Part shown: piece by piece, positions 1-64,000 of the stretch
How the letters are laid out: the number at the start of each line of letters is the position of its first letter
Numbering within the stretch: the first letter of the stretch is position 1
Assembly: GCA_947564735.1 (NCBI GenBank)
Contig: CANOEC010000007.1
Coordinates: 62,001 to 126,000 of the forward strand
Reading direction: 5' to 3'
Source of the DNA: an uncultured Lachnospiraceae bacterium
GTDB lineage: Bacteria > Bacillota > Clostridia > Lachnospirales > Lachnospiraceae
DNA length: 64,000 bases
Position numbers and translations under genes: made by a program
The notes under the pieces: generated by a model
Told to the model about the DNA's origin: nothing
The model's input: only the letters and a program-made list of their open reading frames with translations
Database searches by the model: none

Positions 1-441
1 CGCCCACACCGCAAACAATACGCCTTCCACGCCATCTACTTTCATCGGGTGCGCTCCCAGCTTCTCATATATCATATAGTGGATGCCGGCATTGAACTTC
101 TCCGTATCTTCCTTTGTAATCTGCGCAGGGAAATTGTAGGCGTCCTTCACTTTCTTTAAGGTGCCGTCCTGTGCCTCAACAATATATTCGTATTCCGGAA
201 TCTTTTTCCCCGGAAGCGCCACGGCAAAAAAACCTTCCTCATCCGCCATTTCCATCTTATAACTCTTATCTCCGTCCACCGGCTGCAGACGCACCCCCTT
301 TGCCCCCGGCTGGAATGTTTGTACCAGCACATTGCTGCCGGTCACATGGGCCCCCAAAACCTCATGTGGATTATCCGACTCGGAATATACGATTTCCTCT
401 ATTTTAGGCCAGTTCATCAATTTATATAATCTTTTATTCAT
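1..441 (-). CDS. glgB: 1,4-alpha-glucan branching enzyme, N-terminal part (runs off the left edge)
   Basis: GlgB makes the alpha-1,6 branches of glycogen. Only the first 147 codons lie in the window. The translation opens MNKRLYKLMNWPKIEEIVYS and includes the stretch DNPHEVLGAHV and, close to the edge, VDGVEGVLFAVWA. This is the pattern of the N-terminal CBM48-type domain of branching enzymes, where the 'FAVWAP' stretch is diagnostic. The catalytic GH13 domain is outside. I chose the ATG at 441 because GGAGAAG lies directly upstream at good spacing. An in-frame ATG at 453 would swallow that site. The gene lies 107 bp downstream of DUF1015 on the same strand, with a palindromic repeat between them. 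Confidence 0.85.
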   Translation of the reverse strand, partial: MNKRLYKLMNWPKIEEIVYSESDNPHEVLGAHVTGSNVLVQTFQPGAKGVRLQPVDGDKSYKMEMADEEGFFAVALPGKKIPEYEYIVEAQDGTLKKVKDAYNFPAQITKEDTEKFNAGIHYMIYEKLGAHPMKVDGVEGVLFAVWA

Positions 442-490
442 TATCTTCTCCATTTCTACGCTGCATCAATATTCAAATTCCAGATGGATT

Positions 491-524
491 ACGAGTCTGT
501 GTCATGCAGCGCACAGACACAAAT
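491..524. repeat. Intergenic palindromic repeat, copy A
   Basis: A 34-bp segment between glgB and DUF1015 carries the inverted arms TCTGTGTC and GACACAAA around an 11-nt loop. Nearly the same sequence recurs at 52720-52752: both start ACGAGT(C/T)TGTGTCA and end AGACACAAAT. Both copies lie between minus-strand genes. It could be a REP-like dispersed repeat or an RNA hairpin. Neither reading is proven. Confidence 0.6.
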
Positions 525-548
525 CTTATGTATCAATTTTTCCACCTG

Positions 549-1790
549 CTACCGCTCTATCTTATGAATCAGCAGACCGCTTCGCAGTTTCGGTTCAAAC
601 CACGTCGATTTCGGCGGCATCAGCCTGCCCGCATCGGATACGGCAAACAGTTCATGAATATCTGTCGGATACATGGCAAAGGCAACCTTTGCATCCTTAT
701 GTACACGGTTCTCTAATTCGTCAAGCCCTCTGATGCCGCCTACGAAATCAATCCGCACATCCACCTTCGGATCCACAATTCCTAACAACGGTTCCAGCAA
801 ATCCTCCTGCAAAACAGACACGTCAAGACTAGACACCACATCTTTTGCCTCACGGCTTTGCCGGATTTTCAAACAGTACCATGTATCTTGCAGATACATG
901 CCGATTTCACCCTTCCGCTGCGGACGATACGCATCCTTTCCCACCTTCGCCACGTCAAAAATCCGGCTGACCTTTTGCAGAAATTCCTCTTCGGAATACC
1001 CGTTCAGGGATTTGACCACACGATTATAATCCATAATCATTAGCTGCTCGTCCGGAAACAGCACCGCAAGGAAAAAATTAAACTGTTCCCTGCCGGAATA
1101 CCTCGGATGCGCCGCTCTCCTTTTTTTAGAGACATTTACTGCCGACGCGCATCTGTGATGTCCGTCCGCAATATAGACGGCTTCCACCTTCTCGAACTCC
1201 TGTCTGATTTGCTCCACATCGTCAGCATCACTTATAACCCATATCCTGTGTGTGATTCCATCCTCCGCTGTAAAATCGTACACCGGTCTTCGTTCCATCG
1301 CTTTACGAACCTGTATCTCTATCTCCTCTCTCTTTCTGTATGCCAGAAAAATCGGCCCGGTCTGCGCACTGCAGACATCCACATGACGTATCCGGTCTGC
1401 TTCCTTATCAGCCCTTGTATTCTCATGTTTTTTTATAATCTGATTTTCATAGTCGTCCACCGAAGCGCAGGCGCCGATACCTACCTGCGAACGTCCGTTC
1501 ATCACCAGTTCATATACATAATAGGCGTCCTTCTCCTCCTCTATGAAAAGTCCCTCGCGCAGCATCTCATAAAACATCTGTGACGCCCTCTCATAAACCT
1601 CCGGTGCATACATATCGTACTCCTTCGGAAACTGCGTCTCCGGTCTGTCAATTCTCAAGAAGGTATAGGGGTCACCTTGCACCTTCTCATATGCTTCCTG
1701 CCTGCTGTAGACATCATAAGGAAGCGCAGCAATACGGTCTGCTAGATCTTCTCTGGGACGTACAGCGCGAAACGGATTTATTTTTGCCAT
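549..1790 (-). CDS. DUF1015 family protein, linked to serine biosynthesis
   Basis: A 413-residue protein of the DUF1015 (COG4198) family, starting MAKINPFRAVRP. Family hallmarks are the N-terminal 'PFRAVRP' start, a KHENTRADKEADR stretch near residues 120-133 and the signature ADGHHR near 208-213. The start at 1790 is set by AGGAGAGAAG just upstream; a longer reading frame is open but lacks a ribosome binding site. In many Clostridia this family sits beside serC and serA, as here. The window shows no phosphoserine phosphatase, so a role in phosphoserine or serine metabolism is a fair inference. I recall that some DUF1015 proteins have been reported as pyrophosphate-dependent serine kinases, but cannot verify this here. 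No signal peptide or membrane segment is seen, so it is probably cytosolic. Confidence 0.8.
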   Translation of the reverse strand: MAKINPFRAVRPREDLADRIAALPYDVYSRQEAYEKVQGDPYTFLRIDRPETQFPKEYDMYAPEVYERASQMFYEMLREGLFIEEEKDAYYVYELVMNGRSQVGIGACASVDDYENQIIKKHENTRADKEADRIRHVDVCSAQTGPIFLAYRKREEIEIQVRKAMERRPVYDFTAEDGITHRIWVISDADDVEQIRQEFEKVEAVYIADGHHRCASAVNVSKKRRAAHPRYSGREQFNFFLAVLFPDEQLMIMDYNRVVKSLNGYSEEEFLQKVSRIFDVAKVGKDAYRPQRKGEIGMYLQDTWYCLKIRQSREAKDVVSSLDVSVLQEDLLEPLLGIVDPKVDVRIDFVGGIRGLDELENRVHKDAKVAFAMYPTDIHELFAVSDAGRLMPPKSTWFEPKLRSGLLIHKIER

Positions 1791-1851
1791 CTTCTCTCCT
1801 GTCCTGATACATGACTCGAACCGCCCTGCAGACGCTTTATGCCATGCAGCA

Positions 1852-1880
1852 TTGATAAATATACAGATATATTTTATCAA
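1852..1880. promoter_or_regulatory. Symmetric divergent promoter between DUF1015 and the small plus-strand gene
   Basis: TTGATA (1852-1857), a 17-nt spacer, then TATCAA (1875-1880). This block is its own reverse complement, so it reads as a -35/-10 pair on both strands: 5/6 match to TTGACA and 4/6 to TATAAT. It would fire left into DUF1015 and right towards the gene at 2073. An 8-bp inverted repeat, TGCCTATA (1884-1891) and TATAGGCA (1923-1930), follows on the right side. Confidence 0.5.
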
Positions 1881-2072
1881 ATATGCCTATACAGCACAAG
1901 CGCGAAGTGATATATTTATTTCTATAGGCAGCGGATGCCTGTCTTTCATCCTTTATACATGGTAGGACGAATGGCTTTGCAGGCTGCCAGCCGACTCAAG
2001 TCAATACCCCATGCAGGCAGTCACCCGGCTCGTTGCCAGCGTAAAACAATTAAAAAGAAGGAAGTGTATTAT

Positions 2073-2357
2073 ATGACACCCGAAAACAAAGAAATATTAG
2101 ACCGTATCAATGCATATGCGGAGAAAGCCCTTGCGGATATCGACCCGCAGAAAACGCGGATTTCTTTTCAGCTGGAGGCATTAAAACCCGTGATGCAGGA
2201 AATTGCCGACGAAAAAGGTCTCTCTGTCGAAGACGTGTTTATTCTCTACATGGATCTTGCCAGTGAAGCTTCCGTCGAAGCGGAAAACCAGCTTCAGGCA
2301 ACTCTGGAGGATGAAGGAAACGCCAATTTCTCTAAGATTGCCAATCGTCTGAGCTGA
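2073..2357 (+). CDS. Small acidic protein of unknown function
   Basis: A 94-residue protein, MTPENKEILDRINAYAEKAL onward, soluble and predicted almost entirely helical, rich in Glu, Asp and Ala. I do not recognise a family. The ATG at 2073 is preceded by AAGAAGGAAGTG. An upstream in-frame ATG at 1935 would add 46 residues of low coding quality and is not supported by a binding site. It is one of only four plus-strand genes in the window, and it splits DUF1015 from serA. It ends 83 bp before a bidirectional terminator shared with serA. The 140-nt leader after the symmetric promoter is rich in short inverted repeats (for example GGCAGC at 1927 and GCTGCC near 1984). Confidence 0.6.
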   Translation: MTPENKEILDRINAYAEKALADIDPQKTRISFQLEALKPVMQEIADEKGLSVEDVFILYMDLASEASVEAENQLQATLEDEGNANFSKIANRLS

Positions 2358-2440
2358 TTATGCCTTACCTAAGCAGGCCATATGGCGGTGCCCCAAAGAA
2401 TTTTGGCAATGCAAAAAAACGTAGGAATTTCCTATACAAT

Positions 2441-2492
2441 AAAAAAACTCCTGTACGATAAATGCCCTAGGCTGTTTCGCACAGGAGTTTTT
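2441..2492. terminator. Bidirectional terminator between the small gene and serA
   Basis: A-run and AAACTCCTGT at the left pair with ACAGGAGTTT and a T-run at the right (2481-2492), giving a stem with U-tracts on both strands. It serves the convergent ends of the 94-residue gene (+) and serA (-). The sequence left of it, ATTTCCTATACAATAAAAAA (2427-2446), recurs at the foldback element near 63.1-63.5 kb. Confidence 0.8.
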
Positions 2493-2514
2493 CTATATGT
2501 CATCTAAAAACAAC

Positions 2515-2533
2515 GTATTCTCTATAGGAATAC
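2515..2533 (-). terminator. Weak first terminator hairpin directly after serA
   Basis: GTATTC (2515-2520) and GAATAC (2528-2533) form a 6-bp stem 4 nt past the serA stop. On the minus strand it is followed by GTTGTTTTT. It would act in tandem with the stronger hairpin at 2441-2492. Confidence 0.4.
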
Positions 2534-2536
2534 TTG

Positions 2537-3700
2537 CTATTTTACGACTCTCACTCTGAACACACCCGCTATGGACTGCAGTTTCTGAATGATTTCATCG
2601 GAAGCCGGCGTCTCTATGTCAAGCATGGTATAGGCAACCTCACCCTTGGATTTATTCATCATATCCGTAATGTTAATACCATTTTCGCCGAAGCATGCCG
2701 TGAACTTGGTAATCATATTAGCGATATTCTTATGGAAGATCGCCACACGTCCTGCCTGAGCACAGATACCCATATCACACTTCGGATAGTTCACGCTGTT
2801 GATGATATTACCGTTTTCCAGATAGTTCTTAAGCTCTTTCACTGCCATCACCGCACAGTTATCCTCAGATTCCTCCGTAGACGCTCCCAGATGGGGAATC
2901 ACGATACATCCTTCCTGTCCTGCCGTCACTGCATTGGGGAAGTCCGACACATACTTGCGGATTCTGCCGCTCTTAATACCATCTAACACGGCTTTCTCAT
3001 CTACCAGAAGATCTCTTGCAAAGTTCAGCAAAATCACGCCTTCCTTCATCATATCGATGGCTTCCTTATTGACCATCCCTTTCGTTGCATCCATGAGCGG
3101 CACATGAATCGTAATCAAATCGCACTCTGCATAGATTTCCTCCACATGGAGCACATGCTTGACGTCACGGCTTAAGTTCCATGCCGCATCGACAGACACA
3201 TAGGGGTCGTAACCATATACTTCCATCCCCATATGCTTCGCGACATTGGCAACTCTGACACCGATTGCACCCAGTCCGATAATGCCTAATTTTTTACCTT
3301 CCAGCTCCGTACCCGCAAAATTCTTCTTTGCCTTCTCCGCATTTTTTCCTACATTTTCATCATTCTTATTTTCTTTCACCCATTCGATACCACCCACAAC
3401 ATCACGCGCAGCCAGCAGCATTCCTGCAATCACAAGCTCCTTAACACCGTTTGCGTTTGCGCCGGGTGTATTGAAGACAACAATACCCTTCTCCGCACAT
3501 TTTTCCAAGGGAATGTTGTTGACGCCGGCTCCCGCCCTCGCGATGGCAAGCAGATTCTCCGAAAACTCCATATCATGCATGACGGCGCTTCTGACCAAGA
3601 TACCGTCAGCCTCCTGCACCTGCTCCGACTTCACATACTGATCGCTGAATTTCTCAAGACCGACTCCCGCAATGGGATTTAAACAATGATATTTAAACAT
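2537..3700 (-). CDS. serA: D-3-phosphoglycerate dehydrogenase with C-terminal ACT domain
   Basis: This enzyme oxidises 3-phosphoglycerate to 3-phosphohydroxypyruvate, the first step of serine synthesis. The 387-residue protein has the D-2-hydroxyacid dehydrogenase layout: a substrate domain, an NAD-binding GLGAIG at 142-147, the catalytic-region Arg in NFARD (about 229) and His in IPHLGAS (about 270). An ACT-type regulatory domain spans about 317-387, suggesting serine feedback. The ATG at 3700 is preferred to the one at 3706, because GAGG lies 8 nt before 3700 but only 2 nt before 3706. It follows serC by 16 bp in the same operon. Confidence 0.93.
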   Translation of the reverse strand: MFKYHCLNPIAGVGLEKFSDQYVKSEQVQEADGILVRSAVMHDMEFSENLLAIARAGAGVNNIPLEKCAEKGIVVFNTPGANANGVKELVIAGMLLAARDVVGGIEWVKENKNDENVGKNAEKAKKNFAGTELEGKKLGIIGLGAIGVRVANVAKHMGMEVYGYDPYVSVDAAWNLSRDVKHVLHVEEIYAECDLITIHVPLMDATKGMVNKEAIDMMKEGVILLNFARDLLVDEKAVLDGIKSGRIRKYVSDFPNAVTAGQEGCIVIPHLGASTEESEDNCAVMAVKELKNYLENGNIINSVNYPKCDMGICAQAGRVAIFHKNIANMITKFTACFGENGINITDMMNKSKGEVAYTMLDIETPASDEIIQKLQSIAGVFRVRVVK

Positions 3701-3716
3701 CCGCATATCCTCTTTT

Positions 3717-4799
3717 CTATTTGTTGTTCTTCTCGAACTCTTTCATAAACGCAACTAATTTCTCTACACCTTCCATCGGCATCGCATTGTAGATACTTGC
3801 TCTCATTCCGCCCACCGTACGGTGTCCTTTCAGATTCACGAACCCTGCTGAAGCCGCTTCCTTGACAAACTGAGCATCCAGCTGTTCATTGCCGGTCACA
3901 AACGGCACGTTCATCAGGGAGCGATCCTCTTTGCGTACCGTACCTCTGAACAGTCCGCTCTCATCTAAGAAATCATACAAAATCTTCGCCTTCTTCTCGT
4001 TGGTCTCCTTCATCGCCTCAAGACCGCCGTTCTTAATCAGCCACTTAAACACTTTGCCACAAATATAGATGCCGTAGCAGGGCGGCGTATTATACAGCGA
4101 ATCATTGTCCGCATGAATCTTATATTTCATCATGGTAGGCGTACCCGGAAGCACATCGTCCGTAATCAGGTCTTCCCGGATAATCACTACCTGCGTACCG
4201 GCGGGACCGACGTTTTTCTGTACGCCGGCGTAAACCATCCCGTATTTAGAAATATCCATCGGCTCAGACAGGAAGCAGGATGACACATCAGAAACAAGAA
4301 TCTTGCCCTTTGTATTGGGAAGCTGATGGAACTTTGTCCCGTAAATTGTATTGTTCTCGCATATGTATACATAGTCCATATCGTCGGTAATCGGCAAATC
4401 AGAACAATCCGGAATATAAGAAAACGTCTTATCCGCCGAAGAAGCAAGTTCTACCGCCTCTCCGTAAATCTTCGCCTCCGCAAATGCTTTCTTCGCCCAC
4501 TGACCTGTTAAAATATATCCGGCTTTACGATTTTTCATCAGGTTCATCGGCACGGAAGCAAAAATAAGGCTTGCGCCGCCCTGTAAAAATAACACCTTAT
4601 AGTTATCCGGAATCTTAAGAAGTGTCCGAAGGTCTGCCTCCGCTTCCTTGATAATGGTGTCATACACCTTTGAGCGATGGCTCATCTCCATAACCGACAT
4701 GCCGCTTCCCTGATAGTCCAACATCTCCTCCGCCGCTTCTCTTAATACTTCCTCCGGCAATACGGCAGGACCTGCTGAAAAATTGTACACTCTAGCCAC
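3717..4799 (-). CDS. serC: Phosphoserine aminotransferase
   Basis: SerC transfers the amino group of glutamate to 3-phosphohydroxypyruvate, giving phosphoserine (PLP enzyme, second step of serine synthesis). The 360-residue protein opens MARVYNFSAGPAVLP and has the PLP lysine in GVQKNVGPAG (Lys about 195), both typical of SerC. I place the start at a GTG (4797-4799): GGAGG sits 8 nt upstream, while the in-frame TTG at 4814 overlaps that site. It is the first gene of serC-serA and has a good promoter upstream. The third enzyme of the pathway, SerB, is not visible in the window. Confidence 0.93.
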   Translation of the reverse strand: MARVYNFSAGPAVLPEEVLREAAEEMLDYQGSGMSVMEMSHRSKVYDTIIKEAEADLRTLLKIPDNYKVLFLQGGASLIFASVPMNLMKNRKAGYILTGQWAKKAFAEAKIYGEAVELASSADKTFSYIPDCSDLPITDDMDYVYICENNTIYGTKFHQLPNTKGKILVSDVSSCFLSEPMDISKYGMVYAGVQKNVGPAGTQVVIIREDLITDDVLPGTPTMMKYKIHADNDSLYNTPPCYGIYICGKVFKWLIKNGGLEAMKETNEKKAKILYDFLDESGLFRGTVRKEDRSLMNVPFVTGNEQLDAQFVKEAASAGFVNLKGHRTVGGMRASIYNAMPMEGVEKLVAFMKEFEKNNK

Positions 4800-4846
4800 T
4801 TTTCTCTCCTCCAATTAAGCACTAAAAAATTTATAGACCAAAAACC

Positions 4847-4875
4847 ATTTTACCTTTTTCATATACTTTCGTCAA
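4847..4875 (-). promoter_or_regulatory. Promoter of serC-serA
   Basis: On the minus strand TTGACG (4870-4875), a 17-nt spacer and TAAAAT (4847-4852) form a near-consensus housekeeping promoter about 48 nt upstream of the serC GTG start. Confidence 0.7.
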
Positions 4876-4965
4876 TTACTTCGCTAAAATTTTCACTTTC
4901 TCATATCATAACACACGCTTTTTTTGGACCAACTTCTGTTCTGCTTTTCTGTCAATTCCGTTCCG

Positions 4966-6369
4966 TCAATAGAACATTACGACGGGCGTTCCCACTTCCA
5001 CACTCTCATAAAACTGCACCATGATATCCCTCGGCGTGTTGATACAGCCGTGCGAACCGTTGGTCTGATAGATAGTGCCTCCGTATTTGCTGCGCCATGA
5101 CGCGTCATGAATACCGATATTGCCCTTGACCGGCATCCAGAAATCCACATGCGACGCATAACCCGGTCCTCTTAGAATCCGGTTCGTCTGCTTCAGATAC
5201 ACATAATTGACCCCGGCGGGAGTTCCCATCCTGCGCGACGTGTTACCGGTTACAACCGGCGTTGCAAGCTGCTGTATACCGTCCACATAGTAGTACATCA
5301 TCTGCTCACCCATGTCCACTTCCACATACGTGCTGCCAATATCATTTTTGCCCTGTACCAGCGCTTTCTGCAAATATGCCGGTTCATGAACTTCCTGTCT
5401 GCCGTTTAAGAATGCCTCTGTCAGATAAGCAGTCTCCGCCTCACGGTCAATCTTATTACCGTAGGTTCCTCCTTCAATCGTTACCAGTTCCCCTCTGGTC
5501 GCCCTAAACTGCCTTTCTGCCCCGACCGTGTCATATTCCTGCGCAAGTGCGTCCACAAATTCCTCTATTGCGCCTTCCCGCAGGCATAGACTGCCTTTCT
5601 CATCCAATGCAAAACTGCCATCCTCCTCAAGCTTTATCCACTCGCAGACAACGGAGGCGTCAACCGGAACCTGTTCGTCTCCCATCTGATATACAATCCC
5701 GCATTCTTGAAAACGTTCCACTTTTTCCCACAACTGCAGGGTTTCCTGCATCTGTCCGGTCAACTCTAAATCCTGATAACAGCCTTCCTTTGCCAGTGAA
5801 ATTTCTGTCCGTGACTCCTCGATTGCCTCCTTCACCGCCTGTTTCGCTTCCCCGACATTTAGGACGCCAGTCCGCTCATTGAGAAGTTCATATCCCTGAT
5901 TCGTCTTAACGATTGCAATCCTGCGCGTCTTTTCGGAATGCCTGTGCTCCTCTGCGATAAAAGGAAGCTGATTGATTAGTTCTTCCAGCGTCTGCGCGTC
6001 ATAAGATACCACTGGCGCAAGCTTCGTATTATCACCATGAAGCAGGCTCTCAATCCACATCCATGAATTCTGCTGTTTTCTATAGATTTCCAGCGCCTTT
6101 AAAAAATCAAACTGATAACCGATTTTTTCCGCGTCAATCACATAGGCATTGCCGTCTTTATCAAGAACCGTAATACCCTCGTATGTGAAATCCTTCACCA
6201 GTTCCTCGTTCACTTCTTCAATGCTTTTTCCTGTACAGTAAACATTATTAATCCATGTGCCGTATGCAAAAGCATTGTGATAGTAAATAGCCAGTCCGAT
6301 GTAGGTTCCCATCAGACTGACCAGAATAATACAAAGTATAAGTACAAAATGCTTCACTAATCTTTTCAT
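4966..6369 (-). CDS. L,D-transpeptidase (YkuD) with peptidoglycan-binding domain
   Basis: A 467-residue wall enzyme predicted to form 3-3 peptide cross-links or attach proteins to peptidoglycan. An N-terminal signal anchor (about residues 8-30, FVLILCIILVSLMGTYIGLA) points the rest outside. The middle, about 45-330, resembles the PG_binding_4-type domains that precede YkuD in Clostridia. The YkuD domain (about 345-467) has IGIHDASW and the catalytic SHGCIN with Cys about 442. The ATG at 6369 follows GGAAG. It lies 71 bp after ilvB with no terminator seen, so it may be cotranscribed with the ilv/leu genes. serC downstream has its own promoter. Confidence 0.85.
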   Translation of the reverse strand: MKRLVKHFVLILCIILVSLMGTYIGLAIYYHNAFAYGTWINNVYCTGKSIEEVNEELVKDFTYEGITVLDKDGNAYVIDAEKIGYQFDFLKALEIYRKQQNSWMWIESLLHGDNTKLAPVVSYDAQTLEELINQLPFIAEEHRHSEKTRRIAIVKTNQGYELLNERTGVLNVGEAKQAVKEAIEESRTEISLAKEGCYQDLELTGQMQETLQLWEKVERFQECGIVYQMGDEQVPVDASVVCEWIKLEEDGSFALDEKGSLCLREGAIEEFVDALAQEYDTVGAERQFRATRGELVTIEGGTYGNKIDREAETAYLTEAFLNGRQEVHEPAYLQKALVQGKNDIGSTYVEVDMGEQMMYYYVDGIQQLATPVVTGNTSRRMGTPAGVNYVYLKQTNRILRGPGYASHVDFWMPVKGNIGIHDASWRSKYGGTIYQTNGSHGCINTPRDIMVQFYESVEVGTPVVMFY

Positions 6370-6440
6370 AAGATGCTTCCAGTCGTTTTACATTCAAATC
6401 ATCTTTTGTAAGCTGGAATACCGTTCTCCGGAATCCCTCC

Positions 6441-8123
6441 TCATCCGTTTGCCTTCGCCAAATCTGCTGCGTCAAACGCCTCACTGATTGGCGCGCCTGC
6501 CGGAACCATCGGAAATACCTTATCATCCTCCGGAATCATACAGTCAAGCAGTACAGGTTTCTTCATGGCGATTGCCTTCTCGATAGCCGGCGCAACTTCT
6601 TCTTTTTTCGTCACTCTGATCGCCTCGCATCCTAACCCTTCCGCTACTTTACAAAAGTCCACGTTGTCGTTTAATACCGTCTGTGAATAACGTTTGTTAT
6701 AGAAAAGTGTCTGCCACTGCCGCACCATACCAAGCACATGGTTATTGATGACCACCTGAATAATCGGAATATTGTATCGGCTTGCCGTGGCAAGTTCATT
6801 CATATTCATTCTAAAACAGCCGTCACCCGCGATATTGATGCAGATTTTATCCGGTCGTCCCATCTTTGCGCCGATACATGCGCCCAATCCGTATCCCATC
6901 GTACCGAGTCCGCCCGAAGTAAGAAGCGTCCGCGGCATAGAATACTTATAAAACTGCGCCGCCCACATCTGATGCTGTCCCACATCTGTAGTGATGATCG
7001 CATCCCCGCCGGTTATCCGGTCGATTTCTTCCATAATATATGGACAGGACAAGAGCGGTTCTTCATAACTTAACGGATATTTTTCCTTCAGACGTATGAT
7101 GTGCTGCATCCACTCCTTATGCTCCTGCTTCTCAAGCTGCTCGTTGAGTCTGCCCAGCACTTCTTTCAGATCTCCGACCAAAGAAACATCCGTCTTAATA
7201 TTTTTGTTAATCTCTGCCGCATCAATATCAATATGCAGCACCTTTGCCTTCTCTGCAAATCTCTTCGGGTTACCTACCACACGATCAGAAAATCTGGCGC
7301 CCATGGCAATGAGCAGATCACATTCGCTGACGCCAAAATTGGATGCCTTCGTGCCATGCATTCCTATCATACCTGTATAACGTATATCATGTCCGTCAAA
7401 CACCCCTTTTCCCATCAGCGTATCGCAGACCGGCGCATCCGTCTTCTGTGCAAACTCTCTCACTTCCTTGTATGCCCCGGAAATAACGGCGCCTCCTCCG
7501 ACATAGATAAAGGGTTTTCTGGCATTTCTTAAAAGTTTCAACGCCGCCTGCAGTTCCTCTTCCATATACCGTGATTTTCGCTCCATCGGCTTCGGTTCCT
7601 TGTGTTCAAATTCACATGAATTGGAAGTCACATCCTTTGTGATATCCACCAGAACCGGACCCGGTCTCCCGCTTCCGGCTATGGCAAACGCTTTTCTGAG
7701 CGTTTCCGCCAATATGCTGATATCCTTTACAATATAATTATGTTTTGTAATCGGCATTGTTACCCCTGCAATATCCACCTCCTGAAAAGAATCCTTACCA
7801 AGAGACGGTAATACAACATTACAGGTAATCGCCACCATCGGTACAGAATCCATATATGCCGTGGCAATTCCCGTCACAAGATTCGTCGCGCCCGGTCCGC
7901 TTGTCGCAAGACAGACCCCTACCTTTCCTGTCGCTCTGGCATAGCCGTCCGCCGCATGTGCCGCACCCTGCTCATGTGATGTTAAAATATGGTTTATTTC
8001 ATTACTATGTTGGTATAAAGCATCATATACATTGAGGATTGTTCCACCCGGATACCCAAATACGGTGTCAACTCCCTGCTCTTTCAGGCATTCCACAACA
8101 ATCTCTGCACCCGTTAATAACAT
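6441..8123 (-). CDS. ilvB: Acetolactate synthase, large (catalytic) subunit
   Basis: This TPP enzyme joins pyruvate with pyruvate or 2-oxobutyrate in the first common step of valine, leucine and isoleucine synthesis. The 560-residue length is normal. Seen are VFGYPGG near the start, the TPP-activating Glu in SHEQGAAHAADGYARATG (Glu about 51), the central FAD-related domain, and the Mg-TPP motif GDGCFRMNMNELATA followed by VINN. A GGGAG site precedes the ATG at 8123. It lies 28 bp after ilvD. No ilvN small regulatory subunit follows; the next gene is an L,D-transpeptidase. The subunit must be elsewhere or absent. Confidence 0.93.
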   Translation of the reverse strand: MLLTGAEIVVECLKEQGVDTVFGYPGGTILNVYDALYQHSNEINHILTSHEQGAAHAADGYARATGKVGVCLATSGPGATNLVTGIATAYMDSVPMVAITCNVVLPSLGKDSFQEVDIAGVTMPITKHNYIVKDISILAETLRKAFAIAGSGRPGPVLVDITKDVTSNSCEFEHKEPKPMERKSRYMEEELQAALKLLRNARKPFIYVGGGAVISGAYKEVREFAQKTDAPVCDTLMGKGVFDGHDIRYTGMIGMHGTKASNFGVSECDLLIAMGARFSDRVVGNPKRFAEKAKVLHIDIDAAEINKNIKTDVSLVGDLKEVLGRLNEQLEKQEHKEWMQHIIRLKEKYPLSYEEPLLSCPYIMEEIDRITGGDAIITTDVGQHQMWAAQFYKYSMPRTLLTSGGLGTMGYGLGACIGAKMGRPDKICINIAGDGCFRMNMNELATASRYNIPIIQVVINNHVLGMVRQWQTLFYNKRYSQTVLNDNVDFCKVAEGLGCEAIRVTKKEEVAPAIEKAIAMKKPVLLDCMIPEDDKVFPMVPAGAPISEAFDAADLAKANG

Positions 8124-8151
8124 AATTTTTTCTCCCTTCCTGCCCTTCTTA

Positions 8152-9822
8152 CTAGTTTTTCGGTATTTCTAAGACAGCCCCTCTGTTACCGCTTGTAACC
8201 ATCTGTCTGTATCTTGCCAGATAGCCGCCTGTAACCTTCGGCTCCCTTGGCTGCCACTTCTCTTTTCTTGCTGCCATCTCTTCATCTGAAACCTTGATAT
8301 CCAATCTCATGTTCGGAATATCTATACTGATGATATCACCTTCCTCCACCAGCGCAATCGGTCCGCCCACTGCCGCTTCTGGAGATACATGCCCGATGGA
8401 AGCGCCACGGGAGGCTCCCGAAAACCTTCCGTCCGTGATAAGCGCCACGCTGGAACCGAGTCCCATCCCGGCAATCGCCGAAGTGGGATTGAGCATCTCT
8501 CTCATACCCGGACCGCCTTTCGGTCCTTCGTACCGGATTACCACCACGTCTCCCTCAACAATCCTGCCGCCTTTAATTGCCTCAATTGCCTCTTCTTCAC
8601 ATTCAAACACCCTTGCCGGTCCTTCATGTACCATCATCTCTTCCACCACTGCGGAACGCTTCACGACACTGCCGTCGGGCGCCAGATTGCCTTTTAACAC
8701 GGCAAGACCGCCCGTAGCGCTGTACGGATTGTCCACGGTCCGAATCACCTCTGGATTTTTATTTACCGCATCTTTAATATTCTCTCCAATCGTAACACCC
8801 GTTACCGTCATGCAGTCCGTATGCAGCAATCCGATGTCCGCCAGTTCCTTCATGACAGCATAAACACCGCCTGCCTCATTTAAATCCTCCATATAAGTGG
8901 GACCTGCCGGCGCCAGATGACACAGATTCGGCGTCTTCTCACTAATCTCATTCGCATAGGAAATATCAAAGTCAAATCCTATCTCATGGGCAATCGCCGG
9001 AAGATGCAGCATGGAATTGGTAGAACATCCAAGCGCCATATCTACAGTCAAGGCATTCAATATTGCATCCTTGGTCATGATATCTCTTGGACGGATATTC
9101 TGTTCAAGCAGTTTCATAACCGCCATACCGGCATGTTTCGCCAGCTTAATTCTCTCGGAATAGACTGCCGGAATCGTACCGTTGCCGCGAAGTCCCATAC
9201 CAAGCACTTCTGTCAGACAATTCATGGAATTTGCCGTGTACATACCGGAACAGGAACCGCAGGTGGGACAAGTTTTCTCTTCAAACTCTTTCAGCTCTGC
9301 ATCGCTCATCATACCCGCTGCATGAGAACCGACCGCCTCAAACATAGATGATAAACTTCTCTTCTGCCCGTGCACATGTCCCGCCAGCATCGGTCCGCCC
9401 GATACAAACACAGTAGGCACATTAATGCGCGCCGCCGCCATCAGAAGTCCCGGCACATTCTTATCACAGTTGGGAACCATCACCAGTGCATCAAACTGAT
9501 GCGCAAGCGCCATGCACTCCGTAGAATCCGCTATCAAATCCCTCGTCACCAGCGAATATTTCATTCCGATATGCCCCATGGCAATACCGTCGCACACCGC
9601 AATCGCCGGAAATACCACCGGGACGCCGCCTGCTTCTGCGACGCCCATTTTCACGGCTTCCACAATTTTATCCAGATTCATATGTCCGGGTACAATCTCA
9701 TTGTAAGAGCTGACAATACCGACCATCGGTTTTCCCATCTCTTCCTCCGTAAACCCAAGCGCATTAAATAAACTCCTGTGCGGCGCCTGCTGCACGCCCG
9801 CCTTCACGTTGTCACTTCTCAT
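8152..9822 (-). CDS. ilvD: Dihydroxy-acid dehydratase
   Basis: IlvD is an iron-sulfur enzyme that dehydrates 2,3-dihydroxy acids to the 2-oxo acids of valine and isoleucine synthesis. The 556-residue protein starts [18 protein letters not shown] and shows the cluster-ligand regions PNCDKNVPG (Cys about 122) and [18 protein letters not shown] (about 190-207). The C-terminal half has the usual GRFSG(A)SRG signature. The ATG at 9822 sits 7 nt after AAGGAG; the alternative at 9828 is only 1 nt from it, and longer in-frame starts have no site. It lies in the leuB - membrane protein - ilvD - ilvB run. Confidence 0.95.
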
Positions 9823-9895
9823 AGTCATTCTCCTTATCTGCCTTTCTTCCATTTTGGGAAACATTCTCACAGTGTTTTAAAATAACACCAAATAT

Positions 9896-11545
9896 TCATT
9901 TCGCATATACAATAAATCTATCATTCTCATAGACCGCTTCCATATCCTGCGCCACTCCCGACGCTTCAAACTGCTCCGGTGTCAGATATAATTTCCAATC
10001 ATCCCCGCTAAAGTCCGTGATATCCGTCTTGTAACGAAGCAGTAAAAATTTATCCGCCAGAACCACATCTGCCTCCTTTGGCACTCTTGTAATCTGCTCT
10101 TCGCCGATATCATATAAAAATAACAATAGATATTCCTGATCGCAGTCTGTCACGGCAATCTTGTCCGTCTCCGTCACATCCACATGACTGTAGGCATCTT
10201 CAATTGCCGCCTCCCTGTCGCTATATTGTGCGTGATAGGACGGCGTAAGCAACAAAGCAATACAAAGCATACCAGCAAGCACTGTCCCTGTCCATCCTAT
10301 ACTTATCCCTAATCCTATCCCGATACGCTCATGCTTCTTCCCCAAACACCTTACCAGCATCCGCCCTGTCATCTGCCACAGCCACGCAAGCGCAAACGCA
10401 ATCGTAATACCTGCAAAGGAAAAGACCCGGTAGTATGGCAGGGAACACTGAATCACAAGCATCAAGGGTATGCATAGGATACCAATCGCCAGATAAATTT
10501 CCATGAACCGGTCGTACGTGGTATGTTGCTGCATCTGCTCTACGTCAGACGTCTCTTTCTTTGATTTTGCCACAATTCTCTGCACCGCAAAAAAGAGTGC
10601 GGCAAACACACAAATCAGCATAAGCGCAGCCAGTACGGTCGCACCGCCGATGTAATACTCATTCAACAGCCCCAGCAGCCAGTCCGCAAACCGTGCCCGG
10701 AATCCTGCTCTGTCAACACTCTGGATATACGGCGTCGCAAGCATATAATCGATTCCGGTCTTTAATGCCTGAAACGGCGCATGGAATATGATGGACACAT
10801 GTCCCGTGCCATAAAAAGCACTTCCCTCCGTCTTCATCAGAAGATTTGAGCCAATCGCCAGCCATACAATACCATACAGCCCTGCCGTACAGACCGCACT
10901 GGCTGCTGATGTCAGAACCAATCGTACAAGCGTCCGATACCTTTTGCAAAACAGCAGCACGGCTCCGCCAGTCAGACAAACTGGAATAACCATATATACA
11001 CTGCTCGGTATCGCATAAAGCGCAATCACAAGGCAGATACCGAAAATCACGTAATCCCTCAGCTTCGCCTCATCCTCCGCCGTAATATGCAGCAACATAC
11101 AGAGAGCCAAAAGATAACAGAATGTCACAAGCGCATACCCCCTGCCCTGTACGGCTAACTGGTTGGTAAGCTTCATACCGGCATATAGAAATACCGGAAC
11201 AAGCGACATGCCACGGTCAAAACACCGCCTGCCGATTCGATACAGTAAAACAAATCCTCCGATACTGCACAGATAGGAAATCCCCCTCAGCGCAATCGTG
11301 GAACTGCCGGACACGTTAAGGCACGCCGACAGCACCGAATAACCGATATGATTATTCGGAACAGGCCAGTGAATTGCCGCATATAACGGACCTCTGCTGA
11401 TAAAATAATAGTAGGTATACAATTCGTCATACCACGGGGTCAGCGCGAACATGCGCCACCCGTAATACACTGCCATACCGATGAGAAACAAGAAAAAAAC
11501 AACCGTCTCTATCTCTCGTCCCCACCGCTCATTCTTCTGCTCCAT
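9896..11545 (-). CDS. Polytopic membrane protein, GT-C (ArnT/PMT-like) glycosyltransferase fold
   Basis: A 549-residue membrane protein with about ten to twelve hydrophobic segments spread over residues 13-450 and a soluble C-terminal tail of about 90 residues. After the first segment comes an external loop with TPWYDELYTYYYF. An acidic pair in the first loop is the usual catalytic feature of GT-C lipid-linked sugar transferases such as family 39, so a wall or lipid glycosyltransferase is likely; the substrate cannot be told. The ATG at 11545 has a weak AGG 8 nt upstream. It is sandwiched between leuB (24 bp upstream) and ilvD (73 bp downstream), an odd place for a wall gene. Confidence 0.65.
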   Translation of the reverse strand: MEQKNERWGREIETVVFFLFLIGMAVYYGWRMFALTPWYDELYTYYYFISRGPLYAAIHWPVPNNHIGYSVLSACLNVSGSSTIALRGISYLCSIGGFVLLYRIGRRCFDRGMSLVPVFLYAGMKLTNQLAVQGRGYALVTFCYLLALCMLLHITAEDEAKLRDYVIFGICLVIALYAIPSSVYMVIPVCLTGGAVLLFCKRYRTLVRLVLTSAASAVCTAGLYGIVWLAIGSNLLMKTEGSAFYGTGHVSIIFHAPFQALKTGIDYMLATPYIQSVDRAGFRARFADWLLGLLNEYYIGGATVLAALMLICVFAALFFAVQRIVAKSKKETSDVEQMQQHTTYDRFMEIYLAIGILCIPLMLVIQCSLPYYRVFSFAGITIAFALAWLWQMTGRMLVRCLGKKHERIGIGLGISIGWTGTVLAGMLCIALLLTPSYHAQYSDREAAIEDAYSHVDVTETDKIAVTDCDQEYLLLFLYDIGEEQITRVPKEADVVLADKFLLLRYKTDITDFSGDDWKLYLTPEQFEASGVAQDMEAVYENDRFIVYAK

Positions 11546-11569
11546 ACCAATACCTGCTACATTTCCATC

Positions 11570-12655
11570 TTATTTGATTCGCTCCGCCAGCAAATCTCCC
11601 ATCTTCTTACATCCAACCTGCGTGCATCCCTCCGACATAATATCCACGGTACGGTATCCGTCCCTCAAAACCTGTCTGACCGCATTCTCTATAGCGTCCG
11701 CCTCACGGTCCAAATCAAAACTGTAGCGAAGCATCATTGCTGCCGAAAGAATCGTCGCGATCGGATTGGCAATATCTTTCCCCGCAATATCCGGCGCAGA
11801 CCCGTGACTCGGCTCATAAAGTCCGAATTTCGTATCGTTTAACGAAGCGGATGCCAGCATTCCGATGGACCCGGTCACCATGCTTGCCTCGTCGGACAAA
11901 ATATCCCCGAACATATTTTCCGTCAGAATCACATCGAACTGTGCCGGATCCTTCACCAGCTGCATGGCGCAGTTATCTACAAGCATATGCTCCAATGTCA
12001 CTTCCGGATAATCCTTCGCGACTTCATTGACGACACTACGCCATAATCTGGAGGATGCAAGCACATTCGCCTTATCCACGCTGGTCACTTTCTTTTTCCT
12101 TTTCATGGCAATATCAAATCCCTTAACAGCGATTCTTCTGATTTCATGTTCATCATATACTAACGTATCCACTGCACTTCTTACGCCGTTCTCCTCAAGT
12201 ATTTTCTTTTCACCAAAATAGAGTCCGCCCGTCAGCTCTCGCATAATTAACATGTCAAACCCTGCCGCAGATATTTCTTCCTTTAGAGGACATGCGCCTA
12301 TCAATTCATCATAGAGAACCGCTGGTCTTAAATTAGCAAACAGATTCAATTCCTTTCTGATTGCAAGAAGCCCTGCTTCCGGTCTTAAGTTCGGCGCAAG
12401 CTTATACCACGGAGAAGTTGTGGTATCTCCCCCGATGGAACCCATCAGCACTGCATCTGCGCTCTTTGCCGTGGCAATGGCTTCCTCTGTCAACGGAACA
12501 CCATGTACGTCTATGGACGCGCCGCCCATAAGAATATCTTCATAGCACATGTTATGTCCGTAACGCTCTGCAACCACATCAAGTATTTTTTTTGCCTCAG
12601 CAACAATTTCCGGTCCTATTCCGTCACCCGGAATACATGTTATCTTTAAATCCAT
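11570..12655 (-). CDS. leuB: 3-isopropylmalate dehydrogenase
   Basis: LeuB oxidises and decarboxylates 3-isopropylmalate to 2-oxoisocaproate in leucine synthesis. The 361-residue protein has the family start [14 protein letters not shown], the substrate arginines in ANLRPA and [10 protein letters not shown], the Lys of SVDKANVL, the metal-binding aspartates of the DNCAMQL and GDILSDEAS region, and the NAD-site [13 protein letters not shown]. The ATG at 12655 sits 10 nt after AGGAG; an upstream in-frame GTG at 12664 is only 1 nt from that site. It heads the run with a strong promoter. leuA, leuC and leuD are not in the window. Confidence 0.93.
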
Positions 12656-12700
12656 CTCATCCACACTCCTATGTCATTTGTCGCAAAATATCACTTATAT

Positions 12701-12729
12701 ATCATAGTCTATTATCATCTAAATTTCAA
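12701..12729 (-). promoter_or_regulatory. Promoter of leuB-ilvD-ilvB
   Basis: Minus strand: TTGAAA (12724-12729), 17-nt spacer, TATGAT (12701-12706). The leader to the leuB ATG is only about 40 nt, so there is no room for a T-box or a leucine attenuator here. Confidence 0.75.
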
Positions 12730-12796
12730 GAAAAGTTTGTTTTTTAACGGATAAGTGCCAGAAATACTCAAAAAAATGTGTGCCATGAGCGTGCAT

Positions 12797-12828
12797 AAAA
12801 AAAGCGAACCGTTACCGATTCGCTTTTT
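12797..12828 (-). terminator. Terminator of the lipoprotein gene
   Basis: Stem AAAGCGAA (12801-12808) with TTCGCTTT (12819-12826), followed on the minus strand by a run of seven T. It lies 37 bp past the stop of the lipoprotein gene and isolates it from leuB. Confidence 0.8.
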
Positions 12829-12864
12829 CCTACTACCGATTCTAAATTTTTCACCGGACGACTT

Positions 12865-13422
12865 CTAATTCGCAGTGAAAGACTTTTCTGCCAATACGTT
12901 GTCATCAGGATCCGTATAGCGCATGATTACTGTACAAGCGCCTTCTTCCCCAACAACCTCATCAAACTGTTTTACCTGCTCCTTAAATGTATCAGCCTGT
13001 GTCTCAAGTGCTGCATCAAGCGCTTCTCCAAGACCGTCCACAATCATTGTGCTGTCTTCAATCTTAATGATGACTGTGAACTCATTACCTTTTACCTCAA
13101 GGTCTGCAGACATGCCGTCCTCTGCAAGAGAATCAAACATGCTGTCCAAAGCTGCCTGCACGGTAGGATCCTTGTAGTAATCTTCCAATGTGCTGTATTC
13201 GCCTGTAGATGCAGACTCAACTTCCGCCTCTGCCTCTTCAACTTCTGCCTCTGCTTCCGCTACATCCGCTTCTGCCTCAGGTTCAGCTTCCGCTTCAGGC
13301 TCCGTAGCTTCTACTTCAGCAGAATCTGCTGTCTTGGCATCGCTGCCGCCACATGCGGTCATGGACAATGTGAGTGCTGTAATTGCTGCACATGCAACAA
13401 ACTTTAATGTTCTTCTCTTCAT
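12865..13422 (-). CDS. Small Glu/Ala-rich lipoprotein, DUF4854-like
   Basis: A 185-residue exported lipoprotein. The signal peptide ends in the lipobox LSMTAC (Cys about 23), so the mature protein is lipid-anchored outside the membrane. Residues about 35-72 are a low-complexity Glu/Ala spacer made of repeats such as EAEAEPEAEA and EAEAEVEEAEAEVE. The C-terminal globular part, from STLEDYYKDPTVQAALD on, resembles DUF4854 of Gram-positive lipoproteins; its function is unknown. AGGAGG precedes the ATG. It is a single-gene unit with its own promoter (13478-13506) and terminator. The acidic spacer could vary in length between strains. Confidence 0.7.
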   Translation of the reverse strand: MKRRTLKFVACAAITALTLSMTACGGSDAKTADSAEVEATEPEAEAEPEAEADVAEAEAEVEEAEAEVESASTGEYSTLEDYYKDPTVQAALDSMFDSLAEDGMSADLEVKGNEFTVIIKIEDSTMIVDGLGEALDAALETQADTFKEQVKQFDEVVGEEGACTVIMRYTDPDDNVLAEKSFTAN

Positions 13423-13477
13423 AATAACTTTTCCTCCTTATACCCCTTGTTGAGAATTCTTTTTCACACAATCGTGA

Positions 13478-13506
13478 AGTTTACACGAGTGATGCCCTCT
13501 TGTCAA
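13478..13506 (-). promoter_or_regulatory. Promoter of the lipoprotein gene
   Basis: Minus strand: consensus TTGACA (13501-13506), 17-nt spacer, TAAACT (13478-13483), about 56 nt before the start codon. Confidence 0.7.
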
Positions 13507-13608
13507 TATCAGAAAACAGATTTTGTATACATGTACAAAAAAATCAAAAAAATATAATCATTTCTATCCTTTATCACAAGACAAATTACCTGTAATTTCC
13601 TATTGCGT

Positions 13609-13633
13609 AAAAAACCGGGCATACAGCCCGGTT
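13609..13633 (-). terminator. Terminator after yajC
   Basis: Stem AACCGGGC with GCCCGGTT around a 5-nt loop, then TTTT on the minus strand, 34 bp past the yajC stop. The U-run is followed by ACGCAATAGGAAAT, similar to the sequence after the serA and rpmF terminators. Confidence 0.85.
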
Positions 13634-13666
13634 CTCTTCATCCAAAACACAAAAGCATTATTTATT

Positions 13667-13984
13667 TTATTCTGCGTCCGGCTTCTCCACACGGGCAATT
13701 GCCGTCTTCTGCATCGGAATACGGCAGTTCTTATTGCTGCCAAATTCCACGATAATCGTATCATCTGTTATATCAATGACAATACCATAAAAACCGCTTG
13801 TCGTCATCACAACATCACCAACGCTCATATCCGCCAGCATCGCCGCCGTCTTCTTCTGTTCCTTCTTCTGGGGACGGATTATAATAAAGTACATAAACAC
13901 CACCATTACGATAAGCATAATGATATACGAAGTGCCTAAACCGCCTACTGCCACTGCTTCATCTGCCGATAATAAAATTCCCAT
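13667..13984 (-). CDS. yajC: Sec translocase accessory subunit YajC
   Basis: YajC is a small membrane protein that associates with SecDF and the Sec channel. The 105-residue protein has one membrane segment (about 17-38, TSYIIMLIVMVVFMYFIII) followed at once by the family motif RPQKKEQKK and a cytosolic beta-rich domain (MSVGDVVMTTSGFYGIV). GGAGG precedes the ATG. It lies after tgt, as in many bacteria, but a 157-bp gap with its own promoter-like sequence separates them. secD and secF do not follow; the lipoprotein unit does. Confidence 0.92.
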   Translation of the reverse strand: MGILLSADEAVAVGGLGTSYIIMLIVMVVFMYFIIIRPQKKEQKKTAAMLADMSVGDVVMTTSGFYGIVIDITDDTIIVEFGSNKNCRIPMQKTAIARVEKPDAE

Positions 13985-14063
13985 ATTTTCTCCTCCATAT
14001 ATTTACAGCCATACGCATTCTCCCTTAATCCTGCAGCTCGCGTATCTGTACAGTCTACAGGAT

Positions 14064-14092
14064 ATCATACATAAAATCATTAAAAAAAACAA
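14064..14092 (-). promoter_or_regulatory. Possible promoter of yajC
   Basis: Minus strand: TTGTTT (14087-14092), 17-nt spacer, TATGAT (14064-14069), about 80 nt before yajC in an AT-rich gap. The -35 box is only a partial match. Confidence 0.45.
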
Positions 14093-14141
14093 GCCTTTTC
14101 TACTTTTTATAATATTTACTTTTTAATATATATAAACTTTG

Positions 14142-15269
14142 TTAATCATTCTGCATGTTATTTAATTTTGTTTTCTTGTATGCTGCAAATTCTCCCCTGT
14201 CGAGCGCCTCTCTGATTTCCTTCATCATTGTATTATAAAAATAAAGATTATGCAGGACACATAAACGCATCCCCAGCATCTCTTTTGCTTTGAGAAGATG
14301 TCGGATATATGCCCTCGAATACCTTCTGCATGCCGGACAGCCGCAGCCCTCCTCAATTGGTCTATCATCCAGCTCATATTTGGCATTAAAAAGATTTATT
14401 TTGCCATGATTCGTATACAAATGTCCATGCCTTCCGTTTCTGGTCGGATAAACACAGTCAAAAAAGTCTACGCCCCGTTCCACAGCCTCCAGTATGTTCG
14501 CCGGGGTCCCGACTCCCATCAGATACGTCGGTTTATCCTGCGGAAGATAGGGTACTGTCTCTTCTATGACATGATACATCTGCTCATGACTCTCTCCCAC
14601 CGCAAGTCCGCCGAGGGCATAGCCGTCACATGCAAGTTCTGAAATCCTCTTTGCATGTTCGATTCTGATATCATCGTAAACTGCACCCTGATTGATGCCA
14701 AACAAAAGCTGCTTTTTATTGAGGGTATCCTCTAGTCCATTTAAACGGTCCATTTCTTTTTTACACCGCTCCAGCCATCTGAAGGTCCGTGCAACAGACG
14801 CTTCCACATACCGTCTGTCCGCAGTGCTTGACGGACATTCATCAAAAGCCATCGCAATGGTTGAGGCGAGATTGGACTGAATCTGCATACTCTCCTCCGG
14901 TCCCATAAAAATCTTTCTGCCGTCTATATGAGAATGAAAATAAACGCCTTCTTCCTTAATCTTACGAAGTCCAGCCAGAGAAAAAACCTGAAACCCGCCC
15001 GAATCCGTTAATATCGGTCTGTCCCACGACATAAACTTGTGCAAACCGCCCAATTCCTTGATAATCCGGTCACCGGGACGGACATGCAGATGATAGGTAT
15101 TCGATAACTCTACCTGCGTCCCGATTTCTTCCAAATCCTGCGTTGACACTGCGCCTTTGATTGCAGCAGCCGTGCCAACATTCATAAATACAGGCGTCTG
15201 AATCATTCCATGCACTGTCTTAAGCTGCGCCCGTTTTGCCCTGCCCTCTGTCTTTAATATCTTATACAT
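14142..15269 (-). CDS. tgt: tRNA-guanine transglycosylase (queuine synthesis)
   Basis: Tgt swaps guanine 34 of GUN-anticodon tRNAs for the queuosine precursor preQ1. The 375-residue protein carries the nucleophile and substrate motifs (DSGGFQVFSLAGLRKI and FDCVYPTRNGRHG) and the zinc site CGCPACRRYSRAYIRHLL with a later His (LHNLYFYN). Its length is normal. The start at 15269 (MYKILKTEGRAKRA) follows AGGTAAAGAG. It is 30 bp behind the VanY-like gene, so the two are probably cotranscribed. queA, which often precedes tgt, is not here. Confidence 0.95.
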   Translation of the reverse strand: MYKILKTEGRAKRAQLKTVHGMIQTPVFMNVGTAAAIKGAVSTQDLEEIGTQVELSNTYHLHVRPGDRIIKELGGLHKFMSWDRPILTDSGGFQVFSLAGLRKIKEEGVYFHSHIDGRKIFMGPEESMQIQSNLASTIAMAFDECPSSTADRRYVEASVARTFRWLERCKKEMDRLNGLEDTLNKKQLLFGINQGAVYDDIRIEHAKRISELACDGYALGGLAVGESHEQMYHVIEETVPYLPQDKPTYLMGVGTPANILEAVERGVDFFDCVYPTRNGRHGHLYTNHGKINLFNAKYELDDRPIEEGCGCPACRRYSRAYIRHLLKAKEMLGMRLCVLHNLYFYNTMMKEIREALDRGEFAAYKKTKLNNMQND

Positions 15270-15299
15270 ACTCTTTACCTGTCATATTACTCCTCATGG

Positions 15300-16352
15300 C
15301 TACAGATACTTGTCCCAAAATTCTTCCAGACAAATTTCTTCCTCATACATAATCTTGGCCGCCTCCCTGCCTACATAGCGAAAATGCCACGGTTCATACT
15401 CGATACTTGTAATATATTCCTTTCCTGCCGGATAGCGTAAGATAAATCCATATTCATGACTATGTTCTGCAAGCCACATGCCCTCTTGCGTATCCGCAAA
15501 TTCCTGAATAAGCGGTTGAAATGTATCGCTGGTAATATCCAGTGCAAGCCCAATCTCATGCTCACTGCAACCCGGAACGGTAATTACCTGCGACGCTTTC
15601 TTATAGGCATCCATATAGGACATCCCTTGTCCCATATAAAGTTTTATCCTCTTATTAAAATTATGCTCCTGCCTGTCGGATGTTCTATAAGGCGATTGAA
15701 TCGCAATATTCAGCCCGTCCTTTTTAGCCGCCTGCATCATAAGAAGCAGGTCTTCAATAATCCTCTCGTCACATTGCAGATTATCTTTAATCCTGCCAAG
15801 TTTAAACTCATAGTCTTCTGAAATAGGATGCTGCTTATTGATTAAAACAAGCCTCCAATCCGTAGACGAAAACGCATAATTCTCCGTCTCCTGTCCTTCC
15901 CCTTCCAAACTATTATCTGTTCGATATTCTTCACCGTTCTCCAAAATATCATCGAGCGTATACACATCCCCTGACATATCATTCTCCGGATTATATTCAA
16001 GATCTGCCCCATCAACTTCTTCCAGTACTATCTCTTCCTCCGTATATGCCTCCGTCTCAACCGCCAGCGAAATATCCGAATCTTCCACAATCGCACTGTA
16101 GGTCTCCTGTGCCCTGATAAATCCTGTCCGTTCGGCAAATACGGCAAACGAAAAGCTGCAGCTTGCCATAAAAAATATCATCACAAATACTACACTCGCA
16201 TAACGCTTCGTATTTGTCGCAAAATGCCGTATAAGGTGATAGACTCCAAGAGCCACAGTAAGCGCCGCAAGGCACGGATAATGCAATAATTTATTCTTTT
16301 TTGCCAATTTGATAAATTTGGATATTATTTTCTCCCGAAATGTTTTTTTCAT
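15300..16352 (-). CDS. VanY-like D-alanyl-D-alanine carboxypeptidase (M15B), membrane anchored
   Basis: A 350-residue zinc peptidase predicted to trim the terminal D-Ala of wall peptides. A membrane segment lies at about residues 51-75 (VVFVMIFFMASCSFSFAVF), preceded by a basic cytosolic stretch, so the catalytic part faces outside. Residues about 80-160 are an acidic linker. The M15B domain shows SPYRTSDRQ, the zinc motif SEHEIGLALD and the closing EPWHFRYVG, with all expected ligands present. The ATG at 16352 follows TGAGG; a TTG at 16364 overlaps that site. It is first in a vanY-tgt run. Resistance to glycopeptides should not be inferred, because no vanH, vanA or vanX is present. Confidence 0.85.
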   Translation of the reverse strand: MKKTFREKIISKFIKLAKKNKLLHYPCLAALTVALGVYHLIRHFATNTKRYASVVFVMIFFMASCSFSFAVFAERTGFIRAQETYSAIVEDSDISLAVETEAYTEEEIVLEEVDGADLEYNPENDMSGDVYTLDDILENGEEYRTDNSLEGEGQETENYAFSSTDWRLVLINKQHPISEDYEFKLGRIKDNLQCDERIIEDLLLMMQAAKKDGLNIAIQSPYRTSDRQEHNFNKRIKLYMGQGMSYMDAYKKASQVITVPGCSEHEIGLALDITSDTFQPLIQEFADTQEGMWLAEHSHEYGFILRYPAGKEYITSIEYEPWHFRYVGREAAKIMYEEEICLEEFWDKYL

Positions 16353-16597
16353 TGAAATCCTCAAGTCTTAATATGTAAATCTTGTAAAAATACCGCTAAT
16401 CATTACTTTTTATAATAACATATAAAATTTTTTTGTACAGCTTTTTTTTATGTTAATCATTATATTTTTTTGTACTCACTTTATCATTTACATTTATGTG
16501 CATTTCAAAACTTATAGAAATCTTTCTTTTCCATCTATCCCACGACAGACTCTTACGGTAATTATTTATTTCTTGGAATCAATGTGATATACTCCTC

Positions 16598-16620
16598 TTA
16601 GACATCTTACCGATGTCTAA
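16598..16620 (+). promoter_or_regulatory. Perfect stem-loop at the start of the aroC leader
   Basis: TTAGACATC, five-nt loop, GATGTCTAA: nine perfect pairs. It begins 5 nt after the extended -10 TGATATACT, so a transcript from that promoter would carry this hairpin at or near its 5' end. Role unknown; mRNA protection or an operator are options. Confidence 0.5.
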
Positions 16621-16661
16621 ATATTAAATTAAGATTATACATATCGTACGTTATTTGCGTG

Positions 16662-16679
16662 TTGCAGGATTTCCTGCAA
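16662..16679. promoter_or_regulatory. 18-bp palindrome upstream of aroC
   Basis: TTGCAGGA, two-nt centre, TCCTGCAA, with perfect symmetry. It lies 15 bp upstream of the possible -35 TTGCAT. This is a candidate operator or second leader hairpin; no known regulator motif is recognised. Confidence 0.45.
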
Positions 16680-16757
16680 ACATTATTCAGTAACTTGCAT
16701 GTGTATTTTCTAATTGTGTATACATTTTATTAAAATCAATTTGAAAGGAAGACAACT

Positions 16758-17858
16758 ATGGCTGGCTCATCTTTTGGTAACATTTTACGTATCACAACGT
16801 GGGGGGAATCTCACGGTCCCGCACTCGGCGTCGTTGTAGACGGTTGTCCCGCTGGTCTTGCCTTGGAACCCGACGATATCCAAGCATATTTAAACCGGCG
16901 CCGCCCCGGACAAACCAAAATTTCTACTCCGCGAAAAGAGGCGGATACCGTTGAGATTCTCTCCGGTATTTTTGAAGGACATACAACCGGCACCCCCATT
17001 GCCATGATGGTGCGTAACACTTCCCAGCATTCCGCGGACTATGGCGAAATTGCCAACTGCTATCGCCCCGGACATGCAGATTATACATTTGATGCTAAAT
17101 ACGGTTTCCGTGACTATCGCGGTGGCGGACGTTCCTCCGGGCGTGAGACGACCGGACGTGTCGCCGCCGGGGCAATTGCTGCTAAGCTCCTCAAAGAATT
17201 TGGCATCGAACTGACCGTCTATACCAAATCCATCGGTCCGTTCAGCATAGATATGAATAAGTTTGACAGACAGGCGATTCTGACTACACCGACCTGTATG
17301 CCCGATACGGATGCATCAGCAAAGGCGGAAGCTTACCTCGCCGACTGTATGCGCAATTATGATTCTGCAGGCGGCGTTATCGAATGCCTTGTCGATGGGG
17401 TTCCTGCGGGACTTGGCGATCCTGTATTCGAGAAACTTGATGCCAATCTCTCAAAGGCGGTAATGTCCATAGGCGCCGTTAAGGCTGTCGAAATCGGTGA
17501 CGGCATCGCCGTTGCGGACAGACACGGTTCCCAGAACAATGACGCCTTTCGTATGGAGGCTGGTCGCGTCATCAAGACAAGCAACCATGCCGGCGGTATA
17601 TTAGGCGGTATCAGCGACGGGTCACAAATCATTCTCCGCGCTTATGTAAAACCAACCCCTTCTATCTTTTCACCGCAGCAGACCGTCAATAAGCAGGGGG
17701 AAAACACGGAACTGTCCATCAAAGGAAGACACGACCCCATCATCGTTCCCCGTGCCGTCGTGGTCGTAGAATCCATGGCGGCGCTGACGATTGCAGATGC
17801 GCTGTTGATGAATGCCGGCGCCAGACTCGACAACTTAAAAAAGATATATGACAGATAA
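16758..17858 (+). CDS. aroC: Chorismate synthase
   Basis: AroC makes chorismate from EPSP using reduced FMN, the last common step of aromatic amino acid synthesis. The 366-residue protein has all three family signatures: WGESHGPALGVVVDGCPAG near the N-terminus, RPGHADYTFDAKYGFRDYRG at about 96-115 with GGGRSSGRETTGRVAAGA after it, and the C-terminal SMAALTIADALL region. AAAGGAAG precedes the ATG. It is a single plus-strand gene among minus-strand genes. It has a structured leader of about 150 nt and its own terminator, which overlaps the 3' end of the coding sequence. Confidence 0.96.
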   Translation: MAGSSFGNILRITTWGESHGPALGVVVDGCPAGLALEPDDIQAYLNRRRPGQTKISTPRKEADTVEILSGIFEGHTTGTPIAMMVRNTSQHSADYGEIANCYRPGHADYTFDAKYGFRDYRGGGRSSGRETTGRVAAGAIAAKLLKEFGIELTVYTKSIGPFSIDMNKFDRQAILTTPTCMPDTDASAKAEAYLADCMRNYDSAGGVIECLVDGVPAGLGDPVFEKLDANLSKAVMSIGAVKAVEIGDGIAVADRHGSQNNDAFRMEAGRVIKTSNHAGGILGGISDGSQIILRAYVKPTPSIFSPQQTVNKQGENTELSIKGRHDPIIVPRAVVVVESMAALTIADALLMNAGARLDNLKKIYDR

Positions 17859-17879
17859 CATCTGTCATATATCTTTTTC
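17837..17879. terminator. Bidirectional terminator overlapping the end of aroC
   Basis: AAAAAGATATATGACAGAT pairs perfectly with ATCTGTCATATATCTTTTT across a 3-nt loop. The left arm is the last codons of aroC, including the TAA stop inside the stem region. A- and T-runs at the two ends make it work for aroC (+) and for the convergent GH25 gene (-). Confidence 0.9.
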
Positions 17880-17949
17880 TATTCTATCTTCTATTCGGTC
17901 TTATCTCCCAGCGCAATCATTAATCCGCCTTCCGAATATCCACTTTTAT

Positions 17950-19728
17950 TTAATTGGTCAGATAACTGCTGATACAGTATAATGTCTGCCCGTTGTAATC
18001 CACCCTTGACCAGCCATATTCTTCATTGATTCCGGTTCTCGTAATATATTCTCCGTTATGAAGCACCGCAACCACTGCGGCGTCGGGATTGGTTACACTC
18101 GGAAGCGCACGCAGATTCACCTCAATCTTCGCCGTCACTTGGTCACTCCGGTCTGCAAAACGTGTTTTAAGTCCATCTCCGCTTCCCGCACCCTCCTGCA
18201 CCGGTGTCTGATAGGTCAGGTCCGTTGTCAGATAGCTTGATACCGCATAAACCGTCTGTCCGTTATACTCCAGTCTTGACCAGCCGCTGTCGCTGACGCC
18301 TGTTCTCAACACACTTTCTCCATTTCTGAGCGTGTAGACAATCGTACTATCCTCTCCCTGACTGGGAATATTGCGCAGATTCGTGGAATCCTTTGCCGTC
18401 ACATTATCGCTCACGTCGGTAAACTTCATCAGAGCTTCCACATCGGCATGGGCTTCCTCAGGCGTCTCATCACTCTGCGCCTGTGCCGTTCCCTCATAAC
18501 CAAAATACGCCACATTGACGTCTACGGGTCTGCCGATTCCTGCCACCGTACCGCGATTCGTATACTGCCACATGGCATGTTTGCCACCGTAAGAGGACTG
18601 GGCGGTCTGTGGATACGGCGTCTGCGGATATTGGGAAACCCATATTCTGTAAGTCCCCTCAATCCTTGTTGTGTCCCACTTTGCATTTCCTGACAATTCT
18701 CCCATGGAAGCATAAAACATCGGTGTATAACCCCTGTTATATATTTCCTGCATAAAGGCGATGGCAATGTCCGTCCGCTGTGCATTGGTCAGATTATACT
18801 GCGCACTTTCCGGCTTGTCAAACCCTTCACAATCATATGCAACCGGATATGTAATCTGATACTGTGCGATATAATCCGCCACCCAGTCTGCCTCCGCTCT
18901 TGCCTCTTCTTCCGTGACCGCCGTGGAAAAGAAATATACACCTAATTTGATACCATTCTTAGACGCTTCCTGCATATTGTATTTTGCATTGGTATCGGCA
19001 CAGATTTCACGAGAAGCATCCGCCCGGTATCCTACCCGCACCATAGCAAAATCAATTCCCGATGAAGCAACCTGCGTCCAGTCAATCGTCCCTTGATATT
19101 TCGCCACATCAATACCGATTGTAACCTGACTTGTCTCCGCCACGCTTCCCGAAGATAACAGTTCTGCCACATTCACCTGCGTCCCTTCATCCGTACTCAT
19201 ATTTGCCGTCTGCGGATCCAACGCATCTTCACCCTCTGCCGGCTGCACGTCCGCCTGCTCAGGCTGCGTATCATCCGTATCCAATACCGGTTCCTCATTC
19301 TCTACTGCATCACCTGCCGTCGTTTCTTCCGTCACAGGCTGCGTATCATCGATAACGTCCGTTCTTTGTATATCATTTTCTTCTGTCCCCATCACTGGCG
19401 CTATCTCTGAAGTGCCGGATTCTTTATTTTTTGTCGATTTAATAACATAGGTTATCAAAATAACAAGTGCTATAATTACCATTACGACGGCAGCTATCAC
19501 AAGAATTTTCTTTGCCTGTCTTACGGGTGTATCATCATAATCCTCGTAATCTTCATCATCCTCGTAATCGTCTTCCTCTTCATCGTCTACTTCGTCCCAG
19601 TAATCGGCTTCATCCTCATAGTCGGCTTCATCTTCATACTCTTCTTCACCGCTGCCAGCCTTACCGCTATCCTTAAATTCCACATCCAAGTCAAGCAGCT
19701 CATCTTCTAAATCGCTTAATCTTCTCAT
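17950..19728 (-). CDS. Membrane-anchored GH25 lysozyme with two SH3-like repeats and an acidic cytosolic tail
   Basis: A 592-residue wall hydrolase. The first 65 residues are intensely acidic (runs such as DEEEDDYEDDEDYEDYDD) and should be cytosolic. One membrane segment follows (about 75-98, ILVIAAVVMVIIALVILITYVI), then a Glu/Thr/Asp-rich linker to about 200. The GH25 domain (about 203-410) begins IGIDVAKYQGTIDW and shows DFAMVRVGYR, AYDCEG and WQYT, the usual catalytic-barrel motifs. Two bacterial SH3 repeats (about 450-510 and 530-592; NLRNIPS and NLRALPS starts) should bind the wall. GGTGG precedes the ATG. It is 28 bp behind the aldolase-like gene. The acidic tail is unusual for this family. 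Confidence 0.88.
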   Translation of the reverse strand: MRRLSDLEDELLDLDVEFKDSGKAGSGEEEYEDEADYEDEADYWDEVDDEEEDDYEDDEDYEDYDDTPVRQAKKILVIAAVVMVIIALVILITYVIKSTKNKESGTSEIAPVMGTEENDIQRTDVIDDTQPVTEETTAGDAVENEEPVLDTDDTQPEQADVQPAEGEDALDPQTANMSTDEGTQVNVAELLSSGSVAETSQVTIGIDVAKYQGTIDWTQVASSGIDFAMVRVGYRADASREICADTNAKYNMQEASKNGIKLGVYFFSTAVTEEEARAEADWVADYIAQYQITYPVAYDCEGFDKPESAQYNLTNAQRTDIAIAFMQEIYNRGYTPMFYASMGELSGNAKWDTTRIEGTYRIWVSQYPQTPYPQTAQSSYGGKHAMWQYTNRGTVAGIGRPVDVNVAYFGYEGTAQAQSDETPEEAHADVEALMKFTDVSDNVTAKDSTNLRNIPSQGEDSTIVYTLRNGESVLRTGVSDSGWSRLEYNGQTVYAVSSYLTTDLTYQTPVQEGAGSGDGLKTRFADRSDQVTAKIEVNLRALPSVTNPDAAVVAVLHNGEYITRTGINEEYGWSRVDYNGQTLYCISSYLTN

Positions 19729-19756
19729 ATGCTATCCACCCATATCTATCGTCCGC

Positions 19757-20740
19757 CTAGAAGTTATCTAACAGCTCCAAATAGAAATCATTATAGTCCT
19801 TGCGCTCCTCTTTCATAAACTGAATCGCTGTCTTTGGATGCTGATTTAAAATACCCGTCAACAGATACGGGACATCATATCCCCATACTACGCCGGATTC
19901 TCTAAGCGGCACAATATACTTTTCAATAAATTTTAAAATCGGATGAATGTTATATTTAGGGTTCTTCAGATATCCCAGCAGTAATTCGCTCGGACAGTTG
20001 CCGCAGCCACGTCCAAGTCCGCTCACCGTAGCATCAAGATAACTAACCCCCATAATAACGACCTCCGCCGTATTTGCAAACGCAAGCTGCTGGTTATTAT
20101 GCGCATGGATACCGACCTTTTTGCCATACTTGGCAGCTGCCTCCAGATATTTGTCTGCCAGACGTCTTGCCTGCTCCGGGTATAAGGAACCATAACTGTC
20201 AACAAGATAAATCGTGCCCACGCTGCTCTGCCCAAGCAGCTCCAGTGCGGCATCGACGTCCGTCTCATTTGACTTGGAAATCGCCATGATATTGACCGTT
20301 GTCTCATACCCTTTTTTCGTGCAGTCCTCAATCATCTCAATTGCCGCTGGTATGGTATTGATATATGTCGCCACACGTACAAGGTCTATGGGACTGTCCT
20401 TCTTATTCAAAATATCCTTCTTGAAGTCACAGCGTCCCACATCCGCCATCACTGCAATCTTCATATCGGTCTTGTTGTCGCCCACAACCGCCCGGATGTC
20501 CTTGTCATCGCAGAATTTCCATTTTCCGAACTTATTGACGTCAAACAGCTCCTTGGACGCTTTGTAACCGAACTCCATATAGTCTACGCCCGCCTTGATA
20601 TTCGCCCGATACAGTTCCTTGACAAAATCATCCGTAAAGAAAAAATCATTTACCAGTCCGCCGTCACGCAGCGTACAATCTACGACTTTAATGTCCGGTG
20701 AATAGGATAATAGTGTTCTTCCTTTTGCTCTTTTTTCCAT
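19757..20740 (-). CDS. HMGL-like aldolase (DRE-TIM metallolyase), substrate unknown
   Basis: A 327-residue protein with the TIM-barrel features of the HMG-CoA lyase/4-hydroxy-2-oxovalerate aldolase superfamily: VVDCTLRDGG near residue 20 (the DRE-type start), the metal-site HxH in VGIHAHNNQQLAFAN, and GLGRGCGNCPSELLLGYL near the C-terminus. These support a metal-dependent aldolase or acyl-transfer lyase. No acylating dehydrogenase or other pathway partner is adjacent, so the substrate is open. AGGAG lies 9 nt before the ATG. It follows tyrS by 21 bp with no terminator, so it may be controlled by the Tyr T-box. Confidence 0.75.
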   Translation of the reverse strand: MEKRAKGRTLLSYSPDIKVVDCTLRDGGLVNDFFFTDDFVKELYRANIKAGVDYMEFGYKASKELFDVNKFGKWKFCDDKDIRAVVGDNKTDMKIAVMADVGRCDFKKDILNKKDSPIDLVRVATYINTIPAAIEMIEDCTKKGYETTVNIMAISKSNETDVDAALELLGQSSVGTIYLVDSYGSLYPEQARRLADKYLEAAAKYGKKVGIHAHNNQQLAFANTAEVVIMGVSYLDATVSGLGRGCGNCPSELLLGYLKNPKYNIHPILKFIEKYIVPLRESGVVWGYDVPYLLTGILNQHPKTAIQFMKEERKDYNDFYLELLDNF

Positions 20741-20761
20741 CTTACTTCTCTCCTTTGTCTT

Positions 20762-21988
20762 CTATTCTACAACAATTTTTCTGAAACTCTTTTTCCCTTT
20801 TTTGACAATAAATTCTTCCGCAGCAATCATATCCTTTGTATAGGACATCTTAATATCCGTCACCTTCTCACCTTTGACCGTAACACCGCCTTGTTCAACT
20901 GCACGACGCGCCTCAGAACGAGAGGCTGCAAGACCTGCGGCAACCATAATCCCAAGAATATCAATCGTTCCGTCTGCAAACTTATCTTCTGTCAAGGTTG
21001 ATGTCGGCATGTTCTCCGAACTTCCACCGCCTGCAAAAAGCGCCTTCGCCGCCTCCTCAGCTTTCTTTGCCTCCTCTTCGCCATGGACAAGATTGGTCAG
21101 TTCGTATGCCAGAATTTCTTTCGCCTTGTTTAACTGGCTTCCTTCCCACTTATCCATCTCGTCTATCTGTTCGAGCGGCAGGAACGTCAACATGCGCAGA
21201 CACTTAAGCACATCCGCGTCAGCCACATTTCTCCAATACTGATAAAACTCAAACGGAGTCGTCTTATTCGGGTCAAGCCATACCGCACCCTTTTGCGTTT
21301 TACCCATCTTCTTACCTTCGGAATTCATCAGAAGCGTAATTGTCATGGCATAGGCATCCTTGCCCAGTTTACGGCGGATCAAATCCGTACCGCCAAGCAT
21401 ATTGCTCCACTGGTCGTCCCCGCCGAACTGCATGTTGCAGCCATATCTTTTATATAACTCCATAAAGTCATAACTTTGCATAATCATGTAGTTAAACTCC
21501 AAGAAGCTCAGACCTTTTTCCATTCTCTGCTTATAACACTCTGCGCGAAGCATATTGTTGACACTGAAGCACGCTCCGATATCCCTGATAAACTCAATAT
21601 AATTTAAGTCAAGCAGCCAGTCGGCATTATTGACCATAAGCGCTTTTCCCTCCGAAAAGTCAATAAAACGGCTCATCTGCTTCTTAAAACACTCACAGTT
21701 ATGCTCAATGGTCTCTTTCGTCATCATCGTGCGCATATCAGTTCTTCCGGAAGGATCGCCAATCATCGCCGTCCCCCCTCCTATCAGCGCAATCGGCTTA
21801 TTGCCTGCCTCCTGCAATCTCTTCATCAGGCATAACGCCATAAAATGCCCCACGTGCAGACTGTCCGCCGTCGGGTCAAAACCAATGTAAAATACCGCTT
21901 TCCCTCCGTTAATCAGTTCACGAATTTCATCGGCATCCGTTAATTGTGCAAGAAGTCCTCTTGCCTGCAGCTCTTCATAAATTCCCAT
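20762..21988 (-). CDS. tyrS: Tyrosyl-tRNA synthetase
   Basis: TyrRS charges tRNA-Tyr. The 408-residue class I enzyme has the HIGH-type motif in [12 protein letters not shown] (residues about 36-47), the tyrosine-site stretch [24 protein letters not shown], a KMGKT version of the KMSKS loop ([14 protein letters not shown]), and a C-terminal S4 RNA-binding domain (about 345-408). The start at 21988 ([11 protein letters not shown]) follows AGGGAAAGAA; a longer in-frame start has no site. A T-box leader precedes it. Two genes (aldolase and GH25) follow closely on the same strand. Confidence 0.96.
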
Positions 21989-22085
21989 TTCTTTCCCTCT
22001 CTTCCTCTTTGAACTAAATGCTTTACATGCTTCCATGCAAGCATAACACCTGTATCATATCACTTCCGGCTCTGCTCATTCGCGC

Positions 22086-22126
22086 AAAAAAACCTCCTCC
22101 CGTGTGCAGACACATAGGACGAGGTT
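22086..22126 (-). terminator. T-box controlled terminator
   Basis: Minus strand: AACCTCGTCC ... GGGAGGAGGTT with an inner GTGT/ACAC stem, followed by a run of seven T. The left arm overlaps the conserved T-box core's 3' part, so antiterminator and terminator exclude each other. Confidence 0.85.
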
Positions 22127-22379
22127 ACTCTCGTGATACCACCTATTTTCACAGACAACTCACATTGCCTGCCTCATCGAGTACAATTCCGAGATACCTT
22201 ACACTCTCTTCCTGATACTCTTTGGCTATAACGTGCCTTCTCCGTCGCAGCCTACTAGGATAAACCATTCTGCTGCGAAGCTCCAAGATGTATTCATAAA
22301 AAACTTCCCGCGCGCCTCTCATCAACCGGCTGCTTTCTGTGCGTTCCGTGATTTACTACTTGTTCTTCTCAACGCCTAT
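22086..22379 (-). promoter_or_regulatory. Tyrosine T-box leader of tyrS
   Basis: On the minus strand the T-box core GGTGGTATCACGAGAG (22128-22143) is followed by a terminator hairpin (22086-22126), the usual antiterminator/terminator pair that responds to uncharged tRNA. Upstream lies a long structured leader of about 230 nt. The candidate specifier is TAC (22290-22292) inside GAATACA, which codes for tyrosine and agrees with the gene controlled. Uncharged tRNA-Tyr would pair with the specifier and the core and allow read-through into tyrS. Confidence 0.88.
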
Positions 22380-22385
22380 GCCTAT

Positions 22386-22414
22386 AATTTATATGAATCC
22401 TTTTCTTTTGTCAA
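22386..22414 (-). promoter_or_regulatory. Promoter of the tyrS T-box transcript
   Basis: Minus strand: consensus TTGACA (22409-22414), 17-nt spacer, TAAATT (22386-22391). It lies 77 bp past the stop of the upstream hybrid kinase gene. Confidence 0.65.
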
Positions 22415-22490
22415 CCAGTATTTTTTTAATCCTTCACTTTTCTTCACTTTGCGACAACAATTCACGCCATCCATGTCAGCCAGTGAACCG

Positions 22491-25259
22491 TTATTTACCT
22501 CCCACCATCTCATTTAGGATTACCTTGACCTGATGGAAATCAAACATATCGTATGCCTCGCGCAGCCTTTTTATCTGTCCGTTTATCTTTGTACCAAAGT
22601 TCTTGGATGCCAACTCTGGTACAAGTTCGTCTGTCACCTTAAGATTCATCTTGTCTAACTCTGTCTTAAGTCGCTGCAACATTTCCACCGTCATCTCTTC
22701 TACTTCTTTCTCCTCCAGATTCTGCTCCGACCGCACATCGCTGAACTTCCCGATGCTGGTAAGATAATTTTTTACTTCCTCCAAAATCAGCTTAAACTTA
22801 TCCAGATATCCGGAAAATTTCCGGTTAATCAACGTTAAGTCGCCTGCTTTTCCCGCAAATTCCAGTTCTTTAAAAAGCGCGGACACTTCCATTGCACCGA
22901 TGCTTGCACTCGAGCTCTTAATCCCGTGCACATCGGTCGTAAACAGCTGGAGGTCGCCAACTTCCAGAAGATTCGGTAACAGCTCCAGATATTTGACTCC
23001 TTCCGCATAGTAAGTATTCAGAATGGCAGCATATGCGTCCTGATTAAATCCAATATTCAACAGACCCTTTTCTGTATTCAGCCCGCTCTTTGGCTTTGCT
23101 TCTTCCCCGCCTGCCGCCTGCTTTGTCTGTCCCTTCTTCTCTCCGGAATCCTTCGTCTTCACATGCTCAATCAACTCTTCCGGCAAAAATTCCAGCAGAC
23201 ACTTTTCCAGATAACGCCTTTTAATCGGCTTAGCAAGATACTCTTGAAAACCAAGCTTTAAAATCTCCGTTCTGACATTGGCGCCGTTTTGTGCCGTCAG
23301 CGCCACAAAGGGTATCTCCTTATAATACCGCCCTTCCTTGGCACGGATTGTCCTTAAAACATCATCCCCGCGCAGCCCCGGCATCACGATATCCATCAGG
23401 ACAAGATCATAGTTTTCGCTCTCAATCTTTTTAATGCTTTCCTCACCGCAGGTCGCCACGGAAATGTCGATGCCATATTTGCCAAAAATGCCGGCAGCAA
23501 CTTTCAAGTTGACCGCATTATCATCCACCACAAGAACCTTTGCGTTCTTAGCCGTAAAAATCTCTTCTCTTGCCGCCTTTTTATAATCTTCTTTGTTCCA
23601 TCTGTGGTTCAGCACTGTAGAAATGGTAATGCATGAAAAAGGTCTGTGAATCAGACGGCATTTATCAAAATCACCATAAACCGCATCGTAGCCTGCCATA
23701 ACATAGGTATACTCTTCACATTGATACAGAGCGATAATATTGGACAGATTCGCATACACTTCATCAGGCACAAAAATATAATCGAAATGCTTATCCTGAA
23801 TGGCATGGTCGAATCCGTAATAATTGCGGACATATGTGGGTCTGACATCAAACGGCTCCATTGTTTTATGCCATTTTTCGACGGTAACATCATTATCCGC
23901 ATATACAAGCACACTCGGCTTTTTTTCGTCCTCCAACCGTATCATAGACGCCGCATCCGCAATTTTCTGCCGAAACGTAAAAGTTGTGGACAAACCGATT
24001 CCTTCAATACTCTCTACCTTAATGTCGCCCTCCATCATAGCAAGCAATTCCTTACAGATTGTAAACTTAAGCCCGATACCCTTTAAATTACTGGACTGTC
24101 TGGAATCATAAATATCATACATGCCAAAAAGCGACCGCACGTCAATCTGCGACAATCCCTTTCCCGTATCCGCTACCATACAATGAAAGGTCGCCGTTTG
24201 CTCCTCATCATCCCGCTCGCATCTGACTTCAAGATGAATCCGCCCACTCTCGGTAGAATCAATCGAAATAAACAACAGATTGAGGAATATCTGACGTATC
24301 ATGATACCGTCACCAAACAGTTGTTTCGGTATATTGCCGTCAATATCCATATCAAGATTCAGTTTCTTATTCTGCAGTTCTTCTGAAATTGTTCGGACAA
24401 TTTCTTTCAATAATTTTTCAAAACCATACGCCTCATCCAGCGGATGCATCTCTCCCGCATCAATCTTTGCATAGGTGAGCACATCGTCAATAATGGTGAG
24501 CAAGTCATACGCAGCGCTTCTGACAGTTCTGACTGCGCTCCTCGTCTCATCATCCTGCTCCCCCTTCAACATAATCTCCGACAAACTAATAATGGAGTTC
24601 ATCGGCGTCCTGATTTCAAAAGACATATTTGACAGAAATTGTCTCTTGGCAGCCCCTGCACGCTCAATCTTACGGCTGCTGCATTTGATTTTCTGCTGCT
24701 GACGCAGATAAAATTTCTCTTGGATATAGATGAGCAACATGATAAAAAAGACTGTCCCGATAAAGCTAATAACTAAATCGGAAAAATAGAATTTTTGGTT
24801 TACATAATGTTCTATCCCTTCTTGCGGGAAAAAAACGCTGCTATACAGATAGCAATACTCAAAGGTAAACATCACCAAAACAAACAGAAACATCAATCCC
24901 TCAAAAACGGAATATACAATAATCATACTGGCTAAAAACCACATAATCGCAACACAATAAGCAACATTTCCCAGTCTAAGAATCATGGGAATTGTGATGC
25001 CGTCCAGTATTATCAGGGTCAGCACTGCCGTCAGATTATGCTTTCTGTAACGTATGTTTAAATACAAAAGCGTACCGCACCCAAATATAATAACGCACAT
25101 AGGCGCCGCCAGCCTCTCTATCGTCCCTGCAATCGCGACAATGGGCAGTATGACAATGCCTTCCACAATAACCATTGCAAGAAAGAGATTCAGATTAAAT
25201 TCAGTAAGTCCCATACCGCTTATTTTTTTGCTTAATATGTGATGCAGCTTACTTTTCAT
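22491..25259 (-). CDS. Degenerate hybrid sensor kinase: membrane domain, HisKA without the His, HATPase, two receivers, Hpt
   Basis: A 922-residue protein. The N-terminal 190 residues hold about six membrane segments. In the HisKA-like region the H-box reads NMSFEIRTPMN: Phe (codon TTT) replaces the phosphorylated His. The ATPase domain keeps DTGKG and GIGLK, but its N-box (NLLFISIDST) lacks the second, catalytic Asn. A degenerate receiver-like domain follows, then a complete receiver (VLVVDDNAVN, phosphoacceptor in LVLMDIVMPG, Lys in LAKPIKR) and a C-terminal Hpt domain with DVHGIKSSSASIGA, His present. The start at 25259 follows GAGG and overlaps the upstream kinase gene by 11 bp. It probably cannot autophosphorylate, but could relay phosphate through its receiver and Hpt. 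Confidence 0.85.
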   Translation of the reverse strand: MKSKLHHILSKKISGMGLTEFNLNLFLAMVIVEGIVILPIVAIAGTIERLAAPMCVIIFGCGTLLYLNIRYRKHNLTAVLTLIILDGITIPMILRLGNVAYCVAIMWFLASMIIVYSVFEGLMFLFVLVMFTFEYCYLYSSVFFPQEGIEHYVNQKFYFSDLVISFIGTVFFIMLLIYIQEKFYLRQQQKIKCSSRKIERAGAAKRQFLSNMSFEIRTPMNSIISLSEIMLKGEQDDETRSAVRTVRSAAYDLLTIIDDVLTYAKIDAGEMHPLDEAYGFEKLLKEIVRTISEELQNKKLNLDMDIDGNIPKQLFGDGIMIRQIFLNLLFISIDSTESGRIHLEVRCERDDEEQTATFHCMVADTGKGLSQIDVRSLFGMYDIYDSRQSSNLKGIGLKFTICKELLAMMEGDIKVESIEGIGLSTTFTFRQKIADAASMIRLEDEKKPSVLVYADNDVTVEKWHKTMEPFDVRPTYVRNYYGFDHAIQDKHFDYIFVPDEVYANLSNIIALYQCEEYTYVMAGYDAVYGDFDKCRLIHRPFSCITISTVLNHRWNKEDYKKAAREEIFTAKNAKVLVVDDNAVNLKVAAGIFGKYGIDISVATCGEESIKKIESENYDLVLMDIVMPGLRGDDVLRTIRAKEGRYYKEIPFVALTAQNGANVRTEILKLGFQEYLAKPIKRRYLEKCLLEFLPEELIEHVKTKDSGEKKGQTKQAAGGEEAKPKSGLNTEKGLLNIGFNQDAYAAILNTYYAEGVKYLELLPNLLEVGDLQLFTTDVHGIKSSSASIGAMEVSALFKELEFAGKAGDLTLINRKFSGYLDKFKLILEEVKNYLTSIGKFSDVRSEQNLEEKEVEEMTVEMLQRLKTELDKMNLKVTDELVPELASKNFGTKINGQIKRLREAYDMFDFHQVKVILNEMVGGK

Positions 25260-27375
25260 AATTTTCAGCCTCTTCATCTCCGTTTACTGTATAGATAATC
25301 TTCTCCTTGGGAAGACACTCTCTCAATATCTTCTCGAACTTATCACGCTCAATCGGTTTGGAAAGATATTCATCAAATCCCGCATCCAGAAACATCTCCC
25401 GCGCACCGCTGACCGCATTCGCGGTAAGCGCTGCGATTGGTACCGCATCAAGCCCATTTATCCCCAGCATCCTGATATTCTTTAACGTATCAATGCCGTC
25501 CATCTCCGGCATCATGTAATCAAGAAATATAAAATCAACTTTCTCCTGTTGCAGCATTTTCAAGCATTCTTTGCCACTGGCAGCAACGAAAACCTGCGCC
25601 TGATAGCGTTTCAACAGACTGGTCGCCACTTCCAAATTCACGACATTGTCATCCACCACCATGATGCGTGCATCTGGACAGACAAATGCCCCCTTGTATC
25701 CGACCCTGCGGATTGTGGTGTTCTGCTTGTCTTTCAAAAGCGCATCCATATTCAGGCAGCTGACCGGACGCGCAAACGTAGTCTTCACAAGCGCATCATC
25801 ATCGGCAAGCGGATCCGAGCCTATCAAAATAATGGATTGCGGCTTTAACAGCTTCGTGAGCCTGTCTTTCACAGCATTATAACGTTCTGCTGCAATCATC
25901 AGATGCGTATAACTGGTATCTGTACACTCTTCCATGAAGCATTCGTCCGTATCCGCCTGACAAAATTCCACATCCAAATCCTGCAGCGTCTTGGCAAATG
26001 CCTCCCTCTGCCGTCTCGTATGTTCATAGAATAATATTTTAAATCTTTTATTCTCCTGTCTGCCAACCAGAGTCCCTCCTGCCATATATCTTTGCGGAAT
26101 ATCAAAAGAATAGGTTCGTCTGGTGGGTTCTTCTTCCATGCGCAATTCTCCGCCCAGAAGCTTAATCAGCCGCTGCGGCAGAGGCATCATTTCGTCGATT
26201 TTTGACTCTACATTTATGCGGCACAACTGTTCTTTGTAGGAATGATGAAAAACCCCTTCGGCGCACACCTCCACACACAGCCGTATCTGCTCTTCACCGC
26301 CGTCCTCTTTACCGATGTTGATGGATAATACTCCCCCATCTTCCAAAGATTTCATGATACCGCTTAAAATATTTAATAATATCTGGCGTATCATTGTCTC
26401 GTCCCCGCACAACTGCGCCGGGATATCCGGTGCAATCTGCACAAACAGCTCTGTCCGGCAATCCGCATAGCGCACAGAGAGCATATTGATTAATTCGTTA
26501 CAGATAGCTCCAATATCATAAGGTTTCTCTGCAATCACCAAATCACTGTCATCCAGTTTGGAAAAATCCATCAATTCATTTGTAATAGACAAGAGCGCCC
26601 TGCTGGAATTAGCAATATGATAAGCATTCTCCCTTACGCGGTCCTGTGTGTCTAAATCGAGCAAAAGCTCTGTAATCCCTAAGATTGCATTGAGCGGCGT
26701 CCTGATTTCATGGGACACATTCACCAAAAACATATTCTTGGCATAGCTTAACTGCTCGGCTTCCTGCTCCATGGCGGTACTTTTCTCTATTTCTCTGCGA
26801 AGCACTTTATTGCGGTATGAAATCAATATACCGCACACGGTGCCCGTAATAAACAATGCCACCATAATCCTGCAAAAAAGAACAGCGTCATAGTGCGTGC
26901 TTCCTTCCGCTGCCGCCACGGACACTAACTCCGACAGTGTTGACTGTTCAAACATATACCGGATACAGATAATATCCACCACCACATCCAGCGTAATAAA
27001 TAACGCTGCCCATTTTTTTCTAAGAAGGATTGCCGTATACGCAATCCCCGTCAAAAAATACACCGGATAATCATATACCGCATAGGGCACATAAAAAGAT
27101 GTGGCAGGTATCAGAATAAGATGCATGAGAAAAAGATAGACGACTGAAATCATGTTCAGCTTATCTGTCCTGCGCTCCGCATACATTGCCGTAAGTGTCA
27201 GCACAATGCCGCCCGCCAGAAGAACCGGCACGCGGATGTCTGTCCGCAATAGCAGCGCAAAGAGCAACAACATAAAACACTCCAAAACGCCGAGCACCAT
27301 TGCCACATGAAACAGCAGGATTTCCGCTGGCAGTTCTATATCCAAATATCTTTCCAAATGCTGTTTTGCTGTCAT
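25249..27375 (-). CDS. Hybrid sensor kinase with intact H-box but degenerate ATPase domain
   Basis: A 708-residue protein. Residues about 15-190 hold about six membrane segments. A coiled linker leads to HisKA with a full H-box, NVSHEIRTPLNAILG. The ATPase-like part is eroded: the N-box is LLNILSGIMKSLED (the second Asn is Gly), and no DxGxG or GxGLGL glycine box is found. A receiver-like region (ILFYEHTRRQREAFA) lacks the acidic pocket. The C-terminal receiver is complete (IMVVDDNVVN, FIFLDYMMPEMDG, LSKPIER). AAGGAG 7 nt before 27375 fixes the start; an ATG at 27402 would lie within the upstream gene. The layout matches the next gene, suggesting a duplicated pair with divided functions. Confidence 0.85.
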   Translation of the reverse strand: MTAKQHLERYLDIELPAEILLFHVAMVLGVLECFMLLLFALLLRTDIRVPVLLAGGIVLTLTAMYAERRTDKLNMISVVYLFLMHLILIPATSFYVPYAVYDYPVYFLTGIAYTAILLRKKWAALFITLDVVVDIICIRYMFEQSTLSELVSVAAAEGSTHYDAVLFCRIMVALFITGTVCGILISYRNKVLRREIEKSTAMEQEAEQLSYAKNMFLVNVSHEIRTPLNAILGITELLLDLDTQDRVRENAYHIANSSRALLSITNELMDFSKLDDSDLVIAEKPYDIGAICNELINMLSVRYADCRTELFVQIAPDIPAQLCGDETMIRQILLNILSGIMKSLEDGGVLSINIGKEDGGEEQIRLCVEVCAEGVFHHSYKEQLCRINVESKIDEMMPLPQRLIKLLGGELRMEEEPTRRTYSFDIPQRYMAGGTLVGRQENKRFKILFYEHTRRQREAFAKTLQDLDVEFCQADTDECFMEECTDTSYTHLMIAAERYNAVKDRLTKLLKPQSIILIGSDPLADDDALVKTTFARPVSCLNMDALLKDKQNTTIRRVGYKGAFVCPDARIMVVDDNVVNLEVATSLLKRYQAQVFVAASGKECLKMLQQEKVDFIFLDYMMPEMDGIDTLKNIRMLGINGLDAVPIAALTANAVSGAREMFLDAGFDEYLSKPIERDKFEKILRECLPKEKIIYTVNGDEEAENYEK

Positions 27376-27388
27376 TCCGGAACTCCTT

Positions 27389-28453
27389 TTATCCGGCAAC
27401 ATTCTTTATCTCACTCTCAACGGACAGGAAAATGTCTACAATCTCCGGATCAAAACATGTAAATTTCATAAATTTTATCTTCATAATCGCTTCCTGATGA
27501 CTGAGCGCCTTGCCGCCCACCGCAATATTGCGCAGATTATCATAAGTATTGACAACCGCCAAAGCCCGTGCTTCTATCGGAATATTCTTTCCCTCTAATC
27601 TGTCCGGGTATCCTTTGCCGTCCCATCTCTCATGATGGCTGCGGCACATATTGTAGGCATAGTTCATAAAATTGTTTTCTCCCGCGCTAAGCTGCGTTAC
27701 TTTGGAGAGCGTGTCCGCGCCCAGAGTCGTGTGCGTCTTGACCGCTTCCTTTTCAAACTCACTCTCGTTTCCCATGCGCGTATTGTTTAAATACTGATCT
27801 GCAATGCACAGTTTACCAATATCATGAATCTGGGACGCAAAGCATATCGTAATACCATCATCCGCCGTCAGATTGTGCTTGCCGTTTCTGATAATCGCAC
27901 TAATCAGCACATCCATATACTTTTCTGTTCTTCTCGCATGGTCGCCGCCAAAGCCATCCCTCTTGGTCAAAAAATCTACAAACATTGCCACAATCGAGTA
28001 CTGTAACTCCAGATTTTTCTTGTTCTTGTCCTGTACAAGATTATTGAGGGAAAGGTTCATCTCGCTTAACTTCCTCTGCTGTGCCAGAAGCCGGATCTGA
28101 ATATCCACACGTTTCTTTAACAGATTTGCCGTGTAAGGCTTTTTGATATAATCTACCGCACCCAGATTATAGCTTTCAAGCTCCGTAGTATCATCGTCCT
28201 GCGCAGTCAGAAAGACAATCGGTATTTTGACCAGCTTCGGATTATTCTTCATCTCCGAAATAACCTGAAAACCGTTTACATTGGGCATATCCACATCTAA
28301 CAGAACCAAATCCGGGAGTTCCGGCATATCATTTAAACATTCCAGCGCGGAAATACCGGATGAAACCGGAATCACCTCATATTCCTCCTCCAAAGTTTTC
28401 CTCGCCATAATCAGATTTGCCATGTTGTCGTCTACAATCATTACCCGATACAT
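27389..28453 (-). CDS. Response regulator with HD-GYP domain (RpfG-like, predicted c-di-GMP phosphodiesterase)
   Basis: A 354-residue regulator. The receiver (1-125) has VMIVDDNMAN, the phosphoacceptor Asp in LVLLDVDMPNVNG and Lys in YIKKPYT. A coiled linker of about 30 residues leads to the HD-GYP domain (about 150-345), with IHDIGK, HTTLGA and HHERWDGKGYPDRL, so the metal-site residues are present. It should cleave c-di-GMP under control of phosphorylation. The ATG at 28453 sits after AAGGGG; the GTG just before it is less well placed. It ends 13 bp before the first hybrid kinase, whose ribosome binding site lies within its last codons. Confidence 0.9.
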   Translation of the reverse strand: MYRVMIVDDNMANLIMARKTLEEEYEVIPVSSGISALECLNDMPELPDLVLLDVDMPNVNGFQVISEMKNNPKLVKIPIVFLTAQDDDTTELESYNLGAVDYIKKPYTANLLKKRVDIQIRLLAQQRKLSEMNLSLNNLVQDKNKKNLELQYSIVAMFVDFLTKRDGFGGDHARRTEKYMDVLISAIIRNGKHNLTADDGITICFASQIHDIGKLCIADQYLNNTRMGNESEFEKEAVKTHTTLGADTLSKVTQLSAGENNFMNYAYNMCRSHHERWDGKGYPDRLEGKNIPIEARALAVVNTYDNLRNIAVGGKALSHQEAIMKIKFMKFTCFDPEIVDIFLSVESEIKNVAG

Positions 28454-28524
28454 CACTTCACCCCTTATTCGTTATATTCTATCCGCAGAAAGCATACGCT
28501 TTCCCGCCGCATCATGCAGCCGCG

Positions 28525-29721
28525 TCATCTGTTCGCCATCAGTTTTATCATTGCCTGATTCAAACCGTCCACTGTCAGCTTATACATCGGAAACAGTCCT
28601 TTGATTGCCGTTTCGGCTTCCCGCCACGGCGCATGTCCCGGCGCCATCTTCGGATTCATCCACACAATCTTCTTATAATGCCGTTTCATCAGCATCAGCC
28701 ATTCCATCCCTGACAATCCGCCATTTGGTCCTCTGTAATTTCCTGTCGTGGAATACAGCTCTTCCGGCGCCATCGCCGCGTCTCCGACAATAATCACCTT
28801 GTAGTCGCTGTCCAGATTACGGAACATCCACTCCGTCTCAATCCAGTCTCCGTTCTCACATTCCGGCGTATGATACAGATGAGAATAAATGCAGTTGTGG
28901 AAAAAGTAAGTTTTCACATCTTTGTAGTGATTGGATTTATACACAGAATGGAACAATTCATTCAAAAGCGTGGTGTACGGAATCATGGTGCCGCCGGAAT
29001 CCATAAGAAGCAGAAGCTTTACCGCGTTCTTCCGGGGCTTCTCCATTACAATCTGCAGACATCCGCCATTGTTGCACGTCGCGTCCACAGTGCCATTGAT
29101 ATCCAGCTCCGTCTTCGGAATCTCAAGCCTTGTAGAGAACTGGCGCAGTTTCCTAAGCGCCATCTGGAACTGTCTGTTATCTAACACCTTGTCATTACGG
29201 AAATCACGGTATTTCCTTGCACCGATGACCTGAAATGCCGATTGGTATCCAGTCGTTCCGCCTACTCTGATGCCGCCCATATTACCGCCCATGTTGCCAA
29301 ACGACGTCTTTCCCATCGTTCCAATCCAGTAACTTCCGCCGTTATGCTCCTCGTTCTGGTCCCTCAGTCTGTCCTTAAAGTTATTCTCCACGTCATCCTT
29401 GTCCATCGTGACCACTTCCTGATTCATCTCATGCCGCATTTCCTCAAAGACTTCCTGCATCTCCGGTTTATCAAGCCAGCGCATCATGTTCTTACCCACT
29501 TCGTTCTCAGACTGGATTCCCTTAAAGACTTCGTCAAAAGCCATATCAAATTTATCATATTCCGTCTCGGACTTGACCAGTATCATCCGCGCCACGTAAT
29601 AAAATTCCGTCAAGCTGCTATGACACAGTCCCTGCTGCAGCGCCTCCTGTAATGTCAGCCATTCGCTTAAGGACACATCAAGCCCTTTGTCTTTTAAGGT
29701 ATAAAAGAATTTACTGAACAT
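28525..29721 (-). CDS. VWA-domain protein (CoxE-like), partner of the MoxR ATPase
   Basis: A 398-residue soluble protein. The C-terminal half is a von Willebrand A-type domain with a modified metal site, LLLMDSGGTMIPY (DxGGT in place of DxSxS), and a later IIVGDAAMAPEE. The middle has a Gly/Met/Asn-rich stretch (FGNMGGNMGG). It belongs with the CoxE/YehP-like proteins that pair with MoxR AAA+ ATPases to insert metals or remodel complexes. GAGG precedes the ATG. It lies 16 bp after the ATPase gene. The target complex is not visible; the next genes downstream are the HD-GYP regulator and two hybrid kinases. Confidence 0.82.
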   Translation of the reverse strand: MFSKFFYTLKDKGLDVSLSEWLTLQEALQQGLCHSSLTEFYYVARMILVKSETEYDKFDMAFDEVFKGIQSENEVGKNMMRWLDKPEMQEVFEEMRHEMNQEVVTMDKDDVENNFKDRLRDQNEEHNGGSYWIGTMGKTSFGNMGGNMGGIRVGGTTGYQSAFQVIGARKYRDFRNDKVLDNRQFQMALRKLRQFSTRLEIPKTELDINGTVDATCNNGGCLQIVMEKPRKNAVKLLLLMDSGGTMIPYTTLLNELFHSVYKSNHYKDVKTYFFHNCIYSHLYHTPECENGDWIETEWMFRNLDSDYKVIIVGDAAMAPEELYSTTGNYRGPNGGLSGMEWLMLMKRHYKKIVWMNPKMAPGHAPWREAETAIKGLFPMYKLTVDGLNQAMIKLMANR

Positions 29722-29737
29722 ATCATATCCTCATTAT

Positions 29738-30562
29738 TTAGAAATCCTTCTTGTTCCTGACCGTCTCCAAATCTTCATCTTTCTTAACGACCACACCGAT
29801 AAAGGGCAGCTCCGCCCGCAGCCTCTTTGTCGGGATTCCGCCAATCTGCAGCGCATTGATCCAGTCAATCAGCTCCGATGTGCTGGGTTTCTTGCGAACA
29901 TCCTTCAGTGAACGTATCCAGTAAAAGACTTCCATTGCATCGTGAAGCAGCGTATCCTCCACATTAGGATAGTGTGTCCTGACAATCTCCTCCATCAGAT
30001 TCTGATCCGGGAAATCAATGTAATGAAAAATACACCTGCGAAGGAACGCATCCGGCAGCTCCTTCTCCGCATTTGAAGTGATAATTACAATCGGTCTGTG
30101 CTTTGCTTTCACAGTACGCTTCGTCTCGTGGATATAAAACTCCATCTGGTCTAACTCCCACAAAAGGTCATTTGGAAATTCAAGGTCAGCTTTATCAATC
30201 TCATCAATCAGAAGAATGACCTGTTCGTCAGACTCAAACGCCTCACCCAGTTTACCCAGCTTAATATAATGGGCGATATCGTCAACGCCTTCCTCGCCGA
30301 ACTGTCCGTCATACAGACGCTGTATGGTATCGTACATATAAAGACCATCCTGCGCTTTTGTCGTAGACTTGATATTCCAGATAATCAGTTTTTTCCCCAG
30401 TGAGTTTGCGACCGCCTGCGCGAGCATCGTCTTCCCCGTACCCGGCTCCCCCTTTACAAGAAGCGGCTTTTGTAATGCAATTGCGACATTAACGCTCGCA
30501 AGAAGCTGCTCGGATGCCACATAATCCGACGTACTGCCAAAACTCTTATTTTCTTCGCTCAT
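29738..30562 (-). CDS. MoxR-family AAA+ ATPase
   Basis: A 274-residue ATPase. Walker A is GEPGTGKTM (about residue 38-46), Walker B is VILLIDEIDKAD, sensor 1 lies in IVIITSNAEKELPDAFLRRC with the arginine-finger stretch. This layout is typical of MoxR chaperone-like ATPases that act with a VWA partner. The start at 30562 (MSEENKSFGS) follows AAAGGATAGGGG; a longer in-frame start has no better site. It is the first gene of the five-gene block and has a promoter overlapping that of metF on the other strand. Confidence 0.88.
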   Translation of the reverse strand: MSEENKSFGSTSDYVASEQLLASVNVAIALQKPLLVKGEPGTGKTMLAQAVANSLGKKLIIWNIKSTTKAQDGLYMYDTIQRLYDGQFGEEGVDDIAHYIKLGKLGEAFESDEQVILLIDEIDKADLEFPNDLLWELDQMEFYIHETKRTVKAKHRPIVIITSNAEKELPDAFLRRCIFHYIDFPDQNLMEEIVRTHYPNVEDTLLHDAMEVFYWIRSLKDVRKKPSTSELIDWINALQIGGIPTKRLRAELPFIGVVVKKDEDLETVRNKKDF

Positions 30563-30610
30563 AACCCCTATCCTTTCCATATCTGATTGATGTGTTAAAC
30601 ATTTCAATTC

Positions 30611-30646
30611 TTGCCTATCTTATAAATGTATGTTACGATATTTCAA
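30611..30646. promoter_or_regulatory. Overlapping divergent promoters: metF (+) and MoxR operon (-)
   Basis: Plus strand: TTGCCT (30611-30616), 17-nt spacer, TACGAT (30634-30639) towards metF. Minus strand: TTGAAA (30641-30646), 16-nt spacer, TATAAG (30619-30624) towards the MoxR gene. The two boxes interleave, so the two promoters should compete for polymerase. Confidence 0.6.
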
Positions 30647-30692
30647 GTGCAAAAGCAAGAATTTGTTATAAGAATCACGGGAGGATAAACAT

Positions 30693-31535
30693 ATGTCGCA
30701 AGAACATAAAACACATTTTTCTCTGGAAGTATTTCCGCCCAAGAAAGAGGAAGAATTTGATAATGTATATCAGCTTTTGAGAGAATTTGGTCGTCTGAAA
30801 CCGGACTTTATCAGCTGCACTTACGGCGCGGGCGGTTCCAGAGCCGGGAAGACGATAGAGATCACTTCTTTTATCCAGAAGGAGCTTCAGATTCCCGCCA
30901 TCGCACACATTACCTGCGTAGGCTTTACCAAAGAAGATTTAGACAAAAACTGCACCGCACTGAAAGACGCCGGAGTCACTCATGTCCTTGCGCTCCGCGG
31001 CGACAGACCCCAGACAATGAGCGATGAGCAGTTTAACCAGAGGGAATTTTATTATGCCACGGATCTCGTACGGTATCTGAGGGAACACACCGACCTGTCC
31101 GTTGCGGGAGCATGTTATCCGGAGAAGCATTTTGAAGCCCCCAGTTTTGAAGAAGACTTACGCCACCTAAAGGAAAAAGTCGATGCCGGCGCAGGCTCTT
31201 TAATCTCACAGATGTTTTTTGACAATACGTTTTTCTACCGCTTCTTGGATAAAGCAAAATCCATGGGAATCAATGTGCCGATTCATGCCGGCATCATGCC
31301 GATTACCACCGCCAAGCAGTTAGGTACAACCGTATCGCTCTCCGGCTCCTCGGTTCCAAAGGAGCTTGCCGACATCATTGCTGCTTATGGTGAAAATAAA
31401 GAAGATATGCGCAAGGCAGGAATCGACTATGCGGTGCGTCAGATTCGTGATTTGAAGGAACATGGCGTAGACGGCATCCACATCTATTCCATGAATAAAA
31501 TAAAGACCACTGCAGAAATATGCAGTATGCTCTAA
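30693..31535 (+). CDS. metF: 5,10-methylenetetrahydrofolate reductase
   Basis: MetF reduces methylene-THF to methyl-THF for methionine synthesis, or in acetogens for the Wood-Ljungdahl path. The 280-residue protein has the family features FSLEVFPPKKEEEF at the start, FISCTYGAGGS, HVLALRGDRP and MFFDNTFFYRF, all part of the FAD and folate sites. GGGAGG precedes the ATG at 30693. It is a single plus-strand gene with a short (about 45 nt) leader, too short for an S-box riboswitch. No metV-like or acs genes are adjacent, so a biosynthetic role is the safer reading. Confidence 0.94.
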   Translation: MSQEHKTHFSLEVFPPKKEEEFDNVYQLLREFGRLKPDFISCTYGAGGSRAGKTIEITSFIQKELQIPAIAHITCVGFTKEDLDKNCTALKDAGVTHVLALRGDRPQTMSDEQFNQREFYYATDLVRYLREHTDLSVAGACYPEKHFEAPSFEEDLRHLKEKVDAGAGSLISQMFFDNTFFYRFLDKAKSMGINVPIHAGIMPITTAKQLGTTVSLSGSSVPKELADIIAAYGENKEDMRKAGIDYAVRQIRDLKEHGVDGIHIYSMNKIKTTAEICSML

Positions 31536-31573
31536 GATTGTTAACAGAATCTATTGCAAGTTCATTACTGCCA

Positions 31574-31703
31574 GCACCCCGCCGCAGGCAACGGGGAGCT
31601 GAGCATTATATAACATCTGCTATTATATGATGTTGGTGTCAAAGAACATCACAGCTGAAAGCAAATATATGTATGCTCTTTGAACCGTCTTATAATAGCA
31701 GAC
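31574..31703. other. Hairpin-rich spacer between convergent metF and gpsA
   Basis: Two structures are seen. A GC-rich hairpin pairs CCCCG with CGGGG at about 31577-31595. A longer rod pairs TCTGCTATTATA (31616-31627) with TATAATAGCAGA (31692-31703), continuing inward with an imperfect TCAAAGAACAT / ATGCTCTTTGA arm, for about 88 bp in all. No long U-run follows either one, so they are not ordinary terminators. It could be a small RNA, a relic of a foldback element or a 3'-end stabiliser. Confidence 0.45.
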
Positions 31704-31713
31704 GTAATTTTAT

Positions 31714-32733
31714 TTATTCCGTCTCTTCCCAAGGAAGCAGCGGATTTTCTATCTTCTTATCCCGCAGCATCAGATTTCTGACTGCCTCATCCGCCGGCTG
31801 TGCGTCAAATAAAATAGCATTGACCTGTTCTATTATGGGAATCTGGATATCATATTTCTTTGCAAGCCCCATGGCGGCTTTTGCTGAATAAACACCCTCC
31901 ACCACCATTTTGACTTCACTCATCGCCTGCTCCATTGTATATCCCTGTCCGATGAGAATACCTGCACGTCTGTTGCGCGAATGCATGGAGGCGCAGGTGA
32001 CAATCAAGTCTCCGATTCCAGCCAGACCACAGAATGTCTCAAATTTTCCGCCCATCGCCACACCGAGTCTGGCAATCTCCGCGATACCTCTTGTAATCAA
32101 CGCCGCCTTCGTATTATCTCCATATCCAAGTCCATCAGCAATCCCGGCAGCCAGCGCAACCACATTCTTGAGTGCGGCGCCAAGTTCTATTCCCAGCACA
32201 TCCGGACTGATATACACTCTGAATACTTCGTTCATAAAAATATTCTGTAAATATTCCGCCGTATGTTTTTTCTTCGCACCCACAACAATCGTCGTAGGGA
32301 TGCCTCTGCCCACCTCTTCCGCGTGGGACGGTCCGGACAGAACCGCAACCTCTGCCTGCGGAATCTCTTCTTCTATAATCTGCGACAACGTAAATAACGT
32401 ATTCTCTTCGATACCTTTTGCCACATTGATAATCAGCTGTCCCTCGCGCACATAGGGCGACATACTGTGCGATGTACTCCGCGTATACGGTGAAGGCACT
32501 GCCAGTACGAGCAGTTCTTTTCCTTTCACAGCAGACTCCAAATCGGTTGTAAACTCCATATCATCCGGGAGCTTCACGCCGGGCAGCTTATCCTTGTGTT
32601 CTCTCTTCGTCCGCAGCATCTCAATTTCCGCTTCCATAATCGACCACACCGTTACGCAATGACCGTTCTTATGTAGCAGCAACGCCAGTGCAATCCCCCA
32701 GCTTCCGGCGCCAATTATACTGATATCAGCCAT
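31714..32733 (-). CDS. gpsA: Glycerol-3-phosphate dehydrogenase [NAD(P)+]
   Basis: GpsA makes sn-glycerol 3-phosphate from DHAP for phospholipids. The 339-residue protein starts MADISIIGAGSWGIALALLL (GxGxxG nucleotide site) and shows VNVAKGIEENT, LSGPSHAEEV, the catalytic Lys in LGAALKNVVALAAGI, and GLAGIGDLIVTC. GAGGGGAAC precedes the ATG at 32733. It starts 7 bp after plsY, which uses its product, so the two enzymes for lysophosphatidate synthesis are coupled in one operon. Confidence 0.95.
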   Translation of the reverse strand: MADISIIGAGSWGIALALLLHKNGHCVTVWSIMEAEIEMLRTKREHKDKLPGVKLPDDMEFTTDLESAVKGKELLVLAVPSPYTRSTSHSMSPYVREGQLIINVAKGIEENTLFTLSQIIEEEIPQAEVAVLSGPSHAEEVGRGIPTTIVVGAKKKHTAEYLQNIFMNEVFRVYISPDVLGIELGAALKNVVALAAGIADGLGYGDNTKAALITRGIAEIARLGVAMGGKFETFCGLAGIGDLIVTCASMHSRNRRAGILIGQGYTMEQAMSEVKMVVEGVYSAKAAMGLAKKYDIQIPIIEQVNAILFDAQPADEAVRNLMLRDKKIENPLLPWEETE

Positions 32734-32740
32734 GTTCCCC

Positions 32741-33418
32741 TCATTTCTGCACTTCATTCTGTGCCTTAGCATTCTTCCTGTTTTTGTTGCTTAAATAAGT
32801 CTTTCGTTCCGTTCCGCTAAGAAGTCTTTTGATATTATCTTTATGTTTATAATATGCCATAATCGTAAGCCCGCCTGCTATGACATACATTTCAATCAAT
32901 AATGTCTGCGACATACCGAAAATCCCCATCTGCCCCAAGACAATGATTTCAATAAAAAATCCTGCATAAACCAGCAAAGAGCCTAACGATACGTAGTGTG
33001 TTGTAAAGAAAGCACCGAAGAACAAAATCACGCCCATGGGAATAAAGTACGGGTGAAATGAAAGAATCATGCCCGCTGTCGCCGCGATTCCTTTTCCGCC
33101 CTTAAAATGCAGATAGAACGGAAAATTATGTCCCAAAATTGCTCCCGTCGCCGCATAAATCTTCAACAGATATACCATATCCGGATGCGTCTTATCGAAA
33201 ATTACACCCGTTACTACAATTGCAAGAATGCATTTTACGATATCCCCAAGCAGTACGACCAACCCCGCCTTCGTCCCAAGCACTCTCATGGTGTTTGTCG
33301 TGCCGGCATTTCCGCTCCCGTAATTTCTGATATCAATTCCACGCATTTTTCCGTAAATATATGCCGTCTGGAACAGCCCGAACACATATCCGATTACCAA
33401 ACAAATTATCCGTTCCAC
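32741..33418 (-). CDS. plsY: Glycerol-3-phosphate acyltransferase PlsY
   Basis: PlsY is a membrane enzyme that moves an acyl group from acyl-phosphate (made by PlsX) to glycerol 3-phosphate. The 225-residue protein has about five membrane segments and the conserved loops GSGNAGTTNTMRVLG and GHNFPFYLHFKGGKGIA. A basic tail of about 25 residues (RLLSGTERKTYLSNKNRKNAK) extends past the usual end. The start is a GTG at 33418, two bases after the der stop, with only a distant AAGGA site, so it probably relies on translational coupling to der. Confidence 0.94.
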   Translation of the reverse strand: MERIICLVIGYVFGLFQTAYIYGKMRGIDIRNYGSGNAGTTNTMRVLGTKAGLVVLLGDIVKCILAIVVTGVIFDKTHPDMVYLLKIYAATGAILGHNFPFYLHFKGGKGIAATAGMILSFHPYFIPMGVILFFGAFFTTHYVSLGSLLVYAGFFIEIIVLGQMGIFGMSQTLLIEMYVIAGGLTIMAYYKHKDNIKRLLSGTERKTYLSNKNRKNAKAQNEVQK

Positions 33419-33420
33419 TT

Positions 33421-34758
33421 TTACTTATTGTCCTTTCTCTCTCTTATAATAAATTTTAACGGCGTTCCGCGAAATCCAAATGTTTCTCTAATCTGGTTCT
33501 CCAGATACCGTGTATAGGAGAAATGCATCAGTTCCTTATCATTGACAAAAATAACAAAGGTAGGCGGCTTCACCGCTGCCTGCGTAATATAATATAAGCG
33601 CAGTCTCTTTCCCTTGTCAGAAGGCGGCTGTTGCAGCGCCACTGCTTCTGCCATAATTTCATTGAGTACGCCTGTCGCTATGCGCATGGAATGATTTTCA
33701 TTGACGGCATCTATCATTTCATACAATTTCGGCAGCCGCTGCCCGGTCACTGCAGAAATAAATAAGATTTCAGCATATGGCATAAAAGAAAGCACCTGTC
33801 TGATCCTCTGCGTATACTCATTTACCGTCTGATTATCCTTCTTAATGGCATCCCATTTATTAACGGCTATAATCGTCGCCTTACCGCGGTCATGCGCGAT
33901 GCCGGCTATCTTCGCATCCTGCTCCGTCACGCCTTCCACAGCATCTATGACGAGCACAACGATATCCGCACGCTCTACCGCTGAAACGGTACGAATAATC
34001 ATATACTTTTCCAGCTCTTCTTTAATCTTGTTCTTACGGCGCAGTCCTGCCGTATCGATAAAGACATATTCCCTGCCGTTGTGCGTAATCTCCGTGTCTA
34101 TTGCGTCCCTCGTCGTGCCAGCGATATCCGATACAATAACCCGGTTCTCCCCTATCAGCTTATTGATGATAGAAGATTTCCCGACGTTCGGTTTCCCTAC
34201 AATAGCAACCTTGATTCGTTCATCCTCTTCCTCCTCCGCCGCTTTCTTATCGAAGTAGGAAGTCACCTCATCGAGCAGCTCACCGAATCCCAGCATATTT
34301 GTTGCGGAAATCGCAAACGGCTCACCAATCCCAAGATTGTAGAATTCATAGACATCCGCCATATATTTGTCGAAGCTGTCCACCTTATTAACGGTCAGAA
34401 TCACCGGTTTATGGGAACGGCGCAGCATATCCGCCACCTTGGAATCTGCGTCCACCAATCCCTGCTTCACATCTACCATAAAAATAATCACGTCAGCCGT
34501 ATCAATGGCAATCTGCGCCTGCTCCCGCATCTGTGAAAGAATCACATCCCTGCTGTCGGGTTCAATCCCACCTGTGTCTATCAACGTAAAATTCATATCC
34601 AGCCATGAAACATCTGCATAGATGCGGTCTCTGGTAATCCCCGGCGTATCTTTGACAATTGATATCTTTTCACCTGCCAGTGCATTGAACAGTGTGGACT
34701 TTCCCACATTAGGTCTTCCCACGACCGCCACAATCGGCTTGGCTTTTCCCTTACCCAT
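33421..34758 (-). CDS. der: Ribosome biogenesis GTPase Der (EngA)
   Basis: Der is a double GTPase needed for 50S ribosome assembly. The 445-residue protein has two G domains: GRPNVGKST at about 12 with DTGGIEPDSRD and NKVDS, and GKPNVGKSS at about 186 with DTAGLRRKNKI and NKWD. A C-terminal KH-like domain (about 350-445) follows. It lies between the DUF512 gene (90 bp upstream) and plsY (2 bp). The binding site before the ATG at 34758 is weak. The gene order is standard for Clostridia. Confidence 0.96.
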   Translation of the reverse strand: MGKGKAKPIVAVVGRPNVGKSTLFNALAGEKISIVKDTPGITRDRIYADVSWLDMNFTLIDTGGIEPDSRDVILSQMREQAQIAIDTADVIIFMVDVKQGLVDADSKVADMLRRSHKPVILTVNKVDSFDKYMADVYEFYNLGIGEPFAISATNMLGFGELLDEVTSYFDKKAAEEEEDERIKVAIVGKPNVGKSSIINKLIGENRVIVSDIAGTTRDAIDTEITHNGREYVFIDTAGLRRKNKIKEELEKYMIIRTVSAVERADIVVLVIDAVEGVTEQDAKIAGIAHDRGKATIIAVNKWDAIKKDNQTVNEYTQRIRQVLSFMPYAEILFISAVTGQRLPKLYEMIDAVNENHSMRIATGVLNEIMAEAVALQQPPSDKGKRLRLYYITQAAVKPPTFVIFVNDKELMHFSYTRYLENQIRETFGFRGTPLKFIIRERKDNK

Positions 34759-34848
34759 TATTAATAACCATGCCCTTTCTCACCCTGCGAATCTAAACCG
34801 CAGGCGATAACACACTACCTGACGTATCCCATACGTCCCGTCGTCCTT

Positions 34849-36177
34849 CTATTTTCCCAATACCGTATGCACAAAATCATACCCGCTTGATTTTACAATA
34901 TCTACCTGCACTTGTAAAGCCCTTTCCATCTCATCCACCGTCACGTCATCCAGAAAATACTCTTCGCCGCTGCGCAGCACATTCTGCGGCAGCAGTAGTC
35001 TTTCCCCTAACGTCTGTCCTGTTAACTGACGGATAATATCCTGTCCTGTCAACAAACCGGAAACCGTAATCTGCTCCCCGAAAAAATCATTTCTGATTGC
35101 ATAGACATGTATGGTAAGACCTGTAAAGATCTTCATCATCTGCTCCGCCATCTCCAAGATATATGGATAGGCAAGTCTGCCCGTCACCATGGAAAGCTCC
35201 TCACAGCATCCGGCATACCGTCCCATATCCTGTTTAAGAGCGTCCATTGCCTCTTCAAACTCGTCTATCAGCAGTCTGAGCATTCCCACGCCGTTCTCCA
35301 GCTGAAGATAACCGTCATAGCGTTCTGCCTCCGGCAGCGCCTGTCCCGCCAGTAAATACCACTCATCGGACGCGTGTACAAAATGAACACCATGCCCGGC
35401 ATAAATCTTTTGCTGCCAGTCATGAATGCATTGCAGCACTTTCTTGGCATCCTCCCGATCAAAGGGCTCTAACGGGTAAAGCCCGTCCCGAAACTTCGTC
35501 AGCCCCACCGGCACGACGGAAACACTCTCCAGATGCGGCAGATATGCAGTCAAATCCGCAATGCTGCGCTCCAGCTCTTCTCCATCATTGATATCCTTGC
35601 AAAGTACAATCTGACCGTTCATGGTAATCCCGGCATCATACAGCTTCTTAACCTTAGAAAGCGCCCGTCCTGCAAACCGGTTATTTAACATCATACAGCG
35701 CAGCTTGGGATTCGTCGTCTGAAAAGAAATATTAATCGGAGAAAGATGGTATCTGATAATGCGTTCCACATCGTCGTCAGTCATATTAGTTAATGTTACA
35801 TAATTGCCCTGCAAAAAGGATAACCGAGAATCATCGTCTTTGAAATACAACGTTTCCCTCATTCCTTTCGGCATCTGGTCTATAAAACAAAAAATACACC
35901 GATTATGACAGGAGCGATACTCGTCCATCAGCCCGTTCTCAAAGACAATTCCAAGGTCATCGTCATACTCCTTGTCGATCTCTAACAGCCATTCTTCTCC
36001 GTTCTGTTTACGGATCAGCACTTCTATATATTCGTCTTGAACCAGATACCGGTAATCAAAAATATCCTTAATTTCCTGTCCGTTGACTGCTATCAGCCAG
36101 TCTCCTTGTTCAATCCCCATCTCTTCCGCGATGGAACCGCTTTCAATCTTGCGGATAATATGTTTTGTTCTTTTCAT
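34849..36177 (-). CDS. PDZ and radical-SAM DUF512 protein
   Basis: A 442-residue protein. It begins with a PDZ-like domain (about 5-75, SGSIAEEMGIEQGDWLIAVNG), then a radical-SAM-like core whose cluster motif CHNRCIFCF (Cx3Cx2C, about 90-98) should hold a 4Fe-4S cluster, and the DUF512 region to the end. DUF512 proteins are conserved in Clostridia beside der. Their biochemical role is not settled to my knowledge. It is the first gene of the DUF512-der-plsY-gpsA operon. Its promoter overlaps that of prs on the opposite strand. The binding site before the ATG at 36177 is weak (GGATAGCG). Confidence 0.88.
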   Translation of the reverse strand: MKRTKHIIRKIESGSIAEEMGIEQGDWLIAVNGQEIKDIFDYRYLVQDEYIEVLIRKQNGEEWLLEIDKEYDDDLGIVFENGLMDEYRSCHNRCIFCFIDQMPKGMRETLYFKDDDSRLSFLQGNYVTLTNMTDDDVERIIRYHLSPINISFQTTNPKLRCMMLNNRFAGRALSKVKKLYDAGITMNGQIVLCKDINDGEELERSIADLTAYLPHLESVSVVPVGLTKFRDGLYPLEPFDREDAKKVLQCIHDWQQKIYAGHGVHFVHASDEWYLLAGQALPEAERYDGYLQLENGVGMLRLLIDEFEEAMDALKQDMGRYAGCCEELSMVTGRLAYPYILEMAEQMMKIFTGLTIHVYAIRNDFFGEQITVSGLLTGQDIIRQLTGQTLGERLLLPQNVLRSGEEYFLDDVTVDEMERALQVQVDIVKSSGYDFVHTVLGK

Positions 36178-36278
36178 TATCGCTATCCAACCACCATGTA
36201 GATTTGTCCGGCATACACGGTATCCTGCCGCCGTTTATGCTTCCTGCAGCAGTCTTTGTATGCGTGCCGGCTGTCTAT

Positions 36279-36334
36279 ATTCTACTAGAATTTTCTTGAC
36301 GTGTCACTAGCATAATGATATAAAATAAGTGACA
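36279..36334. promoter_or_regulatory. Overlapping divergent promoters of prs (+) and the DUF512 operon (-) with an inverted repeat
   Basis: Plus strand: TTGACG (36296-36301), 17-nt spacer, TATAAA (36319-36324) for prs. Minus strand: GTGACA (36302-36307), 17-nt spacer, TAGAAT (36279-36284) for DUF512. The two -35 boxes are adjacent. An inverted repeat, TGTCACT (36302-36308) and AGTGACA (36328-36334), brackets the prs -10 and covers the other -35, a good place for a shared operator. Confidence 0.6.
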
Positions 36335-36375
36335 GCATGTGGCTGATTTTTCATGTAACAATTCAGGAGGTCAGT

Positions 36376-37569
36376 ATGCCTAATACAGAAGAATTAAAGC
36401 ACGCCATGCCGGTTGCTCCGGTGAAGCTGCTCACTACAAAATCTGCTTTGCCTCTGGCAAATAAGGTCAATAATTATCTCGTAGATTTCCGTAAGAGTCT
36501 GGATAACAGCTTTAAGAAAGACCCTGCTTTTCATGGGTATATGGAAGAAAACTACCTTGTGGAAGTAGAGTGTCCCCGTTTCGGAACCGGTGAGGCGAAA
36601 GGTGTCCTCTCCTCGTCTGTCCGTGGTAAGGATGTCTTCATTCTGATGGATGTATGTAATCACAGCATCACATATAAAATGAATAACTTTGTCAATCATA
36701 TGTCCCCCGATGACCACTATCAGGACTTAAAGAGAATCATCGCCGCCATCAACGGCAAGGCGCACCGCGTCAACGTGATCATGCCTTTTCTCTATGAAGG
36801 CAGACAGCATAAACGAAACGGAAGGGAATCTTTAGACTGCGCTTACGCAATCAAAGAACTGATGGATATGGGCGTATCCAATTTCATCACCTTTGACGCC
36901 CATGATCCAAGAGTACAAAATTCTGTCCCCATCCGGGGTTTTGATAATTTTACGCCGCCCTATCAGTTTATCCGTGCGCTGCTTCGCACGGAAAAAGACT
37001 TAATCATAGACAAAGAACACACGATTGTCATCAGTCCGGACGAAGGCGCACTGGACAGGGCCGTCTACTTTGCCAACGTAGTCGGTGTGGACGTCGGTAT
37101 GTTCTATAAACGCCGCGACTACTCTACCATCGTAAACGGCAAGAATCCCATTGTCGCACATGAGTTTCTTGGCGATAACCTTGACGGCAAAGACGCCATC
37201 ATCATTGACGATATGATATCTTCCGGCGGCAGTATGATTGACACCGCCAAACAATTGAAGAAAATGAACGCCAAACGTGTCTTTATCTGCTGCACGTTCG
37301 GATTGTTTACCGATGGGCTTCTCTCTTTTGACGAGGCGTATGAGAAATGCTATTTCGATAGAATTATCTCCACCAATCTCTGTTATCAGCCGCCCGAATT
37401 AAAAGAAAAACCTTACTACGTAGAAGCAGATATGAGTAAATTTATTGCTTCCATCGTAGACTTCATGAATCATGACGCATCCATGGCAAATATTTACACG
37501 CCCACCGACAAGATCCATCAGATTCTTGACAAATATAACAATCGCGAGATGAGCGGTCTGGATTTGTAA
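36376..37569 (+). CDS. prs: Ribose-phosphate pyrophosphokinase, long variant
   Basis: This enzyme makes PRPP from ribose 5-phosphate and ATP for nucleotides, His, Trp and NAD. The 397-residue protein is longer than the classical 310-320 residue Prs and has an N-terminal extension of about 50 residues. Seen are ITFDAHDPRVQN (the flexible-loop region), the PRPP loop VIIDDMISSGGSMIDTA near 275-291, and TNLCYQPPELKEKPYY near the end. The ATG at 36376 is 5 nt after AGGAGG; an earlier in-frame ATG at 36337 lacks a site. It is a single plus-strand gene with its own promoter and terminator. Confidence 0.92.
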   Translation: MPNTEELKHAMPVAPVKLLTTKSALPLANKVNNYLVDFRKSLDNSFKKDPAFHGYMEENYLVEVECPRFGTGEAKGVLSSSVRGKDVFILMDVCNHSITYKMNNFVNHMSPDDHYQDLKRIIAAINGKAHRVNVIMPFLYEGRQHKRNGRESLDCAYAIKELMDMGVSNFITFDAHDPRVQNSVPIRGFDNFTPPYQFIRALLRTEKDLIIDKEHTIVISPDEGALDRAVYFANVVGVDVGMFYKRRDYSTIVNGKNPIVAHEFLGDNLDGKDAIIIDDMISSGGSMIDTAKQLKKMNAKRVFICCTFGLFTDGLLSFDEAYEKCYFDRIISTNLCYQPPELKEKPYYVEADMSKFIASIVDFMNHDASMANIYTPTDKIHQILDKYNNREMSGLDL

Positions 37570-37613
37570 ATGACCGCATAACCAGACATCCCTGCCGTTT
37601 GTGTTGAACCGAC

Positions 37614-37651
37614 AAACAGCCCGGTACTCCTTTTGGACTACCGGGCTGTTT
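37614..37651. terminator. Bidirectional terminator after prs
   Basis: AAACAGCCCGGTA (37614-37626) pairs with TACCGGGCTGTTT (37639-37651) around a 12-nt loop. It serves prs (+) and the convergent sensor kinase gene (-). Confidence 0.88.
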
Positions 37652-37681
37652 ATATCTCGTATATTATCTGCCTATTAAGTT

Positions 37682-40369
37682 TTACTCCTTTGCCAGCGGG
37701 AATGTCAGAATCACCTTAAATAAATCCCCGTCCAGCTGAATCTCAAAAGTACCCTTCTGAGCTTCCGTCAGATTCTTGGCAATGGATAATCCCAGCCCGC
37801 TCCCTTCTGTCGTCCTTGATTCATCTCCTCTGATAAACCGCTCCGTCAGTTCATCCGGATTGCAGTTGAGCGGAGATTCCGATATATTCTTGACAGCCAG
37901 CGCGATATAACCTGCATGTTCCGGGAAACTGTCAATCGTCAGATAAACGCGCGTGCCTTCCATTGCATACTTAAAAATATTGTTGAACAAATTCTCTATC
38001 ACACGCCAGATTCTCCGGCTGTCCGCCTCAATCACCGCATTCGTCACGTTGACATTCATGACTGTCGTCAGATGCTTTTGCTCAAATTTCTCGGAAAACT
38101 CCCCGATTGTCTGATTCATCAATTCTGTCAGATTAATCTTTTCAAAATGCAGATTGATATTTCCGGAAGAAATCTTGCTGGCTTCCACAAGGTCATCCGT
38201 CAACTGTTTCAAGCGCTGTGACTTTTCATCGAGCACACGGATGTAATTCTGTACCTTCTCATTATCAACCTGCTCTCTCTTAATTAAGTCTACATAGTTG
38301 ATAATGGATGTGAGCGGCGTCTTGATATCATGGGATACATTCGTAATCAGATCGGCTTTCATACGCTCGTCTTTCATGCTGATCTCCACTGCATCTTTAA
38401 TTCCCTTGCCAATACTATTCACCGAATGCGCCAACGTCAAATTGTCACCATGCAGATTATCCGTATTCACCTGATATTCTAACTGTCCGCCCGCAATCGA
38501 CTCAATTCCATTCACAATCCCCTGCTTTTCTTTCGCATTCCGGTAAATCATATTTCCAATAAGACCATCCAATGCAACTGCAAACAAAAGCGTGATGCCG
38601 CTTCCGATTCCGTCCGCCGCAAATGCACCCAAGAGCAAGATAAAGTTGAACAAAAGAAAGCACCCGTAAGGAACCCATGTCCTAAGCACAATATTGCCGT
38701 TATCATACACTTTCCATGCAAACTGCTTCATCTTGCGCACCAATCTGCGCAGATAGCTGTTCTTCCACAAAGTCCGCGCCTTGATTCTTCTGGCGAAACT
38801 GTAAAAAAAGAACATCATAACAGCGTCCGTCACAAAAGCCCCTGCCGCCAGTAATCCTTTAAACCATTCCTCATAGAGCACGCCTTCCGACGCCGATACA
38901 ATATCTCCGGGACTGATATTTGTCAATTCAATCACCACGATCAATACCCATACGGCTAAAATCATGGCGCCTGCTGCAATGAGAACCGCCACTTCCGTTG
39001 GCACATGTTCAAAAGATTCCAGACGGATATATGGTCTTCCTTCCTCATCCACATCCCTGCCGGCTGTCATTGTCAGATAGAACAGCAAAACCATATACAA
39101 GCCAAGCGACGCTATTGCCACCGCTATCCACTGCCAGAAATGCGGCGTATAATTTCCATATCCCGTAGCTCCCTGCGTAAACACATCGGATACCGGATAT
39201 GTGGTATCGACATTAATCCATATCTTTACGCTTTCCGGATAGGCGTAGTCATAGCTGTTCAATATTTCCCTGACGGTTTCTTCCGCAATGGTCGTGTTGG
39301 TCTGATAAACCATCTCCGACGGACTGTAATAAATATACTTGCCCTCTTTACTGATTAATTCATAGAGATAATCTGTTTTCTCCCCGGACTCCATAGACTC
39401 CGTTACACGCTCCAGTACATTCTTATCTTTCAGATTGCTGTAGAGCTGTGTCTTATCCGCCACTGTCTTCATAATCACATAGGACACGTTGGAGTTCTTC
39501 GGATGAAAATATTCTCCGTAATCCAGATACTCTTCATAATTATAGGAAAGACTCTGCGCAGCATTCTGTACATTATGACATAAATCATAGTACAACTCCC
39601 AGTCAGAGACATATTCTTCCAGATTTTTCCCCTCTGCAGTCTTATAGCGGTTAACCATAATATGGTAGGAATCTGTCTCTTCTTCCGTATATTCTTCGTC
39701 TTCCTCCCAGTATGTCTCGTCATCGCCCGTATCCACCCATAACTGATTGGCAGACACATCGTTCACGAACGTGTAGGACTCCACATCGGACTTCATATAA
39801 CTGGCATCGGACGTATTGTAATATCCACTCTTCGGATCGATGACGGTCACCCGTGTCTTATCTGCAAGAAATGCCCCTGCCTGTGCCAGCGTCATATTCG
39901 TGTTCGTCCATTCAAAACCATAGTTCGCCCATTTGAGCAGATCGCCCAGCTCATAATCTGCCGTCACATATTGTTCCGGAAGCCCAATATCACGATAGTT
40001 ATATGCCGTGACATCAATCACCTTGCCGCCGTCAAAACTGCCGTCCGTCTCCAACTGGCTTCTCACGACACCGTACCGGATAATATCCGCAACCGCATAT
40101 CCGAAGATACCGTTAAACACATCGGATTCCTCATAACGCTCCCCTTGATACCGGTATCCCATATCAAACCTCAGAACGCTGTTCCTAAACCCGCCAATCT
40201 CCACAAGTGAACCACATGCCACTATGAAAACAGCAAGCGCAAGAACGGCAAAGGAAACATGCTGGAGAAAGCAAAGCATCCTCCGCACTATCCGGCTCGG
40301 CTTTTTTTGTCTTTTCGGTCTTCTTTCCCTTTTTTCCTTTACCTTTTTTTCTTTCTCTTCTTTTCCCAT
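37682..40369 (-). CDS. Sensor histidine kinase with large extracellular domain
   Basis: An 895-residue kinase. A basic cytosolic start (Lys/Arg/Glu-rich, 1-35) precedes a membrane segment (about 40-62). A large external domain of about 350 residues, rich in Tyr, Asp and Glu, comes next, then five to six further membrane segments (about 420-630). The cytosolic end has a HAMP-like linker, HisKA with NVSHDIKTPLTSI (phosphorylated His), and HATPase_c with ENLFNNIFKYA and GSGLGLSIAKNL. The G1 box is replaced by KNISESPLNCNPDEL, as in other kinases of this Gram-positive class. GGAGGAAGAG precedes the ATG at 40369. Its partner regulator lies 73 bp upstream. The signal is unknown. Confidence 0.88.
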   Translation of the reverse strand: MGKEEKEKKVKEKRERRPKRQKKPSRIVRRMLCFLQHVSFAVLALAVFIVACGSLVEIGGFRNSVLRFDMGYRYQGERYEESDVFNGIFGYAVADIIRYGVVRSQLETDGSFDGGKVIDVTAYNYRDIGLPEQYVTADYELGDLLKWANYGFEWTNTNMTLAQAGAFLADKTRVTVIDPKSGYYNTSDASYMKSDVESYTFVNDVSANQLWVDTGDDETYWEEDEEYTEEETDSYHIMVNRYKTAEGKNLEEYVSDWELYYDLCHNVQNAAQSLSYNYEEYLDYGEYFHPKNSNVSYVIMKTVADKTQLYSNLKDKNVLERVTESMESGEKTDYLYELISKEGKYIYYSPSEMVYQTNTTIAEETVREILNSYDYAYPESVKIWINVDTTYPVSDVFTQGATGYGNYTPHFWQWIAVAIASLGLYMVLLFYLTMTAGRDVDEEGRPYIRLESFEHVPTEVAVLIAAGAMILAVWVLIVVIELTNISPGDIVSASEGVLYEEWFKGLLAAGAFVTDAVMMFFFYSFARRIKARTLWKNSYLRRLVRKMKQFAWKVYDNGNIVLRTWVPYGCFLLFNFILLLGAFAADGIGSGITLLFAVALDGLIGNMIYRNAKEKQGIVNGIESIAGGQLEYQVNTDNLHGDNLTLAHSVNSIGKGIKDAVEISMKDERMKADLITNVSHDIKTPLTSIINYVDLIKREQVDNEKVQNYIRVLDEKSQRLKQLTDDLVEASKISSGNINLHFEKINLTELMNQTIGEFSEKFEQKHLTTVMNVNVTNAVIEADSRRIWRVIENLFNNIFKYAMEGTRVYLTIDSFPEHAGYIALAVKNISESPLNCNPDELTERFIRGDESRTTEGSGLGLSIAKNLTEAQKGTFEIQLDGDLFKVILTFPLAKE

Positions 40370-40442
40370 CTCTTCCTCCACGCACATGCTTTTGTGCCCG
40401 TAAGTCCAATTCTGCGGGGGACATGAGACATGCGTCCTCCGT

Positions 40443-41135
40443 CTACTGCTTCTCTATCTTGTAGCCGACGCCCCACACCACCTTTAAATATCTTGGCTCC
40501 TTCGGATTAATTTCAATCTTTTCACGAATGTGCCTGATATGGACCGCAACCGTATTATCGGCTCCGATTGCCTCCTCGTTCCAAATACTCTCGTATATCT
40601 GGTCTATGGAAAACACCCTTCCGCAGTTTTTAACGAGCAGCAGTAGAATATTGTACTCAATCGGCGTCAGCCTTACTGTCTCTCCGTCCACCGTCACTTC
40701 CTTCGTGTCGTCGTTGATACATAATCCGCCCACTTGAAAGAGTGCATTGTTCTCCGTATTCAGATTCCCAAGCGTGGTATATCTTCTCAAGTTAGACTTT
40801 ACCCTTGCCACCAGCTCCAGCGGATTAAAAGGCTTCGTCACATAGTCGTCCGCCCCTATGTTCAGACCGAGAATCTTGTCATTATCCTCCGATTTTGCTG
40901 ATAAAATGATAATCGGAATACTGGAATACTCCCGAATTTTTAAGGTGGCATGAATCCCGTCCAGTTTCGGCATCATGATGTCAATCAATAACAAATGAAT
41001 CTGCTGCTCTTTCAGAATCTTAATTGCCTGTTCTCCGTCATAAGCCTTAAAAATGGTATATCCTTCCTGCAGCAGATAAATCTCAATCGCATCCACAATT
41101 TCCTTATCATCATCACATACAAGAATGTTCGCCAT
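40443..41135 (-). CDS. OmpR/PhoB-family response regulator
   Basis: A 230-residue DNA-binding regulator. The receiver has ILVCDDDKEIV, phosphoacceptor Asp in LLIDIMMPKLDG and Lys in YVTKPFNPLELVARV. The winged helix (about 130-230) shows LTPIEYNILLLLVKNCGRVF, AVHIRHIREKIE and a closing VVWGVGYKIEK. GGAGGTGCAGAC precedes the ATG. It is cotranscribed with the sensor kinase that follows. The upstream gap of 100 bp to pgeF has no clear promoter. Confidence 0.94.
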   Translation of the reverse strand: MANILVCDDDKEIVDAIEIYLLQEGYTIFKAYDGEQAIKILKEQQIHLLLIDIMMPKLDGIHATLKIREYSSIPIIILSAKSEDNDKILGLNIGADDYVTKPFNPLELVARVKSNLRRYTTLGNLNTENNALFQVGGLCINDDTKEVTVDGETVRLTPIEYNILLLLVKNCGRVFSIDQIYESIWNEEAIGADNTVAVHIRHIREKIEINPKEPRYLKVVWGVGYKIEKQ

Positions 41136-41235
41136 GTCTGCACCTCCGCCCTCTCACGTTCTTTCGTTTCTGTCTCATGTTACTATTAAATCATATATTC
41201 CTAAAGGAAAAGCTGGGAAAATCTTTAAGGTTTTC

Positions 41236-42117
41236 TTAAATCAAGCCCATAAAAGCGCCGAGGTTTCCTCTTCTTCCCCTGCTCGCTCTATGAGAAAAAA
41301 GATATTCGCTATTGTGACAAGTGCAGATATCCGTGACCTGAATCTGTCCCGCCGGAATGCCCGCCTCCTGCAGCACAATCGCATTGGCACGCCACAAATC
41401 AAGCTGATATTTGCCGTTTCCTTTCTTCTGCAAAATTTCATCCGTCTGCCCCTGTCCTTTAAATTCCTTTGCAAATGCATCGGCAACATCCTCGCTTACC
41501 TCATAGCATTCCTGACAAATCGAAGGTCCCACAGCCGCAACAATGTCTGCCGGACTACTGCCGTATACTTCTCTCATTTTCTCCGTTACACATCTGCCCA
41601 TCCGCGCCACCGTGCCTCTCCAGCCGGAATGTGCCAGTGCAATGGCATGTTTCCTCGTATCTACAAAATACAAGGGAACACAGTCCGCATAGAAGGTCGC
41701 AAGCACAAGCCCCGGCACATCCGTTAAGAGCCCATCTATATCCGCATAATCCCGCGGCTTTATGATTCCCTTACCGCCGTCTTCCTTTACTGCTACTTTC
41801 AAGTTCGTTGTATGCGTCTGATCAGAACAGACAATGTCTCCAAGTCCACATTGAAGGACTCCCGCAATCCGTCTGAAATTCTCGTCAACGGCTTCCTTAT
41901 CGTCTCCTCTCGTATAGCTCAAATTCATTGTGCTATAGATATCCCTGCTGACACCGCCTTTCCGCGTGGTAAAGAGATGTCTCACCAGACCAGTCTGTTC
42001 CAGCAGTGGGAACGTCAGGTACTCCATTTCCTTCTCTTTCTTTATCGTCATCCGCATTCTGCTCTCATGTCTGTATAATTCCATCAATGTCTCCATCCCT
42101 TCTTTTCCGTCTGCCAT
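41236..42117 (-). CDS. pgeF: Multicopper-polyphenol-oxidase-fold purine nucleoside phosphorylase (YlmD/LACC1 family)
   Basis: A 293-residue protein of the DUF152/LACC1 family. Members cleave adenosine and other purine nucleosides, and E. coli PgeF edits wrongly built peptidoglycan precursors. The zinc-site residues are seen in DQTHTTNL, FYADCVPLYF and ALAHSGWRGT, with AAVGPSICQECYEV and the C-terminal CTCHNSEYLFSHRASRG. GGAGG precedes the ATG. The first 40 residues are poorly conserved, so a later start (MEYLTFPLLEQTG) is possible. It ends the long block that begins with lepB at 47.6 kb. Confidence 0.85.
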   Translation of the reverse strand: MADGKEGMETLMELYRHESRMRMTIKKEKEMEYLTFPLLEQTGLVRHLFTTRKGGVSRDIYSTMNLSYTRGDDKEAVDENFRRIAGVLQCGLGDIVCSDQTHTTNLKVAVKEDGGKGIIKPRDYADIDGLLTDVPGLVLATFYADCVPLYFVDTRKHAIALAHSGWRGTVARMGRCVTEKMREVYGSSPADIVAAVGPSICQECYEVSEDVADAFAKEFKGQGQTDEILQKKGNGKYQLDLWRANAIVLQEAGIPAGQIQVTDICTCHNSEYLFSHRASRGRRGNLGAFMGLI

Positions 42118-42168
42118 ATCCGCCTCCCGTATATACCGGCAGGACAGTTCACGATACGGATACTGATT

Positions 42169-42531
42169 TTATCGTGACCGCGCCACATAATAAAAAGCAT
42201 TCTTAATCCATGTCACCTGTTCTTTATCTACTGCAACCACATCGAAACGTATCGGGACATTTTCGCCGCACCCATGCAGCATGCGATAATAATCCGCTAC
42301 CCGGCATATTTTCTTCTGCTTGGCAAAGCCTACCGCTTCCGCTGCGCTCCCCTTCCCGGAACCACTCCGGTACTTTACCTCAAAAAACACAAGATACGAT
42401 CCGTCATATCCGATTATATCCACTTCTCCCTGCCTGCAACGAAAGTTCTGCTCCTTAATCTCAATACCGCAAGACAGTAAATAGGCACAGACCTGTTCTT
42501 CCTTCTGTGCCCCTATTTTTCTTGTATTCAT
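42169..42531 (-). CDS. yraN: YraN-family endonuclease-like protein (UPF0102)
   Basis: A 120-residue protein of the UPF0102 family with a restriction-endonuclease-like core: GAQKEEQVCAYLLSCG, FRCRQGEVDIIGYDG (the E-V-D-I stretch) and FFEVKYRSG (ExK-type motif). The catalytic residues are present, but no function has been fixed for the family. GAGG lies 5 nt before the ATG. In many bacteria yraN is found near rnhB, as here. Spacing to ylqH is 52 bp and to pgeF 51 bp. Confidence 0.88.
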   Translation of the reverse strand: MNTRKIGAQKEEQVCAYLLSCGIEIKEQNFRCRQGEVDIIGYDGSYLVFFEVKYRSGSGKGSAAEAVGFAKQKKICRVADYYRMLHGCGENVPIRFDVVAVDKEQVTWIKNAFYYVARSR

Positions 42532-42583
42532 CTATGCCTCATTTCTAAAACGCACTGACACTGCCATTTACCGGAAAGCCCTG

Positions 42584-42868
42584 CTATTTTGACAGCTTCG
42601 ACTTAATCTTATCCATGGAATCCACGAAGATAAGAATTTCGGCGACTACTTCATATAACTCCGGCGGAATCATATCCCCTATTTCCAGACGCGACAAAGT
42701 ATCCGCCAGCTTATCATCACGATGTACCGGCACATCGGCTTCTTTCGCCTTCTCGATAATATGTTCCGCCAGTTCTCCTCTGCCAGATGCAATGACGCGC
42801 GGCGCATCTTCTGAAGGATTGTACTCTAAGGCAATCGCCTGTTTTGGCTTCTTTTTCTCTTCTTTCAC
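42584..42868 (-). CDS. ylqH: FlhB C-terminal-like protein (YlqH)
   Basis: A 94-residue soluble protein matching the cytosolic domain of the FlhB/YscU export switch: AIALEYNPSEDAPRVIASGRG, then VPVHRDDKLADTLSRLEIGDMIPPELYEVVAEIL. The Asn-Pro-Thr-His cleavage motif of true FlhB is replaced by NPSE, and there is no membrane domain. I place the start at GTG 42868, since GGAGG lies 9 nt upstream and the earlier GTG at 42904 has none. It follows ylqG, as in Bacillus subtilis. No flagellar genes are nearby. Confidence 0.85.
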   Translation of the reverse strand: MKEEKKKPKQAIALEYNPSEDAPRVIASGRGELAEHIIEKAKEADVPVHRDDKLADTLSRLEIGDMIPPELYEVVAEILIFVDSMDKIKSKLSK

Positions 42869-42936
42869 GACTGCTTCCCTCCACGCCGTTTCCTGTAACG
42901 GCACACTTTTTACACAATACTCTGCCTGCTGACGGC

Positions 42937-44682
42937 TTATGCTCTCATATCAAAGGACGTTCTGCTGAGCACGGAAATATTTTTCTCCTGACTGAGAATC
43001 GTATTCAGAATACTTTCCTCCTGCGCTTCCTCTTCTTTCATCTGGAATTGCGCCTTTAAATCATATCCCCTCTTGCTAAGCCTGTCATTCAACAATGAAA
43101 TATGCTGTTCAATCAAATCCAGTGAGCTTTCATCCTGCAGCGTAAAGTTGGTCGTCACCTTATTCTGCTGCATCGTCACATAGACGTCCAGCGCCCCCAG
43201 ATGTTCCATGTCCAAATGAAGCAGGGCGCTGACGTTACCGTCCTTTGCCGCCAGATTCTTCTTATTTGTGTAGACATACAAATCACCGTGGGCATTGTTC
43301 CCCATCATTTTTAGCGGTAATTGTACATATGTGAACATATGGTTTAATTGATTCATGAAATCAACGTTGTTCTGTATATTCTGCACGCTCTTCGCCAAGG
43401 GGGCATCCGCTTTGCCCGCCGTCTGTAACGCTTCCTGCAGTTTCGCACTCTGCTCTCTGATTCGTTCATAGAGCTGCTCGACCTTATGCGGATCCGCCAC
43501 GTCCTTTGGCTCAATCAGCCATTGTCTTCCCACCTCCGCCTTCAAAAGCGTCTCAAATTCCCTGCTGTTTAACATCTGCTCCATCATGCGGGCATGACTC
43601 TGACTCGCGCCGGCTTTTGATAAGAGTCCGCGTATCAGGCTAAGCGCCTGACTCGTTGTCAGTTCACCGTTCTTTATCTGCCTCGCCGTATTCTCATCGA
43701 CTCCCAGCTCTTTTAACATATCCCCCAAAGCATTCCATTGTCTGTCAGTAAGCACCGGCGTCTTTGCGGTATCCTGCACGTTCGTCTGTTCCTCTGAAAG
43801 CCCGGTCGTTTTGTCCGGCGTTTCCTTATCTGCCATTGCAAGCACGGCTTCATCCGCAGCGTTTTGATTTTCCGACACTGCGAGCTGTGCGTCTTTCACC
43901 ACAACGGTTCCGTCCGCAGTATCCGTTTTGACGATTTGAGCTTGTTCTGTTCCTGCCTGCCCGACCATACCATCCAGTTTCCCGTCTGTGAAAATATCCA
44001 GCACATTCTCATAAAAGGCATATGCCTGCGCCGTTTTCCCTTCCCCCATCAGTTCATGAAAGATACCCGGCAATTCATTCATCACCGTTTCCGCACTTCC
44101 GAGCAGCTGATGCTGCGAATTTTGATACATCTCAAATTGCTCAATCGTACTTTCATTCACCGGTATGCCGAGTCTTGCCATCTGAATCAACGACGCCGGA
44201 TTCTGTGTGGGAAAATCCATCAGCAGTCTGCTGATATTGCCGAGGGATTCTCTGTCAATTGGCATCCCCTCTTCCATCATCACAGCCACCATTTCGATGT
44301 TGTTGGCTGTCTCCGGCAGTCCCGCCGCATTCAGTGCACGCATGACGGTCGCCTCATTCGCCATATTCGCATACAGCGGCGACAACGCCAGCATCGACCC
44401 ATTGTTTGCCTTTACCTCAAAGCTCATATTCTGCCCCAGAACCAGATTGATGCTCTGATCAATTCTTGCACTGACCATCATATCCTGTCTGATTGCAATC
44501 TGCACGGAACTACCGTCCCTGCTGACCACCGTGCCCTGTATCGTCTGTCCCGGCGCCAGATTTCTGATTTCACTCCGTATCCGATATAGCCGCTCTGCCT
44601 TAGACATGGGTTCCGTTGTCTGCACCGTATCATTTGCTCTTACCTGCTGCGTATCACGCTTAAAAATATTCCCAAGATTCAA
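42937..44682 (-). CDS. FliK-like hook-length control domain protein (YlqG-like)
   Basis: A 581-residue soluble protein. The N-terminal 100 residues form a beta-rich region (GQTIQGTVVSRDGSSVQIAI). The centre is Gln/Asp/Thr-rich with low complexity (about 240-340). The C-terminal 130 residues look like the FliK C-terminal domain (LPLKMMGNNAHGDLYVYTNK, then HLDMEHLGALDVYVTMQQ). Its neighbour is ylqH, an FlhB-like fragment, so both partners of the flagellar export switch have non-flagellar relatives here. I favour TTG at 44682, as GAGG lies 7 nt upstream; ATGs at 44706 and 44730 lack good sites. Confidence 0.75.
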   Translation of the reverse strand: MNLGNIFKRDTQQVRANDTVQTTEPMSKAERLYRIRSEIRNLAPGQTIQGTVVSRDGSSVQIAIRQDMMVSARIDQSINLVLGQNMSFEVKANNGSMLALSPLYANMANEATVMRALNAAGLPETANNIEMVAVMMEEGMPIDRESLGNISRLLMDFPTQNPASLIQMARLGIPVNESTIEQFEMYQNSQHQLLGSAETVMNELPGIFHELMGEGKTAQAYAFYENVLDIFTDGKLDGMVGQAGTEQAQIVKTDTADGTVVVKDAQLAVSENQNAADEAVLAMADKETPDKTTGLSEEQTNVQDTAKTPVLTDRQWNALGDMLKELGVDENTARQIKNGELTTSQALSLIRGLLSKAGASQSHARMMEQMLNSREFETLLKAEVGRQWLIEPKDVADPHKVEQLYERIREQSAKLQEALQTAGKADAPLAKSVQNIQNNVDFMNQLNHMFTYVQLPLKMMGNNAHGDLYVYTNKKNLAAKDGNVSALLHLDMEHLGALDVYVTMQQNKVTTNFTLQDESSLDLIEQHISLLNDRLSKRGYDLKAQFQMKEEEAQEESILNTILSQEKNISVLSRTSFDMRA

Positions 44683-44753
44683 TTTATCGCCTCTTCTCCC
44701 CGGCATTCCGGAAGTATACGGACATTGCATTCTGTGGCGCCAGAAATCGTCCG

Positions 44754-45512
44754 TTAAATAAAATGCGTAATAAATGACCGCCTATGTATCGGACATGGAC
44801 CGTATTTTCTCAGCGCTTCAATATGGCTCTGTGCGCCATAGCCCTTGTTGGAAGCAAACCCGTACTCCGGATATACCTCATCATACTGCACCATCAGCCG
44901 ATCCCTCGTGACTTTTGCCACAATGCTTGCCGCCCCAATCGAGATGCTCTTTGCATCTCCCTTGATAATGGGCACCTGCCGGATAGTAATCTGCGGAATG
45001 GTAACGGCATCATTCAATAACAAATCCGGAACCTGCGACAGATTGGAAACAGCTTCCCGCATCGCCTCATAAGTTGCCTGCAGAATATTGATTTCATCTA
45101 TCCGTTCCGGTGTACTGTATCCGAGTCCTACCGCCACTGCCTGTTCCATAATTACCTCGTAAAGCTCTTCTCTTTTTTTTTCGGATAGTTTCTTGGAATC
45201 GTTGATATATAAAATGTTACAATCTTTGGGAAGAATAACTGCTCCTGCCACCACCGGACCGGCAAGCGGACCTCTTCCCACCTCGTCAATGCCGCATATA
45301 TGCGCGTAGGCGGCGTATTTTCTCTCATACTTTTTGAGTGCTTCACAGCGCGCAATTTCCTTTTCATAAGCCGAAAGCTTTTTTCTACCTTTCTCAACGA
45401 CGGCGCGCACACCCGCCCTGTCATCCTGCTCGTACTGAAGAAACAAAGCAGGCAGCTCCTGCATCGTAGCTGCCTGAAATTTTTCCTTTATGCTCCCAAT
45501 TGACTCCGCCAT
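44754..45512 (-). CDS. rnhB: Ribonuclease HII
   Basis: RNase HII removes ribonucleotides and RNA from RNA-DNA hybrids. The 252-residue protein has an N-terminal helical extension of about 65 residues, then the catalytic motifs GIDEVGRGPLAGPV, NDSKKLSEKKRE, LLNDA and IIKGDAKSISIGAASIVAKVTRD. All the acidic active-site residues appear to be present. The ATG at 45512 (MAESIGSIKEK) follows AGGAG at 10 nt. It lies 16 bp after lepB and 71 bp before ylqG, inside the long processing and export block. Confidence 0.94.
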   Translation of the reverse strand: MAESIGSIKEKFQAATMQELPALFLQYEQDDRAGVRAVVEKGRKKLSAYEKEIARCEALKKYERKYAAYAHICGIDEVGRGPLAGPVVAGAVILPKDCNILYINDSKKLSEKKREELYEVIMEQAVAVGLGYSTPERIDEINILQATYEAMREAVSNLSQVPDLLLNDAVTIPQITIRQVPIIKGDAKSISIGAASIVAKVTRDRLMVQYDEVYPEYGFASNKGYGAQSHIEALRKYGPCPIHRRSFITHFI

Positions 45513-45528
45513 ATGATATCTTCTCCTA

Positions 45529-46068
45529 TTACCGGTGTTTGATGAATCCGAACTTGTCAAGCGGCCAGATACGCAGCCATGCCCTGCCTACAATTTCTTC
45601 GCGGGTAATATTGCCTACCGACGGGTCTCTGCTGTCCGTACTGTTATTCCGGTTATCCCCCATCACAAAATATTCGTCTTCCCCCAGCGTAATCGGCTCA
45701 TAAGCTCTTCCCGGACTTTGAATCACTTCCTTGCCGTATCCTTCCGGCAGAACCACATCATTAATGAGAATATTACCTTCCTCATCAATCTGCACCGTCT
45801 CACCGGGCAGTCCTATGATCCGCTTGATATAAAAGGTATTGTCTTCGTAGCGGAAAGGAAAGACAATGATGTCGTAGCGTTCCGGGTCATGAAAGCGGTA
45901 GCTGATTTTATCAACAATCAGGTTATCCTCGCTGCTCAACTTCGGTTCCATGGAACTTCCCAGCACCTGCGTCCTCTGTCCTACAAAGTGAATCACCAGA
46001 TAGACTGCACATAAAACAAATAATATATACAAGCTGGTACTAAGTATCTCTCTCAAAACTTTCTTCAT
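45529..46068 (-). CDS. lepB: Signal peptidase I, second copy
   Basis: A 179-residue type I signal peptidase that removes signal peptides on the outer face of the membrane. It has an N-terminal anchor (about 9-29), the nucleophile Ser in GSSMEP, the general-base Lys in YIKRIIGLPGE and the closing box GDNRNNSTDSRD. GGAAGTGACAG precedes the ATG. It is separated from another signal peptidase gene (46991-47578) only by rbgA. The two share about the same motifs but clearly differ in the rest, so they are old paralogues. Confidence 0.93.
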   Translation of the reverse strand: MKKVLREILSTSLYILFVLCAVYLVIHFVGQRTQVLGSSMEPKLSSEDNLIVDKISYRFHDPERYDIIVFPFRYEDNTFYIKRIIGLPGETVQIDEEGNILINDVVLPEGYGKEVIQSPGRAYEPITLGEDEYFVMGDNRNNSTDSRDPSVGNITREEIVGRAWLRIWPLDKFGFIKHR

Positions 46069-46105
46069 TCTGTCACTTCCTTACAAAAAGTCAAACACGC
46101 TATCT

Positions 46106-46966
46106 TCAATCTTCACGCTCCGGAAACTCCAAGGTAATCCTGCCAATCCTGCCGCTTCTGAAATCATCCATCACGATAGCGGATGCCTTCTCAAAATCCG
46201 GCTCCTGTCCCTTCTTGTAGCATTTACGTATCTCACAGACATGCGTAAGTACCGACAGCGGCGTCTCCATGCCATCCGTCATTTCCATCTGATATCGTGC
46301 AGCTAGTTCTTCTCTGTAATACCTCAGCAGATACGCTATTAAATCCGCCGCAAGTTCCGTCATTTCCAAAATCTCATCATTCATGGAACCAATCATCGCA
46401 AGGTTTCTGCCCACCTCGTCACTCTCAAATTTCGGCCATAAAATTCCGGGCGTATCCAGAAGCTCCAATTGTTTATTCATGCGAATCCATTGTTTCCCTT
46501 TGGTGACTCCCGGCTTATTTCCGGTCTTCGCACATGCTTTGCCTGCAAACGAGTTGATAAACGTAGATTTTCCTACGTTTGGAATCCCCACCACGATTGC
46601 CCTGATTGGTCTGTTCTTAATCCCGCGCTTCCTGTCACGTTCAATCTTCTCTTTACAAGCCTCTCCAACAATCCCTTGGATAGATTTTATTCCCTGTCCG
46701 CTTCTGGCATTGATTTCCAGCACATGAAACCCTTTTCCCTTGAAATAATTCATCCAGAGCTTATTCGCGCCCGCATCAGCCAAATCTGATTTGTTGAGCA
46801 GCACCAGCCTTGCTTTGTTCCTGCCAAGTTCATCTATATCCGGATTCCGGCTGCTTAGGGGAACTCTTGCATCGACTAACTCGATAACCAGATCGATGAG
46901 TCCCATATTCTCCTGCATCATCCGCTTCGCCTTCGTCATATGTCCCGGATACCATTGATAATTCAT
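46106..46966 (-). CDS. rbgA: Ribosome biogenesis GTPase RbgA (YlqF)
   Basis: RbgA is a circularly permuted GTPase needed for late 50S assembly. The 286-residue protein starts NYQWYPGHMTKAKRMM, and its G motifs come in permuted order: NKSDL (G4) at about 58, then GIPNVGKSTFIN (G1) near 130 and DTPGILWP (G3) near 175. A C-terminal RNA-binding helical domain follows. The binding site (AAGTGACAG) is weak. It lies between two lepB genes, as ylqF lies near sipS-type genes in Bacillus relatives. Confidence 0.95.
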   Translation of the reverse strand: MNYQWYPGHMTKAKRMMQENMGLIDLVIELVDARVPLSSRNPDIDELGRNKARLVLLNKSDLADAGANKLWMNYFKGKGFHVLEINARSGQGIKSIQGIVGEACKEKIERDRKRGIKNRPIRAIVVGIPNVGKSTFINSFAGKACAKTGNKPGVTKGKQWIRMNKQLELLDTPGILWPKFESDEVGRNLAMIGSMNDEILEMTELAADLIAYLLRYYREELAARYQMEMTDGMETPLSVLTHVCEIRKCYKKGQEPDFEKASAIVMDDFRSGRIGRITLEFPERED

Positions 46967-46990
46967 CTGTCACTTAATCCTTCCGCTATC

Positions 46991-47578
46991 TTATTGAATC
47001 AAACCGATTGTCTCGTCTTCTATCGCCATATGGAACCATGCTTTTCCGATAAGATTATCTTTTTTGACCGCCCCCACATTGGCAGAACGGCTGTCTTCAC
47101 TACTGTTACGGTTATCTCCCAGCACAAAAAACTCATCTGACGCCAGTTCCAATTCATTCGCCGCAATGCCGGCTTCCGCTATCTTGTCGAAAGAATCGTC
47201 TTCCTCCAAGAGCACGCCGTTTATGTATACGCTGCCGTCTTTAATCTGGACGGTTTCCCCCGGCAGCCCGACTACCCTCTTGACATAATAATGCGAATTT
47301 GGATTCCCATTCGGCAAAAATACAACAACATCCCCCCGCTTAGGTTTCGATAGTCTGTACACAACTCTGTTCATCAGGATTTCCTGTCCGTTGTATAATA
47401 CCGGCTCCATGGAATCCCCGACCACACTCGTCCGCATTCCCACTGAGAAAACGATCACAAACGCAAGGAAGACTGCAATCAGCCCACCCACAATCACCTC
47501 AAAAATATCTTTGATGACACTCGGATTCAATTTTTTCTTTTTCTGATAAAAAGTCAGACCTTTTCTTTTCGCCACCAA
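46991..47578 (-). CDS. lepB: Signal peptidase I, first copy
   Basis: A 195-residue type I signal peptidase with a basic start (MVAKRKGLTFYQKKKKL), an anchor at about 28-48, nucleophile Ser in GDSMEP, general-base Lys in YYVKRVVGLPGE and GDNRNSSEDSRS. The start is TTG at 47578 or GTG at 47575; both fit GGAGGAATCA, and the choice changes one residue. It heads the eight-gene run down to pgeF, with a near-perfect promoter directly upstream and the rplS terminator before that. Confidence 0.92.
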   Translation of the reverse strand: MVAKRKGLTFYQKKKKLNPSVIKDIFEVIVGGLIAVFLAFVIVFSVGMRTSVVGDSMEPVLYNGQEILMNRVVYRLSKPKRGDVVVFLPNGNPNSHYYVKRVVGLPGETVQIKDGSVYINGVLLEEDDSFDKIAEAGIAANELELASDEFFVLGDNRNSSEDSRSANVGAVKKDNLIGKAWFHMAIEDETIGLIQ

Positions 47579-47596
47579 TGATTCCTCCAGTTTTTC

Positions 47597-47625
47597 ATTA
47601 TACCAATATCAGAACTTAAAAGCAA
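47597..47625 (-). promoter_or_regulatory. Promoter of the lepB-rbgA-lepB-rnhB-ylqG-ylqH-yraN-pgeF run
   Basis: Minus strand: TTGCTT (47620-47625), 17-nt spacer, consensus TATAAT (47597-47602), just after the rplS terminator and about 19 nt before the start codon. Confidence 0.8.
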
Positions 47626-47634
47626 TCTTCCATC

Positions 47635-47674
47635 AAAAAAAACAGATACCTCAAATTACTTTCAGGTATCTGTC
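47635..47674 (-). terminator. Terminator after rplS
   Basis: Minus strand: ACAGATACCT pairs with AGGTATCTGT around a 13-nt loop, followed by a run of eight T. It ends the ylxM-to-rplS operon. Confidence 0.9.
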
Positions 47675-47688
47675 CCATGATTTTCCAA

Positions 47689-48036
47689 CTATCTAACCAG
47701 CTCTTTTACTTTCGCCTTCTTGCCGACGCGGTCTCTTAAGTAATTCAGCTTCGCACGTCTTACCTTACCTCTTCTGACTACCTCTACTTTCTCTACGTTC
47801 GGAGAATGCATAGGCCATGTTCTCTCGACACCGACTCCGTTAGAAATTTTTCTTACGGTAAATGTCGCACGATTACTTCCGCCCTGCATTTTCAATACGG
47901 TTCCTTCAAAAACCTGTATTCTCTCACGGTTACCCTCTTTGATTTTACCGTATACCTTGACCGTATCGCCGACATGAAAATCGCCGACATTTTCTTTTAA
48001 CTGTTCCGCCTCAATTTCTCTGATAATCTCGTTCAT
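47689..48036 (-). CDS. rplS: 50S ribosomal protein L19
   Basis: L19 lies at the 30S-50S interface. The 115-residue protein has the family features [61 protein letters not shown] in shorter stretches, and a basic tail. Two ATGs abut; the second (48036) is 6 nt from AGGAGG, the first only 3 nt, so I chose the second. It closes the ylxM operon but also has its own promoter in the 148-bp gap after trmD. Confidence 0.96.
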
Positions 48037-48110
48037 CATCTGCCTCCTAAATATATGGATGTTCTTAATACATTCTGTAACAGAGGACCATCTTTTTTCG
48101 CAACATTAAT

Positions 48111-48139
48111 AATTTAGCATATTATCTCAAGAAATGCAA
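48111..48139 (-). promoter_or_regulatory. Internal promoter of rplS
   Basis: Minus strand: TTGCAT (48134-48139), 17-nt spacer, TAAATT (48111-48116). The leader to rplS would be about 70 nt. L19 leaders are known in Bacillota, but I cannot confirm such a structure here by eye. Confidence 0.6.
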
Positions 48140-48184
48140 GGAATTTTCGCTTTTTCTTTAAGTTTTCGTTAAGTTTAAGTTTTC

Positions 48185-48952
48185 TTATGGCTCCCGCTCC
48201 TTACGTGCGACGTACGCATCATACAAATCCGGTCTTTTTTCTTTTGTCCTCCGGACAGACTGCTCTCTTCGCCAAGCCTCTACCTTCGCATGGTCACCGC
48301 TCAACAGAACTGCCGGCACCTTCTTATCATGCCAGACTTCCGGACGGGAATACTGCGGATATTCAAGGAGTCCGTCACCGAAGGATTCTGTCACGGCAGA
48401 AGCCGTATTGTGAAGCACACCGGGCACCAGCCTCGCAATGGCATCAACCATCACCATTGCCGGCAGTTCCCCGCCGGTCAACACATAATCGCCTATGGAT
48501 ATTTCATCGGTTACAATTTCCTCCAGCACGCGCTCGTCAATCCCTTCGTAATGACCACAGAGAAAAATCAAATCCTCCTCCCCTGCAAGCTCCCCCGCAA
48601 GCTCCTGATGAAACGTTCTGCCTTGGGGCGTAACATAAATGACCCGCACGTTTTGCTCTCCTGTCTTTGCAGCCGTCTGACCTCCTTCTGTACCCACAGC
48701 GCTTCGACGTACCGCAATCCGTTCCTGCACCGCCATGCAGGCGTCATAGACCGGCTGCGCCTGCATAAGCATTCCTGCACCGCCTCCATAAGTGTAATCA
48801 TCCACCTTACCATGCTTATCCAGTGTATAATCCCGGATATTGACTGCCTCAATTGAAATATATTCTCTCTGTACCGCTCTTCCGAGAATACTTGTATGAA
48901 GCCCCTGCATCACCATCTCTGGGAAAAGCGTCAGAATATGAAAGTTCATCAT
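48185..48952 (-). CDS. trmD: tRNA (guanine37-N1)-methyltransferase
   Basis: TrmD methylates G37 of tRNAs that read CNN codons and prevents frameshifts. The 255-residue protein has the trefoil-knot SAM site: FLCGHYEGIDERV, SIGDYVLTGGELPAMVMVDAIARLVPGVL, and the earlier YGGGAGMLMQ. A stretch at about 73-90 is slightly longer than in common relatives. GGAGAG lies 8 nt before the ATG at 48952. It follows rimM by 18 bp, in the standard rimM-trmD-rplS order. Confidence 0.96.
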   Translation of the reverse strand: MMNFHILTLFPEMVMQGLHTSILGRAVQREYISIEAVNIRDYTLDKHGKVDDYTYGGGAGMLMQAQPVYDACMAVQERIAVRRSAVGTEGGQTAAKTGEQNVRVIYVTPQGRTFHQELAGELAGEEDLIFLCGHYEGIDERVLEEIVTDEISIGDYVLTGGELPAMVMVDAIARLVPGVLHNTASAVTESFGDGLLEYPQYSRPEVWHDKKVPAVLLSGDHAKVEAWRREQSVRRTKEKRPDLYDAYVARKEREP

Positions 48953-48970
48953 TTCGCCATCTCTCCGATT

Positions 48971-49477
48971 TTAAATCAATCCGTCCATGATATGCACCGT
49001 AATCTGACCCAGTTCCATATCTATCTTCCTAACGCATTCCTTAATCGCCGGAAGCAGAACCTCCGTCCCGTCTTCCCGCTCCACCACATAAACATCATTG
49101 GCGCCTGTCGTCATGACGTCACTTAGTCTGCCAAACGTCTCTCCTTCTTCTGTCACAACGCGAAGACCAACTAAATCCGCAATAAAATATTCATCTTTCT
49201 TCAGCCGTACCGCATTGTCCCTTGTCACATACAACTTTGCACTCTTATACTTTTCGATATCATTAATAGAATCAAATCCTTTAAACTTGAGGATAACATA
49301 CTGTTTAAAAAATTTCACGCCTTCAATTTCCATATGCAGGCGTTCTTTTCCGGTATCCATCGTCACTTGTTTCAATTTCTTAAACCGGGAAGCATCGTCC
49401 GTCGTAGGAAACACTTTGACTTCCCCTTTGATTCCGTGCGTCTGTGTGATGACGCCCACCTGTAATTCGGATATCAT
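48971..49477 (-). CDS. rimM: 16S rRNA processing protein RimM
   Basis: RimM assists maturation of the 30S head and binds S19. The 168-residue protein starts MISELQVGVITQTHGIKGEV and has the PRC-barrel domain in the C-terminal half (YFIADLVGLRVVTEEGETFG, then LPAIKECVRKID). GGGAGGTAAGA fixes the start at 49477; an upstream extension to 49558 is open but lacks a site. It is 80 bp after the KH protein. Confidence 0.95.
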   Translation of the reverse strand: MISELQVGVITQTHGIKGEVKVFPTTDDASRFKKLKQVTMDTGKERLHMEIEGVKFFKQYVILKFKGFDSINDIEKYKSAKLYVTRDNAVRLKKDEYFIADLVGLRVVTEEGETFGRLSDVMTTGANDVYVVEREDGTEVLLPAIKECVRKIDMELGQITVHIMDGLI

Positions 49478-49557
49478 TCTTACCTCCCCGAACAAAGATG
49501 ATGTTCTGCCTTCGATTACGTAAACAGCCCCACAGAATAATCCATGAGGCTGTCCCA

Positions 49558-49785
49558 TTAAATAATTTCCACATCCACTCTCTTGTTTTCTTTGGATGAT
49601 GCCGCTTTTACAACGGAACGTATCGCCTTCGCAATTCGTCCCTGCTTGCCAATCACCTTACCCATATCTGCTGCAGCGACATGAAGCTCAACGGTAATGT
49701 TCTTGCCTTCCTCTTTCTCTGTCACTACTACTTCATCCGGATTATCGACTAGCGCTTTTGCTATCACTTCAACCAATTCCTTCAT
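49558..49785 (-). CDS. khpA: KH-domain RNA-binding protein KhpA (YlqC)
   Basis: A 75-residue protein with a single KH domain, carrying the RNA-binding loop GKVIGKQGRIAKAIRS (GxxG). KhpA works with KhpB in post-transcriptional control of division and wall genes in Gram-positive bacteria. GGAGGTGGACT precedes the ATG. It sits between rpsP and rimM, its usual place. Confidence 0.94.
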   Translation of the reverse strand: MKELVEVIAKALVDNPDEVVVTEKEEGKNITVELHVAAADMGKVIGKQGRIAKAIRSVVKAASSKENKRVDVEII

Positions 49786-49823
49786 AGTCCACCTCCAAAA
49801 GCCGACTGCTCGAATACTTTACT

Positions 49824-50069
49824 TTATTTTGTGATACCGACACTCTTGAAAATTCTGCTTACGACTTCCGTAGGTTGCGCCCCGTTTGCCAGCCATTTCT
49901 TAGCTGCCTCTTCATCTACTTTGTAGGTGCTGGGATCTGTATTAGGATCATAGGTTCCGATTTCATCGATACATCTGCCGTCTCTCGGAGATCTGGAATC
50001 CGCTACCACGATTCTGTAATAAGGATGTTTCTTCTGTCCCATTCTTCTTAATCTGATTTTAACTGCCAT
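49824..50069 (-). CDS. rpsP: 30S ribosomal protein S16
   Basis: S16 is a 30S assembly protein. The 81-residue protein starts [20 protein letters not shown] and ends with the common [18 protein letters not shown] lies 8 nt before the ATG at 50069; an in-frame start at 50084 overlaps that site. It is 44 bp after ffh. Confidence 0.97.
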
Positions 50070-50113
50070 TTTCTTTGCCTCCATGTAAAAATATAATTGT
50101 TTATTTTGAAACC

Positions 50114-51481
50114 CTAAAACGGGAATTTCATACCACCCATGCCGCCGAACATTCCTCTGCCTTTCTTTCCTCCCATCATTCCGGGAAGCTGCTTCATCAT
50201 CTTCTGGGACTGTTCAAACTGCTTGATAAATTTGTTGACCACTGCAATATCCACTCCGGCGCCTCTGGCAATCCTGTGCTTCCTGCTCGGATTTAAAAGC
50301 TTTGGATTCTGACGCTCTGCCGGAGTCATGCTCAATACGACCGCCTCCATCCGCGCAAGCTGCTTCTCATCCACCATGGATTCGATATCGCCCATCTTGC
50401 CGCCTATCCCCGGCATCATACCTAAGATACTGGAAAGTCCGCCCATATTACGCATCTGCTTCATACTCTCCAGATAATCGTTAAAGTCAAACTTGCCCTT
50501 CTTCATACGGGCTGCCATTTGCTTTTCTTTCTCTTCATCGATGTCAATGCTCTGCTGCGCTTTTTCAATCAGCGTCAGGACATCGCCCATTCCTAAAATG
50601 CGATTTGCCATGCGGTCCGGATAAAACTGTTCCAGATCGGACAACTTCTCACCCATACCGATATACAGAATCGGCTTGCCTGTCACCGCTTTGACAGAGA
50701 GCGCCGCACCGCCTCTGGAATCACCATCCATCTTAGAAAGAATCACACCGTCGATTCCGACCTTCTCGTCAAAATCTTTCGCAACATTAACGGCATCCTG
50801 ACCTGTCATGGCATCCACTACAAGCAGTGTCTGATGTACATCCACATTGCTCTTTATCTCTTGAAGTTCTGCCATCATCTCCTCGTCAATATGAAGGCGT
50901 CCTGCCGTATCAAGGATTACTATATTATGTCCGTTCTTCTGCGCATGTTCAATCGCTGCCTTCGCGATATTGACAGGCTTGTGATTCTCTCCCATGGAAA
51001 ACACGTCAACCTGCTGTTTCTCACCGTTAACCTGCAGCTGTTTGATTGCCGCCGGTCGGTATATATCACACGCAACGAGTAACGGTTTCTTACCTTTTAA
51101 TTTCATTTTGCCGGCAATCTTCGCCGTCGTAGTCGTTTTACCTGCACCCTGCAGACCGCACATCATAATAACCGTAATGGACTTGCCCGGCTGTAACGTA
51201 ATCTCCGTCGTCTCCGAACCCATCAGGGAAATCATCTCTTCGTTGACAATTTTAATCACCATCTGCCCCGGATTTAATCCATTTAAAACATCTGTACCGA
51301 CTGCTCGCTCCTCCACGGACTTGACAAACTGCTTCACAACTTTAAAGTTGACATCGGCTTCCAAAAGCGCCATCTTAACTTCTTTCAAGGCTGTCCTGAC
51401 ATCTTCTTCTGTGAGACGGCCCTTGCTTCTTAAATTTTTGAAGACATTCTGCAATTTATCTGTCAGACTTTCAAATGCCAT
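50114..51481 (-). CDS. ffh: Signal recognition particle protein Ffh
   Basis: Ffh with SRP RNA targets nascent membrane proteins to FtsY. The 455-residue GTPase has the N domain, G motifs [28 protein letters not shown] and [13 protein letters not shown], and a Met-rich M domain (about 320-455; [15 protein letters not shown] and [18 protein letters not shown]) that binds signal peptides. AGGAG precedes the ATG. It is 3 bp behind ylxM. Its receptor ftsY is also in the window. Confidence 0.97.
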
Positions 51482-51484
51482 ATA

Positions 51485-51847
51485 TTACAACTCCTGTAAA
51501 ATCTCGGAAGACAACTGCTTAATCCGTACACCATAAGAGGAAACCTTTTCCCCCTCTGTCCGCGTATCGTTCTCGAGCTGTTCCGATAACCGATTGATAC
51601 TGGATACCTTCGCTTTGATATGCTGGAACTTCTCTATCAGCTTAAGCTTCTCTTCATATCCCTGCAATGTCTTGTCGCACCGCTTAACGATATCATGCAC
51701 TGCCTGTCTGCTGATTCCTTCCTCCTGCGCAATCTCGCCCAGAGAAAGATTGTCGTACACAACGCTCTCATATATCTGCCGCTGATGTTTCGTCAGCAGT
51801 TCTCCATAGAAATCATATAGTAAACCCTGTTCTACGATTTTCTCCAT
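51485..51847 (-). CDS. ylxM: SRP-associated HTH protein YlxM
   Basis: A 120-residue protein with a sigma-70 region 4-like helix-turn-helix: LTKHQRQIYESVVYDNLSLGEIAQEEGISRQAVHDIVKR in pieces, with a coiled C-terminal half. YlxM is reported to bind SRP and modulate Ffh in Gram-positive bacteria. AAGG lies 9 nt upstream of the ATG at 51847. It is the first gene of the ylxM-ffh-rpsP-khpA-rimM-trmD-rplS operon. Confidence 0.93.
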   Translation of the reverse strand: MEKIVEQGLLYDFYGELLTKHQRQIYESVVYDNLSLGEIAQEEGISRQAVHDIVKRCDKTLQGYEEKLKLIEKFQHIKAKVSSINRLSEQLENDTRTEGEKVSSYGVRIKQLSSEILQEL

Positions 51848-51899
51848 GCCACAAACCTTCTAAGGGAAATACTGTATCTTAGCTTTACCCGACTTATGC

Positions 51900-51928
51900 A
51901 TTCTACTATACAAAAGGAAGGGTGTCAA
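51900..51928 (-). promoter_or_regulatory. Promoter of the ylxM operon
   Basis: Minus strand: consensus TTGACA (51923-51928), 17-nt spacer, TAGAAT (51900-51905). The -35 box lies within the descending arm of the preceding gene's terminator stem (51915-51952). Confidence 0.8.
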
Positions 51929-51952
51929 GTATTTTTTCTTGACGCCCTTCCT
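51915..51952 (-). terminator. Terminator of the C39-like gene
   Basis: AGGAAGGGTGTCAAG pairs with CTTGACGCCCTTCCT around an 8-nt A/T loop, then TTTTG on the minus strand. The stem is 15 bp with one G-T pair. The U-run is short because the ylxM promoter spacer begins there. Confidence 0.7.
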
Positions 51953-51970
51953 ATGAAAATCTTTCCTGCT

Positions 51971-52642
51971 TTACTCAACAACCACTTCTAAGTACCCGAC
52001 CATCTTCGTCATATCAAATTCCGGCAGTATGCCTTGGTTCGGTTCATAGTACTGTCCCTCATAACCTACAAGATAATGGCTGTATCTGCCCATCTTCTCC
52101 ATGATAATGCAGCAGCGTGGCAGTTCGACCTCTTTTCCAAGCGTGTATACAATCTTATCTGCATGACGAATGCCCAGATACTCTAAGGTCGCAATCATCT
52201 TGCTCATATTTGCCTGCCACTCACGGCATTTCATGATATCGCACATTTCATCCAATGTGGTTCCCGCAATCATTGCCACGCAAGCCTGTCCACACAAGCC
52301 GTCCCACGGCTGGGTCACCAAATCAATCTTCTCAATCTTGCGGATTGGATGCTCCGTACTGTAGGGGCTGTTACTGCTCATGCTTACCATATTCCCTACT
52401 ATCTCAATGGAAATCAGATACTTTTTCCCAAGCTCCACCTTAGACAAGGTATCCTGATTCACCGGAATATCATAGTACCCCTGCCCCTTCGGAACAAGGT
52501 CGCAGATAAAACATACATCATCAAAACAAACCCTGACCGGTGCGTCTCCCACCTTCTCACATACTTCCCACACGTTAAACGGTACGGCTATCGTATTCTC
52601 ATTCTCCCGAAATTCTACCGTTCCTTCAAATTCGTACTTCAT
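51971..52642 (-). CDS. DUF1905-like domain fused to a C39-like cysteine peptidase-fold domain
   Basis: A 223-residue cytosolic protein without signal peptide. The N-terminal half (YEFEGTVEFRENENTIAVPF, then YYDIPVNQDTLSKV) resembles the small beta-barrel DUF1905. The C-terminal half begins VTQPWDGLCGQACVAMIAG, the Gln/Cys pattern of C39-like papain-fold enzymes, with the likely His in YSHYLVGYEGQYYEPNQG. It could be a cysteine protease or a non-secreted relative. I know of no defined role. The binding site (GGGTTATCT) is weak. It lies upstream of ylxM on the same strand but is closed off by a terminator. Confidence 0.6.
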   Translation of the reverse strand: MKYEFEGTVEFRENENTIAVPFNVWEVCEKVGDAPVRVCFDDVCFICDLVPKGQGYYDIPVNQDTLSKVELGKKYLISIEIVGNMVSMSSNSPYSTEHPIRKIEKIDLVTQPWDGLCGQACVAMIAGTTLDEMCDIMKCREWQANMSKMIATLEYLGIRHADKIVYTLGKEVELPRCCIIMEKMGRYSHYLVGYEGQYYEPNQGILPEFDMTKMVGYLEVVVE

Positions 52643-52692
52643 AGATAACCCGCCTTTCTGTCATATTAATCCTCATTTCTGCGCACGCTTTT

Positions 52693-52752
52693 GACTCAAT
52701 TTATTGAGTCTGTGCATGAACGAGTTTGTGTCAAGTGCACGCAGACACAAAT
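52693..52752. repeat. Compound palindromic repeat, copy B
   Basis: Two perfect dyads in tandem: GACTCAAT/ATTGAGTC (52693-52710, 2-nt loop) and TTTGTGTC/GACACAAA (about 52724-52751) with an inner GTGCAC. The second block (52720-52752) matches copy A at 491-524. It lies in a 207-bp gap between the second GH25 gene and the C39-like gene, where no coding frame is supported. Confidence 0.65.
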
Positions 52753-52849
52753 CCCGCGTGTGAAAAATTTATTTTTCATACTTATTTTATTGTAACATAC
52801 ACAGGGATTCCAAAGCAACCTGTGAACATACAAAAGGTTGACGATATCA

Positions 52850-53977
52850 TTACTGTCCGCCACCAGACCAGTCCCCAAAACTGATATTCAAATCCACATT
52901 CACATCGATCCCGTCAACTTTACCTTCATCCGTGTACTGCCACACTTTAAATTCATATGGATAATAAACCTGTTCGTCATAAAGCGCAAACCATTTCTCA
53001 TACTCTTCAAGCTGTTCCAAATCAAGCAGCAGCATAAATGTCTTCAGATTGCCATAAATCATGGGCGTGTATCCGGCGCCTTTGATTTTCTCACAAAAGG
53101 CGATGCAATACTCCGTCCGTTCTTCTTTCGTCAGTTCCTTCGTCCTCGCATTTGAACTGCCCACTGCCTCGACATCAATCACTACCGGATAAGTCACTTT
53201 ATACGGCTCTATGGCATCAAGCACATACTGCGCTTCCTCTTCCGCCTCTTCCACACTGGTTGCCTGCGTAAAGAAATAGACTCCCACATCAATATCATTC
53301 TTACGGGCGCCCTTGATATTATCCTCAAAGGTCTCATCTTCCATGATTTCACCCTCCGAATATCCCCTGATACCGAGTCTGATAAAAGCATACTCTACAT
53401 CGTCGTCCGCCACTTTTTCCCAGTCAATCTCGCCCTGATACTTAGATACGTCTATCCCCTTACGGGCAATATTTTCACCATTTTCATAATAGTTCATATG
53501 CTGTTCGCCGTCCAACGCAAAATTTGCCGGTTCGTATGTATGATGTTTCAAGCTATCTAAAATGGGAAAAAAATAAAATTCGCCCGCATCCGCCACGACA
53601 ATTTCATCGGGATAAAAATAACGCAGCATTGCCACTGTTCCGTCACCAGACAGCATCAGTTCTTTGAGCTTATTCAAAAATTCGCTGCTCACTTCTTCAC
53701 TGGTCTGACTCGCCGTCTCCTCTCTTGCGAGTGCAAGCATGGCATCCACTTCCCCCTGCGTATAGGTAACCGTCTCGTCCATGCGGATTGCCTCCAGCTC
53801 ATTCATGACCACTGCATTTTCCATCTGCACCGAGCGATACTTAAATATCATCATCAGGCTGATAGTAATCGCAGATAATGTTACGAGACACAGTATAATC
53901 GACCCAATCAATATCCCATTCTCGCTTCTCCTGCGTTTTTTCTTACGTCTCTTACTTTGAAAATGATTTTCCCGCAT
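52850..53977 (-). CDS. Membrane-anchored GH25 lysozyme, second copy
   Basis: A 375-residue wall hydrolase. A strongly basic cytosolic start (SKRRKKKRRRSE) is followed by one membrane segment (about 21-44). Residues 45-170 form a helical and mixed extracellular stalk. The GH25 domain (about 172-375) opens KGIDVSKYQGEIDWEKV and shows YAFIRLGIRG, VVIDVEAVG and KVWQYTDEGKVDGIDVNVD. Unlike the GH25 at 17950 it has no SH3 repeats and no acidic tail. GGAG lies 5 nt before the ATG. It follows the YitT gene by 54 bp. Confidence 0.9.
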   Translation of the reverse strand: MRENHFQSKRRKKKRRRSENGILIGSIILCLVTLSAITISLMMIFKYRSVQMENAVVMNELEAIRMDETVTYTQGEVDAMLALAREETASQTSEEVSSEFLNKLKELMLSGDGTVAMLRYFYPDEIVVADAGEFYFFPILDSLKHHTYEPANFALDGEQHMNYYENGENIARKGIDVSKYQGEIDWEKVADDDVEYAFIRLGIRGYSEGEIMEDETFEDNIKGARKNDIDVGVYFFTQATSVEEAEEEAQYVLDAIEPYKVTYPVVIDVEAVGSSNARTKELTKEERTEYCIAFCEKIKGAGYTPMIYGNLKTFMLLLDLEQLEEYEKWFALYDEQVYYPYEFKVWQYTDEGKVDGIDVNVDLNISFGDWSGGGQ

Positions 53978-54031
53978 ATACTCTCCTTATACCTGTTTCC
54001 TATGATTTTTCCATCTTTTCTTTTGTCGCTG

Positions 54032-54940
54032 CTATATCCGTTCGCTAAAATAGCTCTTATATCCTTCCCCGAAAATCTCCGAGGCGCTTGTGATAATCAT
54101 AAAAGAATCTATATCCTCATCACGCACAATACTCTCCACGCGCGGAAATACTGTCTTCTTCATGGCACACATGATAACCTGCTTGTCATTCCCGCTATAT
54201 GCGCCCCTTCCACTAATCAGCGTCATACCGATATCCAGTTCCTCCAATATCCGTACTTTAATCTGTTCCGGTTTATCGCTGATGATATACAACAGTTTCG
54301 CTTCGTCCCTTCCATATAATACCACATCCATCGTGACGGATGAACACCCCACCGCAATCGCTGCATAAAGCGCCGCATCCATGTCCTTGAATACAATGCC
54401 AGATAACGTCACTACGACAGCGTCCGCAAGAAAGAACAGATTACCAGTCTTTAAATGGGGCAGCTTCAGCCGCAGCGCCTTCACTATGATATCCATTCCG
54501 CCCGTTGTCGCGCCCATCCTGAAAATGATACCGATAGACACTGCAGACAGAATTCCTCCTGCAATCGCTGCCAACAGTCTATCACAGGTTGCCGCTTCAA
54601 AAAAAGACAAAATATTGGTAAATACGGAAATGAGCGCCGTTGTATAAATCGTTGAAACAGTCAGCCCAATCCCAAACTTCCATACTGCAAATATGAGAAT
54701 CGGTATATTCAAAAGCAGAATCAGCGTACCTGTACTGACCGGGACCAGTCTGTTCCATATAATTGCGATTCCGGTAATTCCTCCGGGCGCCATATTATTA
54801 GGGTCAATGAACAAACTGACTCCCGCTGCATACACGAAAGCTGCCACTGTTATAATAATATATTTCTTTAGCCATTCTGTCTTGCTTTTTTTTGAAAATT
54901 TTTTATTTTTCTTTTCTTTTTTTGCTCTCATATATGCCAT
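54032..54940 (-). CDS. YitT-family membrane protein (DUF161 plus DUF2179)
   Basis: A 302-residue protein with a Lys-rich start, five to six membrane segments (about 25-200; typical stretches NNMAPGGITGIAIIWN and FRMGATTGGMDIIVKAL) and a cytosolic DUF2179 domain (about 215-300) ending in MIITSASEIFGEGYKS. The family is widespread in Gram-positive bacteria; its transport or sensing role is undefined. The ATG at 54940 follows GGAAG; one at 54931 is a close rival. The next gene is the second GH25. Confidence 0.9.
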   Translation of the reverse strand: MAYMRAKKEKKNKKFSKKSKTEWLKKYIIITVAAFVYAAGVSLFIDPNNMAPGGITGIAIIWNRLVPVSTGTLILLLNIPILIFAVWKFGIGLTVSTIYTTALISVFTNILSFFEAATCDRLLAAIAGGILSAVSIGIIFRMGATTGGMDIIVKALRLKLPHLKTGNLFFLADAVVVTLSGIVFKDMDAALYAAIAVGCSSVTMDVVLYGRDEAKLLYIISDKPEQIKVRILEELDIGMTLISGRGAYSGNDKQVIMCAMKKTVFPRVESIVRDEDIDSFMIITSASEIFGEGYKSYFSERI

Positions 54941-55092
54941 ACCCTGCTTCCAATCCTGCTGCTTTCGTTCTTCATCTGTTATGCAGCGTTTAAAATACCC
55001 GCAGATATAGCATATCCGTTTTCCAAAAAATCATGACTCCGACAGAGATTTCATGGTGCTTCAGAGGGACAGACCGGTGAAATCTTCTATAA

Positions 55093-55126
55093 GACAAAAA
55101 GCCAGACGAAAACGCCTGACTTTTCT
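55093..55126 (-). terminator. Terminator after ilvA
   Basis: Minus strand: AAGTCAGGCG, TTTT loop, CGTCTGGCTT and TTTT. It ends the plsX-to-ilvA operon, 20 bp past the ilvA stop. Confidence 0.85.
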
Positions 55127-55145
55127 GATTACACACCTGTCATTC

Positions 55146-56363
55146 TCAAATGCCCACCCGCACCAGTTTCGGCTGATAACCATTCTGCTGCAGCGCTTCC
55201 ATAATCTGTTTCTTATGTTCCGTGCCATAGGCTTCTAACGTAATCCGCAGTTCCACCGCAGCATTACGATTGATCGAAACAAACTGGTTGTGCTCCAGTT
55301 TAATCACGTTACCGCTCTGCTTGGCAATCACATCGGACACTCTGGACAGTTCACCCGGTTTATCCGGCAGGAGTACGGAAACCGTAAAAATCCTGTCGCG
55401 CAGCACGAGTCCTTGCTGTACCACGGAAGACATGGTGATCACATCCATATTACCGCCGCTTAAGATGGAAACAATCTTCTTATTTTTCACATCGAGATGC
55501 TTTAGCGCCGCCACCGTAAGCAATCCGGAATTCTCGACAATCATCTTATGATTTTCTACCATATCGAGGAATGACACAACAAGCTCTTCATCCTCGACGG
55601 TAATGATATCATCCAGATTCTCACTCACATAAGGGAAAATATTGACCCCCGGCGTCTTTACGGCAGTACCGTCGGCAATCGTATTTACGTGCTCAAGCGT
55701 CAGCACTTTACCTTCGCGGATAGATTCCTGCATACAGTTTGCCCCGGCAGGTTCTACGCCGATTACTTTAATTTTAGGATTCAAAAGCTTCGCCAGCGTT
55801 GAGACGCCGGTCGCCAGTCCGCCACCGCCGATAGGTACAAGAATATAGTCAACAAGGGGCAGTTCCTTGATGATTTCCATCGCAATCGTTCCCTGTCCAC
55901 AAGCCACGTCCAAATCGTCAAAGGGATGTACAAACGTATAACCCTTCTCCTCCGCCAGCTGATAAGCATGGGCGCATGCCTCGTCGTACACATCGCCCTG
56001 AAGAATCACCTCCGCACCATAGCTTTTCGTGCGGTTAACTTTGATGAGCGGCGTGGTCGTAGGCATCACAATCACCGCCTTCACCCCGTAGCATTTTGCG
56101 GCATAGGCAACGCCCTGCGCATGATTGCCCGCTGACGCCGTAATCAGTCCTTTCTTTCTCTCCTCTTCCGACAGCGTGCTGATTTTATAATAGGCGCCGC
56201 GCAGCTTATATGCCCCTGTAAGCTGCATGTTCTCCGGCTTTAAATAGACTTTATTGCCGGTCTGTGCGCTAAAATAATCACTGAATACCAATTTTGTCTC
56301 TGAGGCAACTTCCTTGACAATCTCATACGCTTCCTCAAACTTATCTAACGATAGCTCTTTCAT
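55146..56363 (-). CDS. ilvA: Threonine ammonia-lyase with C-terminal ACT-like domain
   Basis: This PLP enzyme deaminates threonine to 2-oxobutyrate, the precursor of isoleucine, so it connects to ilvB and ilvD at 6-10 kb. The 405-residue protein has the PLP lysine in MQLTGAYKLRGAYYK (Lys about 54), SAGNHAQGVAYAA and the glycine loop VPIGGGGLATG. A short ACT-like domain (about 325-405) may bind effectors; its length matches the TdcB/short IlvA type. It starts inside the ftsY stop (ATGA overlap) after GGAG, so it is translationally coupled to an SRP receptor gene, an odd pairing. Confidence 0.93.
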   Translation of the reverse strand: MKELSLDKFEEAYEIVKEVASETKLVFSDYFSAQTGNKVYLKPENMQLTGAYKLRGAYYKISTLSEEERKKGLITASAGNHAQGVAYAAKCYGVKAVIVMPTTTPLIKVNRTKSYGAEVILQGDVYDEACAHAYQLAEEKGYTFVHPFDDLDVACGQGTIAMEIIKELPLVDYILVPIGGGGLATGVSTLAKLLNPKIKVIGVEPAGANCMQESIREGKVLTLEHVNTIADGTAVKTPGVNIFPYVSENLDDIITVEDEELVVSFLDMVENHKMIVENSGLLTVAALKHLDVKNKKIVSILSGGNMDVITMSSVVQQGLVLRDRIFTVSVLLPDKPGELSRVSDVIAKQSGNVIKLEHNQFVSINRNAAVELRITLEAYGTEHKKQIMEALQQNGYQPKLVRVGI

Positions 56364-57322
56364 TCCAGTACTCCTTTCTCCACATCCGCTTCCTGCGGCA
56401 CATTGAACAATGCGTCCACAAACTGCTTTGCATCAAACTTCTGTAAATCGTCTATGGATTCTCCCACTCCGATATATTTCACAGGAATCTGTAATTCCGA
56501 CTGAATTGCCACTGCGATACCGCCCTTTGCCGTACCATCCATCTTCGTTAGGATGATTCCCGTCAAATCCGCAACCTCGCCGAACTCCTTCGCCTGCATC
56601 AACGCGTTCTGACCGGTAGTCGCATCGAGTACCACCAGATTCTCCCTATGCGCATTTGGAAACTCTTTATCAATAATGCGGTTAATCTTTTTCAGCTCTT
56701 CCATCAGATTCTTCTTATTATGCAGCCTTCCTGCCGTATCACAAAGCAGTACGTCCACACCTCTTGCTTTCGCTGCGTTGACGGCATCATAAATCACACT
56801 TGCCGGGTCAGAGCCTTCGTTTCCGCCAATAACGTCAACTCCCGCCCGGTTCGCCCATTCATGGAGCTGTTCTCCCGCCGCTGCACGGAACGTATCCGCT
56901 GCCGCAAGCAATACCTTTCTGCCCTGCATTTTAAGCTTGCCGGCAAGCTTGCCAACTGTGGTCGTCTTCCCGACGCCATTGACGCCGATAACGAGTATCA
57001 CCGACTGTACCTGTTCAAAATCGTATGCCGTTTCCTGCACCTGCATCTGCTCCTTGATATTCTGTATCAGAAACTCCTTACAGTCAGACGGCTCTTTGAT
57101 GTGATTTTCCCTCACCTGCTCCCGCAGTTTATCAAGAATTGTTTCCGTTGCGGCGACACCGATATCGCCCATAATCAGAATCTCTTCCAGTTCTTCGTAA
57201 AACTCCTCATCAATACTGGAAAATCCGCCGAATACCGCGTCGATTCCGTGAACAATATTGTTGCGCGTCTTATTCAGCCCTTCTTTTAATCTACTGAAAA
57301 AACCTTTTTTTTCTTCACTCAT
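56360..57322 (-). CDS. ftsY: Signal recognition particle receptor FtsY
   Basis: FtsY docks SRP-ribosome complexes at the membrane. The 320-residue GTPase lacks the long acidic A domain of E. coli and goes straight into the NG domain: [41 protein letters not shown] and [12 protein letters not shown]. Its ATG shares one base with the smc stop (TGATG). No clear binding site is seen, which fits coupling to smc. Confidence 0.96.
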
Positions 57323-60300
57323 CAGTCATCCAATTCCTTATCAATCAAATTTACACTCACCAGCGTAGACACACCTTTTTCCTGCATCGTAATGCCGTAA
57401 AGACGGTCTGCCTTCTCCATTGTGCCCCGTCTGTGGGTAATTACAATAAACTGTGTATTTTTCGTCAGCTTATGCAGATACTTTGCAAATCTTCCCACAT
57501 TACTCTCGTCCAGCGCCGCTTCAATCTCATCAAGCAGGCAGAACGGCGAAGGTTTTAAGTTCTGGATTGCAAAAAGCAGACAAATGGCTGTCAAGGATTT
57601 CTCACCGCCGGACATCTGCATCATGTTTACCAGCTTTTTGCCGGGCGGCTGGGCGATAATGCGAATTCCAGCCTCCAATACATCCTCGTCCTCTATCAGT
57701 TCCAGTGTTCCCTTACCACCGCCGAATAACTCTTTAAATACTTTGTCGAACTCTCTGTTAATCTCCGCAAATTTCTCATTGAACTGTTTTCTCATGGAAG
57801 TATCCAATTCCTCAATAATGCCAAGCAGCGTCTTCTCCGCCTCCACCAAATCATCATGCTGCGTTTTTAAGAACGTATACCGCTCCATCAGATTCTTGAA
57901 ATCTTCAATCGCATTGACATTGACATCTCCCAGTCGCTTAATGGCATCTTTGAGCGCGGTAATCTCCTTCTTCATGGACGGCAAGTCATTCATCGCATCA
58001 TCTTTTAACGACTCCGCATCAGACAGCGTAATCTCATACTCATCCCACATATAATTAATCTGGCTCTCTATGGACTCCTCCATCCGCTCCTTCTGACTGC
58101 CCAGACGGTATACTTCTTTATCGAGCGCAGTCATCCGCTCCGACAGTTCTTCTCTGGATGCAAAGAAATTCTTCTGCTTTGCCGTCAGCTCTTCCTTCGC
58201 CGCCGTATCATCCTTTAACTGCTGTGTCGCGTCGCTCTGCGCCGTGTAAGAGGAGGCAATCGTTTTTTCGATTTCCAGAATACTCGCTTTCTTTCTCTCC
58301 ACTTCCTCCTTGCCCAGATGCAGACCCTCCTGCACTTCCGTAAGCTCCGCCGTATGTCTGGCAATTTCGCCTTCCACACGCTCCAGATTCTGCCTTTGGA
58401 AATCCTCTGTCTGCCGCATCTTCTCCACTTCCACATCCCATTCGGACACTTGAGCCGACTGTACAGATTCCTCCGCGCGTTTTTCTTCCAGCTGCTTTTG
58501 AAATTCTGTTATCTGTACTTCTACATTTTTCTCTAACGCCTCGGAATCCTCTAGTTCCCTGGCAATCTCGTCTTTACCGACCTGTATCTCTTTAATCTGA
58601 AGCTCGATATCCTGTTCTTCGGTTTTTAACTCACCGAACCCTTCTTCCGTCTCGCTCTTCTTGTCCCGCGCCTGCATCACATTCATTCTTGCCGTATTCT
58701 GTTCTATGAATTTACGCTGTAACTGTCCTTTGACATCTTCAATATCAAGTCGGAGCCTGTTACGTCTCCTCTTCGTATCCTCGATATCGTTAAGCAGCTT
58801 GTCTATTTCTACCACATACTGCTTGACTTTTTTCTCCAGCTCTTCCATCTCCCGGCGTCTTCCGAGAAGATTGGAATTATTCTTAAATGCACCGCCGCTG
58901 ATGGCGCCGCCGGGTACAAGAAGCTCACCCTCCAAAGTCACCATACGGATGCCGTAATCATATTTTCTGGCAATTTTCACGGCATGATCCACATTGTCAA
59001 CGACCACAATACGCCCCAACATTGCCTTTGCCACATTACGATACTTCTTGTCAATCTTTACCAGTTCATCCGCCATACCGATGACGCCTTCTTCTGACAG
59101 CGCATCCGGATTCTTAAACTCCTGCGGATGCGTAATACTCGTAAGCGGCAGAAATGTGGCGCGTCCGGCTTTTGCTTTCTTAAGATAGCCAATCATGCGC
59201 TTTGCCGTCTCTTCGTCTTCCGTGACAATATTCTGGATATTACCGCCCAAAGCCGTTTCTATCGCCGTCTCGTACCTTGCTTCCGCCTGAATGATATCCG
59301 CCACAACGCCGATAATACCTTTCTCCTGTCCCTTGCGCTCCATGACCGCCTTGACGCTTCCACCGTAACCTTCATAACGTTCCGTCAGGTTCGCCAGCGC
59401 TTCCAGCTTGGATTTCTCCTGATGATAAAGCACCTGCGTATCCCGCAGCTTCTGATCCCTGCCCGCCAGTTCCTCTCTCATGCTGACGAGCTTTTCTTCC
59501 ATGCCTTCCTGTTTCTCATTCAGTTCCCGGATGACAACATTGACCGCCTCAAATTCTTCCTCCAGCTTTTTAATGTTCTCTGTCTGCGCCGCTTCATCAG
59601 ACTTCGCCCGCAGCAGACGTGAATTTAATTCCGCCTTGCGGATATTAATCTGCTCCAGCATGGTATCATAACGTCCCAGCTTGGACTTGATTGTGGCACG
59701 GTTATTCAGCGCATCAATAATCGTATTCTTACCGCTCTCAATATGATTGTTCAATTCTGCAATTCTGCCCTGCGTCTCCTCAAGCAGCTGCCGCGCCTGC
59801 GTCCTTGTCTGTTCCAGTTCTTCCAGTTTTGCATCAATCTCTTTCTTTTCCGCCAGAATTTCACTCTTTTCCGCCGCACGCTCGTCAATCTGCTCCCGAA
59901 TGCTCCGGATACGATTCTGCAGATGCTCCTCGTTTCCTTCTGCTGAATGAATCTGCTCTTTTAAGACGTTAATCTCACCTTCCAGCTTGGATCTTGTAAC
60001 GCCGGTATCCGTCAGCGTGGCACGCGCAGCTTCAATGGACTGGTCTAACAGCTCAATCCGGCTTACAATCTGTTCATACTCGTCTTTAATCTGCTCGTAT
60101 TTGCGCTGTGTATCTTCCAAATCGCCATTTGCAATATGTAACTTACCCTCCACTTCCGTAAGCTGCTGTCTGACACGCACATTCTCTAAGAGAAACACAT
60201 TGACGTCCAATGTCTTTAACTCTTCTTTTTTCTTCAGATATACTTTTGCTTTTTCTGACTGTTTTTCCAACGGTCCAATCTGATTTTCCAGCTCGGCAAG

Positions 60301-60882
60301 GATATCATTGACGCGGACCAGATTCTGTTTCTCATCTTCCAGTTTCTTCTGCGCCGCATATTTTCTGCGCTTAAACTTCACGATACCTGCTGCCTCGTCG
60401 AACAGCTCTCTTCTCTCCTCCGGTTTACCGCTCAGTATCTTATCAATCTGCCCCTGTCCGATAATGGAATACCCTTCCTTACCGATACCCGTATCATAGA
60501 ACAGTTCATTGACGTCCTTGAGCCGGCACACAGCGCCGTTAATCATATATTCACTCTCGCCGGAACGATACAGCCTTCTGGAAACCGTCACCTCATCATA
60601 ATCTATCGCAAGCTGGTGGTCCGTATTGTCAAGCGTAATCGCCACATAAGCATACCCTAACGGCTTGCGCATCTCCGTGCCGGAAAAAATAACATCCTGC
60701 ATACTCGCGCCGCGAAGCTGCTTAATCCGCTGCTCTCCAAGCACCCATCTGACAGCATCCGCCACATTACTCTTGCCCGAACCGTTCGGACCAACAATGC
60801 CCGTTATTCCATTGTGAAACTTAAATGTAATCTTATTCGCAAAAGATTTAAATCCATGCACCTCGATGCTTTTTAAATACAT
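57322..60882 (-). CDS. smc: Chromosome segregation protein SMC
   Basis: SMC is the ATPase of the condensin-like complex with ScpA and ScpB. The 1186-residue protein has Walker A GPNGSGKSNVADAVRW at about 32, two long coiled coils, a hinge at about 500-680 (YGGSVKAVMERKG to PGGAISGG), and the C-terminal signature MSGGEKSLTAI with Walker B FCLLDEIEAALDESN. Length is normal. GAGG precedes the ATG. It stands between rnc and ftsY, the common order in this phylum. Confidence 0.97.
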   Translation of the reverse strand: MYLKSIEVHGFKSFANKITFKFHNGITGIVGPNGSGKSNVADAVRWVLGEQRIKQLRGASMQDVIFSGTEMRKPLGYAYVAITLDNTDHQLAIDYDEVTVSRRLYRSGESEYMINGAVCRLKDVNELFYDTGIGKEGYSIIGQGQIDKILSGKPEERRELFDEAAGIVKFKRRKYAAQKKLEDEKQNLVRVNDILAELENQIGPLEKQSEKAKVYLKKKEELKTLDVNVFLLENVRVRQQLTEVEGKLHIANGDLEDTQRKYEQIKDEYEQIVSRIELLDQSIEAARATLTDTGVTRSKLEGEINVLKEQIHSAEGNEEHLQNRIRSIREQIDERAAEKSEILAEKKEIDAKLEELEQTRTQARQLLEETQGRIAELNNHIESGKNTIIDALNNRATIKSKLGRYDTMLEQINIRKAELNSRLLRAKSDEAAQTENIKKLEEEFEAVNVVIRELNEKQEGMEEKLVSMREELAGRDQKLRDTQVLYHQEKSKLEALANLTERYEGYGGSVKAVMERKGQEKGIIGVVADIIQAEARYETAIETALGGNIQNIVTEDEETAKRMIGYLKKAKAGRATFLPLTSITHPQEFKNPDALSEEGVIGMADELVKIDKKYRNVAKAMLGRIVVVDNVDHAVKIARKYDYGIRMVTLEGELLVPGGAISGGAFKNNSNLLGRRREMEELEKKVKQYVVEIDKLLNDIEDTKRRRNRLRLDIEDVKGQLQRKFIEQNTARMNVMQARDKKSETEEGFGELKTEEQDIELQIKEIQVGKDEIARELEDSEALEKNVEVQITEFQKQLEEKRAEESVQSAQVSEWDVEVEKMRQTEDFQRQNLERVEGEIARHTAELTEVQEGLHLGKEEVERKKASILEIEKTIASSYTAQSDATQQLKDDTAAKEELTAKQKNFFASREELSERMTALDKEVYRLGSQKERMEESIESQINYMWDEYEITLSDAESLKDDAMNDLPSMKKEITALKDAIKRLGDVNVNAIEDFKNLMERYTFLKTQHDDLVEAEKTLLGIIEELDTSMRKQFNEKFAEINREFDKVFKELFGGGKGTLELIEDEDVLEAGIRIIAQPPGKKLVNMMQMSGGEKSLTAICLLFAIQNLKPSPFCLLDEIEAALDESNVGRFAKYLHKLTKNTQFIVITHRRGTMEKADRLYGITMQEKGVSTLVSVNLIDKELDD

Positions 60883-60893
60883 ATTGTACCTCG

Positions 60894-61601
60894 TTATTTC
60901 TCCCTGCCGGCAATGATATACGCCTTATGAATCAATGCTTCATACGCCGCCTTCTGTTCCGCCGCCTTTTTGGAATGCCCTGTCCCGCTTCCAACCTTCA
61001 CGTCATTTAGCAGTGCATCCACCACAAAGGTTTTGTCGTGCTCCGGTCCCTCTTCCCTTATCAGATTATAATGGAGCGTTCCTTTGCCCTCTTTCTGTAT
61101 CTCTTCCTGTAAAATGGTCTTGGCGTCGTAGAACAACTGTTTGCTCTCCAAATCCGACAAAATAACTCGATGGATATACGCCCTCGTCTCATCAATCCCA
61201 CTGTCCAGATAAATCGCGCCAATAATCGCCTCCATGACATCCGATATGATAGAATCCCTGTTCCGTCCGCCGGTGGCTTCTTCCCCTTTGCCGAGCAGGA
61301 TATACTGCTCCACTCCGATTTCTCTGGCACAGAAAGCAAGCGCCGGTTCACAGACAATGGAAGAACGCAGCTTGGTCATATTTCCTTCCGACATCTCAGG
61401 ATGATTCCGATAAATATAGTCACTGCTTATCAGTTCCAGCACGGCATCACCCAGAAACTCCAACCGCTCATAATCTCCCGACTTATTAATTTTCTGTTCG
61501 TTGGCATAGGAACTGTGCGTCAACGCCTGCCGCAGCAGGAATTTGTCGCGAAACTGATATCCTATTTTCTTTTCCAGTTCCACAATCTTTTCTTCTAACA
61601 T
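60894..61601 (-). CDS. rnc: Ribonuclease III
   Basis: RNase III cuts double-stranded RNA in rRNA and mRNA processing. The 235-residue protein has the signature ERLEFLGDAVLEL (about 41-53), the second acidic site in DVMEAIIGAIYLDSG, and a dsRNA-binding domain at about 160-232 (NDVKVGSGTGHSKKAAEQKAA in two parts). The start at 61601 follows GGAGGATTTTC. It is 11 bp before smc, and a terminator-like hairpin separates it from acpP. Confidence 0.96.
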   Translation of the reverse strand: MLEEKIVELEKKIGYQFRDKFLLRQALTHSSYANEQKINKSGDYERLEFLGDAVLELISSDYIYRNHPEMSEGNMTKLRSSIVCEPALAFCAREIGVEQYILLGKGEEATGGRNRDSIISDVMEAIIGAIYLDSGIDETRAYIHRVILSDLESKQLFYDAKTILQEEIQKEGKGTLHYNLIREEGPEHDKTFVVDALLNDVKVGSGTGHSKKAAEQKAAYEALIHKAYIIAGREK

Positions 61602-61626
61602 GAAAATCCTCCACGATATGGACATG

Positions 61627-61653
61627 GAAAAGCCCCTTCTGACAGAAAGGGCC
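61627..61653 (-). terminator. Terminator-like hairpin between acpP and rnc
   Basis: Minus strand: GGGCCCTTTCT, GTC loop, AGAAGGGGCTTTT. It lies just after acpP and before rnc. It may attenuate transcription so that acpP is expressed more than rnc, smc and ftsY. Confidence 0.65.
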
Positions 61654-61667
61654 CTCCTTAGCTCACT

Positions 61668-61898
61668 TTATGACATAGAATTTTGAATCAGTGCCACTGC
61701 TTCACCCACTGTAGTAATATGTTCCGCCTTTTCAGACGGAATTTCTATTTCAAAGGCTTCCTCAATCCCCATGACAATCTGGAATATATCTAACGAATCT
61801 GCCCCTAAATCTTCCGTAAAAGTTGTCTCTAATGTAACCTCGTTAGGGTCAACGTTCAACACGTCCGCTATCACTTCTTTTAACTTATCAAATTCCAT
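61668..61898 (-). CDS. acpP: Acyl carrier protein
   Basis: ACP carries growing fatty acids on a phosphopantetheine arm. The 76-residue acidic protein has the attachment Ser in LGADSLDIF (Ser about 36) and the usual length. The start codon at 61898 follows AAGGGGGTAGC. It lies between plsX (32 bp upstream) and rnc. Confidence 0.96.
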
Positions 61899-61930
61899 CT
61901 TAACAGCTACCCCCTTCTTTATCTATCGTT

Positions 61931-62962
61931 CTACTTATCTTCTTCGGACACAGTTTCCTCCGTCAGAATCATTTCTTTAATCTTATCGTTAATCTTCTGT
62001 TCCTTAAAGGTAATACACTGCAAAATAGAATTCTTAATCTCAACGGATTTAGAACTACCATGCGTCTTAACCACAAGCCCCTTTAATCCCAATAACGGTG
62101 CACCGCCATACTGCTCCAGATCAAATACCTTTAATGTCTGCTTCAGCGCCGGTTTCACTAAAAGCGCTCCTATCTTACTCCGCAGGCTCGTCATCATGCC
62201 TTCTTTGACTTTCGTAATCAGCGTAGCGCCAACACCCTCATAAGTCTTGAGAATCACATTGCCCACAAAAGCTTCACACACCACAACATCCACAGCCCCG
62301 GCTGGAATGTCCCGCGCCTCCACACTGCCGACAAAATTAATGTCCGGACAGTTCTTCAACAGTGGAAAGGTTTCCTTGACAAGCGCATTTCCCTTCTCTT
62401 CCTCTGCGCCAATATTAACAATTCCCACTTTAGGATTCTTCACACCCATCACATGTTCCATATAAACGGAACCTATTTTGGCAAACTGCACAAGATGCGA
62501 CGGTCTGGCATCCACATTCGCACCACAGTCAATCAACAGAGAACATCCCTTCGCAGTAGGAATAAGCGGTGCCAGAGGCGGTCTTTCGACTCCCTTGATT
62601 CGTCCTACAATAACCTGTCCGCCGACAAGCGTCGCACCCGTACTGCCTGCCGATACATAGGCGTCACAGGTTCCGTCTTTCACCAGATTTAACGCCTTGA
62701 CAAGCGAAGAGTCCTTCTTCTTGCGTATTGCCATAACAGGCGGTTCAGCCGTCTCAATGATTTCAGACGCCGGAACAATCTCCATCTGTTCCCTCTGATA
62801 GGTGTAGCCGGAAAGTTCCTTCTCCAGCACATCTTGGATTCCTACCAGATAAACCTTAACCTTACTGCTCTCATTGACAGCTTCCACTGCACCCTTGACA
62901 ATCTCCCCCGGCGCATTATCACCGCCCATCGCATCTACTGCAACTTTAACAAACTCACCCAT
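61931..62962 (-). CDS. plsX: Phosphate acyltransferase PlsX
   Basis: PlsX converts acyl-ACP to acyl-phosphate, the donor for PlsY. The 343-residue protein has VAVDAMGGDNAPGEIVKGAV at the start, RKKKDSSLVKAL, SAGSTGATL, and GVKNPKVGIVNIGAEEEKGN. The C-terminal 18 residues are charged and unique. The ATG at 62962 has only a distant GAGG (13 nt), so initiation may be weak or the start slightly different. It heads plsX-acpP-rnc-smc-ftsY-ilvA. The downstream enzymes plsY and gpsA are at 31.7-33.4 kb. Confidence 0.95.
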   Translation of the reverse strand: MGEFVKVAVDAMGGDNAPGEIVKGAVEAVNESSKVKVYLVGIQDVLEKELSGYTYQREQMEIVPASEIIETAEPPVMAIRKKKDSSLVKALNLVKDGTCDAYVSAGSTGATLVGGQVIVGRIKGVERPPLAPLIPTAKGCSLLIDCGANVDARPSHLVQFAKIGSVYMEHVMGVKNPKVGIVNIGAEEEKGNALVKETFPLLKNCPDINFVGSVEARDIPAGAVDVVVCEAFVGNVILKTYEGVGATLITKVKEGMMTSLRSKIGALLVKPALKQTLKVFDLEQYGGAPLLGLKGLVVKTHGSSKSVEIKNSILQCITFKEQKINDKIKEMILTEETVSEEDK

Positions 62963-63065
62963 GTCAGTAACTAAGCCTCATTCTTTCTTCCGCTGTTCAT
63001 TGACAGACGTCCCTCAAAAAACATACCTGTCCATTCTCTGCATAAATACCGCATACTAATATATT

Positions 63066-63094
63066 AATATACTAAATACAGCCGTAAAAATCAA
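63066..63094 (-). promoter_or_regulatory. Promoter of the plsX operon
   Basis: Minus strand: TTGATT (63089-63094), 17-nt spacer, TATATT (63066-63071). The ATACTAA-type direct repeats around the -10 (63053-63078) could be an operator. The foldback element begins 46 bp upstream of the -35. Confidence 0.7.
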
Positions 63095-63139
63095 GGTCTA
63101 AAATTCGCCCCCAGCACCCCAAGCACCATTTCCTATACA

Positions 63140-63444
63140 GATTCGGGTGTCAAAAGGTGCTCTGGCGATTTTGTATCGGCAGATTTCACAAATTGCTCAC
63201 GCAGTCGTTTTGCGAAAGAGATTGTGATTTTCTTTATATTCCGCTCAGTATCCAGCATTTTGCGGACAAGGATGTCCGTAAAAGCCCGAAACGAGCCCGG
63301 ATGGCTCATTGAGGGCGGATGCGTCCGTCAGTCAATGTCCTGCCGGAATATGTTAGAAAATCCAATCGATAAAGCAGACACAAGAGAGCAATTTGTGTAA
63401 TCTGCCTTTTCCATTTGTACAAAGCACCTTTTGACACCCGAATC
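63140..63444. mobile_element. 305-bp MITE-like foldback element without coding capacity
   Basis: The two ends are inverted copies of each other over 59 bp. The outer 22 bp are identical (GATTCGGGTGTCAAAAGGTG, then CT; 63140-63161 and 63423-63444). A 16-bp window differs fully. The inner 21 bp match at 20 (63178-63198 and 63386-63406). CTATACA stands directly outside both ends (63133-63139 and 63445-63451), a 7-bp target duplication (8 bp if the last C is counted as target). The 187-bp core has small hairpins (GAGCC/GGCTC near 63292-63306) and no convincing gene. It lies between the rpmF terminator and the plsX promoter. Confidence 0.82.
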
Positions 63445-63453
63445 CTATACAAT

Positions 63454-63502
63454 AAAAAAGCGCCCTCACATTGCGTATTGCCGCTAATGTCAAGAGCGCT
63501 TT
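63454..63502 (-). terminator. Terminator of yceD-rpmF
   Basis: Minus strand: AAAGCGCTCTTGACATT pairs with AATGTGAGGGCGCTTT, with a small bulge, followed by TTTTTATTG. It lies 37 bp past rpmF and directly beside the foldback element's target duplication. Confidence 0.8.
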
Positions 63503-63539
63503 CGTACCGCAGGTGCAATGATTCACAAAAAATTACTGC

Positions 63540-63719
63540 TTAATCAACTGCGATAATCTCTTTTTTGTTGTATGTGCCGCATTTCTTACATACTCTGTGG
63601 GGTACCATTAAAGCACCGCATTTGCTGCACTTTACTAATGTCGGAGCAGACATCTTCCAGTTTGCTCTTCTCTTATCTCTTCTACCTTTAGAAGATTTGT
63701 TCTTAGGACAAATAGACAT
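63540..63719 (-). CDS. rpmF: 50S ribosomal protein L32
   Basis: L32 is a small 50S protein. The 59-residue protein reads MSICPKNKSSKGRRDKRRAN and continues with WKMSAPTLVKCSKCG, then PHRVCKKCGTY, giving a complete CxxC...CxxC zinc ribbon. It is too short for many gene finders' cut-offs but certain in family. AGGAGGTGTAACA precedes the ATG, and this site includes the last codons of yceD, 2 bp upstream. A zinc-type L32 fits the Firmicutes. Confidence 0.97.
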   Translation of the reverse strand: MSICPKNKSSKGRRDKRRANWKMSAPTLVKCSKCGALMVPHRVCKKCGTYNKKEIIAVD

Positions 63720-63721
63720 TG

Positions 63722-64000
63722 TTACACCTCCTTATTCCCGTTAAAGATATCCTTTATTACTGCCATCCTTGGATCAGGAACAAAGGTATCACAATCACAT
63801 GTTCCCGTATTCAGGTCCTTACCGCACTGACGACAAATTCCTTTGCAGCCAGGCTTGCACAAAACCTTCATAGGCCAGTTCATTACGATTTCACTGCTTA
63901 GTAAGTCTTCCACGTTAAGCAAAAATCCATCCATCATATCCTGCCCGTCTGCATCGTCAGGAATGGATTCTGTCATATCCGGTGCAAACACTTCTCTGTC
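63722..64000 (-). CDS. YceD-family protein (DUF177), C-terminal part (runs off the right edge)
   Basis: The last 92 residues of a DUF177/YceD protein, the usual partner upstream of rpmF. Related proteins are linked to 23S rRNA accumulation in plants and bacteria. The segment shows WPMKVLCKPGCKGICRQCGK and CDCDTFVPDPRMAVIKDIF, with Cys pairs typical of the family in Clostridia. The N-terminal part and the start lie outside the window. Confidence 0.9.
   Translation of the reverse strand, partial: DREVFAPDMTESIPDDADGQDMMDGFLLNVEDLLSSEIVMNWPMKVLCKPGCKGICRQCGKDLNTGTCDCDTFVPDPRMAVIKDIFNGNKEV

Follow-up and report, generated by a model that had tools for sequence, protein, structure and literature searches.

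The window, a 64,000-nucleotide stretch of a contig from an uncultured Lachnospiraceae bacterium, encodes two neighbouring membrane hybrid histidine-kinase-like proteins, B and A, and the losses of canonical residues from B's ATP-binding (CA) domain and of A's phospho-acceptor His are evolutionarily coupled across this group of gut bacteria. We see about an even chance that the gene run holding them is a phosphorelay whose two kinases descend from an RcsC/RcsD- or FasB/FasC-like pair; B would now act as a phosphotransferase and A as a pseudokinase with an Hpt, the phosphate coming from an outside donor.

Two incomplete kinases in one gene run

The order MoxR ATPase-VWA-HD-GYP regulator-B-A is conserved in the window's genus and in herbivore-gut relatives, and the run presumably forms one operon and transcript. 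An A orthologue adjoins B in 25 of the 26 carriers among the 78 genus genomes examined; in the 26th the contig stops after B. The features of the run are as follows.

29738-30562, minus strand: MoxR/MadB-like AAA ATPase, the run's first gene (Pfam/NCBIfam-type model matches, gene order)
28525-29721, minus strand: VWA protein, CoxE/MadC-like with weak model matches (model matches, gene order)
27389-28456, minus strand: HD-GYP response regulator (REC and HD-GYP), the probable output (ORF, Pfam, motifs, gene order)
25249-27375, minus strand: kinase B, with HisKA, decayed CA, pseudo-receiver and REC (ORF, Pfam, gene order)
26710-26712, minus strand: B's phospho-acceptor His, codon CAT (sequence, alignment)
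26077-26478, minus strand: B's decayed CA, lacking the N-box Asn, the G1 Asp and the pair of G2 Gly, though structure prediction still gives Bergerat-like strands and helices (Pfam, alignment, structure prediction)
25306-25668, minus strand: B's receiver, Asp present at codon 25519-25521 (Pfam, alignment)
22491-25259, minus strand: kinase A, with HisKA, HATPase, pseudo-receiver, REC, Hpt and C-terminal helices (ORF, Pfam, gene order)
24618-24620, minus strand: Phe codon TTT at A's phospho-acceptor His position (sequence)
23970-24380, minus strand: A's CA domain, G1 Asp and Gly and two G2 Gly present, N-box Asn replaced by Ile at codon 24267-24269 (Pfam, alignment)
23187-23543, minus strand: A's receiver, Asp present at codon 23391-23393 (Pfam, alignment)
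22758-23084, minus strand: A's Hpt, His present at codon 22926-22928 (Pfam, alignment)

Longer ORF readings are possible for both kinases (A to 25277, B to 27402); orthologue alignments mostly start near 25259 for A and at 27375 for B. Measured against a canonical hybrid histidine kinase, A has neither the HisKA His nor a full CA, and B has the His without the N-box Asn, G1 Asp and G2 Gly of the CA. The earlier note had described B as keeping SHEIRTP without the ATP-site glycine boxes and A as having Phe (TTT) at the His together with DTGKG, GIGLK, a receiver and an Hpt, and both descriptions are borne out by the sequence and Pfam. The H-box region reads VNVSHEIRTP in B and SNMSFEIRTP in A; Pfam matched HisKA and Response_reg in B and gave no HATPase_c match there, and HATPase_c matches A at 7e-14. 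A's Hpt scores barely above its Pfam cut-off (24.8 versus 24.6 bits). The catalytic N-box Asn, said to be missing from both proteins, is indeed Ile in A and Gly in B.

The HD-GYP regulator has its REC Asp, HDxGK and HHExWDGxGYP, the motifs having been checked on the 12 commonest variants of each among 61 sequences, one variant with GFP. The first Asp of DxYD, which we take to be a metal ligand, is replaced by Asn in the window, as in most of the commonest variants shown, a point against the phosphorelay explanation. In genus g230 the HD-GYP gene and A's Hpt are jointly absent from 5 of 13 loci. B-A occurs in g77 without an adjacent HD-GYP gene, yet all 4 of its loci retain A's Hpt, so the domain and the regulator gene do not always go together. 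The VWA gene is present in 76 of 397 family genomes; among 60 VWA loci fetched, several of whose regions end at contig edges, B and A adjoin in five (L160, L170, L172, L173, L175) and a single kinase stands beside VWA in one (L171). MoxR-VWA was therefore rejected as a strict marker of the kinase pair. We found no description of a MoxR-VWA-HD-GYP-kinase run among the matches listed from open-licence PMC titles and abstract openings, a search that also covered pseudo-histidine kinases, kinase heterodimers, Rcs, Spo0B/ChpT and Lachnospiraceae hybrid kinases.

Within the genus, A's His position is occupied by Tyr in 20 of 25 proteins, His in 2, and Gln, Asp and Phe in one each, Phe being the window's own variant. 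A's N-box Asn is Ile or Val in all 25, and its G1 Asp/Gly and two G2 Gly are present in all 25. The CA of A is under constraint (median dN/dS 0.11, mean identity 0.73) and that of B is relaxed (0.31 and 0.44), so selection in the genus also fits complementary loss. The loss of catalytic residues might suggest decay towards pseudogenes. This is scarcely credible given open frames, conserved gene order and median dN/dS values of 0.06 to 0.40 across the domains of A and B, and we rejected it on dN/dS. Strain-specific mutation or assembly error was also rejected, the losses holding throughout the genus clade. Orthologues with His and Asn restored, which the earlier note took as the mark of a strain mutation, do occur, B's Asn being present in 41 of the 69 pairs and A's His in 40, but only at a greater distance and not in the 21-pair clade that holds the window, which argues against such a mutation.

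Counting A and B, HisKA matches number 52 in the genome, and 20 other kinases were inspected, chosen mainly for long frames. The N-box Asn and G1 box were present in 20/20 and the His was seen in 19/20; the H-box of L129 falls outside the frame examined. The first G2 Gly is altered in two of the 20 (L125, L131), and a further kinase in the window, at 37682-40387, has no G1 Asp. Single deviations thus occur elsewhere, and among the kinases inspected, loss of the His or of all boxes was found only in A and B.

Coupled losses across the Lachnospiraceae

We scored a CA as altered when at least one of N-box Asn, G1 Asp, G1 Gly and the first two G2 Gly was replaced. B's CA is intact in 36 of 69 Lachnospiraceae B/A pairs, and A's His is present in all 36; it is altered in the other 33, of which 29 have lost A's His, the exceptions being L030, L031, L207 and L227. 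Rows L137 and L139 (generic kinases) were dropped, as were L058-L060, L062-L065 and L067-L069, whose contigs have the same lengths as those of L195-L197, L201, L203-L207 and L160. L066 (no B) and L014, L034 and L171 (no A) were left out of the pair counts, and the g217 VWA loci G548, G524, G550, G519 and partial G518, as well as g230 loci G505 and G511 (short flanks), lay outside the sample. Since some rows are near-identical (L198-L200, L214/L215, L011-L015), pair counts are not event counts.

On a MoxR+VWA tree with loss-only counting, from which L033 and L061 were left off for want of MoxR+VWA, we count six alterations of B's CA and seven losses of A's His. All seven His losses fall on B-altered branches, which make up 32% of tree length (P 0.0004). 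L221 is borderline, with one G2 lesion in B and A's His already gone; when two lesions are required for an altered B, six of the seven losses remain on altered branches (P 0.002). A strict independent-pairs test gave a median p of 0.25, with too few pairs for significance and none in the opposite direction. The order most likely ran from alteration of B's CA to loss of A's His, as judged from L030, L031, L207 and L227, where the first change has happened without the second. The complementary loss read in the earlier note therefore stands for the genus clade, as a coupled one.

The residues needed for phosphotransfer behave differently from those of the CA domains. All 71 B proteins covering the position (72 rows) have the HisKA His. 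B's REC Asp is present in 70 of 70 covered, A's Hpt His in 63 of 63 and A's REC Asp in 66 of 69; in the three g77 loci that have lost A's His, A's REC Asp is Asn and B's is kept. In 68 of 69 pairs A's CA is missing one or more of its canonical residues, and which one is missing differs by lineage. In the g230 group, the N-box Asn of A is Ile or Val in 15/15, with B intact in 13 of these, and in the sister group of herbivore-gut relatives it is already Ile or Val with B mostly intact, which most simply places its loss ahead of that of B's CA. Other B-altered lineages show different lesions in A's CA: G1 Asp to Glu in L221, L226 and L227, and the first G2 Gly in L172, L193 and L194. B's lesions outside the window's genus are milder, mostly in the G2 box (L160, L207, L194, L221, L227). 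As L125 and L131, which belong to the window's own genome and look like normal kinases, also have an altered first G2 Gly, some B proteins with mild G2 lesions may still be active.

Comparable systems and the proposed outside source of phosphate

With no recognisable entry for ATP in the pair and most other relay residues kept, the relay seems to need phosphate from outside. We propose that in the ancestor B was an ATP-using kinase that also phosphorylated A's HisKA His, which would have required a B/A heterodimer, and that A, with its REC and Hpt, fed the HD-GYP regulator. Decay of B's ATP domain would have come first in the window's genus, leaving A's His unphosphorylated and then free to be lost. 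Today B would be a kinase-derived His phosphotransferase like PhyT, Spo0B and ChpT, and A a pseudokinase-plus-Hpt like RcsD and DivL; phosphate would come to B's His from outside the operon, then pass from B's REC to A's Hpt and the HD-GYP receiver, tuning the breakdown of a cyclic dinucleotide. Gene order, residues, coupling and selection are observed and the order of losses is the most likely one; the heterodimer, the outside donor, the direction of flow and the output are inferred. No outside donor was found, one candidate having been examined, the canonical hybrid kinase L128 (C29) of the same genome. It has matches in 65 of 78 genus genomes; six of the 26 carriers (G014, G020, G073, G074, G078, G097) have none at E<=1e-120, and five more have only 36-48% identical matches. 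L128 was rejected as a single obligate donor because it is missing from those six carriers.

Among the closest architectures is that of RcsC-RcsD-RcsB, which, in the portions of the sources cited, likewise joins a membrane hybrid kinase that has a REC but lacks an Hpt (B-like), an inactive-core partner with Hpt (A-like) and one response regulator (PMC13317618, PMC5651002). The window has this architecture, with the regulator encoded alongside, and holds the residues for such a flow (kinase His, REC, partner Hpt, regulator). It differs in being from a Firmicute, in having an HD-GYP output rather than a transcription factor and in A's own REC; moreover RcsC, as the cited portions have it, is an active kinase, whereas B in the window's genus has lost its ATP domain. 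The NCBIfam equivalog cut-offs were far from reached (A on the RcsD model 92 versus 634 bits, B on RcsC 148 versus 920). RcsC and RcsD are thought, in the same excerpt, not to form a 1:1 heterodimer (PMC13317618), so the Rcs likeness lends no support to one between B and A.

Another comparison is with FasB-FasC of group A Streptococcus, two sensor-kinase-like proteins from one locus; FasC is proposed, in the part of the report cited (PMC12675982), to be a pseudokinase that receives phosphate from FasB on its DHp His. That is the logic proposed here for the ancestor, and the coupled losses support a heterodimer of this kind there; in the window's genus, by contrast, the active CA is gone as well. 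Neither FasB nor FasC, we assume, is a hybrid kinase with REC and Hpt.

FasB/FasC supports the existence of kinase heterodimers, and B and A could today form an obligate one with a split active site, A's CA binding ATP without the N-box Asn and phosphorylating B's His, so that A's His and B's CA would be dispensable. We regard this as unlikely. A's intact G1 and G2 residues, the contrast in constraint between the two CA domains, the invariance of B's His and the adjacency of A to B in the genus wherever the contig continues all fit it; moreover, in every lineage seen B's His persists where B's CA has been altered, so a source other than its own CA may exist. The N-box Asn, however, coordinates Mg and is highly conserved according to the cited excerpts (PMC10017428, PMC8292422), and its absence from every A protein of the genus and of the g230 group, in the latter mostly beside an intact B, speaks against such chemistry, as do the differing lesions of A's CA in other B-altered lineages, where nothing suggests repair once B's CA had changed. 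The heterodimer using A's ATP site that the earlier note offered is thus the unlikely part of an interpretation that is otherwise partly supported. For a functionless domain, the genus's A proteins conserve their CA well, an observation that counts against the best explanation.

The earlier note's other suggestion, pseudokinases acting as scaffold or phosphatase, comes closer, although a pure scaffold or phosphatase leaves B's invariant His unexplained. The pair might drain phosphate from the HD-GYP receiver through A's Hpt and a REC and release it, or act as a HisKA phosphatase, without forward flow. Drains through Hpt and REC, and HisKA phosphatases, have no need of the HisKA His in other systems, yet B's is found in every B protein that covers the position. 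The absence of a canonical CA from the window's gene run and, in A proteins of the genus, HisKA H+1 Glu in 25/25 and H+4 Thr in 23/25 are consistent with a drain; that Thr is Ile in L016 and L017. RcsC with RcsD acts as a phosphatase, in the portion of the source cited (PMC5651002). On balance a drain appears improbable.

Both HisKA-CA modules might instead read receiver phosphorylation or regulate a third kinase by contact. In DivL of Caulobacter, as far as the cited part describes it, Tyr likewise replaces His (as in 20/25 genus A proteins; the window itself has Phe) and the HATPase fold is kept (PMC4211667), that of A being a prediction, and the predicted structure of A's kinase region resembles DivL (4q20_B, TMt 0.76). 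A differs in the loss of its N-box Asn and in having a partner that is itself kinase-dead. DivL, we assume, has neither REC nor Hpt. ShkA is the solved kinase core nearest to A's predicted structure, with RetS among the next (6dk7/6dk8, TMt up to 0.84), and RetS-GacS is, in the sources as cited, a case of one kinase controlled by contact with another, RetS itself being the regulator. We take GacS to be an active kinase and RetS/GacS not to be an operon pair. Purely scaffolding or sensing roles seem quite improbable, REC Asp, Hpt His and B's HisKA His being conserved as if used in phosphotransfer.

For B as a phosphotransferase, PhyT/PhyP offers the precedent of a membrane-anchored phosphotransferase with kept His and degenerate CA, in the excerpt cited (PMC5898713), and Spo0B and ChpT are, like it, kinase-derived phosphotransferases that retain the His beside a degenerate ATP domain. 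By its residues B resembles them (His kept, ATP domain degenerate), with the fold of that domain being a prediction; B differs in keeping its own REC and multi-helix membrane part and in having a pseudokinase partner.

In six lineages, by the loss-only count, B has lost canonical CA residues but kept its His, a repeated natural experiment. That the partner's His is gone only in B-altered lineages is genetic evidence that B once phosphorylated A in trans. Relatives with intact B provide an active control, and the choice of partner can be approached through the loci that have neither Hpt nor HD-GYP. Should A's CA charge B's His despite the missing Asn, which we think unlikely, the pair would be a natural, asymmetric heterodimer whose split site uses a new kind of ATP chemistry, reached where several lineages gave up one of a reciprocal pair of trans reactions. 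Whether catalysis is possible for a pseudokinase ATP domain that lacks the N-box Asn, and how a working phosphorelay persists without a kinase of its own, can now be tested.

Complementary loss in two paired kinases

The complementary loss claimed in the earlier note was borne out in two adjacent minus-strand genes, as was the absence of the N-box Asn from both kinases (Gly in B, Ile in A):

25249 to 27375, minus strand: B, HisKA domain with the motif SHEIRTP and a receiver; HATPase_c undetectable
22491 to 25259, minus strand: A, SFEIRTP in place of an intact H-box; HATPase_c with DTGKG and GIGLK; a receiver and an Hpt

The two proteins are paralogues, with 25% identity over 671 columns. AlphaFold2 predicts for both ATP-binding (CA) domains a confident Bergerat-like core with a weak lid, and the nearest solved structures found by Foldseek include ShkA, GacS, RetS, and DivL. 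The ATP lid of A (24066 to 24110) reads YDSRQSSNLKG(I/V)GLK, nearly invariant among A proteins of the window's genus; its third G2 Gly is Lys in this genus and in the Lachnospiraceae genus g230 and Glu in the other genera.

The genome contains 52 HisKA matches, A and B included. In 20 other loci, chosen mainly by long frames, the N-box Asn and G1 box were always present, the His was visible in 19, and the first G2 Gly was altered in two (L125 and L131). Beside these loci, and beside a further kinase in the window that lacks the G1 Asp (37682 to 40387), it is conspicuous that A has no His and B none of the ATP-site boxes. The further kinase is a membrane kinase whose H-box reads SHDIKTP; it has GSGLGL and the N-box Asn, and its G1 box, VKNISES, has no DxG. 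Kinases sharing this H-box, again with no G1 box detected, were matched in loci L137 and L139.

Covariation of the A histidine with the B ATP site

Among 25 A proteins of the genus, the His position holds Tyr (20), His (2), Gln, Asp, or Phe (one each, Phe being the window's), and the N-box Asn is replaced by Ile (20) or Val (5), with the G1 Asp and Gly and the first two G2 Gly retained in all. B retains its His in all 24 proteins covering the position, whereas neither the N-box Asn nor the G1 Asp survives in any of 25. Median dN/dS in the genus (NG86; rough values, as dS is near 1) was 0.10, 0.11, 0.08, and 0.06 for the HisKA, CA, receiver, and Hpt domains of A and 0.13, 0.31, and 0.09 for HisKA, CA, and receiver of B; mean identity was 0.73 for the CA domain of A versus 0.44 for that of B.

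We extended the reading to loci of g230 and two further Lachnospiraceae genera, g217 and g77, plus one genome of a fourth (L170), scoring a CA domain as altered when at least one of the N-box Asn, G1 Asp, G1 Gly, and first two G2 Gly was replaced. In the 69 B/A pairs, an intact B CA domain occurred 36 times with the A His present and never with it lost; an altered one occurred 29 times with the His lost (replaced by Tyr, Phe, Asp, Gln, Asn, Met, Leu, or Gly) and four times with it kept (L030, L031, L207, and L227). The B His was present in all 71 B proteins covering the position (72 rows). Lesions in B are milder outside the window's genus, mostly in the G2 box, with all boxes lost only in L226. 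A itself lacks the N-box Asn throughout the genus and in 15 of 15 g230-group proteins (13 of them paired with an intact B). In g217 it is the G1 Asp that A lacks, in all 24 pairs, and in g77 the first G2 Gly, in all four; only in L170 does A have the five residues complete. In L172, L193, and L194, where the A His is lost and the B CA domain altered, the receiver Asp of A is Asn.

On an IQ-TREE tree of MoxR and VWA, the ATPase and VWA protein encoded upstream, for 67 pairs (two without MoxR/VWA were left out), a losses-only count gave six alterations of the B CA domain and seven losses of the A His. All seven fell on B-altered branches, which make up 32% of tree length, a chance of ∼4e-4 under placement by branch length only, assuming a uniform rate and one rooting. 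When at least two B lesions were required, six of seven did so (0.002), the exception being L221. A stricter independent-pairs test, with five supported pairs, gave on average three changes the same way, none opposite, and two without difference (median p 0.25). Since L030 and L031, in the window's own clade, combine a decayed B with an A His, the B CA domain was, most simply, lost there before the A His.

The gene run and its probable HD-GYP output

Upstream of B on the same strand lie genes for an HD-GYP response regulator, a VWA protein, and a MoxR-type ATPase. A B orthologue (E≤1e-90) was found in 26 of 78 genus genomes and adjoins an A orthologue in 25; in the 26th (G091) the contig stops past B. 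The order MoxR-VWA-HD-GYP-B-A is constant across genus loci as far as contigs reach, with MoxR at least 87% and VWA at least 84% identical to the window's copies. A genome scan with the A alignment found relatives in herbivore-gut Lachnospiraceae (the g230 group, L058 to L069; A ∼40 to 44% identical), nine of whose 12 loci have HD-GYP, B, and A together; HD-GYP is absent from L067 and L068, and of these genes only A lies on the short L066 contig. The window locus and L067 share flanking genes, which, read by eye, we take to be der, plsY, gpsA, and tyrS; the locus is thus orthologous.

MoxR and VWA (28525 to 30562), which match the NCBIfam MadB/MadC models below cut-off, form a wider two-gene module, usually without these kinases: VWA occurs in 76 of 397 family genomes, and B-A stands beside it in 5 of 60 VWA loci fetched. 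In L171, MoxR-VWA is followed by a single canonical hybrid kinase, with A and HD-GYP absent; this may approximate how the locus looked before there was a pair.

The HD-GYP gene and the Hpt of A are both absent from 5 of 13 g230 loci (L198, L199, L200, L204, and L205), probably through one event since these form one clade; the loci retain MoxR, VWA, B, and the remainder of A. The helical C-terminal domain of A past the Hpt (residues 855 to 928; window 22494 to 22715), with no Pfam family above cut-off, is still there in L067, which judging by length is the L205 contig, despite Hpt loss. This joint absence suggests that the Hpt serves the HD-GYP receiver. Against such a tie, all four g77 loci lack an HD-GYP gene beside B-A, judged from the locus neighborhood, and retain the Hpt. 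HDxGK and HHExWDGxGYP recur among the HD-GYP variants listed (the 12 commonest per motif, from 61 sequences), in which one Asp that we take to be a metal ligand is usually Asn. Cyclic-di-GMP signaling is plausible, as the genome has 27 GGDEF matches.

Proposed phosphate source and roles of the pair

The A His persists where A's own CA domain is defective and that of B intact, and is gone only where the latter is altered. The simplest inference from these residue patterns is that the B CA domain phosphorylated the A His in trans, as proposed for FasC by FasB (PMC12675982). The B His is retained after alteration of the B CA domain in every lineage covered, which makes it probable that its phosphate comes from elsewhere. 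The CA domain of A, which would make the pair the working heterodimer of the earlier note, is the nearest candidate, yet the lesions it carries speak against catalytic activity: the N-box Asn coordinates Mg and participates in phosphoryl transfer (PMC10017428 and PMC8292422). For this reason we favor phosphate reaching the B His from a putative outside donor, in which case B would be a phosphotransferase like PhyT, Spo0B, or ChpT (PMC5898713) and A a pseudokinase with an Hpt, like RcsD or DivL. One candidate donor, the canonical hybrid kinase L128, was missing in 6 of 26 carriers when matched against the genus genomes and is thus not obligate.

The layout of A, B, and HD-GYP resembles RcsC/RcsD/RcsB (PMC13317618 and PMC5651002), but A and B do not belong to RcsC/RcsD by sequence, and Rcs structures (PMC13317618) argue against a 1:1 RcsC/RcsD heterodimer. 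Among the open-licence papers listed on MoxR-VWA-HD-GYP-kinase systems, pseudo-histidine kinases, kinase heterodimers, Rcs and Spo0B/ChpT phosphorelays, and Lachnospiraceae hybrid kinases, we found no description of a hybrid-kinase pair whose kinase half repeatedly loses its ATP site and retains its His. Pseudokinase partners are already known, including DivL (PMC4211667), FasC (PMC12675982), and a laboratory-evolved ChrS variant.
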